Part shown: positions 1 to 64,000 of the stretch, piece after piece
Numbering within the stretch: the first letter of the stretch is position 1
Layout: each line of letters starts with the position of its first letter
Notes under the pieces: generated by a model
What the model was told of the DNA's origin: nothing
Database searches by the model: none
What the model saw: the letters and a program-made list of their open reading frames with translations, nothing else
Made by a program: the position numbers and the translations under genes
Source of the DNA: Candidatus Aquicultor sp.
GTDB lineage: Bacteria > Actinomycetota > Aquicultoria > Aquicultorales > Aquicultoraceae
Direction of reading: 5' to 3'
DNA: 64,000 bases
NCBI GenBank assembly: GCA_036504445.1
Contig: DASXVE010000025.1
Span: 62,001 to 126,000 of the forward strand

Positions 1-1059
1 GTAGGCGATATCGCGCTCCGCCTGGTCTTCTTTTTGTCTGATAAAATACTCGATTTTCGCTTTGTCGGCATAGCTGAAGAAAAGAATACAGTCGCTTTTT
101 AAGCCATCCCTGCCTGCCCTGCCCGTCTCCTGGTAGTAGCCCTCGATGTTCTTGGGAAGATCGTAGTGGATGACGTAGCGAACGTTCGGCTTGTCGATCC
201 CCATCCCGAAGGCAATCGTGGCGACGATTATCTCAGCGTCATCGCGGATAAAGCGTTCCTGGTTCCTGCTCCGTTTCTCCGGGTCCATCCCGGCATGGTA
301 CGGGAGCGCGCGAAACCCGGCCTTTTTAAGATCGGACGCGAGGCTGCTCACCAGCTTTCTGCTCTGGCAGTAGATGATCCCGGAATCCCCACGGTGCTCC
401 GATATGTATTTTAACAGCCGCTGGTAAGCGCTGGTCTTGGGCTCGATTTTGTAGTAGAGGTTGCTCCTGTTGAAGCTCGCTCGATATTTGCTGCAGTCCG
501 GGATACCCAGTTGCACCGCAATATCGTCTTGCACATGTTCGGTAGCCGTGGCGGTCAGGGCGATAATAGGTACCTCGGGGAAGTTATCCTTAAGGCTCCT
601 AAGCTGGCGGTATTCCGGCCTAAAATCGTGCCCCCATTCTGAAATGCAATGCGCCTCGTCGATAGCAAAGAGCGCTATCGGAAGCCGTTTGAGAAAGCTT
701 AAGAATTCGGGCATCATCAAGCGTTCGGGCGCAACGTAAAGAATCTTTATCTCGCCCCGCTCTAGCTGACTTCTCGCCCTGGTGATCTCGGAAGGATTAA
801 GCGAGCTGTTGATAAACGCCGCCGCAACCCCGTTAGATACAAGCCCATCCACCTGGTCTTTCATCAAAGCGATGAGGGGCGAAACCACAATCGTTACACC
901 ATCGAGTTGCAAGGCCGGCAGCTGGTAACACAGCGACTTTCCCCCGCCGGTCGGCATCAAGGCAAGCACGTCTTTTTTATTGAGAACATCGTTGATAATA
1001 TCCTGCTGGAGCGGTAGAAATGTCGTGTAACCAAAATATTTATTGAGCGTTGTAAGCAC
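1..1059 (-). CDS. recQ: RecQ-family ATP-dependent DNA helicase (3' part cut by window edge)
   Basis: Superfamily 2 3'-5' DNA helicase of the RecQ type, acting in recombinational repair. The visible 353 codons hold a Walker A motif PTGGGKS near residue 38, the DEAH box in AIDEAHCISEWGHDFRPEY, a SALTATAT-like motif (IALTATAT), and the late helicase motifs IAFGMGIDKPNVRYVIHYDL and QETGRAGRDG. The RQC zinc and HRDC domains would lie beyond the left edge. The start is taken as GTG at 1059 because GGAGGA lies about seven bases upstream; the first residues (LNKYFGYTTFLPLQQDII) match the usual RecQ N-terminus. It is transcribed leftward and stands apart from its neighbours. Confidence 0.95.
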   Translation of the reverse strand, partial: MLTTLNKYFGYTTFLPLQQDIINDVLNKKDVLALMPTGGGKSLCYQLPALQLDGVTIVVSPLIALMKDQVDGLVSNGVAAAFINSSLNPSEITRARSQLERGEIKILYVAPERLMMPEFLSFLKRLPIALFAIDEAHCISEWGHDFRPEYRQLRSLKDNFPEVPIIALTATATEHVQDDIAVQLGIPDCSKYRASFNRSNLYYKIEPKTSAYQRLLKYISEHRGDSGIIYCQSRKLVSSLASDLKKAGFRALPYHAGMDPEKRSRNQERFIRDDAEIIVATIAFGMGIDKPNVRYVIHYDLPKNIEGYYQETGRAGRDGLKSDCILFFSYADKAKIEYFIRQKEDQAERDIAY

Positions 1060-1331
1060 TGTTCCTCCGAAGTCGTCGATTCTTGCTAAGATTTTTTCTA
1101 AGAGCTTGCGATTAAACGCCTTGCGATCAAAGCTATCGAATTATAAAAGCGCATTTGCACATTAACGTTATATGGTGCCGCTGCCAAGAGCTTGCTTGGC
1201 TTGGTGTCCAATAAAAGGCATAGTCTAGAATGTTAGTAAAGCATATCAGCGAACACATCTACCTGGAGACAAAACAAGCGGCTATGAAGATGCTTGCCAA
1301 GAATTTTGCTACCACAGTGCTACCATTGCAG
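1060..1331. other. Intergenic region upstream of recQ, no gene seen
   Basis: This 270-base stretch between the recQ start and the tRNA terminator carries no open frame with a ribosome binding site and no strong inverted repeat. It presumably holds the leftward recQ promoter, but I cannot point to a convincing -35/-10 pair. Confidence 0.4.
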
Positions 1332-1369
1332 AAAAATGAGGGACATCCATTATCTGAACACCCCTCATA
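1332..1369 (-). terminator. Rho-independent terminator after tRNA-Thr
   Basis: On the minus strand an eight-base stem ATGAGGGG ... TCCCTCAT (one wobble) is followed by TTTTT, about 12 bases after the tRNA 3' end. It is the expected end of the tRNA-Thr transcript. Confidence 0.7.
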
Positions 1370-1381
1370 GCCTGCTAGAAT

Positions 1382-1457
1382 TGGAGCCACTGAGCGGATT
1401 CGAACCGCTGACCTGCTCATTACGAGTGAGCTGCTCTGCCTGCTGAGCTACAGTGGC
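1382..1457 (-). tRNA. tRNA-Thr (anticodon CGT)
   Basis: A complete 76-nt cloverleaf including an encoded CCA end. Acceptor stem GCCACTG/CAGTGGC, D stem GCTC/GAGC, anticodon stem GCTCA/TGAGC with loop CTCGTAA (anticodon CGT, reads ACG), T stem AGCGG/CCGCT with loop TTCGAAT. The first 19 nt are repeated exactly at 4702-4720, so the gene is a likely border of the island to its right. Confidence 0.95.
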
Positions 1458-1720
1458 GCTTAACTATCGTTGCTGAGCTGCTAAAACAGTTTTAATCAGC
1501 GTAGATAGTGTAGCGTAAAATCCATCATTTTTGCAAGTTTGTTAGCACGCTGTTAGCACGAGATTAGCACTGTTTAAGCTCGTCACAGTACTTAAGACTT
1601 AGATATTATCTCTAAAATCGACACAATTGACAAGAGACGGATGGCGCTTTATGCTCGCGCAGTATGAGCCCAGAAGTCTGGATGACGGCCCTGCCCATAG
1701 AAAACTAGCGGGCAAGCAAT

Positions 1721-3172
1721 CTACCAATCATCTATACCGGAACGTATTATGTGAACGCCAAGCAAAAGAGCGGCTAAGTATGCTGTAGCCTGTAACCAGA
1801 ACAGCCCACCATCATTTGCGACCTCATCAAATTGGTTGTGTAAATAAATACCACTTTTGGAAAGCATAAAGCCTGCATATAGAACTAGAACGCCCCCAAA
1901 CAACTGTGCAAACAAGACGCCCTTCCGTCTTGACAGGAGTCGCGGTTTTCTCGCACTGTGTCTAGCTGCTCTAGGTTGTACATATGTTTGCTGAGCTGTT
2001 TGCACAATACTCGTTGTTGGCATGTGCATTTGTGACTGCACCTGTACCAGTGGTACTTTCTGTGGCAATTGGTACACATATTTTGCCGCAACAAGCTCAA
2101 TTTGTTGACCAGCTAAAAAAGGCTTCGGAAAGTAATCTTTCCCGAGACGCATTGAAGTATTACACCATGGGCAGTCACAAAGGTAATTTCCATACCAGTG
2201 ATATTCATTCTTGGAACATTGTTTTAGCTTTACGCCTTCAGCCTTCAAAGCATTAAACCACTCAATTGCCGCAGGCCTTTTCGTTGGATCTGCATGGCCT
2301 TCAACAAAACATCGGTAAAACAAAACCCTTATAGACGGCGGAATTATGTTATATGGAAGTGCGTAACTGGGCGGTTCGATGCCTCTAAGGTCTGTAGCAT
2401 ATGGGAAATACCCCTTCTTTATCTTTTCCTCAGGGGTTGGAGCATCATCAACGAGAGGGCCTTTTGCCTGATACGGATGCACGCCATTCGCTAAAAACTT
2501 GAACACTATGATACCTAGGGCAAACAAATCTGAGTAGTATCGGTCGTAATCGTTTGTCTTAAAATCTACACCCATCAATTCAGGAGGCAGGTACTCACCG
2601 CTTCCGACTCGAGTGTAATAAGTAATGCCCGATGCCCTATCTTTTACCTGGAACGAGTCACAATCGATTATCGCTACTAGGGCGCTCGGAGATACGAGAA
2701 TATTGGTTTCCCTTAAGTCTCCGATACGGTGCCCTTTCTCATGTAGCGCCGCAACCGCACTCACTATATTAAACGCTGCGGTAAACAAGTGCTGCCAGGT
2801 GAAGCTTCCACCAAACGCTTTTAGCCTATCGGAAGGGTCAAAATATTTGTGGGCTTCCTTAAACGTCTTTGTATCTATCAAAGGCATCGTATAGCCGACA
2901 AACCATGTTCTGGCTGGGTCGCTATAGAGAACGTCTTCCGGCCAACCGATTGATCGATACCTCGCATTAGGGGACGGATCATCTGGTGGGTTGTTCACCA
3001 TGCTTAATACTTTTTGGTGGAGTTCTGCGGTAACTTTTTGCGGATGATAAATTTTTGCACAGCTGCTATCACTGCCGATAATTTTGTAGATAGCCCCTTC
3101 GCCGCCGCTCTTGCTAGTACTTTTTAATCCAATTTCATTGCCCTTAAGGTCATAAACCGTACGAATTGGCAT
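1721..3172 (-). CDS. Protein kinase-like protein with C-terminal membrane helices (YegI/TerY-P kinase type)
   Basis: A divergent eukaryotic-type protein kinase of 483 residues. Seen: a glycine loop region GGEGAIYKI near residue 24, a catalytic-loop-like GDLRETNIL near 152 that keeps the Asp and Asn but not the HRD arginine, IIDCDSFQV in place of DFG, and an APE-like PPELMG. A Cys-rich patch (CSKNEYHWYGNYLCDCPWC) lies near 320-338, and two hydrophobic helices close the protein (about 425-447 and 460-478), so it is probably membrane bound. The ATG lies three bases after the phosphatase stop with an AAAGGA site inside that gene, so translation is probably coupled. Gene order vWA-PP2C-kinase matches the TerY-P triad described for Ter-linked stress systems and E. 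coli yegL-yegK-yegI. Function beyond that is unknown. Confidence 0.8.
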   Translation of the reverse strand: MPIRTVYDLKGNEIGLKSTSKSGGEGAIYKIIGSDSSCAKIYHPQKVTAELHQKVLSMVNNPPDDPSPNARYRSIGWPEDVLYSDPARTWFVGYTMPLIDTKTFKEAHKYFDPSDRLKAFGGSFTWQHLFTAAFNIVSAVAALHEKGHRIGDLRETNILVSPSALVAIIDCDSFQVKDRASGITYYTRVGSGEYLPPELMGVDFKTNDYDRYYSDLFALGIIVFKFLANGVHPYQAKGPLVDDAPTPEEKIKKGYFPYATDLRGIEPPSYALPYNIIPPSIRVLFYRCFVEGHADPTKRPAAIEWFNALKAEGVKLKQCSKNEYHWYGNYLCDCPWCNTSMRLGKDYFPKPFLAGQQIELVAAKYVYQLPQKVPLVQVQSQMHMPTTSIVQTAQQTYVQPRAARHSARKPRLLSRRKGVLFAQLFGGVLVLYAGFMLSKSGIYLHNQFDEVANDGGLFWLQATAYLAALLLGVHIIRSGIDDW

Positions 3173-3175
3173 TGG

Positions 3176-3934
3176 TTACATTCCTTTAGGTAGAATGCCA
3201 AGAACTAAGGTTTTATCATCCTCTGAATGCTCGCTGAGCTTATCGGATGCAAGTAAATCATAGATATCCTGGTTGGCCTGCTCAAAATCATCAATCTGTG
3301 CGGCATATTTAAAAAGCGGTCTAAAAAAGCCTTCGAACGGTGTGTAGCCGTTATCGGCTTTTTTCAAGCCGGCTCGTTGGCAGCCATCAGTAAACAGCGC
3401 AATACCATTGACACCGGAGACTGCCGATGTGCTCTTAAGCGACTTCTCCCAACCCTGGCTTGTCAGCGGTGTGACCTCATTTGTGTATTCGGATTCTCCC
3501 GGTCCCGTAATGAGCTGAAGACCATTATCCGTATCAATAACAAGCGCACCGTCCCCTATATGAACGGCTGCAACCGAATCCTTAAGGGTAATAGCGACGA
3601 GAAGTGTGCACGCTAAATCACGGAGGCTGCATTTTTCAGTTTCGGCTCTCTTCTCCAGCGCTCTCCTGGCCGCAATTACTGCATCTTTCGCTAGGGTTGT
3701 GATATCCACGCTTTCAGGTGTTGCTTTAGCAGCTCTTTCTACACTTTTTACAGCGCTTTTGACTGCTACGTTAGCTCCGATATCAGCTTTCGATGCACTA
3801 CCAAGCCCGTCTGCAATAGCGGCAACCGCAAAATCTTTGTCGATAGTCTTAAAAGCAAATGAATCTTGACACGGCATAGCTAACTGGACATGAAGCGGAC
3901 CTATAACCGAGGCACCAAAAAAAAATGTTTTCAA
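3176..3934 (-). CDS. PP2C-like serine/threonine phosphatase (YegK type)
   Basis: PPM-family phosphatase domain: QDSFAFKTIDKDFAVAAIADGLGSASKADIGA carries the N-terminal Asp metal ligand motif (ADGLGS), with GDGALV in the middle and a DDKTLVLG ending near the C-terminus. It would reverse the action of the adjacent kinase. The chosen start is TTG at 3934, preceded at six bases by AGGAGG and giving 252 residues; a longer reading would overlap the vWA gene. An ATG at 3938 sits in another frame and is separated from the domain by a run of nine A/T bases (3916-3924), so the start region is slippage-prone. Middle gene of the triad. Confidence 0.8.
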   Translation of the reverse strand: MKTFFFGASVIGPLHVQLAMPCQDSFAFKTIDKDFAVAAIADGLGSASKADIGANVAVKSAVKSVERAAKATPESVDITTLAKDAVIAARRALEKRAETEKCSLRDLACTLLVAITLKDSVAAVHIGDGALVIDTDNGLQLITGPGESEYTNEVTPLTSQGWEKSLKSTSAVSGVNGIALFTDGCQRAGLKKADNGYTPFEGFFRPLFKYAAQIDDFEQANQDIYDLLASDKLSEHSEDDKTLVLGILPKGM

Positions 3935-3951
3935 CCATATCCTCCTGTGCC

Positions 3952-4644
3952 TTATATTGTTGAGATCTCTGCCCATCCAGTTGGGCTGTCTAGTTGGACA
4001 TTTTCGCCGACTTTGGACGCCGATACTCTGCCTTGGCTTTTTGACAACCATTCGAACATAGCTTTAAACTTGCCGGGCATCAACCTTACAGGCGTTCGGT
4101 TTGAGGGCGAGAGCTGCTTTAGTGTGTCCATATCCGCCGGTTCGACTCCGACCGTAAAGAATAAGAAGTTCTTGTTATTCTCTCCGTCATTGATGCCTGC
4201 AATTACCTTATTCCAGATTGCATCGCCTGGTTGCATATCGGTAGGTTCTCCATCCGTGATCAAAAATATCCATGGGCGGTAGTAATCAATACCTCTACTC
4301 TTGTATTCAAGTTTACGTTCTTCAATTAAATCTATTGCTCTAAGAATGGCTTCACCCATAGGCGTTAAGCCTGAGGCAACTAATGTAGGCGGGTTAAACT
4401 GTTCCATTGATGAGAAGTCGTGGGTAACGGTTACGCCGTCGCCAAAGGTAATAATTGCTAAATCTACTCTTTTGCTTGCCAGCTCATCGGATGTGACATC
4501 CTCCTTGAAGAACCGTAAACCATCGTTAAGTTGCTTAATCTTGCTATTGACTACCATTGACCCTGATGTGTCGAGCAAAAGGACTGTGGCACAATGCGGA
4601 TGCTGGGGATTTGCAATTTCGATACTCTCTTCAAGCCTTGACAT
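3952..4644 (-). CDS. vWA-domain protein of the TerY/YegL type
   Basis: A single von Willebrand A domain of 230 residues. The MIDAS metal site is complete: DTSGSM near residue 24, a threonine in SGLTPMGEAI and an aspartate in LITDGEPTDM. Such proteins bind partners through a bound divalent metal. The ATG at 4644 is chosen because GGAGGA precedes it closely; upstream in-frame residues look non-coding. It is the first gene of the leftward triad with a PP2C phosphatase and a kinase. TerY-type vWA proteins are linked with tellurite-resistance-like (Ter) stress or phage-response systems, but no terC/D/Z gene is seen here. Confidence 0.85.
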   Translation of the reverse strand: MSRLEESIEIANPQHPHCATVLLLDTSGSMVVNSKIKQLNDGLRFFKEDVTSDELASKRVDLAIITFGDGVTVTHDFSSMEQFNPPTLVASGLTPMGEAILRAIDLIEERKLEYKSRGIDYYRPWIFLITDGEPTDMQPGDAIWNKVIAGINDGENNKNFLFFTVGVEPADMDTLKQLSPSNRTPVRLMPGKFKAMFEWLSKSQGRVSASKVGENVQLDSPTGWAEISTI

Positions 4645-4701
4645 AAATCCTCCTCGGTGGTTGCTTGCTACGTGGGATTCCAGTACTAATATACTAGACA
4701 A

Positions 4702-4720
4702 CCTGCTGAGCTACAGTGGC
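4702..4720. repeat. 19-bp exact copy of the tRNA-Thr 5' end (putative attachment site)
   Basis: The 19 bases are identical to 1439-1457, the first 19 nt of tRNA-Thr, in the same orientation. Looser similarity continues upstream of both copies (TCGTTG.TGA.CTGC just to the right). The triad lies between the copies and a truncated integrase lies just beyond, so this is most simply an att remnant. A remnant of a duplicated tRNA gene is the alternative. Confidence 0.6.
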
Positions 4721-4842
4721 ATGATGTGTGTTTCGTTGTTGAACTGCAATTTCTCTGTTTTGCTCTTGTCCGTGTCTGACCATATTTTACCACGTTTTCC
4801 GGTGTTTTGTGACCAAACTGTGACCACGTTACGACTTGCATC

Positions 4843-5091
4843 CTACACAGCCACCGCAGTTAAATCGGGCTGTCCCAGTCTTTCGATCACCGTTTTTTCC
4901 GTGCTCGGATAGAGATGCGCATACGTGTTGAGTGTGAATTGAACCGAGCTATGCCCGAGCTGCTTCGACACAAACAATATATTAGCACCCTTATCAATGA
5001 GCAAGCTGGCACAACTGTGCCGCAGATCATGAAAACGAAGGTTCTTGACTTTAGCAGATTTCCCGACATATTTAAAGAGCCGCAAAACCAA
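4843..5091 (-). pseudogene. Tyrosine recombinase/integrase, C-terminal remnant
   Basis: Only the end of the catalytic domain remains (82 residues): the HDLRHS box with the catalytic Arg, the LGHSS histidine and the active-site Tyr in TLNTYAHLYP. The N-terminal arm-binding and core-binding regions and the first catalytic Arg are missing. The left end lies about 120 bp from the tRNA-derived repeat, the usual place for an integrase. The frame runs on to the right through a terminator-like hairpin up to the broken chemoreceptor gene, which suggests a deletion fused the two. Two TGTGACCA repeats at 4808-4826 could be old arm sites. Confidence 0.85.
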
Positions 5092-5130
5092 AAGAGAGCC
5101 CGGGTGGTACCACCCTTTGGCTCTCTTTTT
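5090..5130. terminator. Strong bidirectional hairpin terminator
   Basis: Outer stem AAAAGAGAGCC/GGCTCTCTTTT and inner stem GGGTGG/CCACCC around TA, with a T run on the plus strand and TTTT on the minus strand. It overlaps the upstream part of the integrase remnant frame, supporting the view that this stretch is not integrase coding sequence. Confidence 0.7.
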
Positions 5131-5170
5131 ATAATAGACCTGTTCCAGGCCTATGTTAGCCAGGTAAAAC

Positions 5171-5644
5171 CTAGGCTAGCTTGTAACTGTTAATCAACTT
5201 GGCGATCTCACCGGTTGCGCTGGCACTTCGCTCGGCTAACTTACGAACCTCGTCGGCAACAACGGCGAAACCCTTGCCGTGCTCGCCTGCTCGCGCGGCC
5301 TCAATTGCCGCATTGAGCGCCAGCAGGTTTGTCTGGCTGGCTATATCATCGATAACGTCGATGATATCGTTAATGCCGTTGGTAAGCTCGGCAATGCTAT
5401 TGGTCTGGTCCTCAACGCTCTCAACAACACCGTTGATTGCTTGTGAGACGGTATCGACAGCGCCGACCGCTTTTACCGTTACGCCCGACTGATCGGACAC
5501 TCCTTTAGCAACCTGGCTAATTGCCGAAGCAACCTGGGTTGTCGAGGCTGAGATCTGATCTGCCATTTCGGCCAGGTCGCGAGATGAAACTGTCACCCGA
5601 TCAGCGACACCTCTAATCTTATCCAGCATGTCTTTCTCTTGCAC
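5171..5644 (-). pseudogene. Methyl-accepting chemotaxis protein, signalling-domain fragment
   Basis: The 157 residues are the coiled-coil signalling region of a chemoreceptor, including the conserved hairpin tip ([21 protein letters not shown], residues 103-123) followed by [18 protein letters not shown]. No sensor domain, membrane helices or HAMP precede it, no ribosome binding site is visible before its GTG, and the helix stops abruptly at a TAG where the integrase remnant frame begins. It is therefore a gene truncated at both ends, probably by the island's insertion and later deletion. Confidence 0.8.
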
Positions 5645-5820
5645 GACACCGCGGACGATTTCATATGACCTGTTCAGGGATAATATTAAGCGTTGTGAAG
5701 GCTCTAAATAGAGTGTGTGCAGTATGAAAAACCGCCATTGTTTGCATAAATATGGCGTCCGTATACTGACAGATGTAGTATAGTCTTTGTATTTAATATG
5801 GCTCGTTGGCTAAATTTTGA

Positions 5821-6906
5821 TTACTCGTCGCTCACTTCGTGGTTATCTATGCGCGGGCTCTCTTCAGCGCCATCGGTCTTCGTGTGAGCATCGGTGTGAT
5901 CGTTGCCATTGGGTATTCTGCGCGGTCGTTTATGACTACCGCCGTTGCCGTGATTATGTGCCTTGCTGCCGTCACCGTTACCGTCGATCTCAATAAGAAT
6001 CTCTTGCTCGCCCTCGTCACCGATTGCAACGAGTTCGGTGTCATCCTCTTCGAGGCTGATTTGCGGTTCTTTACAACAGCCGTCCTTGTCGGTCTTGCAC
6101 TTACCCTGGCAGCATGGAAGCGCTTCAGCAAGCGGCATCTCGAGACGCTGGCCGGATTCAAGCTCGGCAATGACGGTCTCTTTCGGCACGTTAAACTCGA
6201 CGATTCGCGCCGGGCCGAATTCTGTGTTGAGGCGCGTGCCTCTCTTCGGAGCGCGCTTTTTAAAATCCTGGTAGGCTTCGTATTCATATTTCAGGCAGCA
6301 CATAAGCCTGCCGCAAATACCTGAAATTTTAAGCGGATTGAGCGGAAGATCTTGCTCTTTTGCCATACGGATGGAAACCGGTTCGAAATCGCCTAAGAAA
6401 ACGGTACAACACAGGCGCTGCCCACACGGCCCCAGGCCCCCGACCATTTTAGCCTCATCGCGGACGCCGATCTGGCGCAGCTCGATTCTCGTCTTAAATA
6501 TCGCCGCAAGGTCTTTAACGAGCTCACGGAAGTCGACACGGCCATCCGCCGTGAAGTAGAAGATAATTTTACTGCCGTCGAAGACGTACTCGACATCGAT
6601 AAGCTTCATCGGCAAACTATGCTTTGCGATTTTTTCTTCGGCGCTCCGGTACGCTTCTTTTTCTTTTTCTTTGTTCTTTACAAGCTGGTCTTTATCCTCG
6701 TCGAGAGCTTTTCTGACCACTTTCTTTAAAGGGGCTGTGATTTCATCTTCGGTTACTTCCATCGGCGACGCGACTACTTCGCCGAATTCCATGCCCCGCG
6801 ACGTCTTTACAACGACCTTGTCGCTCGTCTTTAGCTCTATCCCGTCCGGATCAAAGTAGTAGACCTTGCCAGCTTTCTTGAAAACGATTCCAACAACAAT
6901 TGGCAT
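5821..6906 (-). CDS. ricT: RicT/YaaT (PSP1-domain) protein
   Basis: PSP1-domain protein homologous to B. subtilis YaaT (RicT), part of the RicAFT Fe-S complex that affects RNase Y and phosphorelay activity. The start MPIVVGIVFKKAGKVYYFDP at ATG 6906 matches the family N-terminus; an upstream in-frame TTG sits too close to AGGAGG. Conserved cysteine groups are visible: GPCGQRLCC, GICGRLMCCLKYEYEAY and CCQGKCKTDKDGCC. The last 70 residues are acidic then His/Asn/Gly rich and probably disordered. It follows holB and tmk in the order known from Gram-positive genomes. Confidence 0.92.
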   Translation of the reverse strand: MPIVVGIVFKKAGKVYYFDPDGIELKTSDKVVVKTSRGMEFGEVVASPMEVTEDEITAPLKKVVRKALDEDKDQLVKNKEKEKEAYRSAEEKIAKHSLPMKLIDVEYVFDGSKIIFYFTADGRVDFRELVKDLAAIFKTRIELRQIGVRDEAKMVGGLGPCGQRLCCTVFLGDFEPVSIRMAKEQDLPLNPLKISGICGRLMCCLKYEYEAYQDFKKRAPKRGTRLNTEFGPARIVEFNVPKETVIAELESGQRLEMPLAEALPCCQGKCKTDKDGCCKEPQISLEEDDTELVAIGDEGEQEILIEIDGNGDGSKAHNHGNGGSHKRPRRIPNGNDHTDAHTKTDGAEESPRIDNHEVSDE

Positions 6907-6930
6907 ACCTGCCAAACCCTCCTGCTCGTG

Positions 6931-8097
6931 CTAACTTATATACGGCGTATTTTGTACCGCCACCACGTCATGAATTTTAAACAACATCGTTTCAAATGCT
7001 AATTGCATATTAACATTAAAACGAGAATATTGCTTCGTTTCTTCTAGTATCTGCAAACACCTGTAGATATCTTTGCTGCTCAAAAGATCAGCATGCTCGC
7101 GGATCGCCTGTTCGTAATCCTGGTTGGTCAGCACATCGCTTCGACCGGTTTCTTTTACCAGGATGACATCACGATACCAGGATACTAAGATTGTGAGAAT
7201 ATCGTCGTAGCCCTGGTGTTCTTCGCGGCTCAGCTCACGCTTGTGCCGATCTTCAAGGCGGTTGATGATCTGCTTCGGCTTATCCTTCGGGCTGAACTGC
7301 TCTTTAAGCTCATCGAGCTCACGCTTATGCCGTGTTTTAAGCTCTTCGAGCGGCTTCTTTAGCTCGCCGACGAACTCCTCGGCAACAAAGCTTACCTGAG
7401 CAAGATAGGCTCTGTCCAGGCTTCGTGCGGCGCTGATGATGGCCTTTCGCCGGGCATGCTTGGCCGGCGACATAACAAACGAGATCGCCGTTCCAAGGAT
7501 GCCGTCGCTTAAACGTGTGGCAAGAAGCGCCTCATCCGGATGCGCATTATATCTCTCAATCAAAAACGATGTCACTTGCGGCGCCGGGATGGACTGAAAC
7601 CGTACCAGCCGGCAGCGCGAGACAATCGTCGGCAACACGTTCTCGATACTCGCGGTTACCAGGATAAATACTACGTGCTCCGGCGGCTCCTCAAGCGTTT
7701 TTAAAAGCGAGTTCGCCGCTTCATCGGTCATCCGGTCGGCATCATCGATGAGGATAACCTTGGTTCTTCCCTCGTAATTTTTAAGCGTAATCACTTGTAG
7801 GAGTGATTCAATTTGCTCGATGAGGATGAAGTTGCCTTCCGGCTCGATGAGGATAACATCGGGGTGGATATCGCGCAGCACCTTGCTGCATATCGCGCAG
7901 CTCCCGCAACCATCGTCGTCGCAGTTAAGGATCGCCGCCATGACTTTAGCGGTCGTCATTTTACCGATGCCGCGCGGCCCGACAAAGAGCAACGCGTGAG
8001 TATGGCCCCCGGCGTCGAGAGACCGTACTAATTTATCTATCGCATCGTCCTGGCCGATGATGGTGCGCCAGAGATTATTACCATTCACAAGCAGCAA
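6931..8097 (-). CDS. holB: DNA polymerase III delta-prime subunit
   Basis: Clamp-loader AAA+ ATPase subunit. Walker A GPRGIGKMT near residue 39, a zinc-binding group of four cysteines (CDDDGCGSCAIC) near 59-70, Walker B VILIDDADRMTDEAANSLLKTLEEPP and the sensor SRC motif in PTIVSRCRLVRF. 388 residues. A lysine-rich helical stretch (about 240-290) separates the AAA+ core from the C-terminal collar domain. Lies between tmk and ricT, all leftward with short gaps, so probably one transcript. Confidence 0.93.
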   Translation of the reverse strand: MLLVNGNNLWRTIIGQDDAIDKLVRSLDAGGHTHALLFVGPRGIGKMTTAKVMAAILNCDDDGCGSCAICSKVLRDIHPDVILIEPEGNFILIEQIESLLQVITLKNYEGRTKVILIDDADRMTDEAANSLLKTLEEPPEHVVFILVTASIENVLPTIVSRCRLVRFQSIPAPQVTSFLIERYNAHPDEALLATRLSDGILGTAISFVMSPAKHARRKAIISAARSLDRAYLAQVSFVAEEFVGELKKPLEELKTRHKRELDELKEQFSPKDKPKQIINRLEDRHKRELSREEHQGYDDILTILVSWYRDVILVKETGRSDVLTNQDYEQAIREHADLLSSKDIYRCLQILEETKQYSRFNVNMQLAFETMLFKIHDVVAVQNTPYIS

Positions 8098-8129
8098 TTA
8101 TATCATATATGGCAGTATTGCGGAGCGGA

Positions 8130-8747
8130 TTACAGGAGCGGCTTTATTGCTTCGACAATCGCCGCATGCGCGGCATCGACCGGCTGCGTGCCGTCGATCA
8201 GGCGCCAACGCCCGGGATTCTTCTCGGCGAGCGCCAGATAGCCGATACGCACGCGCTCGTGAAACGCAAACGATTCCTGCTCGATGCGATCGGCCGATAC
8301 TCTAGTCGCGCGCTCAAGCCCCACTCCGACCGGTACGTCGAGCAGAAACGTGATGTCGGGTTTCAGCCACTGCACCGAACGGTTGTTGATCTCCAGGATA
8401 AAGTCGAGCGGCAGTTCGCGCCCATAGTGCTGGTAGGCGATGGATGAGTCGATATAGCGGTCGCTGATTACTGTTAAGTCCTGCTCGAGCGCCGGCATTA
8501 TCTGTTCAAAAACGTGTTGTGCCCTATCGGCGGCATAGAGCAGAACCTCCGTGTGATAATCCATACCGGTATTTGCCGGGTTAAGCAAGATTTGTCTGAT
8601 TTCCGCACCGATTGTCGTGCCGCCCGGTTCTCTTGTCGTAATGACGGTGTGCTCTTGCTTTTGCAGATATTTGTCCAGGAGATCGATTTGCGTGCTCTTG
8701 CCGCTTCCCTCGATTCCCTCGAACGTGATAAATAGACCGTTTCGCAT
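8130..8747 (-). CDS. tmk: Thymidylate kinase
   Basis: Phosphorylates dTMP to dTDP. P-loop FEGIEGSGKSTQ at residues 9-20, the DR(Y) motif in VISDRYIDSSIAYQ, and TREPGGT binding the dTMP base. 205 residues, a normal length. Its ATG overlaps the stop of the upstream LmbE gene (TAATG at 8747), so the two are probably translationally coupled. Confidence 0.95.
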   Translation of the reverse strand: MRNGLFITFEGIEGSGKSTQIDLLDKYLQKQEHTVITTREPGGTTIGAEIRQILLNPANTGMDYHTEVLLYAADRAQHVFEQIMPALEQDLTVISDRYIDSSIAYQHYGRELPLDFILEINNRSVQWLKPDITFLLDVPVGVGLERATRVSADRIEQESFAFHERVRIGYLALAEKNPGRWRLIDGTQPVDAAHAAIVEAIKPLL

Positions 8748-9685
8748 TAATTAGCACCTACTTTGTCGCGCGTTTTTGTGGTGGATGTGGCTTCGACCGT
8801 TGTCCCGGCCGATATTTTCTCCTCAGATGTTGGGACTTTAATAGCCTTGCCGTGTAACGGGGTGATATAGAACCCTTCGGCGAATGCGGCGTTTATTAAA
8901 CGCCCTGTTGAACCGTCCCAAGCCTCATGCATAGCGCGCATCATACGGTGCTTGAAGCGCATCTCGGTAAAGAGAAAGAGGGTTTCCATCTTCCTGTTAA
9001 ACGTATCAGTCGTATTGATTACGACATTGGGCTTTTGCGCCCTGAAGTAATAGAGCCCGCCGATTGCTTTGTTGTTCTTGGCCACCTCGGTGCCGATTTT
9101 GCCGGCAGTGGCGTGGTCGGTGTCATGGTAACCTTCGCGCCCACCCGACTCGAATGTGAAGATGTCGGTCGCCCCGATCTCGGTTGCGATTTTTTGCACC
9201 TTGTCGACGGCCTGTTTCTTATCTTTCTGGTAGCTCTCTTGCAAATAGCCGTCTTTATAGTTAATGAAGAACGTGCCGGCCAGCCTCTCGGCTTTCGAAA
9301 TTTTGAGCTGGTCGTCATGGCGCGTTTTGATAATGCGCCGCGAGTAGAACGTGGGCATGTAGCGCTCTTTACCGCCATCGGCAAGAATCGCCAGGTAGAC
9401 CTTATTGCCGCGCTCCAGTAGCCTTGGCAGGGTGCCCCCGGCCATAAACTCGAGGTCGTCCGGGTGAGCGGTTACAAAGAGAATAATGCCGTTCTCCGGT
9501 AGAGTATCTACACCCATGTACGCATGCCGATCAAGCATGACAGCTTGCGCATCTACGCCTTTCCGCTGCTCGCCCACCCCTGCTTCGTTGAAACGCGACT
9601 TAATCAAGTACGGGGCAGCGATGTAAAGCGCAACGAGCATAACCAGTACAAGCGAGACGACTATTGCTAATATCTTTATTACCAC
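8747..9685 (-). CDS. Membrane-anchored PIG-L/LmbE-family deacetylase
   Basis: N-acetylglucosamine-type deacetylase fold. A hydrophobic helix at residues 4-28 anchors it, and the catalytic part carries the zinc motif AHPDDLEFMAGGTLPRLLE (about 73-91) plus YHDTDHATAG near 186. Family members deacetylate GlcNAc-inositol (mycothiol route), GlcNAc-PI or GlcNAc-malate (bacillithiol); the membrane anchor here points instead to a lipid-linked or wall substrate, which is inference. Ends in a Thr/Lys-rich tail. Overlaps tmk by one base. Confidence 0.85.
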   Translation of the reverse strand: MVIKILAIVVSLVLVMLVALYIAAPYLIKSRFNEAGVGEQRKGVDAQAVMLDRHAYMGVDTLPENGIILFVTAHPDDLEFMAGGTLPRLLERGNKVYLAILADGGKERYMPTFYSRRIIKTRHDDQLKISKAERLAGTFFINYKDGYLQESYQKDKKQAVDKVQKIATEIGATDIFTFESGGREGYHDTDHATAGKIGTEVAKNNKAIGGLYYFRAQKPNVVINTTDTFNRKMETLFLFTEMRFKHRMMRAMHEAWDGSTGRLINAAFAEGFYITPLHGKAIKVPTSEEKISAGTTVEATSTTKTRDKVGAN

Positions 9686-9704
9686 GTCCTCTTCAACTGC
9701 CTTT

Positions 9705-10256
9705 CTACAATTCCTTGTATGCCTCTCTACCTTCTTTATACAGGTCGCGCCCGTGCGCGTCCATAGCGACTATGACCGGCAGTTTTTCAACCTCAAGCTT
9801 GTAGACGGCTTCGGGGCCAAGCTCTGGGTATGCGAATACTTCGGATTTCTTGATATAGGACGTGAGAAGTGCGGCGGCCCCGCCCGGTGCGGCGAAATAC
9901 ACCGCGCTAAATTCATGGAGGGCTGCTTTTACATCGTCTGAGCGCGGCCCCTTGCCTATCATGCCTTTTAGTCCGCGGGCAAGAAGCGTGGGGGTAAAAG
10001 GATCCATGCGCGCGCTCGTCGTCGGGCCTATCGCGCCGGACACCTTCCCCGGCGGAACCTCCGAAGGGCCCGCGTAGAAGATAATTTGTCCGGTAAGATC
10101 AAACGGTACGCGTGAACCGCGCTCGATTGCCTCAGCCAAGTACGCGTGTGCCTGGTCGCGTGCAGTATAAATCGTGCCTGTTATTTCGACTTGGTCGCCC
10201 GCGTTAAGCCCGCGAACGACATCATCGGTTAACGGAGTGGTTATTTGTTTCGCCAT
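9705..10256 (-). CDS. fumB: Class I fumarate hydratase, beta subunit
   Basis: C-terminal half of the oxygen-sensitive two-subunit fumarase, interconverting fumarate and malate. 183 residues from MAKQITTPLTDDVVRGLNAG; typical motifs are GDQVEITGTIYTARDQAH, YAGPSEVPPGKVSGAIGPTTSARMD and FAAPGGAAALLTSYI. The start at ATG 10256 matches the family; an upstream extension overlaps the alpha subunit and is discarded. Follows fumA by about 70 bases. The symbol follows two-subunit usage (fumA/fumB), not the E. coli isozymes. Confidence 0.92.
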   Translation of the reverse strand: MAKQITTPLTDDVVRGLNAGDQVEITGTIYTARDQAHAYLAEAIERGSRVPFDLTGQIIFYAGPSEVPPGKVSGAIGPTTSARMDPFTPTLLARGLKGMIGKGPRSDDVKAALHEFSAVYFAAPGGAAALLTSYIKKSEVFAYPELGPEAVYKLEVEKLPVIVAMDAHGRDLYKEGREAYKEL

Positions 10257-10327
10257 ATTTATGCCTCTAACCTCGCAATACGTCAAAGTTATTCGATGTA
10301 GCGCCAAAAATACGTGTGCCGTTTGTT

Positions 10328-11167
10328 CTATATAATCGCTTCTGCTTGCCTGGTCGCTACGCAATTAAACGCGACGGCGCATGGCAGGCATGCGATGTGG
10401 GTTGCCATGGTCTCGATCTTTAAGCCCAGCGCGGTTACCGTGCCGCCCAGCGCGCCCGGGCCGATGCCGAGCTTGTTGACCTCGGCAAAAAGCTCGCTCT
10501 CAAGTTGGGCAAGCTGCGGGTCGGGATTAACGGCATCAAGCGGCCGAAGGAGCGCTTTCTTAGCTAGAAGCCCCACTTTGTCAAAGCTACCGCCGATGCC
10601 GACACCGACAATAACCGGCGGGCATGATTTGGCGGCATTCTCCGCCGCCTGCAGAACAAAGCGGCGCACCGCGTCGACGCCGCCCGAGACCGGCAGCATC
10701 TCGAGCCGCGAGGCGTTCTCGGTGCCGCCCCCTTTCGGCATCACGGTAATTTTAACTGAATCGCCCGGGACGATATCTATGTTGATAAAAGCGGGCGTGT
10801 TGTCGCCGGTATTTTCGCGCTCAAACAACGGTTTTGTAACGATTGATTTTCTGAAGTAGGCTTCGGTGTAGCCGCGGCGCACACCCTCGTTGATTGCGGC
10901 GGTGAGATTGCCGCTCACCGCTACGTCCTGGCCGAGATCGACAAAAACGGTAACGTAACCGGTGTCCTGGCATATCGGCAAATTATCGCACACCGCAATC
11001 TCGGCATTGAGTACAAGTTTTTGGAGCATGTCGATGCCGGTCGCCGATTCCTCATATTCGAGACTCTTGTCTATGGCGGCAAGAACATCGGGACGAATCT
11101 CGATGTTTGCCTTAATGCAGAGGTCGCGTACTGTATCGGTTATAACCTGGGCTAAAACTTCCCGCAT
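10328..11167 (-). CDS. fumA: Class I fumarate hydratase, alpha subunit ([4Fe-4S])
   Basis: N-terminal half of the two-subunit [4Fe-4S] fumarase, 279 residues. Cluster ligands are visible as Cys in CQDTGY (near 66), SCPPVIVGVGIGGSFD (near 185) and HIACLPCAVAFNC. Works with the beta subunit just downstream and with malate dehydrogenase just upstream, giving the oxaloacetate-malate-fumarate arm of a reductive or split citric acid pathway. Confidence 0.93.
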   Translation of the reverse strand: MREVLAQVITDTVRDLCIKANIEIRPDVLAAIDKSLEYEESATGIDMLQKLVLNAEIAVCDNLPICQDTGYVTVFVDLGQDVAVSGNLTAAINEGVRRGYTEAYFRKSIVTKPLFERENTGDNTPAFINIDIVPGDSVKITVMPKGGGTENASRLEMLPVSGGVDAVRRFVLQAAENAAKSCPPVIVGVGIGGSFDKVGLLAKKALLRPLDAVNPDPQLAQLESELFAEVNKLGIGPGALGGTVTALGLKIETMATHIACLPCAVAFNCVATRQAEAII

Positions 11168-11205
11168 AGTGCTTAGCGCTCCTTGAATAATCTCTTTAAA
11201 TTTCT

Positions 11206-12147
11206 CTACGAGATCGCCGGTACGATCTCTTTGAGCTCGGCGATTGCTGTTTTCACCGACGCCGCCGACTGGTGCAGAGCTTCCAGCTCAACGTCGGAGA
11301 GCGGCAGCTCGACAATCTCATCGACGCCCTGCGCGCCGATTCTTGCAGGCAGGCCGATATACATGTCGCTGATATCGTACTGCCCTTGGGCATACACGGC
11401 AGCCGGTACAATATCTTTTCTGTCGCTTAAGATATGGTCGACCATTTTAGCCGCGGCTGCTCCGGGCGCATAAAACGCGCTGCCGGTCTTCAAGTAGGAC
11501 ACAATCTCGGCACCGCCGTTTTTGGTCTTCTCGACGATCTGGTGTGCCTGCTCGTGGTTTACCATCTCAAGCAGCGGCCAGCCGTTAATCTTCGTATCGC
11601 TCACAACCGGAACCATTGAGTCGCCGTGCGCGCCGATAACTATACCCTCAATACTCGTCATCGTAGTATCAAGCGCCTGCGCTACGAAGTATTTATAGCG
11701 CGCGGTATCGAGGACGCCGCCCATACCGATAACGCGCTCCGGCGTGAGCCCGCTGAGTTTATATGCAAGATACGCCATAACATCCATCGGGTTGGTAACG
11801 ACAACGAGAATTGCATCCGGTGCCTGGGAGACCACGTTTGCCGCGATCGATCCTAAAATGGCTGCATTTTTGCCGAGAAGGTCGGAGCGGCTCATCCCCG
11901 GTTGGCGTGCCAGGCCGGCGGTGATAACCACAACGTCCGACTCCGCAACCTCAGCGTATTCGGTCGTGCCGGTCACGGTTTGCCCATAACCTTCAATCGC
12001 GCCCGCCTGCATCATATCGATCGCTTTGCCCTTGGCGAGCCCGTCGACAACATCAACCAGGACAACGTCCGCAATTTTGTTTTTAAGAAGCGTATACGCA
12101 CAGGTCGCACCAACGTTACCTGCACCAATAACAGAAACTTTTGCCAT
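11206..12147 (-). CDS. mdh: Malate dehydrogenase (LDH-like family)
   Basis: NAD-binding Rossmann motif GAGNVGATCA at the N-terminus, substrate loop LARQPGMSRSDLL with arginines in the positions favouring malate over lactate, the NPMDVM segment, and active-site His in IGAHGDSMVP. 313 residues from the second of two adjacent ATGs (12147), five bases after GTGGGGG; 12150 is equally possible. Upstream in-frame residues are not family-like. Clusters with fumarase. Confidence 0.93.
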   Translation of the reverse strand: MAKVSVIGAGNVGATCAYTLLKNKIADVVLVDVVDGLAKGKAIDMMQAGAIEGYGQTVTGTTEYAEVAESDVVVITAGLARQPGMSRSDLLGKNAAILGSIAANVVSQAPDAILVVVTNPMDVMAYLAYKLSGLTPERVIGMGGVLDTARYKYFVAQALDTTMTSIEGIVIGAHGDSMVPVVSDTKINGWPLLEMVNHEQAHQIVEKTKNGGAEIVSYLKTGSAFYAPGAAAAKMVDHILSDRKDIVPAAVYAQGQYDISDMYIGLPARIGAQGVDEIVELPLSDVELEALHQSAASVKTAIAELKEIVPAIS

Positions 12148-12264
12148 CATAACCCCCACTATTTCGCTCATGGTGAACAGCTCGAAACCTCTTAGTATGT
12201 GCGCTGCAAGCTGCAAGCTAAAACCATGGGACAAACCATCTATTTGTCTGAACTATTATTATAA

Positions 12265-12295
12265 CAAAAAAAGAGACAGCCCTTGCTGTCTCTTT
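12265..12295 (-). terminator. Rho-independent terminator of topA
   Basis: Perfect 11-bp stem AAAGAGACAGC/GCTGTCTCTTT with loop AAGG, followed on the minus strand by a T run; lies 25 bases past the topA stop. Confidence 0.85.
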
Positions 12296-12319
12296 GATTT
12301 CAAATATTTATGTTAACTG

Positions 12320-14608
12320 CTACTCTCCGGCGGCTGCGCGTTTCGGTGCGGCGACGCTGGTTTTTCTCGTAGCCGTTTTCTTCGCGGTAACCTTTGTGAC
12401 CGTAGCCTTCTTTATCGTGCTCTTTTTGGCCGCAGCTTTCTTGGTCGTTTTCTTCTTAATTACGCGCTTAGGCTTGGCTACTTTAAGCGCAGTGCCGCCA
12501 TCCGCAGCGGTGCCCTTTGCGGCTTCACGCGCTGCTTTTTCCGCTGCTTTTCTGATCTTCGACGGACAATTCGGGTCGATGCAGAGAATCCACGGCCTAC
12601 CGATACCGGTCATAACCTTAATCTTCGGCGAGCCGCACTCTTCGCATATCTCCATCAGCGGGATTATCTCGCCGCGCTGCGGAAGCGGATACGACACGGT
12701 GCAACTATCCGGTGCCGGCTCTTCGCCTTCTTCGGCCTTCTTGTAATTCGTGCAGCCGACAAAACGCTTGCGCGTCTTCTTCGACTTCATAATGCGCAGT
12801 TGCCCGCCGCATCCCTCGCGGGTGCAATCGCCGACAATCCTGTCTTCGCGGATACCGGCACGAATCTCGGCCCCGAGCTCTTCTTTGTGCTCTTCCAGCC
12901 CTTTCATGATCTCGTGCAGCAATAACCGTGACCGGTCGACAACCGCGTGCTGATTGGTCTCACCTTCCGCAATTGCGTCCATATCCTTCTCGAGCTCGGC
13001 GGTCATCGCCGGTGTGGCGATAAGCTGCGCGTATTTTACAAGCGAATCGGCAACCGCCACACCGGTTTCAGTCGGTATGATCGGGTCGCCGTGGATATAG
13101 CCGCGGTCGTAGAGACCTTTTATAATCTCGTGCCTGGTCGCCTTGGTGCCGAGACCGAGCTCTTCCATCACCTGGATAAGCTTGCTCTGGCTGTAGCGCG
13201 CAGGCGGCTGCATTTCTTTATCTTCCATCTCAATGTTAATGAGATCCAGTATATCGCCTTCGTGTGCCGGCGGGAGCTCTTCGTCTTTCTTGCGGCTGTA
13301 CGGGTAGTACCTGAGCCACCCTTCAACCACGACGTGGCTGCCGCGCGCAAAGAACGGTTCGCCGTTGGTATCGATATCGATACGCATGCTCTCGGAGATC
13401 GAGACCGGCGCAAGTGTTGCCATAAATCTGCGAACAACCAGCTCGTAAACCTTCCACTCTTGCGGATCGAGGTTACCCTTTTCCACTACACCGGTCGGAT
13501 GAATCGGCGGGTGGTCCGTTGCGAACTTTTTGCCGCGGGTTGGTTTCAGCTCTTTTTGCATAAGCAGCTCGCGGGCAAGGAACCCAAACTGCGAGCTGGC
13601 CGAAAGCGTCTTCAAAATGTCCTTCAAGTCGAGCGACGGCGGATACACGGTGTTATCCACCCTCGGGTAACTGATGAGGCCTCGCATATAGAGGCTTTCA
13701 GCGATACGCATCGCGTTTGCCGTCGAAAGCCCGGTTGAAGCGGCCGCGCTTAAGAACGCGGTGGTGTTAAACGGGGCCGGCGGCGCCGTCTCGCGCTGCG
13801 ATTTTGTAACCGAGGTAACCGTGCCGGTTTTCGTACCGTTAATGGTAGCGATAGCCTGCAACGCCTCGTTGTGATCCCAGAATTTTTCTGTTTTATGGCT
13901 TGCGATAAAGCGCGTACCGCTGTGATCGAACATTGCCCTGATCTGCCAGTACGGCTGCTTGACGAACGCCTCGCGCTCTTTCTCGCGCTGTGCGATGAGT
14001 GCAAGCGTCGGGCTTTGAACACGCCCGACCGAGAGGAATTGCCCTCCCAGACGCCTTGATGCAAGCGAGATAAAGCGCGTAAGCGTTGCGCCCCAGATCA
14101 GGTCGATATCCTGGCGGGCCTCACCGGCCTGCGCGAGATTAATGTATAGATCCTCCGGGTGCGTAAACGCGCGCTCGATCTCTTGTTTTGTGATAGCCGA
14201 GAAGCGCGAGCGCTTTACGCCGACCTTCGGGTTTACTTCTCTAATTAGATTTGCGGCATCAACGCCGATTAACTCGCCTTCGCGGTCGAAGTCGGTTGCA
14301 ATCACAACTTCGTTCGCGTCTTTTGCGAGCTTCTGCATAGCTTTGATAATCTGTTTTTGCATCGGCACTTTAATAATTGCGGCGTCGATGAGCGAGTCCG
14401 GCGTTACTTTCTGCCAGCTGCTGTATTCCTCAGGAAAATCAACTTTGAGGATATGCCCTTTAAGACCGATAACGGCCGTCTCCGAACCGTTTTCCGCATA
14501 GCGATAAATCGGAATCGTGTAGCTTTTCTCGGTTTTGATTTTTCCGTTCGCCAGTATCTTAGCTATTCGTTCTGCCGCGATATTCTTCTCAGTTACGATA
14601 AGTTTCAT
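12320..14608 (-). CDS. topA: DNA topoisomerase I, archaeal-type core with a lysine-rich tail
   Basis: Type IA topoisomerase relaxing negative supercoils. TOPRIM motif TDFDREGELIG near residue 107, GRVQSPTL, and the active-site Tyr in MRGLISYPRVDNTVYP. The N-terminus MKLIVTEKNIAAERIAKIL and the YPR-DNTVYP active site are those of the archaeal TopA subfamily rather than the common bacterial one. Two zinc-finger-like blocks follow (CTREGCGGQL...CTNYKK and CEECGSPKI...CIDPNCP), and the last 80 residues are Lys/Ala/Thr repeats resembling histone H1, a trait of actinobacterial topoisomerases. Start ATG 14608; 762 residues. Confidence 0.93.
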   Translation of the reverse strand: MKLIVTEKNIAAERIAKILANGKIKTEKSYTIPIYRYAENGSETAVIGLKGHILKVDFPEEYSSWQKVTPDSLIDAAIIKVPMQKQIIKAMQKLAKDANEVVIATDFDREGELIGVDAANLIREVNPKVGVKRSRFSAITKQEIERAFTHPEDLYINLAQAGEARQDIDLIWGATLTRFISLASRRLGGQFLSVGRVQSPTLALIAQREKEREAFVKQPYWQIRAMFDHSGTRFIASHKTEKFWDHNEALQAIATINGTKTGTVTSVTKSQRETAPPAPFNTTAFLSAAASTGLSTANAMRIAESLYMRGLISYPRVDNTVYPPSLDLKDILKTLSASSQFGFLARELLMQKELKPTRGKKFATDHPPIHPTGVVEKGNLDPQEWKVYELVVRRFMATLAPVSISESMRIDIDTNGEPFFARGSHVVVEGWLRYYPYSRKKDEELPPAHEGDILDLINIEMEDKEMQPPARYSQSKLIQVMEELGLGTKATRHEIIKGLYDRGYIHGDPIIPTETGVAVADSLVKYAQLIATPAMTAELEKDMDAIAEGETNQHAVVDRSRLLLHEIMKGLEEHKEELGAEIRAGIREDRIVGDCTREGCGGQLRIMKSKKTRKRFVGCTNYKKAEEGEEPAPDSCTVSYPLPQRGEIIPLMEICEECGSPKIKVMTGIGRPWILCIDPNCPSKIRKAAEKAAREAAKGTAADGGTALKVAKPKRVIKKKTTKKAAAKKSTIKKATVTKVTAKKTATRKTSVAAPKRAAAGE

Positions 14609-14670
14609 CCACACCAACTCTTTTTATGTACTCTCGTCTTGGATTGACACGGGTAAAAATTGTCTGACCA

Positions 14671-14699
14671 ATTATATTGCTACTGTGAAATTTAGGCAA
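14671..14699 (-). promoter_or_regulatory. Sigma-70-type promoter for topA
   Basis: On the minus strand TTGCCT, 17 bp, TATAAT, about 60 bases upstream of the topA start. Confidence 0.65.
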
Positions 14700-14858
14700 T
14701 ACACGAAACGCCTATATATATCACTGACTCGTGTATATATCGGAGGATTATACCCGAAGTTTAACTGGAATGTGGATAGTTTTCGTAACTTTTATGTTAC
14801 GAGTGCTTGCAGGCTAAGAATATTGGTGGTCACAAGCCTACTATATGATGGGAGAAAT

Positions 14859-15362
14859 TTATTGCTGGGCGCACTCGCCCGTTTGCCCTTTGAGGATTTG
14901 AACGCCGTGGCGCAACGCCGGTAAAATCACCGCAAGTGATTCGCGGACGGCCTTTGGGCTGCCGGGCATGTTGATAATGATAGTCTCGCCGCGGATGCCG
15001 CTGACCGCGCGTGAAAGCATGGCGTGTGGTGTGATTTTCAAGCTTTCCTGGCGGATCGCCTCGACAAATCCGGGGGCAAGACGCTCAACAACCGAAAGCG
15101 TGGCCTCGGGGGTAACGTCGCGCTTGGAAAAACCGGTCCCGCCGGTCGTAAGGATAACGTCGGCATCATCAAAATCAGCGAAGCGAACAAGCCATTCCTC
15201 GATCTTGTACTGTTCGTCGGGGATAACCTCGTGCGCGATCACAACAGCGCCCTCGCTCTCGACGATGCGTTTGATTTCCGCGCCGCTTAAGTCTTCACGC
15301 TCACCGCGCGACCCTTTATCGCTAATGGTAAGAACTGCGATTTTTATACCCTGAAGCCGCAT
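14859..15362 (-). CDS. mogA: Molybdopterin adenylyltransferase-like protein (MogA/MoaB)
   Basis: Activates molybdopterin with AMP before metal insertion. 167 residues from MRLQGIKIAVLTISDKGSRG; motifs TTGGTGFSKRDVTPEAT and the MPGSPKAVRE segment bind the pterin and nucleotide. ATG 15362 is preferred over an upstream in-frame start because the family begins there and AAAGGA lies 12 bases upstream. Last gene of the leftward tungsten/molybdenum block. Confidence 0.92.
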   Translation of the reverse strand: MRLQGIKIAVLTISDKGSRGEREDLSGAEIKRIVESEGAVVIAHEVIPDEQYKIEEWLVRFADFDDADVILTTGGTGFSKRDVTPEATLSVVERLAPGFVEAIRQESLKITPHAMLSRAVSGIRGETIIINMPGSPKAVRESLAVILPALRHGVQILKGQTGECAQQ

Positions 15363-15450
15363 ATCTAGTAGTATCCTTTCGGGCAACTCTATGGAACCCA
15401 AATGCGCTGCCGATGCGCACTTGAATTTCGCTCGCCCTTAGTTTCTCAGT

Positions 15451-15903
15451 TTATTTTACGACAGCAATCTCGTCATCGACAGCGATTTTGCCCTCGGTGA
15501 TGACTTTGACAAAAATGCCTTCTTTGGGCATAACGCAATCGCCGGCCTGGCGATAGATCGCACACTTGGTATGACATTCTTTCCCGATCTGGGTTACCTC
15601 TAAAACAACGCCATCGCCTACGGTAACTCTGGTACCGATGGGAAGTTTAAGCAGGTCGATGCCAATGGTTGTGAGGTTCTCGGCAAAATCGCCGGGGCCG
15701 ACTTTGAGGCCCATTGCGACCATCTTGTCGATGCTTTCCTGCGCGAGCAGGCTTATTTGGCGGTGCCAATCGGCCGCATGGGCGTCGCCGACAATACCGT
15801 GATCCAACTTGATATCAGCAGAACCGATGTTTTTCTTGCGCATACCCTTCTTCGGGCTGGTGTTGACCGCAATAATTTTCGCGGTTCCGTTCGTGTTATC
15901 CAT
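15451..15903 (-). CDS. MOSC-domain protein
   Basis: MOSC domain of 150 residues, related to the C-terminal domain of Moco sulfurases. The key Cys lies in GKECHTKCAIYRQAGDCVMPKEGIFVKVI, together with DHGIVGDAHAADWHRQISLLAQESID. Members bind or transfer sulfur and the pterin cofactor; stand-alone copies within moa operons are common. Ends about 90 bases before mogA. Exact activity unknown. Confidence 0.88.
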   Translation of the reverse strand: MDNTNGTAKIIAVNTSPKKGMRKKNIGSADIKLDHGIVGDAHAADWHRQISLLAQESIDKMVAMGLKVGPGDFAENLTTIGIDLLKLPIGTRVTVGDGVVLEVTQIGKECHTKCAIYRQAGDCVMPKEGIFVKVITEGKIAVDDEIAVVK

Positions 15904-15919
15904 ACTCTTAACCTCTTCC

Positions 15920-16423
15920 TTACTTCCTATATGCGCCGCTTTTACCGCCGGTTTTCTCGACGAGCTCGATGTCGGAAATCATCATGCTCTTATCCACTGC
16001 TTTGCACATATCATATACTGTGAGCGCGGCGATCGAGACCGCCGTTAACGCCTCCATCTCGACGCCGGTTCTGTCCATCGTTTTGGCTGTTGCGATAATG
16101 CCGAGCTCGCTCTCGGATAACGGGGTAAAGCTGATGTCGACGCCGGTGATCTGCAGCGGATGGCACATCGGGATAAGCTCTGGCGTCTTCTTAGCGCCCA
16201 TAATCCCGGCGACCTGGGCAACTGCGAGCACATCGCCTTTTTTGATCCGGCCGTCTCTGATGAGCTCCATGGTCTCTGATTTCATCTTAACCACACCGCG
16301 AGCGATAGCCGTTCTGGCCGTGATCTGCTTCTTGCTCACATCGACCATCTGAGCTCTACCTTCTTCATTTAAATGCGTCAGTGCTTTTAGTTCTTGTTGA
16401 ACGATATTCCACCGATCCGCCAT
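15920..16423 (-). CDS. moaC: Cyclic pyranopterin monophosphate synthase
   Basis: Second half of the first step of molybdopterin synthesis, converting the MoaA product to cPMP. 167 residues; [18 protein letters not shown], the active-site Lys/His motif [19 protein letters not shown] and [29 protein letters not shown] are all intact. Begins directly after moaA (one base apart). Confidence 0.96.
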
Positions 16424-16424
16424 C

Positions 16425-17393
16425 TTATCCTCCTATTTGGCTCATCAACCTGGCTAGTTTGTCCGTCCCGGCGTTATGGCGCTCCGGCTTGTTGCGCGTG
16501 ACCTCCTGGATAAAGGCAACGAGTTCGTCACCGCTTTCGACCTCGCACATCTTTGCCCGGATGTCGAACTCCGTATCTGAGAACAGGCACACGCGGAGCT
16601 TGCCATCGGGGGTTATCCGCAAACGGTTGCAGCTTGAACAAAAATGATTGCTCATTGCGCTTATAAAACCAAGTGTACCAAGAGCACCCTCAAACGTCAC
16701 ATAGGTAGCCGGGCCCGCGCCCTTAGGCCCTGAAACGGGCGCAACGGGGCCGTATTTTGCAATCTTTGCCTTGAGCTCGTCTATTGAGATGTAGCGATCG
16801 GAGTCCCAATCGCCGACCGGCATAAACTCGATAAAACGCACGTGGACCGGATAGTCGTAGATGAGTTTTATAAAATCCTTGGGATCATCGTTAATACCCC
16901 TGATGAGCACCGCATTTACTTTAACGGGAGTAAGGCCGAACTCGAGTGCCGTTTTCATGCCTTCAAGCGCCCGCTCAACGCTTCCGCAGCGCGTCAAGGT
17001 ACGATACACCTCAGGATTAAGGCTGTCGATACTGATGTTTATACGTTTCAAGCCGGCTTCTTGGAGCGCCTTGCCGTACTTCGGCAAGAGAATTCCGTTC
17101 GTGGTGAGCGAAACGTCATTTAAGCCGGGGATGTGGGTCAGCATATCGACCAGTTTTATAATGTCTTTTCGTACCAAGGGCTCACCGCCGGTTAAGCGTA
17201 TCTTTGATATGCCTGCCTTAACCGCCGCCTTTGCAAAGCGCTCGATTTCTTCATAGGTCAGGATATCTTCATGCGGTTTGGGCTCTACTCCCTCTTCAGG
17301 CATGCAGTATGAACAGCGCAAATTGCAGCGATCGGTTACGGCGATACGTAGATAATCGATTTTGCGGTTGTAGCTATCGCGAAGCTCGCTCAT
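16425..17393 (-). CDS. moaA: GTP 3',8-cyclase (radical SAM)
   Basis: First step of molybdopterin synthesis: rearranges GTP by radical SAM chemistry. N-terminal cluster motif CNLRCSYC near residue 19-26, GGEPLVRKD, and the C-terminal cluster in [18 protein letters not shown]. The protein ends in the Gly-Gly needed for activity in MoaA enzymes. 322 residues; its ATG overlaps the mobB stop by four bases. Confidence 0.96.
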
Positions 17394-17893
17394 AGTCTTC
17401 CTTTTTTTAGTGAGAATTGCTGCTCGAGAAAATTGGCGACCGCCACGGCGTCATCGAGGCCGAAATGCGGCCGGTCGATCGGGAACGAGTTATCGGTAAC
17501 GAGAGCAACAAGTTCGTCTTCCGTGCTGATAAGCTCGGCCGAGTGCTCTTTGCGCGAAACCTCGATCTTCGGAAACGGCCCGCGCTTATACCCTTCGGTA
17601 ATCACAAGATCGTGACCGGCATCAACCATATCGAGAACGCTTTCGACCGAAATCTCCTCCTCATAGTGTTTGATCATCGCAAACCTGTGAGCCGAGACAA
17701 TCGCTACGGTATCGGCGCCGGCTTCGGCATGCCGATACGTGTCCTTGCCTGGATGATCGATGTCAAAGCCGTGGACATTATGCTTAATAACCGCGACCTT
17801 GTAGCCACGGCGCTTCAGCTCTTCAATAAGCTTAACGACGAACGTGGTTTTTCCGGTATTCGATTTGCCGACGATAGAAACAACCGGGGTCAT
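17390..17893 (-). CDS. mobB: Molybdopterin-guanine dinucleotide biosynthesis adaptor MobB
   Basis: P-loop GTP-binding protein aiding guanine dinucleotide attachment. Walker A VGKSNTGKTTFVVKLI near residue 8, KVAVIKHNVHGFDIDHPGKDTYRHAEAGAD and LVITEGYKRGPFPKIEV. 167 residues. One-base overlap with the small gene upstream and four-base overlap with moaA. Confidence 0.93.
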   Translation of the reverse strand: MTPVVSIVGKSNTGKTTFVVKLIEELKRRGYKVAVIKHNVHGFDIDHPGKDTYRHAEAGADTVAIVSAHRFAMIKHYEEEISVESVLDMVDAGHDLVITEGYKRGPFPKIEVSRKEHSAELISTEDELVALVTDNSFPIDRPHFGLDDAVAVANFLEQQFSLKKGRL

Positions 17894-18075
17894 TACTTAA
17901 AACATCCCAGCTCACACGAATGAATTTTGATACCGAGTTCGTCACACGCGTCACCGATTTGGTGAAGCGGCACCCCCAGCCCGGCGCCGATTTTACGGGC
18001 GGCCGTGCATGATAATCTGTTATCTTTAGCGGTCTCTTTTACTTTCTCAAGAACCTCTGCACTAATTTCTGACAT
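17893..18075 (-). CDS. Small helix-turn-helix-like protein in the Mo/W operon
   Basis: 60 residues, not assigned with confidence. The sequence SCTAARKIGAGLGVPLHQIGDACDELGIKIHSCELGCFK looks like a winged or plain helix-turn-helix core followed by a C-terminal Cys pair (CELGC). It is tightly fused to mobB (one-base overlap) and follows moeA by 17 bases, so it belongs to the operon. It might sense metal or cofactor, which is inference. Codon use matches its neighbours. Confidence 0.75.
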   Translation of the reverse strand: MSEISAEVLEKVKETAKDNRLSCTAARKIGAGLGVPLHQIGDACDELGIKIHSCELGCFK

Positions 18076-18092
18076 TGGAACCTCCTAATTAT

Positions 18093-19355
18093 CTACTCCG
18101 TGATCGGCTCGAACAGCTCAACCGTAACGGTATCGCCCGGGTTAACCTGCCTGACCGCTTCAGGTACAACCATCACACCGTTTGCCAGGCTTAACGGCTT
18201 TATATTGCCTGACTTCTGCATACCGCTTAAGCGCGCTTTAAATACACCGTCATCCCTGCGAACGATGACGCGAATCATATTGCGACGACCGGATTTGTTC
18301 TTAACCATATCCTCAGCGATTGCCTCAATACGCATCCGCATAAAATCGGTGCGCCCGCTCATTTTAAGCATGGCCGGACGAGCGAATTGGTCGAAACTTA
18401 TCATCGATGAGGTTGGATAACCGGGCAGCCCTATTACCGGTTTGCCCTTGATGATGCCAAATGCAAGCGGTTTGCCGGGCTTCATCGCGACCTTCCAGAA
18501 GACCATCTCACCTGCGACATCGAGAATATCTTTAACGAAATCATAATCGCCGACGGAAACGCCTCCGGTTGTGATAATCATGTCGGCGGACGTTCCTTCC
18601 TCGACTTTTGCCATGAGCGCTTCGCGGGTATCTCTGGCGATACCGAGCATGAGCGGTATACCGCCGGCTTCAATCACCTGTGCGGCAATCCCATAGCCGT
18701 TGCTGTTTCGAATCTTGCCCGGCACCAGCGGCTCGCCGAGGTCGACCAGCTCATCGCCGGTCGTAATAATGGCCACCACCGGACGGCGCACGACCTGCAC
18801 TATCGCCTTGCCAACGCTCGCCAGCACGCCGATATCGCCGGGCGTAAGTTTCTTTCCGCGGTGGACGGCGATTTCCCCTGCTTTAATATCTTCACCGGCA
18901 AAGCGAACGTTCTCGTTCGCTTGTACTTCGTCTTTAATCAGCACTCCGCCGTTAGTTTTTTCGGTATATTCGACCATTACAACCGCGTCGGCGCCCTCGG
19001 GCATCTGCGCGCCGGTCATAATGCGAATCGCCTCGCCGGCGCCAATCGCGCTTGTCGGCACATAACCTGCAGCGACATCGCCGAGTACGTGAAGCTCGAT
19101 TCCGTTAAACGGGCATGCGCCGGCGGTGTCGGCCGCCTGTACGGCGTATCCATCCATCGCGGAATTATTAAACGGCGGGATATCGGCCTCGGCGTACACA
19201 TCCTCATCGAGTACGCGCCCGAGCGCATCCATTATCGGCACTTCCTCACCGGAAAGCCGCTCTATTTTACTTAAAATAATTTCCCGTGCTTCATCAACGC
19301 TGATCACAGCACTTACCACTCCATTTAACGTCGTTGTATAATTACTGCTCTGCAT
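18093..19355 (-). CDS. moeA: Molybdopterin molybdenumtransferase
   Basis: Inserts Mo or W into adenylylated pterin. 420 residues with PPFNNSAMDGYAV, the MPEGADAVVMVEYT segment, ITTGDELVDLGEPLVPGKIRNSNGY, TTGGVSVGDYDFVKDI and the glycine-rich GLPGYPTSS. AGGAG lies about ten bases before ATG 19355; the first 15 residues are not family-like, so a later start is possible. Given the tungstate transporter in the operon, the metal inserted may be tungsten. Confidence 0.94.
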   Translation of the reverse strand: MQSSNYTTTLNGVVSAVISVDEAREIILSKIERLSGEEVPIMDALGRVLDEDVYAEADIPPFNNSAMDGYAVQAADTAGACPFNGIELHVLGDVAAGYVPTSAIGAGEAIRIMTGAQMPEGADAVVMVEYTEKTNGGVLIKDEVQANENVRFAGEDIKAGEIAVHRGKKLTPGDIGVLASVGKAIVQVVRRPVVAIITTGDELVDLGEPLVPGKIRNSNGYGIAAQVIEAGGIPLMLGIARDTREALMAKVEEGTSADMIITTGGVSVGDYDFVKDILDVAGEMVFWKVAMKPGKPLAFGIIKGKPVIGLPGYPTSSMISFDQFARPAMLKMSGRTDFMRMRIEAIAEDMVKNKSGRRNMIRVIVRRDDGVFKARLSGMQKSGNIKPLSLANGVMVVPEAVRQVNPGDTVTVELFEPITE

Positions 19356-19403
19356 GAACTGCTGCTCCTAAATGCTTGCACGGGCAGCGTCATACATACT
19401 ATA

Positions 19404-20768
19404 TTAATCCTTGCTTTTCACCGGTTCGCTGCATCCTAAGCGTGCGCCCTCGGTATACACTTTCATGTTTCCTGCGCGCACGTAACCGACCACTTCGATG
19501 CCGATTCTGTTTGCCAGGCGCACCGCCAAATCGGTTGCCGCCGTGCGGCTTACCAGTATCGGGATGCGCGCTTTGGCCGCTTTGACAACCATCTCATAGG
19601 AAATGCGCCCGGTGGTAAAGAGCATGATATCGCGGTCGGTGACCCCGTCAAGCCAGAGCTTGCCGAGGATCATATCGACGGTGTTGTGCCGGCCGATATC
19701 CTGCCTGATAAGCGAGATCTCGCCGTCTTTTACCACCGCGGACGAATGCATGCCCGGTCTACCACTTGAGTGCAGAAACTCTTTCATAAGATTAGGAATC
19801 GTGTCTTTTTCAACGGAAAATGCGGATTTCAGCGGCGCGATACCCATGGCATCACCGAGGCTCACAAATGAAAAACCCTTACCGCAACCCGATGTTATAA
19901 AACGTTTGCCCATCGCCTTCGTGGCGTTGGTCTTCGAGGTTTTCGTGCGCACGCGGACTTCGCCGCGCTCTTCGTCGACGCGCACGCTCTCCAGGTCGTC
20001 GCGATCTTGCAAGATGCCTTCGGATACAAGAAAACCGCAGGCCACCTCATCAAGGTGTTCCATGCTCGATTGCACGGTAACGAGTTCGTCCGAATTAACA
20101 AAAACGGTTACCGGGCGCTCGATTGGGGTGCGCAGATCATCGCGCGTCTTCGGCGCTTTGGTGTGGTGCGCCTTTGCTTCAGCTTCTTCGAGCTCACGCT
20201 CGGTATTGATATTTAAAAATGTGGAATCGGCACCGGGGAGATTTCGAATCTCGTTGTAGCCGATAACTTTCAGATCGATCCTGCCGAGCAGTGAGAGAAT
20301 CTTGCGCTCACCTGCTGCAAGCACGTCATTTAATGCATCGACGCAGCGTTTGCTATAGAAAGCAAAGAGCGGCTCGAAACCGTTGGTTGTCATCGGAGCA
20401 ATGACATCGGCTTCGCCGGTAAATCGGGCCAGGTAGTCGACCACCTGCGGGCTGATAAACGGCATATCAACGGCAATAATGAAGTTTATATCACGCGATG
20501 AGGACTTTAGCCCCGCGCTGATACCGCCGAGCGGCCCTTGAAACGGCACGTCGTCGCGCACTACCTTGGCGCCCGGAATATCAAACGGGATATCCTGGTT
20601 GGTGACGATAATAACTTCGCCGAACATACTTTGTAATGTGTTGAGCGAGCGCAAAAGCAGCGGCTCTCCGTCGAAGAGGACTGCGCTTTTATCTCTGCCC
20701 ATACGGCTACTCTTACCGCCGGCCAGCAGTATGGCGCTCATGTCGTTTCGCTGTACAATCTCACTCAT
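19404..20768 (-). CDS. mobA-fdhD: MobA-FdhD fusion: guanylyltransferase plus formate dehydrogenase sulfurtransferase
   Basis: One 454-residue frame joins two maturation enzymes. Residues about 11-195 are MobA (LLAGGKSSRMGRDKS, GPLGGISAGL, AVDMPFISPQVVDYL), which adds GMP to the pterin. Residues about 215-450 are FdhD (ERPVTVFVNSDELVTVQ, HLDEVACGFLVSEGI, ITSGCGKGF, RQDIGRHNTVDMILG, GRISYEMVVKAA), which carries sulfur to the bis-PGD cofactor of formate dehydrogenases. The usual FdhD loop CxxC is reduced to CGKG, one Cys only. The fusion points to coordinated maturation of a bis-PGD W/Mo enzyme. No formate dehydrogenase is in the window. Confidence 0.92.
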   Translation of the reverse strand: MSEIVQRNDMSAILLAGGKSSRMGRDKSAVLFDGEPLLLRSLNTLQSMFGEVIIVTNQDIPFDIPGAKVVRDDVPFQGPLGGISAGLKSSSRDINFIIAVDMPFISPQVVDYLARFTGEADVIAPMTTNGFEPLFAFYSKRCVDALNDVLAAGERKILSLLGRIDLKVIGYNEIRNLPGADSTFLNINTERELEEAEAKAHHTKAPKTRDDLRTPIERPVTVFVNSDELVTVQSSMEHLDEVACGFLVSEGILQDRDDLESVRVDEERGEVRVRTKTSKTNATKAMGKRFITSGCGKGFSFVSLGDAMGIAPLKSAFSVEKDTIPNLMKEFLHSSGRPGMHSSAVVKDGEISLIRQDIGRHNTVDMILGKLWLDGVTDRDIMLFTTGRISYEMVVKAAKARIPILVSRTAATDLAVRLANRIGIEVVGYVRAGNMKVYTEGARLGCSEPVKSKD

Positions 20769-20770
20769 AC

Positions 20771-21889
20771 CTACACCTGCACACGTTCGCTTTCCCTTGA
20801 GACTATATGGATGCCCGTCGCCTTAAACGACGCACCGACGCGACTTCCCACATTAAGGCCCATCTCGTCAACCGATTGCTTTGTGACGAGAGCGATGATC
20901 GGGAACCCGCAGTCGACGACAACTCGATAGAGTGCGCCAAGGTCGATGATTTTCTCGACCGTTCCAACAAATTGGTTGCGTGCGCTACTCCTTTGAGCTG
21001 CACTCTCGCCCATCATAGTAACTATTGTAACATTTTCAGGCCGGATTAGCATCCATATTCTGTCACCCGGTTTGCAAACGCCCGTATCCTGTACGGCGTC
21101 GACCTCGCTGCCATTGACCTGGGATTTAATAAGCCCGCCTTCCACTGCAAGCACATGGCCTTCGATGATGTTCTCAACACCGACGAAATCGGCGACTTTC
21201 CGGTTGATCGGCTGCTCCATAATCTGGCGCGACGTGCCCACCTGCACAACCCGCCCCTCATCCATAACCGCCCACCGGTTTGCCAGAATCAGCGCTTCGG
21301 TAAGCTCATGGGTAACGTAGACAACCGCCATGTTGAACTCGCGCAAAATCCTGTATAGGTCGGCGAGCAAAGCCTCTTTTGTCGGCGGGTCGAGCGATGC
21401 CATCGGCTCATCGAGAAGCAACAATTCGGGCTCGAGGATAATCGCGCGGGCAAGCGATGTGCGCTGCGCCTCACCACCCGATAGCTTGTTGTATGCCCTA
21501 TCGAGCAGATGTGAAATGTTAAGCATTTCAGCAATGCGCTGAACTCTGCGATCGATGTCTATCTTCGAATCTTTGCGAACCCTCAGGCCGTATGCGATAT
21601 TGTCATATACCGTGCCCCTAAAGAGCAGCGGCTCCTGGAACACCATTGCGAGACGGCGACGTGCTTCTAAATCGCTGCCGGCATTGCTGCCATCAACAAA
21701 CGCGATTGCGCCTCTCTGGGGCTTTTCCAGGTGTGCTACCAGGCGCAGGAGCGTACTCTTGCCCGACCCGTTCGGTCCGATAACCGCCAGCACCTCGCCG
21801 CGGTTGATGGTAAGCCCGTCGATATTGATGACCTTTTTCCGGCCGTAATACATAACCAGATCCGTGACAGCGATATAGGGTTGGATCAC
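20771..21889 (-). CDS. tupC: Tungstate/molybdate ABC transporter ATP-binding protein
   Basis: ABC ATPase of 372 residues: Walker A GPNGSGKSTLL near residue 38, signature LSGGEAQRTSLARAI, Walker B LLLLDEPMASLDPP, then a C-terminal TOBE-like domain (about 240-370) that can bind oxyanion. Overlaps tupB by four bases. Tungstate rather than molybdate is assigned because the adjacent binding protein is of the TupA type. Confidence 0.9.
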   Translation of the reverse strand: MIQPYIAVTDLVMYYGRKKVINIDGLTINRGEVLAVIGPNGSGKSTLLRLVAHLEKPQRGAIAFVDGSNAGSDLEARRRLAMVFQEPLLFRGTVYDNIAYGLRVRKDSKIDIDRRVQRIAEMLNISHLLDRAYNKLSGGEAQRTSLARAIILEPELLLLDEPMASLDPPTKEALLADLYRILREFNMAVVYVTHELTEALILANRWAVMDEGRVVQVGTSRQIMEQPINRKVADFVGVENIIEGHVLAVEGGLIKSQVNGSEVDAVQDTGVCKPGDRIWMLIRPENVTIVTMMGESAAQRSSARNQFVGTVEKIIDLGALYRVVVDCGFPIIALVTKQSVDEMGLNVGSRVGASFKATGIHIVSRESERVQV

Positions 21890-22584
21890 TTGCCGACACC
21901 TTTCTGCTGATAATATGTCAATCCGTAGGTCGCCAGGAATGTAAGCGAGAGAAGAATAATACTGAGCGCGATAGCTTCGCTGAACTCACCTTTGCCGACC
22001 TCTTCGACGATAGCAGTGGTCAAAACCCGCGTTTGACCGCTGATATTGCCGCCGACCATGAGCACGGCACCGACCTCGGAGATAATCGCGCCAAAACCGG
22101 CAATAACCGCAGCAAAGGTCATGAGCCGCGCCTCTTTTATCAGGGTATAGAGCATCTGACCTTTGGTTGCACCAAGCGCCAACGCCTGGAGCCTGAGTTT
22201 TGGATTAAGCTGCTGGATTGCCGATGTGGTAAGCCCTGCGACCAGCGGCAGTGCGATAACCACCTGTGCGATTACCATAGCCGGCATCGTGTACATGAGC
22301 TCTAAAGACCCGAGAGGACCCGAACGCCACAGAAATACGGCAACGAATAAGCCGACGACAACGGGTGGCAACCCCATCCCGGCATTTATGATGCTGACAA
22401 AAACGTTGCGACCGGGAAAGCGGGTCAGCGCAAGCAAAAGTCCCAGCGGCACACCGAGGAGAAGCGAGATAATAACGGCGCTCCCCGATGTTTTGAGCGA
22501 ACCGACCGTCGCTTCAATAACCAACGGATCGCCGGTAAAAATCAGCATAAATGCCTGTTTGATTCCCTCAATTAAGAGTTCCAT
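21886..22584 (-). CDS. tupB: Tungstate ABC transporter permease
   Basis: Inner-membrane permease of 232 residues with about five to six hydrophobic helices; the EAA-type loop is seen around LQALALGATKGQMLYTLIKEARLMTFAAVIAGFG. Followed without gap by tupC. A 220-base spacer with a hairpin separates it from tupA. Confidence 0.9.
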   Translation of the reverse strand: MELLIEGIKQAFMLIFTGDPLVIEATVGSLKTSGSAVIISLLLGVPLGLLLALTRFPGRNVFVSIINAGMGLPPVVVGLFVAVFLWRSGPLGSLELMYTMPAMVIAQVVIALPLVAGLTTSAIQQLNPKLRLQALALGATKGQMLYTLIKEARLMTFAAVIAGFGAIISEVGAVLMVGGNISGQTRVLTTAIVEEVGKGEFSEAIALSIILLSLTFLATYGLTYYQQKGVGK

Positions 22585-22718
22585 GCTCTTTACACACCCA
22601 CATAATTATGTACGGCTCGACCGACATGCGGCACGGCTTTCGATTAGTTTATGGCTTTCAGCCAAACATCAGTGTAAGCGCTATATTTGCACCCAAACCA
22701 CGCTGAGCCGATAAAAGC

Positions 22719-22758
22719 ATGTGACAGCCCGCAATTTACTAGCTCGAGCTGCCACATC
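22719..22758. other. Inverted repeat between tupA and tupB
   Basis: ATGTGACAGC and GCTGCCACAT form a ten-base stem with one mismatch around a 20-base loop, with no T run. It could limit readthrough or stabilise the tupA message so that binding protein exceeds permease; this is inference. Confidence 0.4.
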
Positions 22759-22805
22759 TCTTGCATATATTATATTAAGATTTAACGCGTTACGCGATAT
22801 TTCCG

Positions 22806-23654
22806 TTATTTCTTTGCATTAGGAACAAATAACGTCTTACCGTATTTCTTGGTTCCATACGAGCCGATCAAGCGCTGACCTTCGCGCGAGGTTAAGAAAT
22901 CGGAGAACCGTACCGCGCCGTTGTAATTGACGAAGCTGTGCTTTGCCGGGTTAACGGTAATAACTCCATACTGGTTTTTCAGATCCTTGGTCTTCTTCAA
23001 AAGCAGCTCGAGGCTGATGCTTTTCTTCTGGACGAGATATGTTCCTTCGTCGGTTAGGGTGTAAGCATTTTTCTCGTTTGCTATTCTGATGGTAGCAGCC
23101 ATACCCTGGCCGGTCTTCATGTACCAGCTGCCTGATGGTGTTGCGCCGGCGGCCTTCCAGAAACCGAGTTCTTTTGTATTCGTCCCTGAATTATCGCCGC
23201 GTGATACGAACTTGGCCTTTGCCGCTGCGATACGCTTGAATGCAGTTAGCGCGTCCGGGGCGGTTTTTACTTTTGCCGGATCGTTCTTCGGGCCGATGAT
23301 GACAAAGTAGTTGTACATAACATCTTTGCGCGTTTTCCCATAGCCCTTCGACATGAATGTCTTTTCCTGTGCCGGTGAGTGCACGAGCAATACATCGGCG
23401 TCACCGCGCTGCCCCATTGTGAGGGCTTGCCCGGAGCCGACCGCAATAGATTTTACCGTAATACCGGTCTTTTTCTTAAAGATCGGCAACAGGTAATCGA
23501 GAAGACCCGTGTCCTTAGTGCTTGTGGTTGTCGCCAAGATGAGCACTTTTTCACTTCGCGCCGCGCCCGCAATGGTAAGCGGAGCAAGACAATTTGAAAC
23601 AACGAGCGCCGCTATCACGGCAAACAACACTAGAGCTTTGTACTTCTTCCTCAT
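22806..23654 (-). CDS. tupA: Tungstate-binding periplasmic protein
   Basis: Extracytoplasmic binding protein for tungstate. Signal peptide with a hydrophobic core (about residues 6-27), then the TupA fingerprint ILATTTSTKDTGLLDYLLP, DVLLVHSPAQEKTFM and SRGDNSGTNTKE. The start ATG 23654 has GGGAGG five bases upstream. 282 residues. First gene of the block; a long leader with riboswitch-like elements lies upstream. Confidence 0.93.
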   Translation of the reverse strand: MRKKYKALVLFAVIAALVVSNCLAPLTIAGAARSEKVLILATTTSTKDTGLLDYLLPIFKKKTGITVKSIAVGSGQALTMGQRGDADVLLVHSPAQEKTFMSKGYGKTRKDVMYNYFVIIGPKNDPAKVKTAPDALTAFKRIAAAKAKFVSRGDNSGTNTKELGFWKAAGATPSGSWYMKTGQGMAATIRIANEKNAYTLTDEGTYLVQKKSISLELLLKKTKDLKNQYGVITVNPAKHSFVNYNGAVRFSDFLTSREGQRLIGSYGTKKYGKTLFVPNAKK

Positions 23655-23784
23655 GTTACCTCCCACTATCTAACTCAGTTCTACGTCTACTACACGTACT
23701 TTGTGCTTGGCGTTCCACCAACACTCCTACTAGCGTGAAGCACTCTCACGCAGGCTTTCGTCCTGTCCCTTCGAGCCGATTACT

Positions 23785-24001
23785 CAACCCTATAAGAAAC
23801 ACAAACACGTTGGCTTCCCGTATGGGAAAGGGGTGTCGAATCTGTTCGAGGAGGCTTTATAAGGACATTGTGCTCGCCACGACCCACATGGTTCAAGCAA
23901 CCACCGCTCCTGAAACGACAGCATGGTATTGTTGCGCCCATCATCATAGAATCCCCTTTCCAAATACGGGAGGCTAACGCGTTTCCGCTTTAACCCTGTG
24001 A
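23785..24001 (-). repeat. Partial second copy of the Moco-like leader, with an insertion
   Basis: Positions 23955-23998 repeat 24061-24104 exactly (44 bp). About 105 bases further downstream (23790-23845) is a decayed copy of the TTCGACACC... terminator segment. So the second unit has the conserved 3' half of the element, an insertion, and a degenerate terminator, but lacks the 5' half. It lies between the intact element and tupA. Confidence 0.6.
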
Positions 24002-24011
24002 ACCACACAAT

Positions 24012-24048
24012 AAAAAGACACCAGCCCCCATACGGAAAAGCTGGTGTC
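24012..24048 (-). terminator. Rho-independent terminator inside the tupA leader
   Basis: Perfect stem GACACCAGC/GCTGGTGTC followed by TTTTT on the minus strand, placed right after the riboswitch-like element and about 360 bases before tupA. This is the layout of a transcription-terminating riboswitch. Confidence 0.8.
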
Positions 24049-24172
24049 GAAACCACAGCTCCTTTCCAAATACGGGAGGCTAACGCGTTTCCGCTTTAAC
24101 CCTGGCCGACGCCCTTCTCGGGGGTTCGACGCCCTCATCCCCTAGCATTGCCGTAGGGATTTCGGGTCGGAG
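24049..24172 (-). promoter_or_regulatory. Candidate Moco/Tuco-family riboswitch upstream of tupA
   Basis: The leader is rich in short stems, including GCG-GAAA-CGC (a GNRA tetraloop hairpin) and CTCC...GGAG around CGTATTTGGAAA, features reminiscent of the molybdenum/tungsten-cofactor RNA motif. It begins just after a -10 element and ends at an intrinsic terminator. Its context, ahead of a complete tungsten-pterin block, is what is known for Moco/Tuco RNAs. I assign the family from context and layout; an Rfam RF01055 covariance search was not run. Confidence 0.55.
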
Positions 24173-24200
24173 TCTATACGCTATGTAACATTATTTACAA
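24173..24200 (-). promoter_or_regulatory. Promoter for the tup/moa transcript
   Basis: On the minus strand TTGTAA, 16 bp, TATAGA; the start site would fall at the first bases of the riboswitch-like element. Confidence 0.45.
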
Positions 24201-24216
24201 TACTATACACCAACCT

Positions 24217-24330
24217 TTACCGGTTATCAAGCGCCAAAACGCAAGATACTGTAACAACTTTGGCGGTAATTACGCCTTGCTCAACTTCGGTTACCGTTCC
24301 CCTGAGCTGGTTTCGAGCGCTGATTTTCAT
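24217..24330 (-). CDS. Truncated molbindin (Mop domain)
   Basis: A 37-residue frame begins MKISARNQLRGTVTEVEQG, the signature of Mop/molbindin oxyanion-binding proteins, and a good site (GGGAGG) precedes its ATG 24330. A full Mop domain has about 65-70 residues; this one stops after the first beta strands with an unrelated tail (CVLALDNR). It is probably a remnant, or a very short product, just ahead of the tup leader. Confidence 0.6.
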   Translation of the reverse strand: MKISARNQLRGTVTEVEQGVITAKVVTVSCVLALDNR

Positions 24331-24400
24331 ATGCTTTCCTCCCGCAACAAGTGTTGTTGAGTATGTTCCACTTACGCCGGCTTGTTATTCACGGTAAAAG

Positions 24401-24437
24401 AAAAAGCACCGGCTTTTTCTTTTAAAAGCCGGTGCTT
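24401..24437 (-). terminator. Rho-independent terminator after the LysR gene
   Basis: A 14-base stem AAGCACCGGCTTTT/AAAAGCCGGTGCTT, T-rich on the minus strand, 37 bases past the LysR stop. Confidence 0.85.
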
Positions 24438-24473
24438 AGAGTTTCGATTCTTCGTGCCTGCTACGCCTAATCC

Positions 24474-25379
24474 CTAAGGAGTAATCGAAGCTATATCGAG
24501 CTCATCAACAAACGAGATAAATGCCTGGCCGGACCGGGTTGGCGCATGCTTGCTGACTACAAGGTAAAGGTCACGCGTCAGCGCCGGACCGGGAAGCTTC
24601 ACCGTAGTAATTTCGCCGAGCTTAAGCGAGCGCTCTGCTGCCCATTTCGATACGATCGACGCGCCAAGACCGGCGCTGACCGCGTTGATAACCGCTTCCG
24701 TGCTGCCGAGTTCCATTGCAACATTTAAGTCGTCAACATTTAACCCCTGCGCGCTAAGGTATCCCTCTATCGTCTGCCGGGTGCCTGAGCCTCGTTCGCG
24801 CAGGATAAAATCTATATTTTGCAGATCATCGAGCGATAACGTGCGTTTTTCGGCAAGCTCGTGGTCCGCCGGTACTATAAATACCAGCTCGTCATTTAAG
24901 AACGGACGTGCGGCAAGCTGCCCCAAACTCGGTTTTGCACCGATAAGACCCACCTGCAATTCACCGGAAACAAGCTGTTCGGCAATCTCGCCGGTATCGG
25001 CGACGCGAAGCGTAATGGAAACATCCGGGTATGCCTGCTTAAATTTGCCAAGAATTTTCGGCAGTACGTACTCGCCGGGGATGGTGCTGCCGCCAACCGA
25101 AAGGCGTCCCTTTACCGATTCGCCAAGTTCTTCAAGCTGGTGCTGGGCGTTATCCACCTGGCCGACGATCTGTAACGCCGTCGGATAGAAGAGTTTTCCA
25201 GCCTCGGTTAGCTGCACTTTCTTAGTTCTGCGATCGAGCAGATCAACACCCAAGAATTCCTCGAGCGCTTGTATTTGCAGGCTGACGGCCGGCTGAGACA
25301 CACCAACAGCCCGAGCCGCAGCGGAAAACGTGCCCTTCTCAACTATGCTAATGAATGCTCTGAGTTGATTTATATTCAT
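24474..25379 (-). CDS. LysR-family transcriptional regulator (CysB/CysL-like)
   Basis: Standard LysR layout in 301 residues: N-terminal winged helix (MNINQLRAFISIVEKGTFSAAARAVGVSQPAVSLQIQALE) and a C-terminal periplasmic-binding-like effector domain beginning near GRLSVGGSTIPGEYVLP. The IPGEYVLP segment resembles regulators of sulfur or selenium metabolism. The genome encodes Sec insertion, so a selenium role is possible but only inferred. Divergent from the Rrf2 gene. Confidence 0.85.
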   Translation of the reverse strand: MNINQLRAFISIVEKGTFSAAARAVGVSQPAVSLQIQALEEFLGVDLLDRRTKKVQLTEAGKLFYPTALQIVGQVDNAQHQLEELGESVKGRLSVGGSTIPGEYVLPKILGKFKQAYPDVSITLRVADTGEIAEQLVSGELQVGLIGAKPSLGQLAARPFLNDELVFIVPADHELAEKRTLSLDDLQNIDFILRERGSGTRQTIEGYLSAQGLNVDDLNVAMELGSTEAVINAVSAGLGASIVSKWAAERSLKLGEITTVKLPGPALTRDLYLVVSKHAPTRSGQAFISFVDELDIASITP

Positions 25380-25555
25380 AGCGCCTCCATAACTTATATT
25401 TATAAAACAAGCTAATCAAATATGCTTTTATTATAACAGGTTATCGGAATGAGATATAGGACACTTAACTAACCGTTCTACAAAACAATAATCAACTATG
25501 CCGGAAAGATAATCGACCGGCATGATACCGTCCTTTACACGACAATATTTACCGC

Positions 25556-25610
25556 TTGATTAGGTGCGCAACGTCTAATACTATATAGTCTATAGACTTG
25601 GTAGTATTAG
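25556..25610 (+). promoter_or_regulatory. Promoter with overlapping operator for the Rrf2 regulator
   Basis: TTGATT, 17 bp, TACTAT forms a promoter. Its -10 is embraced by a nine-base inverted repeat CTAATACTA/TAGTATTAG (25575-25583, 25602-25610), with a perfect palindrome GTCTATAGAC (25588-25597) in the middle. This is the expected form of an autoregulatory site. Confidence 0.6.
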
Positions 25611-25624
25611 GACTGGAGATAGAG

Positions 25625-26095
25625 ATGAGGCTGACGAAAAAGGCTGAATACGCAACAAGAACCATGCTGGAGCTGGCGAAACACTACGGCGGGCGTCCGG
25701 TGATGGCAAAAGACATCGCTGTGCGGCAGGATATCCCGCAAAAGTTTCTCACCCAAGTCATCGTCGAACTTAAAGGTGCCGGGCTTGTCGGCACGATACG
25801 CGGCACCGGCGGTGGAACATTTCTAAGCGTTGCCCCGCACCGGGTAAATCTGCGCCAAATTGTAGAGGTGTTTGAAGGTCCGATTGCACTGAATGAATGC
25901 TTGCACAGCAAAAACGACTGTTCGCATGCAGGCGCCTGCCCGATGTATGACGTATGGCGCCTAGCCCAGGCGAAGATGTTGAGCGTACTCGAATCAACTA
26001 CGCTTGCCGATCTCATCAGCAAGCAAGATGGTGCCGCGGTGGATCACACAACGAGCGCACCTCGCATAAGCAACGAAATCGAGGTTGAAGTATAA
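25625..26095 (+). CDS. Rrf2-family transcriptional regulator (IscR-like)
   Basis: 156-residue winged-helix regulator starting MRLTKKAEYATRTMLELAKHYGG, with the DNA-reading part KDIAVRQDIPQKFLTQVIVELK and the wing GTIRGTGGG. Three cysteines (CLHSKNDCSHAGAC) sit where IscR binds a [2Fe-2S] cluster, so it probably senses Fe-S or redox state. ATG 25625 follows GGAGATAGAG. Followed by a DUF1858 gene, also redox-linked. Confidence 0.9.
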   Translation: MRLTKKAEYATRTMLELAKHYGGRPVMAKDIAVRQDIPQKFLTQVIVELKGAGLVGTIRGTGGGTFLSVAPHRVNLRQIVEVFEGPIALNECLHSKNDCSHAGACPMYDVWRLAQAKMLSVLESTTLADLISKQDGAAVDHTTSAPRISNEIEVEV

Positions 26096-26261
26096 GCGGA
26101 AGCATAGCCTGCGTAAAGAATTTATAGAAACGCACTTCTGTCCAAAACGATAAAAACCAGGTACTATGAAGATACAACCTGCGGTAATGGGTACCGCTTC
26201 TAGGTATACCAATAGCCTGCTTAGAAGCAGGCTGAATTGGGAATAATAAGGAGGCGACACA

Positions 26262-26486
26262 ATGACAGATGAAAAGAGAATCGCCATAACGAAAGATATG
26301 ACAATCGCCGATTGTGTTGAGAACTACCCGGAGACCGTTGAAGTATTCCACCGGTTCGGGCTCGCCTGTTTCGGATGCGCTGTTTCAAGACTCGAGAACC
26401 TCGAGCAAGGCGCAGCGCTCCACGGCATCAACCCCGACACATTGGTAGACGAACTCAATGCGGTCGTCAAGCAAGAAGATATATAA
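26262..26486 (+). CDS. DUF1858 protein (ScdA N-terminal-like, redox CxxC)
   Basis: 74 residues. The pattern ITKDMTIADCVENYPETVEVFHRFGLACFGCAVSRLENLEQGAALHGI is the DUF1858 domain found alone or at the N-terminus of ScdA/RIC-type Fe-S repair proteins, with the CFGC pair. AAGGAGG precedes ATG 26262. Its place after an IscR-like regulator supports a role in Fe-S or nitrosative-stress handling. Confidence 0.85.
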   Translation: MTDEKRIAITKDMTIADCVENYPETVEVFHRFGLACFGCAVSRLENLEQGAALHGINPDTLVDELNAVVKQEDI

Positions 26487-26606
26487 GTAGCTACGATTTT
26501 TCGCTTAGTAAAAAACGATTCGTAGCTATGTACCGTTTCGCTTTTTGCAGAAGGTACGTAGTTCTACCGTTTCACTTAATTTACAGGAGTAAGGGAGGCA
26601 TATCAT

Positions 26607-27467
26607 ATGCCGGTATTTAGCTTTTCAGACTTGATCTGGTTATTCTTTATCTTGTCGTTTCTCGTACCTATTATCCAGCGGCGGCTTCTGGTTATGCGCA
26701 GACTGCAGTTTTTGCACAAGATTGAAGAACAAAGAAAGTCGCGCTTGATTACGCTCATCCACCGCCAGGAAGCGTTGAGCTTTTTAGGGATTCCTCTTGC
26801 CCGCTACATCGACATCGAGGATTCCGAGCAGATTCTACGTGCCATCCGGCTGACCGATCCCAAGGTGCCGATTGATATTGTCATGCATACACCGGGCGGG
26901 CTTGTGCTTGCTGCGGAGCAAATCGCGTTTGCGTTGAAGCGACATCCCTCGAAAGTAACCGCGTTTGTTCCCCACTACGCAATGTCCGGCGGTACGCTGG
27001 TTGCGCTGGCCGCCGACGAGATAATCATGGATGCAAACGCCGTTCTTGGGCCGGTCGACCCGCAGCTCGGCGATGCGCGCGGCGGGTCTGTCCCGGCAGC
27101 CTCGGTTCTCGCTGCGGCCGCTATTCCAAACCAGAACCGTGACGACCAGACGCTCATCTTAGCCGACCTCTCGCGCAAGGCAATCGACCAGGTGCACGAT
27201 ATCGTCTACCGGTTGATTAAGGATAGGATACCAGAAGAAAAGGCGCGCGAGCTGGCGACAACATTGAGCGAAGGACGGTGGACGCACGACTACCCGATCG
27301 GTATCGATGAAGCTAAAGAGTTAGGGCTACCGGCAAATGGTGAGCTACCGAAGCAATACCATGAACTCATGGAGCTATACCCGCAGACCATGCAGCGACG
27401 CCCATCGGTCGAATACGTACCGGTGCCGTACCGCAGCCGGCCGACCCCGAGGTCGCGCGACCACTAG
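26607..27467 (+). CDS. SDH-family membrane-anchored serine protease (ClpP-like fold)
   Basis: 286 residues. An N-terminal hydrophobic helix (about 5-25) is followed by a ClpP/crotonase-like domain: HTPGGLVLAAEQIAFAL, then YAMSGGTLVALAADEIIMD with the presumed nucleophilic Ser in MSGG, and GPVDPQLG. This is the SDH_protease (SppA-related) family with a Ser/Lys or Ser/His/Asp site. Probably cleaves membrane-associated peptides. AGGGAGG precedes the ATG; nrdJ begins ten bases after its stop. Confidence 0.88.
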   Translation: MPVFSFSDLIWLFFILSFLVPIIQRRLLVMRRLQFLHKIEEQRKSRLITLIHRQEALSFLGIPLARYIDIEDSEQILRAIRLTDPKVPIDIVMHTPGGLVLAAEQIAFALKRHPSKVTAFVPHYAMSGGTLVALAADEIIMDANAVLGPVDPQLGDARGGSVPAASVLAAAAIPNQNRDDQTLILADLSRKAIDQVHDIVYRLIKDRIPEEKARELATTLSEGRWTHDYPIGIDEAKELGLPANGELPKQYHELMELYPQTMQRRPSVEYVPVPYRSRPTPRSRDH

Positions 27468-27476
27468 TGATGCAAG

Positions 27477-29285
27477 ATGAAACGACAAATTACTAAAATC
27501 AAGCTGAGCGTTAACGCGTCAAAGGTTTTAAGCCGGCGCTATCTGCTCAAAGATAGTGAGGGTAACGTCACGGAAACGCCGGCACAGCTCTTTAGGCGTG
27601 TTGCCAAAGCGATTGCCGCCCCCGATATGCGGTATGATCCGAGCGCCGGTATACAAGCGACCGAGGACGAGTTCTACCGGGCGATGGCTAACCTTGAGTT
27701 CTTACCCAACTCACCGACGCTGATGAATGCGGGAACGTCGCTCGGGCAGCTTGCCGCCTGTTTTGTTATACCCGTTAACGATTCCATCCCCGATATTTTC
27801 GACGCTGTAAAATATATGGCGATCATCCACCAAACCGGCGGTGGAACCGGCTTTTCCTTCTCCCGCCTCAGACCCAAGGGTGATCTCGTCAAATCCACTA
27901 AAGGGGTTGCATCCGGGCCGATATCGTTTATGCGCGTCTTCGACATAGGAACCGATGTTATCAAGCAAGGCGGGCGCCGGCGCGGTGCCAACATGGGTAT
28001 TTTACGCAGCGACCACCCGGATATTATCGAATTTATTGCCGCCAAGCGCGATGAAGGTGTTTTTCGAAATTTTAATCTCTCGGTTGCAGCAACGGATGTA
28101 TTCATGGAAGCGGTCGCAAGGAACGAGCCGGTTTCTCTCGTTAACCCGAGAACCGGTGAGGAACACAAGCGGCTTTCCGCCCGGTCCCTCTTTGATCTTA
28201 TCGTTGCAAACGCCTGGTCGACCGGAGACCCGGGGCTGTTTTTCATCGACCGCGCGAACCAGGCAAACCCGACGCCAAAGATCGGCTCGTTTGAGGCTGC
28301 AAACCCCTGCGGTGAAGTACCGCTCCTCCCCTACGAGGCGTGCAACTTGGGCTCGGTCAACCTCACAAAAATGCTGCGGGACGGTACCATCGATTGGAAT
28401 AAGCTGCGGGAGAGCGTGCATACAGGCATCCATTTCTTGGACAATGTTATTGATGCCGGCACATATCCGCTGCCGCAGATTGATGCTATGGCTAAGGGCA
28501 ATCGCAAGGTCGGCCTGGGTGTGATGGGCTTTGCGGAGATGCTCCTTGAGCTGGGAATTCCGTACGATTCCGAAGAAGCCTTAGCAACCGGCGAGCACGT
28601 GATGAAATTCATCCGCGATGAAGCCGTCGCCGCATCGGTGGCGCTCGGGCACAAGTGGGGCTCCTTCCCCAATTTTGGGGAAAGCACACGGGCAAGCGAC
28701 GGTCACAAGGCGATGCGAAACGCAACGGTTACAGCTATTGCCCCGACCGGCACCATCAGCATTATCGCCGGTGCAACCAGCGGTATTGAGCCGATTTTTG
28801 CGATTGCCTATGCCCGCAACATAATGGAAGGCACGACGCTTCTCGAAGTCGACCCCGTATTTGAGCGAGTGGCAAAACAGCGCGGTTTTTACAGCCGGGA
28901 ACTAATGATGGAGATCTCAAAACAAGGCTCCATCCAGGGTATTGAGCAGATACCAGAGGATGTTCGACGGCTCTTTGTTACGGCGTTCGATATTGCGCCC
29001 GAATGGCACGTCCGCATGCAGGCGGCGTTCCAAAAATATGTCGATAACGCGGTATCAAAAACGGTAAATCTACCCGAAAATGCAACGCTCGAGGACGTTA
29101 AGAATATTTACATTCTCGCATACGAACTCGGCTGCAAGGGTATTACGGTTTACCGCTACGGCAGTAAGAAAGAGCAAGTGCTCTACATTGGTAAACCTGC
29201 GGAGCGCAAGATTATCGCGACGCCGGTTACCGCTTCATCGGAGTATTCCGGCGGAAGCTGTGCGTCAGACTGCTGCCCGTTGTAG
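27477..29285 (+). CDS. nrdJ: Adenosylcobalamin-dependent (class II) ribonucleotide reductase
   Basis: 602 residues, the short class II form without an ATP-cone. Catalytic motifs: NSPTLMNAG, the reducible Cys in AACFVIPV, NPCGEVPLLPYEACNLGSVNL with the Asn/Cys/Glu radical site, and APTGTISIIAGATSGIEP. The C-terminal tail CASDCCPL carries the redox cysteines that reload the active site. Works with or without oxygen but needs B12. No cobalamin riboswitch is seen upstream. Confidence 0.95.
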   Translation: MKRQITKIKLSVNASKVLSRRYLLKDSEGNVTETPAQLFRRVAKAIAAPDMRYDPSAGIQATEDEFYRAMANLEFLPNSPTLMNAGTSLGQLAACFVIPVNDSIPDIFDAVKYMAIIHQTGGGTGFSFSRLRPKGDLVKSTKGVASGPISFMRVFDIGTDVIKQGGRRRGANMGILRSDHPDIIEFIAAKRDEGVFRNFNLSVAATDVFMEAVARNEPVSLVNPRTGEEHKRLSARSLFDLIVANAWSTGDPGLFFIDRANQANPTPKIGSFEAANPCGEVPLLPYEACNLGSVNLTKMLRDGTIDWNKLRESVHTGIHFLDNVIDAGTYPLPQIDAMAKGNRKVGLGVMGFAEMLLELGIPYDSEEALATGEHVMKFIRDEAVAASVALGHKWGSFPNFGESTRASDGHKAMRNATVTAIAPTGTISIIAGATSGIEPIFAIAYARNIMEGTTLLEVDPVFERVAKQRGFYSRELMMEISKQGSIQGIEQIPEDVRRLFVTAFDIAPEWHVRMQAAFQKYVDNAVSKTVNLPENATLEDVKNIYILAYELGCKGITVYRYGSKKEQVLYIGKPAERKIIATPVTASSEYSGGSCASDCCPL

Positions 29286-29295
29286 CGAAGCTATC

Positions 29296-30510
29296 CTAAA
29301 ACATGTAGTATCGTAGCACTTTGGGGGTGAGTAGTGCGCTTGGGCGGGTGGTGCTCATCATAACGCTCACAAACTTGCCGGCCAGCTCGGGGTGTTGTAT
29401 TCCCCTCTTGAGCATCCAATCCATCGATTTATAATTAGAGCGCGCAAACAGCTGGCGAATGAACTCACCTTGCCTGTGCTCGCTGAAGAAATTCTTTGCA
29501 AGAAAATCCTGGTATACCTTGAGCGATGCTGCCGATACGTCGCCTTTGTCCAGCGCACGCTTCATGGCGTACGCGGCTTGCTCCCCGCTTTCGAGGGCAT
29601 ACGCTATACCCTCGCCACTTAAGGGGCTGATGAGCGCTGCTGCATCGCCGACGAGCATGACGCCATCCGCAACAACATCGTGCCGTCCATAGCCCATCCG
29701 CAAATGTGCCCCTTTAATTTCGGTTTGGGCTGTCGCGCCGCTTAAGTCAATCGGGCTCGTATCTTTCTCAGCCATAAACCAGTTCATCAGCGCTTTTGTG
29801 TCGATACTGCGCTCTTTGAGTACCAATGTGCTCAGCCCGAGACCGATATTGGCCCCGGAATTTCCGGTTGGAAATATCCAGGCATACCCCTCAGGAATAT
29901 GCTCATCGACAAATACGTTAATGCAGTCATCCGGACCCTTAATGCCGGTATAATATGCTCTGACAGCAAACGCATGGGGCTTAACACACTCAATACCGGT
30001 ACACTTGGCGAATGTGCCGTGTGTTCCGTCGGCGCAAATAACCGCCCGGCAGGCGATCTCAACCTCGTCACCGTTATAAATTGCTTTAATACCGGTGATG
30101 GCCCCATCGCTGGTTAGCATGCCTGTAGCTTTACGGTTGGTATACACTGTGGCACCTGCGACCTCAGCGGTTGTTAGTAATGTGTGATCGAACTCAAGGC
30201 GTGGGACCATGTGAAAATGCGGGTACCGGCAGTCTTCCACCGGGATCTGCGCTTCGAAATACGACCCATCGCTTGCAAAGAGACGGGCGCTATCGCACCG
30301 GTGGTATTTTCCCGAAGTAAGCCAGGCGTACAACCCCATCTTATCGAGCATTTCGGCTGCACGCGGCCCAATGCCATCACCGCAAATCTTGTCGCGAGGA
30401 AATGTGCTTTTATCGAGGAGCGCTACATGTATGCCTTGACGAGCTAGAAAAAAGGCTGTAGATGCCCCCGAAGGACCGGCGCCAACTACTACTACATCAA
30501 ATTTTTCCAT
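29296..30510 (-). CDS. Geranylgeranyl reductase-family FAD protein
   Basis: 404 residues from MEKFDVVVVGAGPSGASTAFFLA. Dinucleotide fold GAGPSG, CGDGIGPRAAEML with the family Cys, a second motif ADGTHG, and GDAAALISPLSGEGIAYALESG closing the FAD site. Members saturate polyprenyl chains (archaeal lipids, chlorophyll, menaquinone side chains). Here reduction of a quinone or carotenoid-like chain is most likely, by inference. Convergent with nrdJ (ten bases apart). Confidence 0.88.
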   Translation of the reverse strand: MEKFDVVVVGAGPSGASTAFFLARQGIHVALLDKSTFPRDKICGDGIGPRAAEMLDKMGLYAWLTSGKYHRCDSARLFASDGSYFEAQIPVEDCRYPHFHMVPRLEFDHTLLTTAEVAGATVYTNRKATGMLTSDGAITGIKAIYNGDEVEIACRAVICADGTHGTFAKCTGIECVKPHAFAVRAYYTGIKGPDDCINVFVDEHIPEGYAWIFPTGNSGANIGLGLSTLVLKERSIDTKALMNWFMAEKDTSPIDLSGATAQTEIKGAHLRMGYGRHDVVADGVMLVGDAAALISPLSGEGIAYALESGEQAAYAMKRALDKGDVSAASLKVYQDFLAKNFFSEHRQGEFIRQLFARSNYKSMDWMLKRGIQHPELAGKFVSVMMSTTRPSALLTPKVLRYYMF

Positions 30511-30643
30511 AGTAAAACCCACCAAGCTATCGATAATAGATTAAACGCCAAGCGCAATCTCTAGCTAATAATATACCTAGTTTTTACGCATTTCAATCTA
30601 TCGTGCCTGATGGGTCGTACTAGCGCAAAATATAATTATCCGG

Positions 30644-30820
30644 CTATCTTGAGTACCGCTGTATGACTTGCTCGAGATTTATCTGCCCGTCGATAACCCT
30701 TCCGACGTAGTAACCGCCTATCGCAAGGATGACGCCGAGCAACACCGCACTAAACCCGAACGCCACCCAAGCGACGCCCACGATAAAGCCGGAAAGGATA
30801 CCTAGCTGGGTATTGGTCAT
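30644..30820 (-). CDS. DUF2273 small membrane protein of the Asp23 cluster
   Basis: 58 residues from MTNTQLGILSGFIVGVAW, almost entirely a two-segment hydrophobic hairpin with GGYYVGRVIDG in the middle, the DUF2273 pattern. ATG 30820 follows AAGGGGG. It sits behind amaP as in other Gram-positive Asp23 operons. Confidence 0.8.
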   Translation of the reverse strand: MTNTQLGILSGFIVGVAWVAFGFSAVLLGVILAIGGYYVGRVIDGQINLEQVIQRYSR

Positions 30821-30840
30821 AATTATAACCCCCTTACCTG

Positions 30841-31416
30841 TTATGCTACCCATTGCTCAACCTGCGCAATATGGATCGTCATGTCATGACGTGCAAGATT
30901 AATGCCGAGCTTATTGATCCATTCGCGGTTGATCGCTTTTTCAATACGTCGGTCAAGATCTTGGAGATTTGTATTACGCCGCACCGTAAGCGACGAGTGT
31001 GCAAACAGTTCACCGTTCTCTTGGGAAAATATCTGAGTATTTGTCTCAAGCACCCCAGGCATATGTTTAATAAGATTATCAATTGAATGCTCAACAACGC
31101 TGTAATCGACAACCGTTGTCCCCGGCCCTTTCTCCTCCACCTCGTACTCGCCGCCCACGATAGCCGTGACCGATGCGGAAAGCTGGCCGCGCAGCCACAA
31201 AGCGGCAAGAGCAAACACTACGATAAGGAGCAATATCGATACAAGTGCAGCGGCAACAAAGTTCGCCTGAAACAGCGCGATGAGGCGCTGGTATGGAATT
31301 ACAGCCCGCAGTTGCGCCGGCGATATCACGCGAAACGCCAAGAGCACGCCCACGAGGCTTGCCAGCGCTATCAAACCCGATAGCACAATTAGAAGTGCCC
31401 TGTTTAGTGTATCCAT
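30841..31416 (-). CDS. amaP: Alkaline-shock-response membrane anchor protein (AmaP)
   Basis: 191 residues with two N-terminal hydrophobic segments (about 7-30 and 54-76) and a soluble C-terminal part ending in an Asp23-like fold (LTVRRNTNLQDLDRRIEKAINREWINKLG). AmaP anchors Asp23 filaments at the membrane in Gram-positive bacteria. Lies between an AmaP-like paralogue and DUF2273. Confidence 0.8.
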   Translation of the reverse strand: MDTLNRALLIVLSGLIALASLVGVLLAFRVISPAQLRAVIPYQRLIALFQANFVAAALVSILLLIVVFALAALWLRGQLSASVTAIVGGEYEVEEKGPGTTVVDYSVVEHSIDNLIKHMPGVLETNTQIFSQENGELFAHSSLTVRRNTNLQDLDRRIEKAINREWINKLGINLARHDMTIHIAQVEQWVA

Positions 31417-31440
31417 GGTAACCCCTATTGCTACGCTTAT

Positions 31441-31992
31441 TTATGCTACGCGCTTTATCCTTGATATTCTCGCTCTCACCTGCTCAAGCTCATCATCGAG
31501 CCCAAGGGAAGACAGGTTAGTCTTGATATCGTTCTCGATTTCGGCGCGGACAGCTTGCCTATCGGCGATCGATGGTACCTCCAGTTCGGTCGCAACATCA
31601 AATGCCTCGCCATGCACTTGAAGTTCAACGTCAGTCGGTGTTATCGCTTCCTTATGCATATCCTTGGTAAGCCGATCCAGCAAGAATCTTTCGACATCTC
31701 TCCTTGGAACCACGGTCGAGCCCATATCGCTTTCACGAATTACAACATAGGGCGCTCTGAATGGTCTTACTTCGAGCACGAATAGCACCAGCGATACAAG
31801 AAATATGCCAAGCAGCAACGCCTGAACCGCCCCGGGGCTAAGCGACAGCAGTGACCGTTCCAAACTGGTTACGGGAGAGATAAGCGCCGGCACCCCTATC
31901 AGCCGCCCGATCAGGTAGAGTATACCTACCGCCGATCCGAGCATAAGCGCAATCGATATTATGGTTGCCAATACACGGTTAAATATCCTCAT
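31441..31992 (-). CDS. AmaP-like membrane protein, second copy
   Basis: 183 residues; hydrophobic helices about 7-34 and 57-76, followed by a soluble domain with VELQVHGEAFDVATELEVPSIADRQAVRAEIENDIK, similar in layout to the neighbouring AmaP. The soluble part is more charged. It follows the short Asp23-like gene by four bases. Confidence 0.7.
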   Translation of the reverse strand: MRIFNRVLATIISIALMLGSAVGILYLIGRLIGVPALISPVTSLERSLLSLSPGAVQALLLGIFLVSLVLFVLEVRPFRAPYVVIRESDMGSTVVPRRDVERFLLDRLTKDMHKEAITPTDVELQVHGEAFDVATELEVPSIADRQAVRAEIENDIKTNLSSLGLDDELEQVRARISRIKRVA

Positions 31993-31995
31993 ATC

Positions 31996-32334
31996 CTATA
32001 CCGCCAATATCAGGTCTTCGACGCTGATATCCACGCTCTTTACTAACCCATCCAAATGCTTATCGCGAAGTTCCTTCCAAATTTCAGAACGCAAGCGGTC
32101 GGCAACTGTGGGAATATGCGTTTTAGTAACAGCGATGCTCACCGTTACGGTGTAGCGGCGGTCATAGTCTGGTCCGAACACCCATACCCCCGGCACATCC
32201 AACTTAATCGGGAACGAATCGCCGACCGGCACCGAGCTTACAGGCGAGACGCCCTTCATGCGACTGACCGCTGTAGCAACACTATGTGCGATCTCCTTTT
32301 TCTGCTCGAGCATATTATGCGACACGACTTTCAC
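31996..32334 (-). CDS. Short Asp23-like protein
   Basis: 112 residues with the alternating strand/helix pattern of Asp23/Gls24 proteins (TVTVSIAVTKTHIPTVADRLRSEIWKEL). GTG 32334 overlaps the asp23 gene by 20 bases and has AGGAAA just before; ATG 32313 is an alternative start with no visible site. Family assignment is by layout and context rather than strong motifs. Confidence 0.65.
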   Translation of the reverse strand: MKVVSHNMLEQKKEIAHSVATAVSRMKGVSPVSSVPVGDSFPIKLDVPGVWVFGPDYDRRYTVTVSIAVTKTHIPTVADRLRSEIWKELRDKHLDGLVKSVDISVEDLILAV

Positions 32335-32779
32335 TTTCCTGCTGTTGTTGCTGTTGTTGCGCTTCCTGTGGGAAGAACAGATCGCTTACGATGATGTTCA
32401 CTTCCTTGGCGCGCAACCCGGTCAACGAGTTTATCTGATTCATAACGTTTTGCCTGACTGCATTGGTAACATCAGGAATACTTTGGCCGTAGTCGACAAT
32501 CATGCTAAGGTCGACGATGGCTTCTTCCTGCCCTACTTCGACATCGACGCCGGCGGTCCGCTGTACTCCCCTTGACCCGGTAATTCGTTGAATTGCACCG
32601 CCGATAGCGCGTTCCGTTGTGCCGCCCAGCGCATGGACACCTTCCACCTCGCGGGCCGCAATGCTGGCGATTTTTGCTACGACAGCATCAGAAATCGTAG
32701 TGTTGCCCAGACCTTGGCTTTGTAATTGGCTCGTCTGTTCGCCGGTATCCATGGGTTGATTGGCTTTAGCCTCTGCCAT
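32315..32779 (-). CDS. asp23: Asp23/Gls24 family envelope stress protein
   Basis: 154 residues. The core runs from ISDAVVAKIASIAAREVEGVHALGG through VDVEVGQEEAIVDLSMIVDYGQSIPDVTNAVRQNV, the Asp23 signature. A low-complexity Gln stretch (seven Q) and a Ser/Glu tail end it. GGAGG lies a few bases before the ATG. First of five leftward genes likely forming a membrane-anchored Asp23 stress module. Confidence 0.9.
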   Translation of the reverse strand: MAEAKANQPMDTGEQTSQLQSQGLGNTTISDAVVAKIASIAAREVEGVHALGGTTERAIGGAIQRITGSRGVQRTAGVDVEVGQEEAIVDLSMIVDYGQSIPDVTNAVRQNVMNQINSLTGLRAKEVNIIVSDLFFPQEAQQQQQQQESESRVA

Positions 32780-33032
32780 AAAAAGACCTCCTTCGCTTCA
32801 TGGTTGCTTTTTATTACCCATAAAACCGCAGTATGCGTCGAAAAAACTCCACGCCACCGGAGGCTCTTTTATCGCGCTATAATCATCTGATGCTATATAT
32901 GCCAGTTGAGGTGGTATTTTTATCACTTATTCTACGCATAGTGCAGCAAAGCACGGTAAATCATATTTGCAAAAGTGAAGGCCGCAAAAGCTCATGGCGT
33001 CTATAGAATTGATTGTTCGACAGGAGGTATGG

Positions 33033-34946
33033 CTACTTCGAGTAACTCTGGTGCTCTTGCAGTGTTTCGATTTCGTCGCTCATGTAGCCGAGCGCTTTGA
33101 AGTCCATCATACCGTTTGAGGAATGGCAGGCATCACATGCAAGACCGTTGCGGTTGATTCCGTGGTTAAGCTGTCTGATTCGCTTTTGCTCGACCCGCGT
33201 CCACTTTGGCGGTTTGATGCCCGCCGCATTTGCAGCTCTTCGTACCGCGAGGGCGAAGTCGCCGGTTTGCGCAAACACGACCGGGTTTGCCGTAACGCGG
33301 GTTTCTTTGACGATATCGAACCCGATGACATATGTATATTGCCTGAACGGATAAATCTTGGCTTTCCTATCTTCCCGGGTGGCGTTGGGCCAACCGCTCG
33401 GGTCGGCAGAGCCGTTAAACCACAAAAATTCCTGGTGTTTGTTAGCCGCACCGGTGGCAGCTTCTTCAAAAAGACCATCGCCGTCACGATCGGCGCCGCG
33501 TGTCGTATCCAGAACCGACAAGCCGGTCACCCCGGTTATGTGACATATTTGGCAGGCCAGTCTCACTGTATGCAGGTCGATACTTGCAATCCCGTGTTTA
33601 AAATCGGCGTGGCAAGATGTACACGAACGAACATTGCTTCCAGTTGTTTTACGGCTGCTCGCCACGTGACAGCTTTGGCACGATATATTCTGCGCCGCGT
33701 GCACGTCGGAAGCCGCCGTATAGGGCGTTCCATCCAAGTCAACCAGAGAGTCTTGATGACAGCGCAGGCATTGCGGAGCGGCCGGTTTGCCGACCGATGC
33801 CGCTGTTTTTGCGCTCGCATCCTCAACCCACTTATTTATACCGCTTACAGTAGTAACCTTACGCTGTCTCATGTCATATATCGAAGCGTGGCATATCAGA
33901 CATTCGACAGTTGTTGACGGTGTAATGCCGGATGATGCGGCCCCGGCAGACACTGATGCTTTCTCAGAAGAATTGCTGCTGTGACAGCGGCCACAGCCAC
34001 CGCTCCGTATCTCGCCGCTCTCGGTCTCAAGGCGATATGCCCAGATAGACGGATTAAGCGAGCGGCTCTCCGCCGCATCGATACCGGCAGCTGTTAGTTG
34101 CTTGGTGGTAAGTTTCCCATGAACATTATGCGAAGCCTCACCGCCTACTGAAATGTGGCACTTGAGACAGGTTTCAGTACCTGTATATCCACCAACATTT
34201 TCAATCGCCCCGGTATGGTCCATCTCAAAGGCTGCATTAAAGGTGTGGCATGCTTTGCACGAGACGCCACCGGCCAGGTTTTTACCATCAACCGACGTAA
34301 GCCTACCCGCCTTAATAATCTTTACCACATGTGCGTTTATGCCGTTATGGCACGTCGTGCAATCGGTTGAAAGGCGTTTGTTCTTATGACACGCTATACA
34401 GGTTTTCATCTGCGGTTTGTCACTTCCGCTCATGCCGGGTGCGGGATGAGCGATCTCTTTATGACACTCGATACACGTAACGCCTGCTGCGCTATGTGCC
34501 GGATGGAAATTTATTGCGCTTTTACTTGCATGCGTCTTGATGTTTTTAAATGTCGACGGATGGCAGCTGATGCAGTTATTATTATCAACCGGCGCCGCTG
34601 AGCTGATGGGCAGTTTTGTGAGGTGCGCGACAAGCCGGTTTAATGTCGCCTGGCCACCAAGACTTGCTTCTGATGAGCGCTTATTGTGGCACGCATTACA
34701 CGTAATACTCTTATGGGCAGATGCACGCCACGAGCGATCGTAGGTGTTCATCTCGTGACACACTACGCAGTTCGCCGGCTTGCTGTAAAATGCAGCTGAG
34801 CCGACAGCAAACATCATGACCAGCAGCACCAGCGATGAGGCTGCTGTCATAAATACTTTTTGTGACTGTTGTGTCTGCTGCCTAGTCCGGCCGGCGTGCA
34901 ACGAGCGACGTCCGGTACCCGGCATCGAGTCTGGCCAAGGCTTCAT
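33033..34946 (-). CDS. Membrane-anchored multihaem cytochrome c, 15 CxxCH motifs
   Basis: 637 residues with 15 CxxCH haem sites: CVVCH, CNACH, CISCH, CIECH, CIACH, CTTCH, CKACH, CLKCH, CGRCH, CLICH, CLRCH, CQSCH, CTSCH, CQICH and CDACH. One hydrophobic helix (about 31-53) precedes the first motif, as in NapC/NirT-type or tethered cytochromes. After haem 14 there is a haem-free stretch of about 125 residues before the last site. It should pass electrons from the quinone pool or across the envelope. No cytochrome maturation genes or porin are in the window. The upstream neighbour is divergent. Confidence 0.9.
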   Translation of the reverse strand: MKPWPDSMPGTGRRSLHAGRTRQQTQQSQKVFMTAASSLVLLVMMFAVGSAAFYSKPANCVVCHEMNTYDRSWRASAHKSITCNACHNKRSSEASLGGQATLNRLVAHLTKLPISSAAPVDNNNCISCHPSTFKNIKTHASKSAINFHPAHSAAGVTCIECHKEIAHPAPGMSGSDKPQMKTCIACHKNKRLSTDCTTCHNGINAHVVKIIKAGRLTSVDGKNLAGGVSCKACHTFNAAFEMDHTGAIENVGGYTGTETCLKCHISVGGEASHNVHGKLTTKQLTAAGIDAAESRSLNPSIWAYRLETESGEIRSGGCGRCHSSNSSEKASVSAGAASSGITPSTTVECLICHASIYDMRQRKVTTVSGINKWVEDASAKTAASVGKPAAPQCLRCHQDSLVDLDGTPYTAASDVHAAQNISCQSCHVASSRKTTGSNVRSCTSCHADFKHGIASIDLHTVRLACQICHITGVTGLSVLDTTRGADRDGDGLFEEAATGAANKHQEFLWFNGSADPSGWPNATREDRKAKIYPFRQYTYVIGFDIVKETRVTANPVVFAQTGDFALAVRRAANAAGIKPPKWTRVEQKRIRQLNHGINRNGLACDACHSSNGMMDFKALGYMSDEIETLQEHQSYSK

Positions 34947-35061
34947 GGTAGTTCCATCGGCATATAGGATTGTGCGCTTTACTGACCTTCATAGTGAATA
35001 TGTTTCGACTGCTGTGGGTATAACGTCGCGTAAACATGAGCCAATTTGTGAAGGAGGAGTT

Positions 35062-35463
35062 ATGGCGACACGGGAAGAAATATTCGACCAGATGGAGCAG
35101 ATGCTTGGGCGGGTACCATCGTTTATGGTAACACTCCCCGAAACGGTGCTTGAATCTGACTGGAACACTATGAAATCGTTCGAGTTCAGCAATACTAAAC
35201 TGTCGGCAATACAAAAACACCTGATCGGTGTCGGGGTTGCCGCCGCTAATAGTTGTGAGCATATGTCGCTCTGGCACGGCATGATGGCGATGGCGCTCGG
35301 CGCAACCGACGAGCAAATCGACGAAGCATTGCTGACCGCCAAGCTTTCATCGGGCTGGAGCACATATCTGGAGGGCTCGATGGTTGATATGGACCAATTC
35401 ACCGATGAAGCGGTGCAAATCGGCCAGTTCATACAAACCAACAAAGGAATGAAGGCAGCGTAG
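35062..35463 (+). CDS. Carboxymuconolactone decarboxylase/AhpD-like protein
   Basis: 133 residues from MATREEIFDQMEQMLGRVPSF; AAGGAGGAG precedes ATG 35062. The helical core IGVGVAAANSCEHMSLWHGMMAMALGATDEQIDEALLTAKL matches the CMD/AhpD fold, but the usual CxxC redox pair is reduced to one Cys (SCEHMS). It is therefore unlikely to be a standard AhpD disulfide reductase. Divergent from the multihaem cytochrome with about 115 bases between, so the two may share control. Confidence 0.8.
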   Translation: MATREEIFDQMEQMLGRVPSFMVTLPETVLESDWNTMKSFEFSNTKLSAIQKHLIGVGVAAANSCEHMSLWHGMMAMALGATDEQIDEALLTAKLSSGWSTYLEGSMVDMDQFTDEAVQIGQFIQTNKGMKAA

Positions 35464-35521
35464 CATTTGGGGTTTCGTTAAGATTTCCTTAAAACGTTAG
35501 ACTTAGAAAACTAGAAGACGT

Positions 35522-35552
35522 AAAAACCCGCTCAGAGGTTGAGCGGGTTTTA
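35522..35552. terminator. Bidirectional terminator after the AhpD-like gene
   Basis: Twelve-base stem AAAACCCGCTCA/TGAGCGGGTTTT around GAGGT, with A and T runs on its two sides. Confidence 0.8.
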
Positions 35553-35619
35553 ATTTATCCTACCGCTCGATTGAGCAATAGTTGTGCATAAGAAAAGGCC
35601 ACCCTAAAGTAGCCTTACG

Positions 35620-35648
35620 TGGCGGAGGTAAATGGGAACCAAACCCAT
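35620..35648. repeat. Decayed copy of the tRNA-Sec 3' end (distal attachment remnant)
   Basis: TGGCGGAGGT matches the tRNA-Sec CCA end and acceptor exactly, followed by TGGGAA and AACCCA of the T arm in register with 38320-38348, with scattered changes. Same orientation as the tRNA, so the 2.7 kb between the copies has the shape of an integrated element. Confidence 0.6.
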
Positions 35649-35684
35649 TAATTTATATGGTCTAATAAGGAATAACCAAAGGAT

Positions 35685-35708
35685 GAAAGTTCTACGCGTA
35701 GAACTTTC
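35685..35708. other. Perfect 24-bp palindrome near the left island border
   Basis: GAAAGTTCTACG followed directly by its reverse complement, with no loop. It lies 37 bases inside the decayed attachment copy. There is no T run, so it is not an obvious terminator; a protein site or a resolution/transfer site is possible. Confidence 0.6.
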
Positions 35709-35940
35709 TTGCTATGGTTAATGTGAAGGAGGAAGAAATATGCTTGTTTGAACGACATATCAAGGCTTTGAGGGGGTTTATGATCTTGTGGCAGTTAGAA
35801 GAATGGGCACGCTTCTCAAAGGCTATACTCGATAATTCTTCGCGTGCCTTTTCTTCACTTGCATAGTTCATTAAATTTACCGATTTTGTTTCTTTGGCTG
35901 ATGCTGCAGTATAAGCTGCTTGGGCGTTCCGGGTCAGCAA
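35692..35940 (-). CDS. Doubtful small ORF within the tRNA-Sec island
   Basis: An 82-codon frame with no recognisable domain; its stop falls in the 24-bp palindrome and no ribosome binding site is seen. The central part (NYASEEKAREELSSIAFEKR) is helix-like. It may be a gene remnant or chance frame. Confidence 0.2.
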   Translation of the reverse strand: MLTRNAQAAYTAASAKETKSVNLMNYASEEKAREELSSIAFEKRAHSSNCHKIINPLKALICRSNKHISSSFTLTIARKFYA

Positions 35941-35975
35941 AGGCGTATACGAGATTAGGAGAATTGACTAAGACT

Positions 35976-36546
35976 TTAAGCATCTAGCACTTCTTCCCTA
36001 TCCTCAATTAGAAAACGCATACTAATAGGCTCATCGGGTTTCTCTGGTGCTTCATATGCGCTCATATTTTCCACGAAACCGTAATCCCTATAAAATCGAA
36101 TACTTCTCTCATCATTTTTCGCATCCACTGCTATAAACTTAAATGCAACACCAAATTCCTCGTTAATGTCCTGAGAAAAACCCACGATACCGTTTAATAA
36201 ATATCGTCCTATACCATGACTCTGATAGTCGCTGCATACGGCAAGCCGAGTGATTTTTAAAGCAGGATAATCTTCATAGGCCAGTTTTGGATGTTCACCA
36301 AGAATTCGTGCCTTTTCTCGAGTACTTAGACGGATTGCGTCGCCACATAGTGCGAAATAGGCAATAAGCTGGTTGTCGTAAAAAAACAAGCGTGGTTGTT
36401 GCTACTTTTTGATCAGCATGCGCGATGGCATCTTCAAGAAGAAATTCGTTTAGATCTTTGACACCACAGTCAAAATTTTCTGGTAAATTATCGGCGGTTA
36501 GTGGCTCGTAAGATAGCTTATCAGAATCGAAAGTAGCACTGGTCAT
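35976..36546 (-). pseudogene. GNAT acetyltransferase toxin-like gene, split by a frameshift
   Basis: The first part (from ATG 36546) carries FDCGVKDLNEFLLEDA, the hallmark start of TacT/AtaT-type GNAT toxins that acetylate aminoacyl-tRNA. The second part continues with FYDNQLIAYFALCGDAI, the acetyl-CoA loop SDYQSHGIGRYLLNG and the C-terminal FYRDYGFVE. The two frames meet at a run of seven A/T bases (36380-36386); losing one base would join them into one protein of about 190 residues. It may be a real inactivation, a phase-variable tract or a sequence error. A small antitoxin-like gene precedes it. Confidence 0.8.
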
Positions 36547-36551
36547 GGAGA

Positions 36552-36722
36552 TTATATAGCAGGAACGCTTTTCCAGCGTCTACGCATTTCCTTAGAGATT
36601 TCGCGAGCATGCTTAAGCTGGGCCTCTTTCTTTGCACTATACTTAGCATTCTTTAGGCTCTCATAAAAACGCTCTGCGTCCTTACCCTCTAAAATTGGTG
36701 TTGGCTCAATAGGCTTAGCCAT
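36552..36722 (-). CDS. Small antitoxin-like protein upstream of the GNAT gene
   Basis: 56 residues from MAKPIEPTPILEGKDAERFYESL; GGGAG lies six bases before ATG 36722. The pattern PIxxTPxLxGxDAxxF followed by a basic helix resembles short proteins paired with toxins in prokaryotic genomes. Six bases separate it from the GNAT start. An antitoxin role is inferred from the pairing. Confidence 0.65.
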   Translation of the reverse strand: MAKPIEPTPILEGKDAERFYESLKNAKYSAKKEAQLKHAREISKEMRRRWKSVPAI

Positions 36723-37016
36723 TTCGGTCTCCCAGTGTTGTATCCCATAATGACGGAATACTCTAATATTATATATCGGCAATTTTGCAAGGTTTAAAAC
36801 AGCAAAAGTGTGGTAATGGGCGGGAATAAGCTATAATTATTGCTTATAATCTGTTTGTCTTGATGATTTTATATTAGATGATTTTTACTAGATTAGCAAG
36901 AAATGTTGACAAAAAGTATAAGAAATGTAAACATTTCTTTACTATTGCCAGGCTATCAGGGATTATAAGTATTTATAATAATGGCTTTTCTGCGGTTTCT
37001 CTAGAGGTGGTAATAA

Positions 37017-37971
37017 TGCCTATCCGTATATTCGGAAGTCATGGGGTAGTAAACTTAACGACACCAGAGGAAATTCTTAAGCTCTGGTTAAGTGACTACA
37101 TTGAGCCACGCATACAAACGAGCTCGCTTAAGCGCTCTACCTTTATCCGCTATGAGGGCATACTTAATAACTATCTACTTCCCCACTTTGGTAAATGTAA
37201 CCTGGTAAGTATCACACCGTCGATGATTCAGAAATTTCTATCGGGCAATATAAAAGAGGGTGAACTTGGCAACGGCTCGCTTAGAACCATACTTATAGTG
37301 CTAAATACAATCTTCGCTAGGGCGATTAAGTTTGGGTACTTGAAACAAAACCCGGCAAAAGAGATCGAGCGCCCAAAACTTGAAAACAAAGAAACGTACA
37401 TCTTAACACCACAAGAAATACGCTAGCTCTTGGAAAAGGCAGAAGAGCCATATAAGACGTTGTTTACCGTGCTATTATGACCGGGTATAGGCGCGGTGAA
37501 ATCTTAGGCTTTAAAGTGGGCTGATATTGATTTTGAGCGCAATTTAATCTTTGTGCGACGGCTCATCGCAGCGAGTTCTCCGAGCCTAAATCGAAACACA
37601 GCATCCGGGTTCTAGCTATGGATGATCGTTTAGCCTCTTCCCTTTTCAACCATAAATTAACAGCACCAGCAAACGAGCATGATCTTGTATTTTGCACTCC
37701 TGAGGGTGGCATTATAGACGGCGGCCATATTACCAAGGTAGCGTTTAAGAAGGCGCTAAAAGATGCTGGTATAGAAAAGCATATCCGCTTTCACGACCTC
37801 CGGCATAGCTTCGCAAGCCTCTTGATCTATAAGGGTGAGCGCCCGAAAGTTATTCAATCCATCATGGATCACGCAAATATCACAACCACAATGAACATTT
37901 ATGGTCACTTAATGCCCGAAACCCACGTTGAAAGCGCTGCTAAGGTATCCTCTGCAATATTTGATGAGTAG
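37017..37971 (+). pseudogene. Tyrosine recombinase/integrase with several disruptions
   Basis: The N-terminal half (from ATG 37017) has the core-binding domain (SSLKRSTFIRYEGILNNYLLPHFGK) and ends at an in-frame TAG (37423-37425). The following 190 bases keep integrase-like words (TGYRRGEILG, LKWADIDFERNLIFVRR) in shifting frames, so at least three frameshifts add to the nonsense codon. The C-terminal half keeps HDLRHSFASLL, the DHANITTT histidine and the NIYGHLMP tyrosine. It lies next to tRNA-Sec and once moved this island. Confidence 0.88.
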
Positions 37972-37989
37972 TGTTTTTGATAACTACTT

Positions 37990-38142
37990 TTACTTGTATA
38001 TCTTTAGAATAGCTTTATCAAAAACCTCTTTCATCGGCTTATTCTCATCGAACCAAACGCATTTGGCACCAACTTCGGTGACTGTCATAAGAGGTCCGCC
38101 ACTCTTCAACATAACCACATCGCCTTTTTTAATTTCTTCCAT
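37990..38142 (-). CDS. YodC-like small protein (DUF2158)
   Basis: 50 residues, MEEIKKGDVVMLKSGGPLMTVTEVG...CVWFDENKPMKEVF. KGDVVxLKSGGPxMTV and C-WF are the DUF2158/YodC pattern, of unknown function. GAGGAGGAG precedes ATG 38142. Lies between the broken integrase and tRNA-Sec, inside the island. Confidence 0.8.
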   Translation of the reverse strand: MEEIKKGDVVMLKSGGPLMTVTEVGAKCVWFDENKPMKEVFDKAILKIYK

Positions 38143-38255
38143 AGCTATCTCCTCCTCTCTTCTACGTTGTATATATTCGACATAGATAATTGAACTCCTT
38201 CTGCTGCTATGCCTAACCTGGGCTTACCAAAAATGTATTTCATTAGAAGATACGT

Positions 38256-38288
38256 AAAAAGCACCAGTATTTTACGCTGGTGCTTTTA
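38256..38288 (-). terminator. Terminator downstream of tRNA-Sec
   Basis: Eleven-base stem AAAAGCACCAG/CTGGTGCTTTT around a nine-base loop, 33 bases past the tRNA 3' end; A/T runs flank both sides. Confidence 0.75.
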
Positions 38289-38319
38289 AGTTTTACCTGT
38301 TAAATACAGGTTTATACTT

Positions 38320-38415
38320 TGGCGGAGGTGCGTGGGAATCGAACCCACCAACCGAGGTTTAACCCGGCCGACTGGTTTTGAAGACCAGCTGAGCCACCAG
38401 GCCCAATCCACCTCC
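38320..38415 (-). tRNA. selC: tRNA-Sec (anticodon TCA)
   Basis: A 96-nt selenocysteine tRNA with encoded GCCA end. Acceptor GGAGGTG/CACCTCC, six-base D stem TGGGCC/GGCTCA with a four-base loop, anticodon stem CTGGT/ACCAG with loop CTTCAAA, a long variable arm (about eight pairs with wobbles) and T arm GTGGG/CCCAC. The eighth acceptor pair expected in bacterial tRNA-Sec would be G-G here, a mismatch. It reads UGA with SelB. Its 3' end is the island attachment site. Confidence 0.93.
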
Positions 38416-38417
38416 CT

Positions 38418-38446
38418 AAAAAGCGATGACGGATGTCCATCATCGC
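38418..38446 (-). terminator. Hairpin between selB and tRNA-Sec
   Basis: Stem GCGATGA/TCATCGC with a ten-base loop followed by TTTTT on the minus strand, three bases before the tRNA. It fits a selB terminator, yet the candidate tRNA promoter lies just upstream, so it may also be the 5' leader of the tRNA transcript. Confidence 0.6.
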
Positions 38447-38448
38447 AA

Positions 38449-38477
38449 TCTATACTATTTTGCCAGGTATACCGCAA
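38449..38477 (-). promoter_or_regulatory. Candidate promoter for tRNA-Sec
   Basis: Minus strand TTGCGG, 17 bp, TATAGA. The start site would fall at the first bases of the hairpin at 38446. Confidence 0.5.
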
Positions 38478-38575
38478 AATTACAAGCTATATGGCTTGCC
38501 TTAACGGCGGTCACCAGCACCTACAGCCTCGATAATTACCGGCGGCCAAACAGCCAAGCCACCATTAACATGCTT

Positions 38576-40480
38576 TTACCGGACGATACGTGCTTCGCCC
38601 TGACGACGGGTGATGCCGATCATATCGAAGTACCCGAGGATCGGAATGACATACTTCCTCGAGGTGTCGAGAAGCTCACGCACATCCGCCGGGCTGATTT
38701 GCTTGCCCGAGAATTTTGCTTTCAAATCTTTCTTCGCCTGCTCGATGAGTGTGGCGTCAAAATACATATTCGGCGCGATACGCACCAGTTTATGCTCGCG
38801 CACCAGGTGATCGGCGAGTGAGTTTATCTTTTTAACCTCGAGATTCATCTCTTTGGAAAGAATCGTGGTCTCCGGCGGTGCGAACTTGGCATCGACGATC
38901 TTCTTCATGATCGAGCCGATGAGCTTCTCGTCTTCGCCCCCAACCGTGACCTTGGCCTTGGCATGAGCGATTTGCGCCTTATCGACGACGATCTTATTTG
39001 CCTGCTGCAGGTAACTTATAAAGGCATCGAACTCTTTGTCGGCCATCCAGTCGAAGAGCTGGTTCTTAATAATTTGTTTGCCTACCCACGGGTTGAGCGC
39101 GTTTTTCTGGAAGTGTTCGTTCAGGAATTCTTCAAAACGCTTAATTTGTTCATTAAACGCAGCTACGGTGATGTAGTTCTCCTGTTTGTCGACGGTGATC
39201 GAAGTGATCTCGGCGTTCTGTTTGAGTGTGACGAGACTCTCTTCGACTTTGTTCTCATCAAGCTCGCTTCTCACCCATAACTGCTTTGCGATTAAAAACC
39301 CCGGGGCTTCACGCACGTAAAGCCGCGCGATCGCCACCGGGTCGCCCTGTTCAAGGATGCGGCACCTTTCGGTAAAGTGCCCGGTGTGCGACGTCCTGAA
39401 TTTTATCGGATGGCTGTCGAGTATCTTGCCGCCGCCGATGGTCTGGATCGGCGAGTAGCTTCTGACTACAAAATTATCATTATATTTAGGTATAAGCGGG
39501 CTCTCCAAGCGTACCTGAATAAACGCGGTTTCCCCCGGTGCCAGTACTTCGCGGTCGGTTAGGACGATGCGCGCCAGTACTTCGCTGGTGCCGTGATGCA
39601 AACGCACGCGCGCCCTGTTTTTAAGCTCGCGCGGCGCATTCTCTAAGAGCTTAAACTGCCCGTCAAACATCCAGGCCGGCGATAGAAACCCCGGCGCGAG
39701 AACGACATCGCCGCGCTCGATGTCATCTTTGTCGAGCCCGACCAGATTGAGCGCTACGCGCTGCCCTGCAACCGCCGTCTCCGCCTTGCTGCCGTGCACC
39801 TGAACATTGCGGATACGCACTTCTTTGTCGATGGGATAAACATGCGCGCGGTCGTCGAGGTGTATCTCGCCCGACCAGAGCGTACCGGTGACGACCGTGC
39901 CCGCGCCCGACATGGAAAACACGCGATCTACCGGCAAGCGGAACGGCGCGCTGTCCTGGCGCGGCACGATTCGCTGCGCGATCTCGTCAATCGTCTGCTT
40001 CAGCTCTTCGATGCCCATACCGGTCTTTCCCGATACCGGGACGATCGGCGCACCTTTCAGGCTCGTCTTGGCAAGCACTTGCTTGATCTCATCTTGGACG
40101 AGCGTAAGCCAATCGGGATCGGCGAGATCGGCCTTGGTAAGGGCCACGACGCCCTCTCTGATGCCGAGTAGATCGACGATTGCCAGGTGCTCTACAGTCT
40201 GCGGCATGACCGAATCATCCGCCGCAACAACCAGAAGCACGATGTCGATACCCGACGCCCCGGCGAGCATGTTCTTAACGAAACGCTCGTGCCCCGGCAC
40301 GTCGACGATACCGAGGCGCTGGCCGCTCGGTAGAGTTAAGTGGGCAAATCCAAGCTCAATGGAGATGCCCCGTTTCTTTTCTTCTTCTAATCTATCCGTA
40401 TCGATACCGGTGAGCGCCTTGATCAAGGTCGTTTTGCCGTGATCGATGTGCCCCGCCGTACCTAAAATTAATTGCTTCAT
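38576..40480 (-). CDS. selB: Selenocysteine-specific elongation factor SelB
   Basis: 634 residues. EF-Tu-like GTPase with [19 protein letters not shown] at the N-terminus, [12 protein letters not shown] and the ALTKADLAD motif, three further beta-barrel domains, and C-terminal winged helices (about 380-634) that bind the SECIS hairpin. Delivers Sec-tRNA to UGA codons. One-base overlap with selA (40480), so translated together. tRNA-Sec follows. Confidence 0.96.
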
Positions 40481-41898
40481 CAGCTCTTTAAAACCTGCCT
40501 TACCAGATCAAACGCCGCCAGGACCTCATCGTCCTCCCCTTCCTGGATAGTGCGCGGGTCAAGAAGAGCGGAGCCCTCTTTAATCCGCACGATTACCGGT
40601 GGATCGTTTCGACGAAGCGCTTCCTCTACCGCATTTATACTCGCAAATGTCGGTGTCAGCGATACCACGACCGTCGGAAGCTCGGCCAACGGCAACGATC
40701 CGCCACCGACCCGGGATACTTCCGGCTCGGTGCGCACGATATAATCACCGCCGAGTGTACTGGTGAGCTGCTCCGCCAGCGTTTTCGCCCTGGCATCGAG
40801 CTCATCCAATTGCATGGTAAGCATTCGTATCGTCGGGTTTTTCTCCCGGACGTTATCCATATCAAGATAGTCCCTGAGCGTCGCCTCAAGCGCCGCCAGC
40901 GTCATCTTATCAACCCGCACGGCGCGTGCCAGCGGGTGTTTCTTCATCTTATTGATAAACTCCGCTTTGCCGACGATAATGCCTGCCTGGGGCCCTCCGA
41001 GGAGCTTGTCTCCGCTAAACGTGATAACATCAACGCCCGCGCGAACGCTCTCTTGCACCGTCGGTTCGTACGGCACGCCGTACTTGGAAAGATCGAGCAG
41101 CACACCGCTCCCCAGGTCTTCCATTACCGCAATACCCAGCTCGTCACCGAGCGCGACCATTTCCTCCAAACTCGGCTCGGCAGTAAAGCCCACGATACGG
41201 TAATTGCTGGTATGTACTTTCATAATCAGCGCCGTATTCTCCGTCACCGCGGCGCGGAAATCATCGATGTAGGTTTTGTTGGTAGTGCCGACTTCTCGCA
41301 GAATAGCGCCGCTTTGCCGCATCACGTCCGGGATACGGAATGAACCGCCGATCTCGACAAGCTGACCGCGCGAGCAAATCGATTCCTTACCGTTTGAGAG
41401 CGCGCTCAGTGCAAGCAGCACGGCAGACGCGTTATTGTTGACCACCATGCCGGCTTCGGAACCGGTGATCTTGGTTAGAACCGCCTCGACATGGCTGTGA
41501 CGCGAGCCGCGAGCACCTTTTTCCAGGTCAAACTCGAGATTCGAATAATTCCCGGCGGCCATAACCACGGCCTCAATTGCATCTTTGCTAAGAATCGAAC
41601 GCCCCAAATTTGTGTGAATCACGACGCCGGTCGCGTTAATAACTCGCTTTAAGCTCGGTGCGTACTGCTGCTCGAGCCACGCCACAAGCTCGCTGAGAAG
41701 TGAATCGATTGAAACATCAACACTTGTGAGCTCATCTTCATCCATTAAGAGAATCCTGCTGCGGCGCTCGTCGATGACGTAACGCACACCATCCACCACC
41801 AGCGGACGCGGATACGCTTCCAACAAATCTCGCACATCGGGTAAGTCGAGAACTTCATCGACTTTAGGTAATTGCCTCAAATACTCATTTTTTGACAT
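40480..41898 (-). CDS. selA: L-seryl-tRNA(Sec) selenium transferase
   Basis: 472 residues, PLP-dependent. Converts Ser-tRNA-Sec to Sec-tRNA using selenophosphate. The N-terminal tRNA-binding part includes RRSRILL; the PLP core has VINATGVVIHTNLGRS, VNNNASAVLLALSAL and the Schiff-base Lys in TFSGDKLLGGPQAG. Upstream terminator and the selD promoter suggest that selA-selB is transcribed apart from selD, or by readthrough. Confidence 0.96.
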   Translation of the reverse strand: MSKNEYLRQLPKVDEVLDLPDVRDLLEAYPRPLVVDGVRYVIDERRSRILLMDEDELTSVDVSIDSLLSELVAWLEQQYAPSLKRVINATGVVIHTNLGRSILSKDAIEAVVMAAGNYSNLEFDLEKGARGSRHSHVEAVLTKITGSEAGMVVNNNASAVLLALSALSNGKESICSRGQLVEIGGSFRIPDVMRQSGAILREVGTTNKTYIDDFRAAVTENTALIMKVHTSNYRIVGFTAEPSLEEMVALGDELGIAVMEDLGSGVLLDLSKYGVPYEPTVQESVRAGVDVITFSGDKLLGGPQAGIIVGKAEFINKMKKHPLARAVRVDKMTLAALEATLRDYLDMDNVREKNPTIRMLTMQLDELDARAKTLAEQLTSTLGGDYIVRTEPEVSRVGGGSLPLAELPTVVVSLTPTFASINAVEEALRRNDPPVIVRIKEGSALLDPRTIQEGEDDEVLAAFDLVRQVLKS

Positions 41899-41929
41899 AG
41901 GAACTCACTCCTGCATGTTCTCGACCATC

Positions 41930-41961
41930 AAAAAACCACGACATGCAAACCGCGTGGTTTT
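41930..41961 (-). terminator. Rho-independent terminator after selD
   Basis: Nine-base stem AAAACCACG/CGTGGTTTT followed by TT on the minus strand, between the selD stop and selA. Confidence 0.75.
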
Positions 41962-42023
41962 CGACACCATCTGATGTTATCGCTACTACGATTAAATCTA
42001 TTTTCGCCGTAAATTTCAACTTG

Positions 42024-43058
42024 CTACACAACACGAATCGTGCCAGGCAATCCTTCTTCTATGCGGCCTATAACTGCGCGAGTCGCCACTCCGTTTGCCT
42101 CAAGCGCCGCCAGAAGAGCGGCCGCTTTAGCTTCGGGCACACTGATCATCAGGCCGCCCGACGTCTGCGGGTCGAACAATATCTCGTGCGGTATTTCACC
42201 ATTCGCTTCAAACGTGACCAATTCCTGCAAGAACGCCATATTGCTTTTTGCTCCACCGGGAATAACCCCCTGCCGGGCAAAATCAATCGCCATCGGCCAA
42301 ATCGGCAGTGAATTGATCTCGACGACCGCGGCAACGTCGCTGCCTTCGGCCATCTCTTTAAGGTGCCCGAGCAGGCCGAAACCGGTAACGTCGGTGCACG
42401 AACTCACGCCTATCGAGATCATCGCCTCGGCTGCCGCTTTATTCAGCGTCGCCGCGCTTTCGATAGCCGGCATAATATCATCCTCGCTAACGCGACCGAA
42501 TTTTAGCGCGCTCGCCAAAATACCCATGCCGAGCGTTTTGGTAAGAATTAAAACATCGCCGGGCTTGGCGCTGCTATTTGAGATCACCTTATCGAGATCG
42601 ACAACGCCGGTAACGGAAAGCCCGTATTTCGGCTCGTTATCCTGAATGCTGTGCCCACCGACGATGACCGCGCCGGATTCGCGCACTTTATCGCGCCCGC
42701 CCTGCAAAATCTTGCCGAGCATATCGAGGCCGAGATTGCACGGAAACGCGACGAGGTTAAGCGCGGTCAGCGGCTTGCCGCCCATTGCATAGATATCGCT
42801 TAGCGCATTTGCGGCGGCGATTTGCCCGAACATATATGGTGAATCGACGATCGGCGGGAAGAAATCGACTGTCTGAAGAAGCGCCGTGGTATCGTTGAAC
42901 CTGTATACCGCGGCATCATCTGATGTATCGAAACCGACGACCAGCTCTTCCACCTCATCGGCCGGAATCCAGCTTAGTGCTTCCATGAGGTCACCCGGAC
43001 CCATCTTCGCTGCTCAGCCGCTTTTACTTGAAAGCTGTGTCAGTCGCACGTTTTCCAT
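42024..43058 (-). CDS. selD: Selenide, water dikinase, itself a selenoprotein (Sec15)
   Basis: Makes selenophosphate from selenide and ATP. A conventional reading starts at ATG 43004 and loses the N-terminus. Upstream, ATG 43058 opens MENVRLTQLSSKSG, then an in-frame TGA (43014-43016), then AAKMGPGDLMEAL. SelD proteins carry Cys or Sec exactly in this (S/G)G-C/U-xxK loop, so codon 15 is read as Sec; total 344 residues. Further motifs are DDAAVYRF, DFFPPIVDSPYMFGQIAAANALSDIYAMGG and TDVTGFGLLGHL. A hairpin right after the UGA can act as SECIS. A strong promoter lies about 90 bases upstream. Confidence 0.93.
42985..43016 (-). promoter_or_regulatory. Candidate bacterial SECIS hairpin in selD
   Basis: Nine bases after the UGA, ATGGGTC pairs with GACC-T-CAT around the loop CGGGT, giving a short stem with a bulged T and a G in the apical loop, the usual form of a SelB-binding hairpin. 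Judged by eye only. Confidence 0.55.
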
Positions 43059-43143
43059 TGCTACGCGTCCTTTCGTTTTTCTGTGTCTATAGATATCGCT
43101 AACGGGCTATAACATCCCGCAATATATTGGATTAATACTGTTA

Positions 43144-43172
43144 ATTATAGCTGGAAATCTCTTTAGTGACAA
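43144..43172 (-). promoter_or_regulatory. Promoter for selD
   Basis: Minus strand TTGTCA, 17 bp, TATAAT, a near-consensus sigma-70-type promoter 86 bases before the selD start. Confidence 0.75.
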
Positions 43173-43230
43173 TACGGGGAACCATATAATAGCAGGTAGT
43201 CGCACACAACCGATGTTGCAGAGATATGCT

Positions 43231-43776
43231 CTAGAGGCCTATATCGCCCGCAGCCGCCGTCATCGCTTGAATGCCGAGGCCTATAAACTCATCAAGCGTG
43301 AAGCCAAAGCTCTCGCATGAAGCCATCTGCTCGCGGCTTGCGCCCTTGGCAAACGCTTTTTCTTTAAACCGGCGAAGCGCGAAATCGACCGTGGTCGAGG
43401 CCATCTTCTTATCTGAGGTCATAAGCGCGCAGGCCACCAGAAAGCCGGTGAGCGGATCGGTGGCGTACAGCGTCTTATCCATCAGGCTCTCGATCGGCAC
43501 TTTCACAGCATGCGCCAGAATCGCATGGGTAACTTCCGGTGCGACATCGGTATCCTCAAGCATCCCGGCGGTTCTTAGCCCATGCACGTCGGGCCGATCG
43601 AATGTCTCATCGTAGTCGAGGTCGTGCAGCAAACCGGCGAGACCCCACTCGTCTACGTCCTCTTTGAAATGCTCGGCGAGAGCACGCATAATTGCTTCGG
43701 TTGCGAGCATATGCTTTATGAGGTTCTTGTTCTTTACGTTCTGTTTTACAAGTGCGAGTGCGGTATCCCTATTCAT
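43231..43776 (-). CDS. HD-domain hydrolase-like protein
   Basis: 181 residues with the metal motif HMLATEAIMRAL...GLLHDLDYDET (H...HD) and HAILAHA completing the HD site. Members are phosphohydrolases acting on nucleotides or similar. It overlaps the end of hypB by eight bases, so is expressed with it; substrate unknown. Confidence 0.88.
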   Translation of the reverse strand: MNRDTALALVKQNVKNKNLIKHMLATEAIMRALAEHFKEDVDEWGLAGLLHDLDYDETFDRPDVHGLRTAGMLEDTDVAPEVTHAILAHAVKVPIESLMDKTLYATDPLTGFLVACALMTSDKKMASTTVDFALRRFKEKAFAKGASREQMASCESFGFTLDEFIGLGIQAMTAAAGDIGL

Positions 43777-44431
43777 TGCCGACTGTCCCCTTCACCCTCT
43801 CTGCTAGCCAAGCAATCCACTCATCGAATCCCTCTTCCGTCTTACAGGAGAGCGGAATAATAGTGGCGCTTGGATTGAGTTGTTGCATTGTGTCGCGCAG
43901 GCGCTCCATGCTGAAATCAAAAATCGGCATGGCGTCGATTTTGTTAATTATGAGCACCGATGCGTCGCGGAAGATCGGCGGGTACTTAAGCGGTTTGTCA
44001 TCGCCTTCCGGCACGGAGAGAATCACTACGCGTGCCGACTCGCCGAGCGTAAAATCGGCGGTGCATACCAGATTGCCCACGTTTTCAATTACCAGCAGGT
44101 CGGTCGCATCGAGATCAAGGCGCTCGATCGCCATTTTAACCATATTCGCTTCGAGGTGGCACGCGCCTCCGGTGTTAATCTGCACGGCTTGAATGCCGTG
44201 GGCGCGCATCGTTTCCGTGTCCACACTCGATGCCACATCGCCCTCGATGACCGCGGTCTGATAGTGCTCTTTCAGGCGCTCCGCCGTCTTGAGGATGAAA
44301 CTGGTTTTACCGGCCCCCGGGGATGCCATAAGATTGACCGCAAAAAGGCTCTTCTCCTTAAACAGGCGAGCGTTTTCTACAGCGAGCGCGTCATTAGCGC
44401 CGAATATGCTTTCAAGTACTTTGATTTCCAT
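43769..44431 (-). CDS. hypB: Hydrogenase/urease nickel-insertion GTPase HypB
   Basis: 220 residues from MEIKVLESIFGAND. GTPase P-loop MASPGAGKTSF, the metal-site region INTGGACHLEANMV, VIENVGNLVCTADF and NKIDAMP. It powers nickel delivery to hydrogenase with HypA. The N-terminal CxxCGC or His-rich nickel store of some HypB proteins is absent. No hydrogenase structural genes are in the window. Confidence 0.94.
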   Translation of the reverse strand: MEIKVLESIFGANDALAVENARLFKEKSLFAVNLMASPGAGKTSFILKTAERLKEHYQTAVIEGDVASSVDTETMRAHGIQAVQINTGGACHLEANMVKMAIERLDLDATDLLVIENVGNLVCTADFTLGESARVVILSVPEGDDKPLKYPPIFRDASVLIINKIDAMPIFDFSMERLRDTMQQLNPSATIIPLSCKTEEGFDEWIAWLAERVKGTVGNE

Positions 44432-44540
44432 TCTCATCACCTATGCACGTATGATATCAAGCTCGGCGAAGCCCGGCAGCTTTCGCTAGCCCGCTGCGGC
44501 CTGGCTCACGCCCTTCGCTGCGCTCTTGGTCAAGCCTTCG

Positions 44541-44885
44541 TTACTCGACTTCGATCGAGTCCACGTAGAATTCCTTACCCGAGACGAGCTCAACGGTAAT
44601 CTCCCCGCACTTGGGGCAGATGTGGATGCCGAACTCATCGACCTCGCTCGTTTCGCCGCAGGCATGGCACTTAATGATTACCGGCACGTGTTCGATTACG
44701 AGCGTTGCACCCTTCGCGATCGTATCGTTGGTTAAATAGTCGAAGTAGAACTGCATCGAGTCTTCAACCAGGGCCATTAATTTGCCGGCCTTGACGCTGA
44801 TTTTAAGTATCTTTGTCGCGTTATTCTGCTGTGCATTATCGATGGCGATATCGATAATGCCTTGCGTTAAACCTAATTCGTGCAC
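44541..44885 (-). CDS. hypA: Nickel metallochaperone HypA
   Basis: 114 residues. GTG 44885 is chosen, with GAGG seven bases upstream, because it puts His at position 2 (MHELGLTQGI), the nickel ligand conserved in HypA; a start six bases earlier would hide it. The zinc site is two CxxC pairs (CHACGE and CPKCGE). Followed about 110 bases later by hypB. Confidence 0.93.
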   Translation of the reverse strand: MHELGLTQGIIDIAIDNAQQNNATKILKISVKAGKLMALVEDSMQFYFDYLTNDTIAKGATLVIEHVPVIIKCHACGETSEVDEFGIHICPKCGEITVELVSGKEFYVDSIEVE

Positions 44886-44990
44886 GAACAAACCTCACAA
44901 TTCTAGGCTATAGTACAGCTAGAATCAGAATATTACAATTGTCACAATTACACATGTACAAGATGTGTATGCCCGATGTCGGCCGGCACG

Positions 44991-45698
44991 CTACAACCAA
45001 CGTGCGAGGAAGAGGCTAAGCTCGAATAAGACAATCAGAGCGGCACTCAATGCGAGCATATCAACGAGACCCCAATCGGGCGTGGCAACCGCCCCTATTA
45101 TGAAGCAAGCTACGTACGCGAAACGCCAGTTAGCACGCAGTGTCTTACGGTCGACGATACCGAGCTTAATCAAGAGTAAGATTACGAGCGGCGTCTCGAA
45201 TGATACGCCGAATGCCAGCGTAAAGAGCGCTACAAAATTAAGATAATCGTCAGCCTTGTTAACAAATGCAAGCTCCCCCACGCCCTGGGCTTGCAGCCAG
45301 CTGATTGCGGCCGGAAGAACGAGGAAAAACCCGAACGAAGCGCCGGCTAAAAATAGTATGATGAGAAACGGTAAGATTATCCACACGTAGCGACGCTCAT
45401 TTTTCTTCATGGCGGGCGTGAGAAATGCGAGTAGCTGGTACACAATAAACGGCGATGTAAGGACAAACCCGCCGATGACAGCCAGCTTGAACCTGATCGC
45501 GAATATCTGCATAAAGCCAAACGCGGTCAGCTCTACGCCTTGCATGTCCGACGGCAATGGGTACTTTATGAAACCTATGAGGGGTTTAAAGAACGTATAG
45601 CAAAGAGCCGTCCCGATAACGAGCGCGATAACAGCATACATGAGCCTGCTGCGAAGCTCATCGAGGTGCTCCATAAATGTCATTTCATGCGCGGTCAC
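44991..45698 (-). CDS. tatC: Twin-arginine translocase TatC
   Basis: 235 residues with six hydrophobic helices and the family N-terminus MTFMEHLDELRSRLM. Exports folded proteins such as Mo/W enzymes. GTG 45698 is taken because GGAGG lies seven bases upstream. Preceded by tatA. Confidence 0.94.
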   Translation of the reverse strand: MTAHEMTFMEHLDELRSRLMYAVIALVIGTALCYTFFKPLIGFIKYPLPSDMQGVELTAFGFMQIFAIRFKLAVIGGFVLTSPFIVYQLLAFLTPAMKKNERRYVWIILPFLIILFLAGASFGFFLVLPAAISWLQAQGVGELAFVNKADDYLNFVALFTLAFGVSFETPLVILLLIKLGIVDRKTLRANWRFAYVACFIIGAVATPDWGLVDMLALSAALIVLFELSLFLARWL

Positions 45699-45740
45699 AA
45701 ACAAGCCTCCACGTAGGAATTGGTGTGCGGGTAGCAGAAA

Positions 45741-46010
45741 TCATACCTTCACGCTATCCTTTTCAGCATCTTCCTTCGATGCTTCTTCCGCCGGTTCATC
45801 TTCCATATTTTTCATAGGCTCGATTAGGTCGCTCTGAATCGGATCGATAAGATCTTTTTGAACCGCCGACTGTATCCCCGATGTCGCTTTCTTAAACTCA
45901 CTCATGGCTTTACCAAGGGTTTTCGCTATCTCGGGAAGACGGCTCGGCCCTAGAATTAAAAACGCTAAGACGAGTATGACAACAATTTCGGTTGGCCCCA
46001 TACCTAACAT
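45741..46010 (-). CDS. tatA: Twin-arginine translocase TatA/TatB-type subunit
   Basis: 89 residues: N-terminal helix GMGPTEIVVILVLAFLILGPSRLPEIAKTLGKAMSEFKK with the GP hinge, amphipathic helix and an acidic tail. The GPxxLPEIA pattern can be TatA or TatB; only one such gene is present with tatC, so it may serve both roles. Confidence 0.92.
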   Translation of the reverse strand: MLGMGPTEIVVILVLAFLILGPSRLPEIAKTLGKAMSEFKKATSGIQSAVQKDLIDPIQSDLIEPMKNMEDEPAEEASKEDAEKDSVKV

Positions 46011-46179
46011 AACTTACCTCCGAGAACAGTTTAACAGCGGCAAGCAGCCACGTCTAGAGATTACCATAATATTGTAACAACTGTTACAGCTGCAACACGG
46101 CGGTACTGTAAAAAGCGGCATAGCGCAAACCGCTGATGCCGCTTCATCATGTAGCTAGTATCAATTATGGTATTCGCTT

Positions 46180-46593
46180 TTACGGGATTTGTTTTACCAG
46201 ACGCAAGATAACCTCATGATCCCTTACCTTGATCATCTCCACCTTATCCATGATGCTCGTCAAAAGGTCCATCCCGAGGTCCCTGTCCGGCGACGGGGCA
46301 AGAGGTTTTGCTGCAGCCCCTGTATCTTTGGCGATGTATTTCACATCGATCACCAGCTCGTCATCTTGGCGATAGGCACCGAGCTCGACCTCCTGATTTC
46401 CGTCGAGAGAGTCCTTGTGAAGCTGGAGAATGGCATTTGTGCATGCCTCAGAGACGGCGATCTTAATATCCTCGACCGCCTCGCTGTCAAACCCTAAGAA
46501 CCCTGCAAACGCAGCAGTTATCAACCTCGCAACACCGACATATTCCGGTTTAGCGGGTATCTTCACGCTGGTTGTATCAAGTAAAGCATCCAC
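46180..46593 (-). CDS. rsbW: Anti-sigma factor serine kinase (RsbW-like)
   Basis: 137-residue GHKL ATPase with the N box AVSEACTNAILQ (Glu/Asn) and a G box DLGMDLL. Such kinases bind and silence a sigma-B/F-type factor and phosphorylate an RsbV-type partner. It starts at the base after the rsbV stop. No sigma factor gene follows; tatA is next. Confidence 0.88.
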   Translation of the reverse strand: MDALLDTTSVKIPAKPEYVGVARLITAAFAGFLGFDSEAVEDIKIAVSEACTNAILQLHKDSLDGNQEVELGAYRQDDELVIDVKYIAKDTGAAAKPLAPSPDRDLGMDLLTSIMDKVEMIKVRDHEVILRLVKQIP

Positions 46594-46941
46594 TTATGAT
46601 CCTTTTAAAGCGTTGATTGCTTCTTCCTCGGTCGTATAAATCGGAAAGACTTTAACAAGGCCGGTTATCCTGAAAATCTTTAGGATATTTTCTTGCGTGC
46701 AGACGAGTGCGATTGAACCCTGGTGAGACTTTACGCGCTTTAAGCCGCCGACCAATACGCCCAAGCCCGAACTGTCCATAAACTCGACCTTTTGCAAATC
46801 GATTATGATGTCGTATTTTCCCTCATCAACAAGGTCGATGAGGCGGCTTTTTAGTTTGGGTGCCGTATAAACATCGACTTCTCCTTCAAGAATAATGATG
46901 CCAATCCCATTTACCTCTTTGCTCTCGATCTTCAAATCCAC
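46594..46941 (-). CDS. rsbV: Anti-anti-sigma factor (RsbV-like STAS protein)
   Basis: 115-residue STAS domain. The phosphorylatable Ser lies in KVEFMDSSGLGVLVGGLK, preceded by the GEVDVYTAPKLKSRL strand-helix. It would free the sigma factor by binding RsbW. A sigma-B-like promoter is seen about 150 bases upstream, consistent with self-regulation. Confidence 0.9.
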   Translation of the reverse strand: MDLKIESKEVNGIGIIILEGEVDVYTAPKLKSRLIDLVDEGKYDIIIDLQKVEFMDSSGLGVLVGGLKRVKSHQGSIALVCTQENILKIFRITGLVKVFPIYTTEEEAINALKGS

Positions 46942-47087
46942 TATTCCACCTCCAGCTGATACTTAAAAACACTTATACCACGTGAGAAATGCCACCAAAC
47001 TTTTAGCCTATAGCACCTCACTGTTCGCATTCTCTCCTACTCAATATACCCCCAGCTCAACACCGGTTTCTTGCGTACCACATCTAT

Positions 47088-47113
47088 ATACCCCAAACGA
47101 CTGCTGGTTAACC
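47088..47113 (-). promoter_or_regulatory. Candidate sigma-B-type promoter for rsbV-rsbW
   Basis: Minus strand GGTTAA, 14 bp, GGGTAT. The -10 is perfect for sigma-B; the -35 differs by one or two bases from GTTTAA. Weaker than the KGG promoters. Confidence 0.5.
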
Positions 47114-47180
47114 ATGCTTTGCTTAGTTCATTCTATGCAAATAAGGGTTATCTGACAACCATACGCTCGTATAGCTTGCC

Positions 47181-47723
47181 TTAAGCGGCGTTCATAACGC
47201 CGCACTCTTCACAGAAATCGGCGCTTTTTCTATCGGTATCCGCAAGGTTGCTCGAGAAATACATGACACACTTTGGCGTCGAGCAGTGTCTTAAACCGAA
47301 TATATGCCCGAGCTCGTGCACTGCTTCTTTCTCTACCCGAGAATAGAACCGCGCTTCCCCACCCGGCTCATCGATCCCCTCGCGAAGCCTGGTAAGTGAG
47401 ATGACGCCGCAGCACCCATCAAGGATGGCCTGGCCGAAAACAAAATTAAATCCGGGTGAGAAGATATCGACATCGATAACCGCCAGTAGTTTTCCGGAAG
47501 ACCCATCCCGGATACCCCGCAAGTCTTTAAGAAGAAGGCTGCCATTATATTGGCCTCGTGCGCTATTGTATGGGCCGGGCGGAAGCGGTGTGCGCGGATT
47601 AACCGCAACACGTCTTTCAAATTTCCGCCCTACAATTGCCGCAATATGATTGATAACTTCATCGGAAATGTCGCCGAATGGAAGGATCGTGATCGGATCG
47701 GTTTGCAGCAAGCTATTTTTCAC
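47181..47723 (-). CDS. amzA: Archaemetzincin-family zinc metallopeptidase
   Basis: 180 residues. The zinc site VHELGHIFGLRHC (HExxHxxGxxxC) is followed by the archaemetzincin cysteine pattern C-x4-CVMYFSSNLADTDRKSADFCEEC. GTG 47723 follows GGAGGG and overlaps the upstream phosphoribosyltransferase by 11 bases; longer readings run through that gene and are rejected. Common in archaea, rarer in bacteria; substrate unknown. Confidence 0.92.
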   Translation of the reverse strand: MKNSLLQTDPITILPFGDISDEVINHIAAIVGRKFERRVAVNPRTPLPPGPYNSARGQYNGSLLLKDLRGIRDGSSGKLLAVIDVDIFSPGFNFVFGQAILDGCCGVISLTRLREGIDEPGGEARFYSRVEKEAVHELGHIFGLRHCSTPKCVMYFSSNLADTDRKSADFCEECGVMNAA

Positions 47724-48363
47724 TATGGCCCTCCCGGCGGTATGCCCGCAATATCTCGATGACTTCGGCATCGGTGGTCTGTTCAAATGATTCGTAAAAT
47801 TGGCCGACGGCGTAGAAGATATCGTGAAACTCAAGACACACGAGCTCATCAACCTCGGGTTTGAGCCGCATATAGGTATCGGTTGGGGCGACCGGCACTG
47901 CGAGCACAGTTTTTGAAGGGTTCTGGCGTTTGACCGCATGGATCGCCGCCAACGCAGTATAGCCGGTCGCCAGCCCATCATCGACTATGATGGCTATCCT
48001 GTTGGTGAGCGGCGGCTCTTTACTGTCGCCAAGATACAGACGCCGGCGGCGCTCGATCTCAGCCATTTGTTTCGCCGCTTCCTGCTCGACATACTCCCGC
48101 GATATGCCAAGTTGCCGCACAAGGGATTCGTTAATGATTACCTCACCTTGTGCGGCGGCGCCGATTGCGAGTTCGGGGTTACCGGGCGCGCCGATTTTGC
48201 GCGGGGTGATAATGTCGAGATCGACTCCGAGTATCCTCACGACTTCGTTGCCGACAACGACACCGCCGCGAGGAATCGCCAGCACAACGGCATCTGCCTC
48301 TTTGTATTCACCTTCCAGCCGGAGTGCGAGTTTACGCCCTGCGTCTACCCGGTCTTTGAACAT
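47713..48363 (-). CDS. Phosphoribosyltransferase-fold protein
   Basis: 216 residues. The type I PRTase fold is shown by AVVLAIPRGGVVVGNEVVR and the PRPP loop RIAIIVDDGLATGYTALAAI. Such stand-alone proteins, sometimes fused to hydrolases, have no settled substrate. Translationally coupled to amzA by overlap. Confidence 0.85.
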   Translation of the reverse strand: MFKDRVDAGRKLALRLEGEYKEADAVVLAIPRGGVVVGNEVVRILGVDLDIITPRKIGAPGNPELAIGAAAQGEVIINESLVRQLGISREYVEQEAAKQMAEIERRRRLYLGDSKEPPLTNRIAIIVDDGLATGYTALAAIHAVKRQNPSKTVLAVPVAPTDTYMRLKPEVDELVCLEFHDIFYAVGQFYESFEQTTDAEVIEILRAYRREGHSEK

Positions 48364-48410
48364 CCAAGCCCCCTGTTTGTTGTCATGCTTGTTATGCTCA
48401 TTTTTAGGTC

Positions 48411-48441
48411 AAAAAAAACAGCAGGTCAAGAACCTGCTGTT
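48411..48441 (-). terminator. Terminator of the first KGG gene
   Basis: Stem AACAGCAGGT/ACCTGCTGTT followed by a run of T on the minus strand. Confidence 0.85.
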
Positions 48442-48459
48442 GCAAACTGATACCATCAA

Positions 48460-48753
48460 CTATGACTCTGCGCTCTTGCCTTTCTCGATAAGTTCCTTAA
48501 CCTTCTGGCCGCCTTTGTGACCAATTTCCTCGTAGAACTCGTGACCGTATTTCTCTTTAACTACCTGACCGCCTTTTTTGCCGCCTTTATGACCTATTCC
48601 CTCATAAAATTCCGGACCGTATTTTTTCGACGTAGTTTCGCCGCCCTTTTCACCAATCTTCTCATAGAACTCGGGACCGTATTTTTTCGAGGTCGTCTCG
48701 CCGCCCTTGCGGCCCGCCTCGCTGACTGTCATTTTGCCTTTGTCCTCTGCCAT
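48460..48753 (-). CDS. KGG-repeat stress protein 1 (GsiB/Con-10-like)
   Basis: 97-residue hydrophilin with three copies of a 20-residue unit, (K)GG-ETTSKKYGPEFYEKIG. The N-terminus MAEDKGKMTVSEAGRKGG is shared by all six paralogues nearby. Such proteins (GsiB, YciG, Con-10) accumulate under general stress and are intrinsically disordered; their molecular role is unclear. ATG 48753 with GGGGGCGAC upstream and a sigma-B-type promoter 30 bases before. Confidence 0.92.
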   Translation of the reverse strand: MAEDKGKMTVSEAGRKGGETTSKKYGPEFYEKIGEKGGETTSKKYGPEFYEGIGHKGGKKGGQVVKEKYGHEFYEEIGHKGGQKVKELIEKGKSAES

Positions 48754-48783
48754 TTTTGTCGCCCCCTTTCTTTCACTTAATTG

Positions 48784-48808
48784 ATACCCACGGATTTCTC
48801 ATCTAAAC
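48784..48808 (-). promoter_or_regulatory. Sigma-B-type promoter of KGG gene 1
   Basis: Minus strand GTTTAG, 13 bp, GGGTAT; one mismatch to the B. subtilis sigma-B consensus. Confidence 0.75.
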
Positions 48809-48840
48809 GTTACGGACCTCGGGGAGCACCCGCCTGCAAT

Positions 48841-48867
48841 AAAAAAGGGCGGCTAAACCGCCCTTTG
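48841..48867 (-). terminator. Terminator of KGG gene 2
   Basis: Stem AAAGGGCGG/CCGCCCTTT with a five-base loop, followed by TTTATT on the minus strand. Confidence 0.85.
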
Positions 48868-48920
48868 CACAACATCAACAACACACATAATGCGATGAGT
48901 TCTTTTGGTAATTTCAGCAG

Positions 48921-49154
48921 CTACTCCGCAGCTTTCTTGCCCTCTTCAATGAGGCGCTTTACCTTCTGGCCGCCTTTGTGACCGATCTCTTCGTAGAATT
49001 CGTGCCCGTATTTCTGCTTGGTGGTCTGGCCGCCTTTCTTTCCGCCTTTGTGACCGATCTCTTCGTAGAACTCGGGACCGTATTTTTTCGCGGTGGTTTC
49101 GCCGCCCTTGCGGCCCGCCTCGCTGACTGTCATTTTGCCTTTGTCCTCTGCCAC
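48921..49154 (-). CDS. KGG-repeat stress protein 2
   Basis: 77 residues with two repeat units (ETTAKKYGPEFYEEIG and QTTKQKYGHEFYEEIG). Starts at GTG 49154, seen from the shared MAEDKGKMTVSEAGRKGG N-terminus and the GGGGGCGAC site identical to that of copy 1. Preceded by its own sigma-B-type promoter and followed by a terminator, so an independent transcript. Confidence 0.9.
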   Translation of the reverse strand: MAEDKGKMTVSEAGRKGGETTAKKYGPEFYEEIGHKGGKKGGQTTKQKYGHEFYEEIGHKGGQKVKRLIEEGKKAAE

Positions 49155-49180
49155 TTCCGTCGCCCCCTTTCGTGCTTTTC

Positions 49181-49205
49181 TTACCCTGCATTCAGGACTT
49201 TAAAC
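49181..49205 (-). promoter_or_regulatory. Sigma-B-type promoter of KGG gene 2
   Basis: Minus strand GTTTAA, 13 bp, GGGTAA, 27 bases before the start codon. Confidence 0.75.
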
Positions 49206-49265
49206 ATTTCCTTAGCAGAGTAACCCGTGGGATGACCCCGGAATTGGGCAGCCGTCAATTTGGTG

Positions 49266-49291
49266 CAACTCGCGCGCGAGTTGACTATAAT
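49266..49291 (+). promoter_or_regulatory. -10 element with an 18-bp perfect palindrome upstream of the ATP-grasp gene
   Basis: CAACTCGCGCGCGAGTTG (49266-49283) is self-complementary and ends two bases before TATAAT (49286-49291), i.e. it fills the promoter spacer. A repressor site is likely. Confidence 0.55.
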
Positions 49292-49318
49292 CGTGGGAGA
49301 TTCTCAGGGAGGTATGTT

Positions 49319-50506
49319 ATGAAAGTCCTGGTAATAGGCAATATTGGTTTTGACTTAATGGCTCCATACTTACAAAAGGAGGGCATTGAGACCATCCTGG
49401 TCATTACCACTCGCGAACCGCTGAACGCGGAATACGCGGATCATGCCTACTTCTATCAATCCGAAACAGATTTCTGGCCCCTGGTAGACCTCGCGGTTGA
49501 AGAACAAGCCGACGCGGTCATCTCGATTTCGGGCCCCGATCCCGCCAATCTGCGCGACGGGCACGTCAAGGATGTCCTTGAGCGCGAATTTAATATTCCT
49601 GTTCTTGCTAACCCTCTACAAGCGGTGCAAATCGCCGCCGACAAAGAAAAGACGAAGGAATTCTTACATCGGCATGGGTTCCCCGCAACGGAAGGGCACG
49701 TAGTAAGTTCGCGCTCTGAAGCCTTCGAAGCTGCCGACAAGTACGGGTACCCGCTCGTGCTCAAGCTCATCGATCACTCGGGCGGTACCGGGATGCAGAT
49801 CGTACACAATCGCCTTGACCTCATCAAGGGTATGGGCTCGAGCGAAGGCAGAGTTTTAATCGAAAAGTACACGGCAGGACCGGAATTCTCGGTTGAAGTG
49901 CTTAACTTCGATGGAAAAACGTTGCCTATGCTGCCGGTGTTTAAAGGATACACGAATCATGAGTGCCTGCACCCGATGGAGCGCGTAAAACTGGCACCGG
50001 CGCCGTTGCCCGAAATCGACATCGCACACTTGCGAGATCTCGCGCGTGACGTTATCGGCACGCTTGGTGTCCAGCCGACCGGCGACGTCGACATAGTATG
50101 GTCGGAAGATGGGCCGCGTATACTAGAGATCAACCCGCGCTTTGGCGGTGTTACTGCTTTATCCATGGCGGCAAGCGGCATAATATCCTATCACGCGCTG
50201 ATCGATATGTTGCTCGGCCGCTGGAAAACGACCGATTACCACTTCGACCGTCACTTTGCCGCGGACATGCCGTTTTTCTCAGATATCGATTATGACCGTG
50301 TCCGCAATATCCTGCATATTGAGGGCGTCTTCAGAGTAAAGATCCAGAAGCTTAAACAGACATCCGGCCGTATTGCCTTAAAGGCAAAGACCAGAGAAGA
50401 ATTGTTAGATGCCGCACGGCAAGTATCTGCAATATGCGATTGTGCGGATTGCTATACTGCGCTTGAAAGTTTACCGGAAAAACTCGAACTGGCCGCTGCC
50501 GTATAA
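49319..50506 (+). CDS. ATP-grasp ligase of the CarB-like type
   Basis: 395 residues. A Rossmann-like N-terminus (MKVLVIGNIGFDLMAPYLQKEGIETILVI) is followed by an ATP-grasp domain with PLVLKLIDHSGGTGM (about 141-155), EKYTAGPEFSVEVL and DIVWSEDGPRILEINPRFGG supplying the Mg ligands. The enzyme should join a carboxylate to an amine using ATP; substrate unknown. It is the only rightward gene in the stress region, flanked on both sides by KGG genes. Confidence 0.85.
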   Translation: MKVLVIGNIGFDLMAPYLQKEGIETILVITTREPLNAEYADHAYFYQSETDFWPLVDLAVEEQADAVISISGPDPANLRDGHVKDVLEREFNIPVLANPLQAVQIAADKEKTKEFLHRHGFPATEGHVVSSRSEAFEAADKYGYPLVLKLIDHSGGTGMQIVHNRLDLIKGMGSSEGRVLIEKYTAGPEFSVEVLNFDGKTLPMLPVFKGYTNHECLHPMERVKLAPAPLPEIDIAHLRDLARDVIGTLGVQPTGDVDIVWSEDGPRILEINPRFGGVTALSMAASGIISYHALIDMLLGRWKTTDYHFDRHFAADMPFFSDIDYDRVRNILHIEGVFRVKIQKLKQTSGRIALKAKTREELLDAARQVSAICDCADCYTALESLPEKLELAAAV

Positions 50507-50540
50507 GCAGCCAAGCAATAATGCATTCTTCATTGCAGAC

Positions 50541-50576
50541 TAAAAGTGGTAGCTACCACGGCAGCTACCACTTTTA
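50541..50576. terminator. Bidirectional terminator between the ATP-grasp gene and KGG gene 3
   Basis: Thirteen-base stem AAAAGTGGTAGCT/AGCTACCACTTTT with flanking A and T runs; the two genes converge here. Confidence 0.85.
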
Positions 50577-50608
50577 TGCTTAAGCCTATACAAACAAGTT
50601 TGGCATGA

Positions 50609-50770
50609 CTAACGAGCTGCTTGTTTACCGCGCTCGATAAGCTCTTTGACCTTCTGACCACCCTTGTGTCCAATTTCCTCGTAGAACTCACGGCCATATT
50701 TTTTAGCGGTTGTTTTGCCGCCTTTGCGTCCTGCTTCGCTTACTGTCATTTTGCCTTTTTCCTCTGCCAT
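50609..50770 (-). CDS. KGG-repeat stress protein 3 (shortest)
   Basis: 53 residues: the shared N-terminus MAEEKGKMTVSEAGRKGG, a single repeat KTTAKKYGREFYEEIGHKGG and the tail QKVKELIERGKQAAR. ATG 50770 follows GAGGAGGTG. It represents the minimal unit of the family in this locus. A sigma-B-type promoter lies 44 bases upstream. Confidence 0.9.
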   Translation of the reverse strand: MAEEKGKMTVSEAGRKGGKTTAKKYGREFYEEIGHKGGQKVKELIERGKQAAR

Positions 50771-50813
50771 ATCTAAAACACCTCCTCATAGACTAGCCAT
50801 TGGCACTTATTTT

Positions 50814-50839
50814 TTACCCCGGGTATACATCTCTTAAAC
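50814..50839 (-). promoter_or_regulatory. Sigma-B-type promoter of KGG gene 3
   Basis: Minus strand GTTTAA, 14 bp, GGGTAA. Confidence 0.75.
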
Positions 50840-50925
50840 TCCGATTGCTTAGGTGGCTGCATGAACTTTTTAACCAATTCCACCGTTTTTAAACCTGGTG
50901 CATGCCGGAAAAGCGCTTAGGCCTC

Positions 50926-51171
50926 CTATCCTCCAGTTTCCTTCCCTTTTTCTATTAAATCCCTAACCTTTTGGCCGCCTTTATGCCCAATCTCTTCATA
51001 GAATTCATGCCCATATTTTTCTTTAGTGGTCTGACCGCCTTTGGGGCCCCCTATCTTACCACCTTTTTCACCAATCTCTTCATAAAATTCACGGCCGTAC
51101 CGCTGTGAGGTGGTTTCGCCGCCTTTGCGACCTGCATCACTGACGGTCATTTTGCCTTTATCCTCCGGCAC
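50926..51171 (-). CDS. KGG-repeat stress protein 4
   Basis: 81 residues from GTG 51171 (MPEDKGKMTVSDAGRKGG), with AAGGAGGTGAT upstream. Two repeat units (ETTSQRYGREFYEEIG and QTTKEKYGHEFYEEIG) joined by EKGGKIGGPKGG. More divergent than the others, so probably an older copy. Own sigma-B-type promoter. Confidence 0.9.
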   Translation of the reverse strand: MPEDKGKMTVSDAGRKGGETTSQRYGREFYEEIGEKGGKIGGPKGGQTTKEKYGHEFYEEIGHKGGQKVRDLIEKGKETGG

Positions 51172-51236
51172 AATTATCACCTCCTTCCAAAATGTTAACT
51201 GTACCACCGGAAAGATTGCTTTTGTTAACCAAGGTT

Positions 51237-51261
51237 CTACCCAGGAGCACCACCCTTAAAC
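51237..51261 (-). promoter_or_regulatory. Sigma-B-type promoter of KGG gene 4
   Basis: Minus strand GTTTAA, 13 bp, GGGTAG, 66 bases before the start codon. Confidence 0.7.
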
Positions 51262-51290
51262 CAACCAGATGAGATTCGGGGACACAAATA

Positions 51291-51319
51291 AAAAAGGGAC
51301 AGCCACCGGGCTGCCCCTT
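51291..51319 (-). terminator. Terminator of KGG genes 5/6
   Basis: Stem AAGGGxCAGCC/GGCTGxCCCTT with one internal mismatch, followed by TTTTT on the minus strand. Confidence 0.75.
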
Positions 51320-51347
51320 GTCTAACTATCTTCGGGCTGTTTCAACG

Positions 51348-51566
51348 TTAGGCCCTCTTTTTGCCCTCCTCGATGAGGCGTTTTACCTTTTGACCGCCTT
51401 TGTGACCGATCTCTTCATAGAACTCAGGGCCGTATTTCTTCGAGGTCGTTTGACCGCCTTTCTTGCCAATCTCCTCATAAAACTCCGGGCCATAACGTTT
51501 TGAGGTGGTTTCGCCACCCTTGCGTCCAGCCTCGCTTACCGTCATTTTGCCTTTGTTCTCTGCCAT
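51348..51566 (-). CDS. KGG-repeat stress protein 5
   Basis: 72 residues from ATG 51566 (MAENKGKMTVSEAGRKGG) with AGGAGGT upstream. Two repeat units (ETTSKRYGPEFYEEIG and QTTSKKYGPEFYEEIG). It starts 44 bases after KGG gene 6 and lacks a visible sigma-B-type promoter, so the two are probably one transcript. Confidence 0.9.
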   Translation of the reverse strand: MAENKGKMTVSEAGRKGGETTSKRYGPEFYEEIGKKGGQTTSKKYGPEFYEEIGHKGGQKVKRLIEEGKKRA

Positions 51567-51609
51567 CGTTTTCACCTCCTGCCGCTAAGCTACGATGCGC
51601 GCGGTTTGC

Positions 51610-51888
51610 TTATGTGCGTTTTTTTCCTTCTTCAATCAAGTGTTTAACTTTTTGACCGCCTTTGTGACCGATCTCTTCATAGAACTCAGGGCCGTACTTG
51701 CGTGCCGTTGCCTCGCCGCCTTTTTCTCCGATCTTCTCGTAGAATTCCGGGCCGTACTTCTTAGAGGTGGTCTCGCCGCCTTTTTCTCCGATCTTCTCGT
51801 AGAATTCCGGGCCGTACTTCTTAGAGGTGGTCTGACCGCCTTTGCGCCCGGCCTCACTTACCGTCATTTTTCCCTTTTCTTGAGCCAC
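51610..51888 (-). CDS. KGG-repeat stress protein 6
   Basis: 92 residues from GTG 51888 (MAQEKGKMTVSEAGRKGG), with GGGAGGTG upstream. Three repeat units; two are encoded by a nearly exact 60-bp tandem duplication (51721-51773 equals 51781-51833), a sign of recent slippage growth. No clear sigma-B-type promoter is found upstream, only an isolated GGGTAA. Confidence 0.9.
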   Translation of the reverse strand: MAQEKGKMTVSEAGRKGGQTTSKKYGPEFYEKIGEKGGETTSKKYGPEFYEKIGEKGGEATARKYGPEFYEEIGHKGGQKVKHLIEEGKKRT

Positions 51889-52078
51889 CGCTTTCACCTC
51901 CCACCGCCAACTCGCAATAGTTGGCATTGGACCTACAGCGGAACATTATCAGCATCTCGTACGAGGATTTATTCCCCCGCCGTTTTACTTTTACCCGCAA
52001 ACATCAACAATCAATCGCCGAATAATTTAAATTTTTACCCTTAAAGAGTTACCCACTTCGTCAATCTTTAAACATGAG

Positions 52079-52966
52079 CTAACTGCCCCTATTCTTAAGC
52101 TTCTGAATCACGTGATCTATGATGTCCTGTGCAACATCACGCCCGGTGGCTTCCATGATCCCGCCCCATGCCGGTGCTCCATTTACCTCTAACACGTAGT
52201 TGCCCTCAGGGCCTTCTATGATATCTACACCGGTGTAATCAAGCCCGAGACATCGGCTAATACGAACCGATATATCTCTTTGTTCGTCGGTGAGCGTTGT
52301 GGCGACCGGCATGCCGCCGGCCCGTATGTTGGTCTTCCAGCGACCGATTTTGGCTATACGGTAGATTGAGGCAACTACCTCATCGCCGACAACAAAGGCG
52401 CGAATATCGCGCCCTGGATTCGCTATATATTCTTGCAAACACAAACATTTATACTCATCAAGCAAGCGCCTAAGCCGTGTAGCCGCATCACGCTCATCCT
52501 GCTGCACTCGGATAACGCCGTATCCCTGAAACCCATAGAGCGGTTTGGCGATGATGTCGGAATGCTCTCGGAGAAAGTCCGTCGCGTCTTCCAGCTCTTG
52601 CACGATCAGGCTGGCCGGCACCCGAAAGCCATGCTCTTGCAGAATATAGCTGGTTAAGAACTTGCTTTCGGCAACCTGCAGCGCTGCCGGGGAGTTGATC
52701 ATGAGAATGCCGAGGCGCTCCAGCTGTTCAAACACTTCAAACTGAAAATCGGCTTCCCCTTCGAAATTTAATCCCCGAATAACCAGAGCGTCGAATTCCC
52801 GTGCCGGGGTCGTGCCGATTCTAATAGCATGCTGCCCGTTAAGCTGCACCGCGAATTGGATAGGGTCGACAACACGAGCATTTGCCACACGTTGTGCTGC
52901 TGCAAATAAATCGTGACTGGTTTCGTCTACGTCGTATTGCCCTGTAACGATACCGATATTATACAC
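52079..52966 (-). CDS. RimK-like ATP-grasp ligase
   Basis: 295 residues. ATP-grasp fold with ESKFLTSYILQEHGFRVPASLI, the phosphate-binding loop AKPLYGFQGYGVIRV, LQEYIANPGRDIRAFVVGDEVVASIYR and DYTGVDIIEGPEGNYVLEVNGAPAWGGI, the Mg-binding Glu/Asn pair. Nearest in form to RimK/LysX/MptN ligases that add amino acids (often Glu) to a protein C-terminus, a carrier or a cofactor. It carries a sigma-B-type promoter like the KGG genes beside it, so it belongs to the same regulon. Substrate unknown. Confidence 0.87.
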   Translation of the reverse strand: MYNIGIVTGQYDVDETSHDLFAAAQRVANARVVDPIQFAVQLNGQHAIRIGTTPAREFDALVIRGLNFEGEADFQFEVFEQLERLGILMINSPAALQVAESKFLTSYILQEHGFRVPASLIVQELEDATDFLREHSDIIAKPLYGFQGYGVIRVQQDERDAATRLRRLLDEYKCLCLQEYIANPGRDIRAFVVGDEVVASIYRIAKIGRWKTNIRAGGMPVATTLTDEQRDISVRISRCLGLDYTGVDIIEGPEGNYVLEVNGAPAWGGIMEATGRDVAQDIIDHVIQKLKNRGS

Positions 52967-53012
52967 ACGTTCTCCTTAACGCATTGCATGTAGCCTAGTA
53001 GCACGGTTGATT

Positions 53013-53037
53013 TTACCCGCCGAATTGGTGATTAAAC
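53013..53037 (-). promoter_or_regulatory. Sigma-B-type promoter of the RimK-like gene
   Basis: Minus strand GTTTAA, 13 bp, GGGTAA, 47 bases before the start codon. Confidence 0.75.
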
Positions 53038-53084
53038 GTGTCGTGAAGGTATGGGTAAGAGAATATGGGTACAGGATACGTACT

Positions 53085-53828
53085 ATGCAGGATATGTGTG
53101 CTCCGGCCAAGCTTTTTATCGGCACGGCGGGATGGAGCTATAAACATTGGAAAGAGGTCTTCTATTCTCCGGACTTGCCGCAAACACAGTGGCTTGCGTT
53201 TTACGCACGTCACTATTCAACGGTGGAGATCAATAACTCGTTTTACCGTTTGCCGACACGAGAAACATTTGCGAGGTGGTACGAGGAAACACCGCCGGAA
53301 TTTGTTTTTTCGGTAAAAGCAAGCCGCTATATCACGCACGTAAAGAAGCTAACCGGTATAGAAGACGCCTGGCACAAGTTTATTGAGAACGCGCAAGGCT
53401 TGCAAGAGAAACTCGGCCCGATCCTGTTTCAGTTCCCCGCCAATTTACATATCAACAGCATGAAGCTTCATGGTTTTTTAGAGATGCTACCGGGGGACAG
53501 GCGCTATGCCTTCGAGTTTCGCCACCCGTCGTGGTTTACCGGTGAGATTTATGCCCTACTGGAGGAGACAGGCGCCGCACTCGTCATTGCCGATTCGCCC
53601 AACTGGCCTGAAGTAATAAAGATAACGGCGCCGTTTACCTTTATTCGGATGCATGGCGGCAAAGCGCTGTATGGCTCAAACTATACGCTCGATGAATTGA
53701 GGATGTGGGCAGAAAAAATCGCCGGCTTTTTAGACCGGCGATTAGATGTTTACGTCTATTTTAATAATGATGCCTTCGGCTATGCCACTATCAACGCGAC
53801 TCAACTCACAGAGTTTCTTACACGCTAA
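53085..53828 (+). CDS. DUF72 (YecE-like) protein
   Basis: 247 residues with the TIM-barrel-like DUF72 motifs: FIGTAGWSYKHWKEVFYSP, YSTVEINNSFYRLP, FSVKASRYITHVKKL, FEFRHPSWF, IRMHGG and YVYFNNDAFGYA. Function is not established for the family. Start ATG 53085 (or 53094). Its stop overlaps the convergent TPR gene by four bases. Confidence 0.9.
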   Translation: MQDMCAPAKLFIGTAGWSYKHWKEVFYSPDLPQTQWLAFYARHYSTVEINNSFYRLPTRETFARWYEETPPEFVFSVKASRYITHVKKLTGIEDAWHKFIENAQGLQEKLGPILFQFPANLHINSMKLHGFLEMLPGDRRYAFEFRHPSWFTGEIYALLEETGAALVIADSPNWPEVIKITAPFTFIRMHGGKALYGSNYTLDELRMWAEKIAGFLDRRLDVYVYFNNDAFGYATINATQLTEFLTR

Positions 53829-54463
53829 GGTTTTGTCGTGCTCGGTACCACCGGGGCATTTAGATCAATACTGGGTGCTACCGCACTATTTGCCGGGGTG
53901 CCTTTTTGCTCTTTCTTAAGAACGTCGATTGCGTTCTTTGCATCAGCTGCCCTTTCACCCGCTTTATCAAGCTTGATGTACTTCTCATATGCTTTGATAG
54001 CCTCGCCGGTCCTACCCTGTGCCGTATAGAAAACACCGAGGTTGTAATAAGCCGGTGCAAACTCAGGGTTTACTTTGGTCGCATCGAGAGCTTGCGCGGT
54101 GGCTGTTTCAATTTGACCAATTGAGAAATATGAGATCGACATGTCGACCTTGGCTTGCACGTTCTTCGGATCGAGCGCGAGCCCCTTCTCATAGGCTGCG
54201 ATGGCTTTGTCTTTCTGATTCGCATCATAATAGGCATTGCCAAGCGATATCCAAGAATCCGCTTTATTCGGGTTCTTTGCGGCCGCCGCCTCAAGCTGAG
54301 TAATTGTTCCCGAGACATTCCCCGTGTTATTGGTCGCCGTATTCGACGAATTCGATCCGAGCGTGTCAAGCAATGACGGGATATAGACTACGATGAAGGC
54401 TAGTGAGACGACGACGGCACCAATCTTTGTTACTATGCCTACCCTTTTTTTGTCTAAGAGCAC
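53825..54463 (-). CDS. Membrane-anchored TPR protein
   Basis: 212 residues. An N-terminal helix (about 12-32) anchors it; then at least three TPR units, e.g. ADSWISLGNAYYDANQKDKAIAAYEKGLALDPKN and APAYYNLGVFYTAQGRTGEAIKAYEKYIKLD. The C-terminus is a Pro/Ser/Ala tail. A protein-interaction scaffold outside the membrane. Starts at GTG 54463; a palindrome lies just upstream. Confidence 0.85.
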   Translation of the reverse strand: MLLDKKRVGIVTKIGAVVVSLAFIVVYIPSLLDTLGSNSSNTATNNTGNVSGTITQLEAAAAKNPNKADSWISLGNAYYDANQKDKAIAAYEKGLALDPKNVQAKVDMSISYFSIGQIETATAQALDATKVNPEFAPAYYNLGVFYTAQGRTGEAIKAYEKYIKLDKAGERAADAKNAIDVLKKEQKGTPANSAVAPSIDLNAPVVPSTTKP

Positions 54464-54487
54464 TTTCTTCTACTCCCTTATCGTTAT

Positions 54488-54539
54488 TTGCGTAATATTT
54501 ACGCAAGTACGGCAGAAATAGTATCCTCCATTTCTGCCG
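54488..54539. promoter_or_regulatory. Two inverted repeats upstream of the TPR gene
   Basis: TTGCGTA...TACGCAA (54488-54506) is a compact operator-like palindrome 25 bases before the TPR start. CGGCAGAAAT/ATTTCTGCCG (54510-54539) is a ten-base stem without a T run, possibly ending the upstream gene. Confidence 0.45.
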
Positions 54540-54651
54540 CCTTTGTTCCAGCATATTTAATAACTTCATTGTCAGTGTACTATACTTAATACAATTGCAA
54601 CACCGCTATATGCAATATTGCATATATTCTGGCCTCATGGCCTTGGTGATC

Positions 54652-55218
54652 TTACTTCTTGCTTGGATCCTTGCCAGCCGGAACTTCAACCGACTGGCTC
54701 TTCGGAACCACACTGCTAGAAGCCGGAACATCGCTGGTTTTACTAGCCCCTGTACCATGACCTGACGCTGTACCCGATGTGACTTTTGTGAACCCGGTTG
54801 CAGCATCAATTTGACCTTGCGACATCGCTGGAGCCGTGGTTCCAGTCGTTCCGCCTGTTGTGCCGACGCCGAGATCCGGATGACCGGATGGTAGCTGACC
54901 GCTATTAACCTGAGCTTCCGTTAATGTTGGTGCTGTAGTAGAGCCACCTGCACCGCTCACACCTGAGGCGGATGATGAAAGACCGCTGGATGGCGGAACT
55001 GTTGTGCCGGGCTGAGGGCCGGCAAAAAGACTATTAACGAAGAAACCGAGCACAAACGCTACAACAGCGATTGCAACAGTCCACATTAAATCTACTTGCT
55101 GGGGCAGCCCCAATCCCTCCGACTTAGTTGTCGCTGGCTTCTTCGTGTTCGTTTTCTTTGGAGCCGGTTTATTACCGGGAGCGTTTTTGGCCTTATCGTT
55201 CGTACTATTATCTGCCAA
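54652..55218 (-). CDS. Membrane-anchored Ser/Thr/Gly-rich protein
   Basis: 188 residues, no known domain. A Lys/Pro/Asn-rich N-terminus is followed by one hydrophobic helix (about 43-66) and a low-complexity outer part with SGQLPSGHPDLGVG, similar to short motifs in secreted TPR or cytochrome-linked proteins. It precedes the TPR gene in the same direction, so the two may work together at the cell surface; that is inference. Confidence 0.7.
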   Translation of the reverse strand: MADNSTNDKAKNAPGNKPAPKKTNTKKPATTKSEGLGLPQQVDLMWTVAIAVVAFVLGFFVNSLFAGPQPGTTVPPSSGLSSSASGVSGAGGSTTAPTLTEAQVNSGQLPSGHPDLGVGTTGGTTGTTAPAMSQGQIDAATGFTKVTSGTASGHGTGASKTSDVPASSSVVPKSQSVEVPAGKDPSKK

Positions 55219-55310
55219 CGCACTAACCTCCCTTCACTAACTATACTTACATAATGTGTGATAGTGAAAAACATCACACGATAAAATAATACCTCTTTAG
55301 CGTGCGCCTA

Positions 55311-56663
55311 TCAACTATCCAGCTTAACTTTCTTCCTGATAGGCTCAGCTTTCTTCAAGATTTCGCCCTCATCAAGGGTTGTGTATACGCCGCCACGGTA
55401 CAATATCTTGCCTGCGACCATCGTAAGAGCGACGTTCTCCTGGTTGGCCGTATACATAAGCGCTGAATATGGATCGCGCGTTGGAATCTGGTGGCTGTGC
55501 GACATATCAACGACCGTAATATCGGCCTGCTTACCTGCATCAAGGGATCCTATCTCACTGTCGCGATTGATCGCCTTCGCGCTGCCTAGCGTTGCCATAT
55601 AGATAAAGTCCTCGGCGGTAAAGCCCGCCGAGTGAGCGTTGCCGCGCTGGAGTAGGAGGCCGATGCGCATCTCGTCAAAGACATCCATGGTATTGTTGCT
55701 GGCCGGGCTGTCGGTACCTATACCGACACGCAAACCCCGGCTTAAAAACGTAGAGAGCGGGGCGATCCCCATGCCAAGCTTTGCGCTGCAACGCGGGCAA
55801 TGCGCGATTGAGATATCATAGCGCTTGAGCACATCGATATCATACTCGTCGACTTGAACGCAATGGACCGCCATCATGTTGCCGCCCTCAAAGACGCCCC
55901 AGTCTTCCAGGTATTTAACCGGGCTCACACCGGTTGGTTGCCACAGGATATCGCTCCAGCCTGCAAGGTCCCAGTATTCGTTTGCAAGCTGCCCGGAACC
56001 ATACTTTACAAAATCGTATTCGGCTTTCGAGCCTGCCAGGTGCGTGCACAGCTGCAGCCCCTGGTTGCGGGCCCACGCAACCGATGCGCGATAGAGCGGC
56101 GGAGACACCGTATAGGGCGAGTGCGGAGCAAACCCGACCGTAAGTTTTGTACCGGCGGTAAGTTCTTGCCACGCGGCGATATCTCGCTCGGTCTGCGACA
56201 TAATTTCCGGCACCTTGGTAGGATCCATCCCGGTAATTTCGTAATAGATAATGCCGCGCAATCCCGCGTCTTTAGCGGCTTTCAGGCTCGATCCGCTCTT
56301 GGTTATATCGGCAATTGTGGTTATGCCGGATTGAATCGATTCGAGTGCGCCGAGGTAAGCGGAGTGCCCCCAATCATCCTTGCTCATGCGCCTGGCTCTC
56401 AAGCTCAGCTGGATTTTCCAATCGGCATATCCCAGATCATCACAGGCGCCACGGAAAACGCTGTACTCTAAGTGTGTGTGTAGATCGATAAAACCCGGTA
56501 AGATAATGGATTTGCCGAAATCGAGTAGTTCCTCTTTTGGATACTTCTTTTTCAGCTTACCTAGTGTGCCGACATCTTTGATTATGGAACCTTCAACTAA
56601 AATCGCACCATCTTCGATCGGGGCCCGGCTTATCGGCAATACCCATTTTGCGGTTAAAAGCAT
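55311..56663 (-). CDS. Amidohydrolase, aminodeoxyfutalosine/S-adenosylhomocysteine deaminase-like
   Basis: 450 residues of the metal-dependent TIM-barrel deaminase family: metal ligands in DLHTHLE (HxH near 62), THLAGSKAEYDF, AVHCVQVD and GTDSPASNN. Candidates are SAH/MTA deaminase or the aminodeoxyfutalosine deaminase of the futalosine menaquinone route. The nearby polyprenyl synthase favours the latter, but mqn genes are not in the window, so this stays an inference. Confidence 0.8.
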   Translation of the reverse strand: MLLTAKWVLPISRAPIEDGAILVEGSIIKDVGTLGKLKKKYPKEELLDFGKSIILPGFIDLHTHLEYSVFRGACDDLGYADWKIQLSLRARRMSKDDWGHSAYLGALESIQSGITTIADITKSGSSLKAAKDAGLRGIIYYEITGMDPTKVPEIMSQTERDIAAWQELTAGTKLTVGFAPHSPYTVSPPLYRASVAWARNQGLQLCTHLAGSKAEYDFVKYGSGQLANEYWDLAGWSDILWQPTGVSPVKYLEDWGVFEGGNMMAVHCVQVDEYDIDVLKRYDISIAHCPRCSAKLGMGIAPLSTFLSRGLRVGIGTDSPASNNTMDVFDEMRIGLLLQRGNAHSAGFTAEDFIYMATLGSAKAINRDSEIGSLDAGKQADITVVDMSHSHQIPTRDPYSALMYTANQENVALTMVAGKILYRGGVYTTLDEGEILKKAEPIRKKVKLDS

Positions 56664-56730
56664 GTTTCACCTCTATGTTACGTTACGTCCGTAATTATGT
56701 TTTTAACAAACTTGCGAGTTCATTACTCTT

Positions 56731-57693
56731 CTAATGATAGCGAGCAACAACGAACTCGCCGATACCGGTAAACACGGCAACGGCTTCCTTATTTGAAAGC
56801 GCGTTCAGCGATTCAAGCGCCGTATCCACATAGGCGCGTGCGGTTGCTTTTGTACGCACGATCGCACCGCACCCCACAATCATGTCGATCGCCGACCTTA
56901 CCTGCTCATCGGTGGGTTCCTTCATCGCCACCACCCTGGCAAGCTCGCTATCACGACCGAGTGCATCGAGCGCGTAGAGTACCGGCACGGTCACCGTGCC
57001 GTCGCGCACGTCGACACCGACCGCTTTACCGGTCGACCCGCCGACAATATCGAGCACGTCATCGTATATCTGAAACGCTATCCCTAAATTTTCGCCGTAG
57101 TTGGTTAGTGCTGCCACCTCTACCTCGGGCGCACCGGCCAGATATGATCCAACCTCACAACACGCGCAAAACAGTGCGGCGGTTTTGCGCTTTGCTTTCT
57201 GAATATACATATCCATAGTCTGCTCGGCGACGTGCGCCGTAATAATCTGGTCGAGCTCACCCAAGCTTAAATCGAGCGCGGCTTTAACCATAATCTCAAC
57301 CGCTCGCATATCGACCCTCGAGAGCATGTCAAAAGCAGTCGCGAACAGGTAATCACCGGCGGCGATTGCGACCGTCTCGCCCCAGACGGCGTTTACTGTC
57401 GGCACACCGCGCCGGGTACCGGCATCATCAAGCACATCATCGTGTATGAGCGAAGCCATATGGATAAGCTCCGATGCGACCGCAGCGGGCATAAGCGCCG
57501 GTACATTATAGTTGCCGACCATCCCGGCCATAAGAACCAGCGCCGGACGAAGCCGCTTGCCTCCCGCTTTAAGTGTCGAGAGACACGCTTCCGCCAGCAC
57601 CGGGTTGTCGGATGATGCCGCTTTTATTAGTTCCTTTTCCGCCTGTGCTAAATCCAAAAGAATACGCTGCGGAATCGGGTAGGATTTATTCAT
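56731..57693 (-). CDS. Polyprenyl diphosphate synthase
   Basis: 320 residues; trans-isoprenyl chain elongation, probably for menaquinone. The first Asp-rich motif is in HMASLIHDDVLDDAGTRRG and the second in AFQIYDDVLDIVGG, with AGGKRLRPALVLM near the N-terminus and GDYLFATAFDML. All catalytic motifs are intact. A degenerate paralogue precedes it in the same direction, 120 bases away. Confidence 0.92.
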   Translation of the reverse strand: MNKSYPIPQRILLDLAQAEKELIKAASSDNPVLAEACLSTLKAGGKRLRPALVLMAGMVGNYNVPALMPAAVASELIHMASLIHDDVLDDAGTRRGVPTVNAVWGETVAIAAGDYLFATAFDMLSRVDMRAVEIMVKAALDLSLGELDQIITAHVAEQTMDMYIQKAKRKTAALFCACCEVGSYLAGAPEVEVAALTNYGENLGIAFQIYDDVLDIVGGSTGKAVGVDVRDGTVTVPVLYALDALGRDSELARVVAMKEPTDEQVRSAIDMIVGCGAIVRTKATARAYVDTALESLNALSNKEAVAVFTGIGEFVVARYH

Positions 57694-57813
57694 CGTATTT
57701 ACACCAAACTCACTTGCCCTGCCAGCCGTTGCTGCTGGGGGTCGGATTGATGGATAACGTTAAATAGTATACTTGAAATGCCGTTTTGCTGTCCACTACG
57801 ACCGCAAGACAGT

Positions 57814-58506
57814 CTACAAATAGCGGGGTGCCGCCAGGAGATCACCGAGAAGCCCTGCCTGAAACGCGGGAAGAGCCTGCGCCGCATCAAGGGCGCGGTC
57901 CTTAAGCGAGCGAGCCTGCTCGGCTTTTGCGCCGGCATCCGATACCTCATCATACTGTAGATGGTAGAGCTCACAACACGATACGGCAGCGGCATGCAGA
58001 GTGTCCGCAACCGCAGATTCGCACTCGCCGAGCCGAACGCCGAGCCGAACGGCTGTTTCAAATATGCTCGCTCCACGATACGACTTGCTCGCATCGGGCA
58101 TTGTCTCACCCTTTGTGATATCGGCGATCGCTTGCACCATGTATGAAATGGCGGACTCGACATTGGTTGTCGCCGCCAGCTTGATCGCGTATGCGTAGTA
58201 GTAATCGGCGGTCACGAGGTTAAGATTTCTATCATCGCACGTGCGGGGGCCCCAGTAGTGGATCTCGGCTGCCAGGCGCAGCAATTCGAGACCAACCGCG
58301 ACCGGTCTTAGTTGATCGGGGCGATACGTGCCCAGGCTTGCCGTAATAAAAAGAAGCCGGGCCAGCGGCACGGTTTCGATGAGCCGCTCCTGCTCGGCGA
58401 GCAGGCTATGCCCGGAAAACGCGCTTGCAATAAGCTGCTCCCTTACTATCTCAATATCTTGATCGATGGCAGCTGCCTGCGCAGCATTATAATTAAAATC
58501 TGTCAT
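57814..58506 (-). CDS. Degenerate polyprenyl synthase-like protein
   Basis: 230 residues. The middle (LRLAAEIHYWGPRTCDDRNLNLVTADYYYAYAIKLAA...AIADITKGE) aligns by eye with the neighbouring synthase (MASLIHDD...GDYLFATAFDML...ALDLSLGE), but both Asp-rich metal motifs are lost. It is therefore not a catalyst alone. It could be the small regulatory subunit of a heteromeric long-chain prenyl synthase, as in two-component hexa/heptaprenyl synthases. Reading frame and codon use are healthy, so not a pseudogene. Confidence 0.7.
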   Translation of the reverse strand: MTDFNYNAAQAAAIDQDIEIVREQLIASAFSGHSLLAEQERLIETVPLARLLFITASLGTYRPDQLRPVAVGLELLRLAAEIHYWGPRTCDDRNLNLVTADYYYAYAIKLAATTNVESAISYMVQAIADITKGETMPDASKSYRGASIFETAVRLGVRLGECESAVADTLHAAAVSCCELYHLQYDEVSDAGAKAEQARSLKDRALDAAQALPAFQAGLLGDLLAAPRYL

Positions 58507-58606
58507 TTAAATAGAATACTAGAAACGGTAATGAGAATACTAGGAATAAATATTCCGCAGTTCCGGATATTATAAGGCTGTGCCTTAAGCGTTGCGTATT
58601 ATGGTA

Positions 58607-59239
58607 TTACGATTTTTGCAAATAGTACGAGAGTATTTGCAGCTCGACTGATAGATCAACTTGACGCACGACAACATCTTCCGGGACTTCGATGGTAATA
58701 GGTGCGAAATTAATAATTGCCTTGATACCTGACGCTACCATTTTATCGGCAACCCCCTGTGCGGCCGGGGCTTGCGTAGCAATAACCCCGATATCTATTC
58801 CAGCCGGTGTGTCCTGCACGGCCTCTTCAAGTTCATTTATGTGACGGATCATTATGCCGTCGACCGTTCTGCCGATTTTCGCCGGGTCCGAATCAAAAGC
58901 GCCGATAATCTTAAACCCCCGTTGTGAGAACCCCTGGTAGCCGACGAGCGCGCCCCCAAGACGACCCAGACCCGCTATAACAACCTTGCGGTCACGTAGC
59001 AAGCCCAACCACTTAGATATCTCATTAATTAGTTGGTCTACTTCATATCCGACACCGCGCGTGCCGAACTCCCCGAGATACGAGAGATCTTTACGCAATT
59101 GCGCAGCATTGGTTCCCGCAAGTTGCGCGAGCCCTTCCGATGAGATAATCTGCTCGCCTTTATTGGCCATTAATACAAGCGAACGCAGGTATACAGGTAG
59201 CCGGGCTATGGTGGTTTGTGGTAACGTTGTTTTCTTCAA
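58607..59239 (-). CDS. rex: Redox-sensing transcriptional repressor Rex
   Basis: 210 residues. N-terminal winged helix (TIARLPVYLRSLVLMANKGEQIISSEGLAQLAGTNAAQLRKDLSYLGEFGTRGVGY) and a C-terminal Rossmann domain with AGLGRLGGALVGYQGF and FDSDPAKIG. It represses fermentation and respiration genes when NADH is low. No clear Rex box was found within the window. Confidence 0.95.
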   Translation of the reverse strand: MKKTTLPQTTIARLPVYLRSLVLMANKGEQIISSEGLAQLAGTNAAQLRKDLSYLGEFGTRGVGYEVDQLINEISKWLGLLRDRKVVIAGLGRLGGALVGYQGFSQRGFKIIGAFDSDPAKIGRTVDGIMIRHINELEEAVQDTPAGIDIGVIATQAPAAQGVADKMVASGIKAIINFAPITIEVPEDVVVRQVDLSVELQILSYYLQKS

Positions 59240-59378
59240 GATTGCTCCTGCCTAGATATCTCATAGTTATCATTACGAGACTTTGTGAGTTTGAGAACTG
59301 GTCTGATTGTAACCCAATTCACATAGTTTTGTCTACCGATAAAGGCTTTTGGCTTATACGTGTTGCCAGCCGAGCGCT

Positions 59379-61418
59379 TTACTGTTTTTTGGCCAAGTTA
59401 TCCAGGGCGGTTTTGGCCTGAGTATTGCTTGGGTCCACAGTAACCAGCAGTTGGTAATACCGGCGTGCTTCAGCCGTGTTTCCCAACCCTTCGTATGTCT
59501 TCCCCATGAGCGCAAGCGCCGTTTTGTCTTGCGGGTTAATATCAAGAACAAACCTAAGCAATGGAAATGCACTCTGATACGATCGCTGATAGACATAAAT
59601 ATTGCCAAGCAGCAACCTGGCGGAGTATCCATTCGGCCTAATCTCGAGCCCTTTCTTGCCCCAACTAATCGCATCTTCAACAACGGGATCGACAGGGCTT
59701 CTTGCCATTTTTGCCTCGGCTCCGGCAAGGAAGATGTAGTGGTCGCTCTCACCGGGCTCATATTCGACCGCGCTCTTGTATATCTGAACTGCGCGATTGA
59801 TCAAACTAGCATCTTGCTGCCCCATACCGAGCCGTTCAAGCGTCATACCGTAGCTTTCATAATAGCGGCCGTTTTTGTAAAGGCCGATCGCTTTTTCATA
59901 ATTGGCGAAAGCCGCATCATAAGCACCCTGATTGCCGAGTGTAATAGCTGTCGCATAGCTATTGTCGGCAACATACATAGTGAGCGCAAAGTAGGCTGAG
60001 GCGGCAGCGATAACAACAAAGACACCCGTCGCCGTTCTGAGGGCAAGTATCTGCGGTTCCAGTTCAATTGTAGCTGTTCTGACGAGCGGTGTAACCGCTA
60101 AAATCGCTGCAATGATGAGCCACCACACGCCCGTGCTTCCCGACACGCTCACGCCAAAGAGCAGGTGCACAAAATAGCCGACGGCCGCCGTAATATATGC
60201 CGTATACGTCAGCCTGTCATCGCCCTCAAGCTTCCTTATATACCGGATGCCGACACCAACGACGATGAAGAAGAAAATGAAGAATGTGGCCGCCCCTGGA
60301 ATACCGAGGCCAGCGGTAAGCTGAATTACATAGTTATGAGCATTATCGGCGACGGTTTGTCCGCCCCCGATTTTCGTGTATTGATACGTCTCATAGCGCT
60401 CGGAACCAAGCCGATAGGTATCCGGTCCCCAACCAAAGATGGGTTTGTTCTCAATCATATGCAAACCGGCCTTCCAGATCTCTATACGCGTGCCCGCGCT
60501 ACCTTCGGTGATCTGAGTAGTCGATTTCAAGCGTTCAACCAGGTTTAATACAGTATGACCCGTGCTTGCCGAATACACGCCAATCACGATAAAGGTACAT
60601 AGAAATGCAACGCCAATAAAGATGAGTTTCCGTGGTTTGGTGATAATCGCCCGCCAGGCAAGAACAGCAAAGAGAACCAGCGTAACCGCACTGCCGACCC
60701 AGCCGCTTCTGGTAAACGCGGTGAGTAAGCATACAAGCGCTAGAAACAGGCTGGTACCCATCAGCGCATTTTCTTTTGCATCACGTGCTTTTAAGAACTC
60801 CGCGACGGCAAACGGCACAAGAATAACAAGAAATCCTGCAAGCAGATCGGGGTTGCCAAAGGTCGAAAAACTCCTGCGCTCTTCAAACGGCAGCGTCGCC
60901 CACGGCAGCGGATCGAGCCCAACGTACTGCATAATGCCGTAGAGCGATACGAAAGCACCGGCAAGGGTGATGGTTTTGCTTAACAGCGAAAGCCGCTTAA
61001 AATCGGTAAACGTCTGTAAAACCAAGAAGTAGAGAACGCCGTAGTTTAGAAATGTAAGCAGCCCTTCATAGCGTTTGAACTTGCCGTGAATTGCCGTTGG
61101 CAGATGAACCGATGTGATAGTTGAGATTAAGACCAGCGCAAGAAACCCTAAGACGGCAAAATCGAGTTTACTCCAGCGTATCTCCTGCTTTTTTGAATAA
61201 AACATCTTGGCAGCCCAGCACAAGAGCGTCACCAACGTCAAAATTCGCAGCGCCAGGATCTTTGCGATATCGAATTGGTCGAACGTAATTCTTGATATCA
61301 CGACCGGCAACGCTATCGCGATGGCCATGATTCCGTACATAACCCAGGTATCGAGCTGTGCTGCATTGGATTGCTGTTGCTTTGCCGCCGGCTGCTTGTG
61401 CTGTTGCTTTTTGCCCAT
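59379..61418 (-). CDS. O-antigen ligase/polymerase fused to TPR repeats
   Basis: 679 residues. About ten or more hydrophobic helices (residues 25-460) include the ligase-family segment FNYGVLYFLVLQTF and the large-loop motif PIFGWGPDTYRLGSERYE. The C-terminal 190 residues form TPR units (SYATAITLGNQGAYDAAFANYEKAIGLY, ISWGKKGLEIRPNGYSARLLLGNIYVYQ, KTALALMGKTYEGLGNTAEARRYYQLL). Lys/Gln-rich N-terminus. It should polymerise or ligate surface glycans together with the two genes to its right. Confidence 0.88.
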   Translation of the reverse strand: MGKKQQHKQPAAKQQQSNAAQLDTWVMYGIMAIAIALPVVISRITFDQFDIAKILALRILTLVTLLCWAAKMFYSKKQEIRWSKLDFAVLGFLALVLISTITSVHLPTAIHGKFKRYEGLLTFLNYGVLYFLVLQTFTDFKRLSLLSKTITLAGAFVSLYGIMQYVGLDPLPWATLPFEERRSFSTFGNPDLLAGFLVILVPFAVAEFLKARDAKENALMGTSLFLALVCLLTAFTRSGWVGSAVTLVLFAVLAWRAIITKPRKLIFIGVAFLCTFIVIGVYSASTGHTVLNLVERLKSTTQITEGSAGTRIEIWKAGLHMIENKPIFGWGPDTYRLGSERYETYQYTKIGGGQTVADNAHNYVIQLTAGLGIPGAATFFIFFFIVVGVGIRYIRKLEGDDRLTYTAYITAAVGYFVHLLFGVSVSGSTGVWWLIIAAILAVTPLVRTATIELEPQILALRTATGVFVVIAAASAYFALTMYVADNSYATAITLGNQGAYDAAFANYEKAIGLYKNGRYYESYGMTLERLGMGQQDASLINRAVQIYKSAVEYEPGESDHYIFLAGAEAKMARSPVDPVVEDAISWGKKGLEIRPNGYSARLLLGNIYVYQRSYQSAFPLLRFVLDINPQDKTALALMGKTYEGLGNTAEARRYYQLLVTVDPSNTQAKTALDNLAKKQ

Positions 61419-61553
61419 AACCGCTTCGAGACTCCTATCTTTGATACTTACTCATTAATGTAATAAAAATACCATTAAGCACTTACTAAATCTATGCATT
61501 TTTATGTAAGGACATGTACTTTGCCTTGTTGCTGTGTAGCAGGTTTCTGCCGT

Positions 61554-62921
61554 TTACCGCGCTCCCCGGCCGGTCAGCAATACCTTGATTGTCTTTAAAG
61601 CGATTTGAACGTCGAGAAAAACCGACTGGTGATAGATGTAGATAAGGTCATACTTAAGTTTATTCCGCGCGTTCGTTGCGTAGCCGCCGCTAATCTGTGC
61701 AAGACCGGTTACCCCAGGTTTCACCTTAAAGCGTTCGACATAGCCCGGAATTTCTCCTTTGAACTTTTTAACAAAGAACGGTCGCTCCGGCCGCGGCCCG
61801 ACAAAGCTCATCTCACCGGCAAGCACATTAATGAGCTGCGGCAGCTCGTCGATACGAGACTTGCGCAGCACGCGCCCGACCGGCGTTATGCGCCCGTCGC
61901 CTTCACTTGCCAGAATCGGGCCGGTCTGCAGTTCGGCGTCGGCGACCATCGTGCGGAATTTGAAGATATAAAACGGCCGCTCGAACTGGCCGACGCGCTT
62001 CTGCTTGAAGATGATCGGTCCCGGGGATGTCACTTTGATCGCAATCGCCGCAATGATCATAAATGGAGCCGTGATAACAAGAACGGCAAGCGCGATAATC
62101 ACGTCGAGAATGCGTTTAACCAAGTAAATCCAGCTCGCTACCGGCCCCCGGGTAAGCTCTACCAGCGGAATGTCGCTGAGCATGGTGTGATCGACCTTAC
62201 CGATGTATATCTCATAAAAATCCGGAATAACTTCAAGGCGCACGTTCTTTGCGGCCGAGCGCGCGAGCTCCTCAAGCGTCTCGCGGTGCGCAGCCGGAGA
62301 AGCCACAACCACCCTATCGACATTTTGTGCGTGAATGACCGGCACCAGATCGTCGAGTGTGCCGATGACCCGCGTCCCGTCGCAGTCAACCGATGTGCCG
62401 AGGGATTGCTTATCGTTACAGATAACGCCGACAATCTCGTAGCCCCAAGCTGCTCGGTTCTTAAACTCCTGAATGATCTCGTTGGCGGCCTCGCCTTTGC
62501 CGACGATAAGCACGCGCTGCGTCGGCCACTTAATCTTAAAGACACGCGCCGCAATAATTCGCCAGCCGCTTAAGAACAGGATTTGCGTAACCCACGTAAT
62601 AATAAAGACCGGGCGGGGAAATGAGAAGAACCGGCTAAAGAAGGTCAAGAATACGTTTAAGACCAGGCCAAGCGTGACCGATTTGGATATCGCCATAAAG
62701 ATATCCCAGCTGTCGCCCATCGACTCGGCCTCATAGACATCGTATACGTAAAAGACGATGAGCTGCACAATCGTAATGATGATGGCAAGGCTCGTATACG
62801 CCTGGAAATTGAAGCGCGGCAGAGTTCCCTCAAAGCGGATAAGAAACGCCGCGATGATCGCCAGGTTGATAAAGACTGCATCGATTATGATTGACAGAAC
62901 AGCCCATTGTTTACGGTTCAG
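61554..62921 (-). CDS. Polyprenyl glycosylphosphotransferase (WcaJ/PglC-type sugar transferase)
   Basis: 455 residues when read from CTG 62921; the first ATG/GTG/TTG in frame is at 62768 and would cut off one and a half helices. AGGGAGG lies six bases before the CTG. Five hydrophobic helices, a CoA-binding-like domain (RVLIVGKGEAANEIIQEFKNRA) and the catalytic domain KRILDVIIALAVL...GPIIFKQKRVG, PFYIFKFRTM, SRIDELPQLINVLAGEMSFVGPRPERP. Starts glycan assembly on undecaprenyl phosphate. Overlaps the GT4 stop. Confidence 0.9.
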   Translation of the reverse strand: MNRKQWAVLSIIIDAVFINLAIIAAFLIRFEGTLPRFNFQAYTSLAIIITIVQLIVFYVYDVYEAESMGDSWDIFMAISKSVTLGLVLNVFLTFFSRFFSFPRPVFIITWVTQILFLSGWRIIAARVFKIKWPTQRVLIVGKGEAANEIIQEFKNRAAWGYEIVGVICNDKQSLGTSVDCDGTRVIGTLDDLVPVIHAQNVDRVVVASPAAHRETLEELARSAAKNVRLEVIPDFYEIYIGKVDHTMLSDIPLVELTRGPVASWIYLVKRILDVIIALAVLVITAPFMIIAAIAIKVTSPGPIIFKQKRVGQFERPFYIFKFRTMVADAELQTGPILASEGDGRITPVGRVLRKSRIDELPQLINVLAGEMSFVGPRPERPFFVKKFKGEIPGYVERFKVKPGVTGLAQISGGYATNARNKLKYDLIYIYHQSVFLDVQIALKTIKVLLTGRGAR

Positions 62922-64000
62922 CTGAAACCTCCCTGTAGAGAGCTAATAACTTCTCGATCATAACATCTATTGAAAACTCGGTTTCAAACCGCTGCTTCGC
63001 TTGACACCCAAGCCGTTCGCAAAGCGCATCGTCTTCGAATAGTTTTTGGATGGCGCCTGCAAGCGCCGGTACATCTTTCGGCGGAACAACAAGCCCTGAG
63101 ACGCCGTCTTTGTTAACGAACGGCACGCCGGTCGGCAGATTCGTGCTTACTACCGGCTTGCCGCATGCATGCGCCTCGAGCTGTACCAGACCGTATGCCT
63201 CGCTCGACTCAACCGACGGCAAAACGAATACATCACACGCATGGTAATAAGCTGCAAGCTCCTCGCTTGAAAGGGTGCCGACAAACGCGATTTTATCGGT
63301 TATGCCAAGCTCCCTGGCCAACTTCCTAAGCTCGGGGCCGAGTTCGCCGTCGCCGGCGATGATGAGCTTACCGTCGATATCCTTCCAGGCGCGTACCAGG
63401 CACTCGACACCCTTATAGTAGATGAGACGCCCAAGAAAGAGCGCGATTTTCGAGCCGTGCTCTTTGCGCAGCTCGTCGGCCCGTGCCTGTATTTTAGGCG
63501 TAAGCTTGAGCCAATCGGTCGGGACGCTAAACGGTATAACCGTGCACTTCTCTTTTACCTTTCGCAGGTAAGGTGAGCTCGCAATTAAATTCGGCGAGCT
63601 CGTGATGATGCGATCGGCTCTATCGAGAAATCTCTCGAGAAACGGATTATAGAACTTTAGGAGTACCTTTTGGCGAATGATGTCGCTGTGGTACGTTACC
63701 ACCAGTTTACCCTTCGGCCGGGCAATCAAGAACGCTATCTCCCCTGTGGGGTTTGGAAAATGCAGGTGGTAAATATCGCTTCCGCTTGCTTTGAGCTGCC
63801 CGATAAACCCCGGAGCCATCGGCGTCGAACGAAGCCTGCCCAAGCTCGCGACTTTGGTCACCTTAATGCCGTCGATATACTCGGTTACCGCTTTCGGCGC
63901 CTCGTTTGCGACCAACACTTCCACATCAATGCTATCCTGCAAGCCCGTAGCGTACATACGCACCACGTTTTCGACGCCGCCAATATGGGGGTAGTACAAT
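62911..64000 (-). CDS. Glycosyltransferase family 4 (N-terminus beyond the window)
   Basis: The visible 362 residues begin YYPHIGGVENVVRMYATGL, close to the true N-terminus of GT4 enzymes; the start lies past the right edge. Donor-site motifs: RLIYYKGVECLVRAW, SSEAYGLVQLEAHACGKPVVST. Transfers a sugar to a lipid-linked or surface glycan. Its end overlaps the CTG-started sugar transferase by 11 bases. Confidence 0.92.
   Translation of the reverse strand, partial: LYYPHIGGVENVVRMYATGLQDSIDVEVLVANEAPKAVTEYIDGIKVTKVASLGRLRSTPMAPGFIGQLKASGSDIYHLHFPNPTGEIAFLIARPKGKLVVTYHSDIIRQKVLLKFYNPFLERFLDRADRIITSSPNLIASSPYLRKVKEKCTVIPFSVPTDWLKLTPKIQARADELRKEHGSKIALFLGRLIYYKGVECLVRAWKDIDGKLIIAGDGELGPELRKLARELGITDKIAFVGTLSSEELAAYYHACDVFVLPSVESSEAYGLVQLEAHACGKPVVSTNLPTGVPFVNKDGVSGLVVPPKDVPALAGAIQKLFEDDALCERLGCQAKQRFETEFSIDVMIEKLLALYREVSAEP

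What the first reader, a model, noticed from the sequence alone, without database searches (positions are those of the whole stretch)
1382..4720. vWA-PP2C-kinase (TerY-P-like) triad bracketed by tRNA-Thr and a copy of its 5' end
Seen: three tightly packed genes (vWA with full MIDAS, PP2C, divergent kinase with two C-terminal helices) between tRNA-Thr and an exact 19-bp copy of the tRNA 5' end, with an integrase remnant just outside. Known: this gene trio is the TerY-P/yegL-yegK-yegI set linked to stress and suspected phage response. Inference: a mobile defence or stress island, unusual in using the 5' rather than the 3' end of a tRNA.
Basis: partly seen in the sequence, partly recalled or inferred. 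Interest (0 to 1): 0.7.

Follow-up and report, generated by a model that had tools for sequence, protein, structure and literature searches.

The report
Defence-gene trio on tRNA-5'-end mobile element
A three-gene kinase/phosphatase/vWA set, known elsewhere as a stress and anti-phage module, sits here on the remains of a mobile element that could insert itself into the front end of a tRNA gene (most such elements use the back end), and the same set has been passed between related genera.

Summary
In detail: tRNA-Thr(CGT), an exact 19-bp copy of its 5' end (the only second copy in the genome), an intact vWA-PP2C-kinase triad and an integrase C-terminal remnant are present. Relatives show what the copy is. 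In all five triad loci found in the family, at three kinds of genomic place, a tRNA-5'-like core lies 57-58 bp before vWA. In four of them it is directly preceded by 11-bp-spaced repeats, the arm-site layout found beside related intact integrases. In relative G005 the unit is circularly permuted around the core and integrated between PSP1 and tRNA-Thr (PSP1-core-triad-int'-arm-core/tRNA). Three relatives have PSP1 beside the tRNA without an insert. So the triad is cargo of an integrative element whose attB is the tRNA-Thr 5' end, and synonymous divergence shows transfer between genera. The window copy is a fossil: its integrase is broken, its attP lies at the 19-bp copy, and the tRNA carries arm repeats of another related element. 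The two 19-bp copies are probably not attL/attR of one event. The triad is a zinc-ribbon TerY-P module; in G006 it abuts Vsr/R-M/Dsr1 genes. Both parts are known kinds; 5'-end use is uncommon.

The parts
1382..1457 (-). tRNA-Thr(CGT); nt 1-19 (1439-1457) are the attB core
1541..1569 (-). arm B: three direct repeats TGCTAAY, 11-bp period, 90-112 bp upstream of the tRNA; integrase arm sites of a related 5'-end element
   Evidence: inference as to function
1605..1633 (-). promoter-like TTGTCA-17-GATAAT, homologous to the tRNA-Thr upstream region of G003/G006/G008
1640..1670 (-). remnant of the middle of the integrase (LREHKA..), directly after the kinase gene
   Evidence: by comparison with G005, G003 and full-length integrases
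1721..3172 (-). Ser/Thr kinase, zinc ribbon, two C-terminal hydrophobic helices (483 aa)
3176..3976 (-). PP2C phosphatase (start chosen by homology to G005)
3952..4644 (-). vWA protein with full MIDAS (230 aa)
4702..4720 (-). exact copy of tRNA-Thr nt 1-19; core of the unit's attP
4784..4813 (-). promoter-like GTCACA-18-TAAAAT with TG before the -10, inside arm A
   Evidence: consensus match only
4809..4826 (-). arm A: two direct repeats TGGTCAC, 11-bp period, 95 and 106 bp upstream of the core
4843..5085 (-). C-terminal remnant of the tyrosine integrase

Best explanation
The triad is cargo of a small integrative element, ordered on a circle as core - vWA - PP2C - kinase - integrase - arm repeats - core. 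Its tyrosine integrase recombined the attP core with the first 19 bp of tRNA-Thr. Integration at the 5' end leaves a whole tRNA gene but exchanges promoters: the element's arm promoter then reads the tRNA, and the old tRNA upstream region reads the triad. G005 holds this integrated form. The window, G003, G006 and G008 hold integrase-dead cassettes in which arm-core-triad is still contiguous; in the window the cassette lies just upstream of tRNA-Thr, whose 5' flank also carries the arm of a second, related element. The triad itself most likely acts as a TerY-P phosphorylation switch in stress or phage defence: the vWA protein senses or scaffolds, the kinase phosphorylates, PP2C resets. Shown: the gene set, the att architecture, the permutation, the empty sites, the horizontal transfer. 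Inferred: promoter exchange, defence role, and how the window cassette reached its place.
For: Circular permutation of window versus G005 around the core, with PSP1-core-triad-int'-arm-core/tRNA in G005 and PSP1 next to the tRNA in G002, G004, G007. Arm repeats at 106/95 bp from the core in window, G005, G003 and G001, 105/94 in G008. The same 11-bp-period repeats occur beside intact homologous integrases at tRNA ends and after most viral homologues. An arm + tRNA-5' pattern matched only three places in 36 genomes, all at this core (window tRNA, window copy, G001 tRNA-Thr), with no control match. Arm A scar upstream of tRNA-Thr in G009. Triad fourfold-site identity 0.69-0.80 between genera versus 0.40-0.57 for neighbouring core genes. 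dN/dS 0.02-0.30. Triad beside Vsr, methyltransferase, restriction enzyme and split Dsr1 in G006. TerY-P literature: PMC11090510, PMC7699616.
Against: No genome examined holds an intact integrase with the triad; the N-terminal part is missing in window, G005 and G003, so recent movement must have been in trans or by other recombination. Only one genome (G005, a draft assembly) shows the clean integrated form. How the permuted cassettes reached non-tRNA sites is not explained. The promoters are consensus matches only. PADLOC matches for the triad are weak (TerY E 2e-4; kinase to other defence kinases).
Confidence: 0.78

Rival explanations
1. Simple bracket: in the window itself the triad element is integrated at the tRNA-Thr 5' end, the two 19-bp copies are its attL and attR, arm B is its own diverged arm, and int(C)-arm A is left over from an earlier tandem element.
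For: Same order as G005 (core-triad-int'-arm-core/tRNA); arm B lies at the expected distance.
Against: A promoter-like stretch homologous to relatives' tRNA-Thr upstream region (z 14-18) lies between triad and arm B, where element DNA is expected; arm B shows no clear similarity to arm A (P 0.03-0.16) but does to the G001 arm (z 6); arm A-core-triad are also joined in G003, G006 and G008, away from the tRNA.
Confidence: 0.25
2. The triad is an old resident operon whose 5' leader resembles a tRNA 5' half because it uses it for regulation (tRNA mimic or shared promoter), not because of integration.
For: The position 57-58 bp before the vWA start is conserved, and the upstream region holds a conserved extended -10.
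Against: The 19-mer decays to 17/19 and 15/19 away from the tRNA while vWA stays 89-91% identical; arm repeats and integrase remnants need site-specific recombination; the upstream region of the leader in G005 is unrelated; the triad is horizontally acquired.
Confidence: 0.05
3. The 19-bp copy is the remnant of a decayed tandem tRNA-Thr gene.
For: It starts exactly at tRNA nt 1.
Against: The sequence after the copy has no similarity to tRNA nt 20-76 (shuffles reach the score in 68-97% of trials in four genomes); the same junction recurs at several genomic places.
Confidence: 0.03

Closest known systems
TerY-P triad (TerY-like vWA, PP2C, Ser/Thr kinase with C-terminal zinc ribbon; PMC11090510 citing Anantharaman 2012; anti-phage TerY-P of Gao 2020 as reported in PMC7699616)
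   Same: Same three genes in the same order as in 70 of 80 named loci, MIDAS, zinc ribbon, linkage to restriction genes in G006.
   Different: Two added C-terminal hydrophobic helices on the kinase; not next to ter genes in the window; stands alone as cargo of a 5'-end tRNA element. The Gao form has an OB-fold instead of a zinc ribbon (PMC11090510).
5'-half tRNA integrating elements (archaeal pTN3-like, PMC8371274; 9 of 88 tRNA-linked phage-related sequences of Sinorhizobium meliloti, PMC11476347)
   Same: attB is the 5' part of a tRNA gene, the whole tRNA is restored, and the tRNA falls under an element promoter.
   Different: Bacterial; a short 3.2-3.5-kb cassette with a broken integrase; relatives of this integrase mostly lie at tRNA 3' ends.
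Canonical 3'-end tRNA element in G005 at the same tRNA-Thr (L053 1713-7741, Prim-Pol and P4-type integrase)
   Same: Tyrosine integrase; a displaced tRNA fragment marks the far end (48-bp 3' copy).
   Different: Uses the 3' end; integrase with Arm-DNA-bind_3, larger cargo.

Membership tests
TerY-P triad | adjacent TerY-like vWA, PP2C and Ser/Thr kinase genes | tested here: met
   PADLOC TerY match is weak (E 2e-4)
TerY-P triad | kinase fused to a C-terminal zinc ribbon | tested here: met
   C319/H325/C334/C337 motif invariant in five kinases; read from sequence, no domain model hit
TerY-P triad | link to ter, restriction or DNA-processing genes | tested here: met
   G006 only: Vsr, methyltransferase, REase, Dsr1 next to the kinase; none beside it in the window
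TerY-P triad | anti-phage or stress phenotype | not testable with these tools
   needs an experiment
tRNA-targeting integrative element (5' end) | direct repeat of a tRNA end flanking the insert, whole tRNA kept | tested here: met
   G005 cleanly; window has the repeat but probably not from one event
tRNA-targeting integrative element (5' end) | empty site in relatives | tested here: met
   PSP1 next to tRNA-Thr in G002, G004, G007
tRNA-targeting integrative element (5' end) | integrase with arm sites beside the core | tested here: met
   arm repeats and integrase C-terminus beside the core
tRNA-targeting integrative element (5' end) | functional integrase / ability to excise | tested here: not met
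   N-terminal two thirds missing in window, G005, G003; so it is a derivative or fossil of such an element, not an active one

The most novel reading that the evidence does not exclude
A non-autonomous, roughly 3.4-kb, integrase-dead defence cassette keeps an attP with an embedded promoter and moves between genera in trans through the tRNA-Thr 5' end; integration swaps promoters and puts a phage-defence switch under tRNA-gene transcription, while an unrelated element can occupy the 3' end of the same tRNA.
Probability: 0.2. Interest if true: 0.65.

Novelty: new variant of a known kind. Interest (0 to 1): 0.45.

Why it matters
It gives a clear comparative case in bacteria of an integrase family that mostly lies at tRNA 3' ends having used the 5' end, which obliges the element to supply the tRNA promoter. 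It also shows how TerY-P modules, whose gene associations are known but whose movement is little documented, can travel between genera as a minimal cassette.

Tried and rejected
Decayed tandem tRNA: rejected. Vertical inheritance: rejected by fourfold-site comparison. Phage or plasmid carriers: no triad relative in viral contigs with the patterns used and only weak cyanobacterial vWA matches in plasmids. The two viral contigs holding the exact 19-mer carry complete, unrelated tRNA-Thr(TGT) genes. The idea that the tRNA promoters of G002/G004/G007 are scars of arm A was borderline or not significant and is not claimed. Triad-tRNA association elsewhere: only 3 of 80 named loci have a tRNA within 5 kb of vWA, so it is not a general feature. 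The PP2C figures used a wrong frame and are replaced. Solved structures gave only generic kinases and no vWA match. No structure prediction was run. The organism was not identified by name.

Full report
OBSERVATION. Genome-wide, with up to two mismatches, the 19-mer occurs only at these two sites. An 82-aa integrase C-terminal remnant lies at 4843-5091(-).

THE COPY BELONGS TO THE TRIAD UNIT. Five genomes of the family carry this triad. In the window, G005, G003 and G008 a tRNA-5'-like 19-mer (19/19, 18/19, 17/19, 17/19) lies 57-58 bp before the vWA start, and in G006 a 15/19 version lies at the corresponding place. In G003 and G006 the triad and tRNA-Thr lie far apart, and in G008 on different contigs, so the 19-mer travels with the triad and is not simply a relic left beside the tRNA.

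CIRCULAR PERMUTATION. Window order on the gene strand is int(C)-arm-core-vWA-PP2C-kinase-int(mid). In G005 it is PSP1-core-vWA-PP2C-kinase-int(mid)-int(C)-arm-core, followed by the rest of tRNA-Thr. blastn shows the two as permutations of one unit: 89% over core and triad, 85% over the 129-bp arm and core, 84% over the integrase piece. Crossover between an attP (arm-core-vWA) and tRNA-Thr nt 1-19 produces exactly this. G002, G004 and G007 have PSP1 next to the tRNA with nothing between; these are empty sites.

ARM SITES. Upstream of the core are direct repeats with an 11-bp period: TGGTCAC twice, at 106 and 95 bp. The same distances hold for G005, G003 and, with different repeat letters (TGGTAAC/TGGTTAC), G001; G008 has 105/94; the window tRNA has three copies of TGCTAAY at 112/101/90. 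The triple repeat was not reached in 2000 shuffles; the single pairs alone are only weakly significant (P 0.02-0.13). The weight lies in the constant distance and in the class-wide search: an arm + tRNA-5' pattern matched three places in 36 genomes (window tRNA, window copy, G001 tRNA-Thr), with no match of the control pattern. Intact or nearly intact integrases of this family in related genomes lie beside tRNA 3' ends in most cases and have such repeats roughly 75-100 bp from the tRNA; most viral homologues show them right after the integrase. The window itself has a decayed integrase of this family facing the 3' end of tRNA-SeC. So this integrase family mostly lies at 3' ends, and here the 5' end was used.

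WHAT HAPPENED IN THE WINDOW. The window is not a clean copy of G005. A promoter-like stretch homologous to the tRNA-Thr upstream region of G003 and G006 (z 14-18) separates triad from tRNA, and the repeats nearest the tRNA (arm B) sit in sequence that resembles the G001 arm (z 6) rather than arm A. I read two layers: a 5'-end integration by a related element that left arm B, and the triad cassette, opened within its integrase gene, lying just upstream. A tandem reading in which arm B is the triad element's own arm remains possible and is listed as a rival. The N-terminal two thirds of the integrase are missing in window, G005 and G003, so the cassette probably lost autonomy before these copies separated; later movement needs help in trans or another kind of recombination.

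HORIZONTAL TRANSFER. Fourfold-site identity between window and G005 is 0.80 for vWA and kinase but 0.40-0.55 for PSP1, holB and tmk; between window and G003 it is 0.69-0.76 against 0.44-0.57. Inside genus g4 the relation reverses: G006 triad genes are more diverged from G003/G008 (vWA and kinase 0.52-0.68) than most core genes are (0.72-0.83), implying separate acquisitions. dN/dS of 0.02-0.30 shows that the proteins are kept functional.

FUNCTION. The kinase has its catalytic residues, a zinc-ribbon motif and two hydrophobic C-terminal stretches; the vWA protein has a full MIDAS. This matches the TerY-P triad as defined in PMC11090510. Anti-phage activity of TerY-P-like modules is reported in PMC11090510 and PMC7699616. 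The trio in the same order occurs in 70 of 80 named loci from Cyanobacteria, Verrucomicrobia, Nitrospirae, archaea and others. In G006 the kinase gene is followed directly by Vsr, a DNA methyltransferase, a type II restriction enzyme and a split Dsr1. A defence or stress switch is therefore the best guess, by family and context only.

WHAT IS KNOWN. 5'-half tRNA integration is described for pTN3-like archaeal elements, with the tRNA then read from an element promoter, and as seldom met in bacteria (PMC8371274); in S. meliloti 9 of 88 tRNA-associated phage-related sequences used the 5' end (PMC11476347). The finding is thus a new variant of known kinds: a TerY-P cassette on a 5'-end tRNA element.

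VERDICT. Observation confirmed; interpretation partly supported; interest 0.45.

Noticed in passing
window 36878-38415: Decayed integrase of the same family (pieces at 36878-37426 and 37618-37971, +) facing the 3' end of tRNA-SeC; G003 has a longer version at its tRNA-SeC. A canonical 3'-end case in the same window.
   Followed up: partly
window about 5088-5132 (-): T-box-like antiterminator/terminator piece (AGAGAGCCAAAGGGTGGTACCACCCGGGCTCTCTTTT) directly before the integrase remnant; no Rfam hit, the rest of a T-box leader is absent.
   Followed up: no
window 5171-5644 (-): Truncated chemotaxis signalling domain (MCPsignal) between PSP1 and the integrase remnant; a related piece lies near tRNA-Thr in G009.
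   Followed up: no
L053 1713-7741 (G005): The same tRNA-Thr is used at both ends: a 3'-end element with Prim-Pol and P4-type integrase, marked by a 48-bp copy of tRNA nt 29-76, lies on its other side. Shorter 3' copies lie near tRNA-Thr in G007 and G009.
   Followed up: partly
L056 2025-9169 (G006): Defence island after the triad: Vsr, methyltransferase, type II restriction enzyme, and Dsr1 split into two ORFs.
   Followed up: partly
L064 6944-8797 (G009): Two cell-wall hydrolase-like genes, on the opposite strand, lie between PSP1 and tRNA-Thr with an arm A scar: possibly other cargo of the same 5'-end element family.
   Followed up: partly
window 24043-24184 (-): Moco (molybdenum/tungsten cofactor) riboswitch by Rfam.
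   Followed up: no
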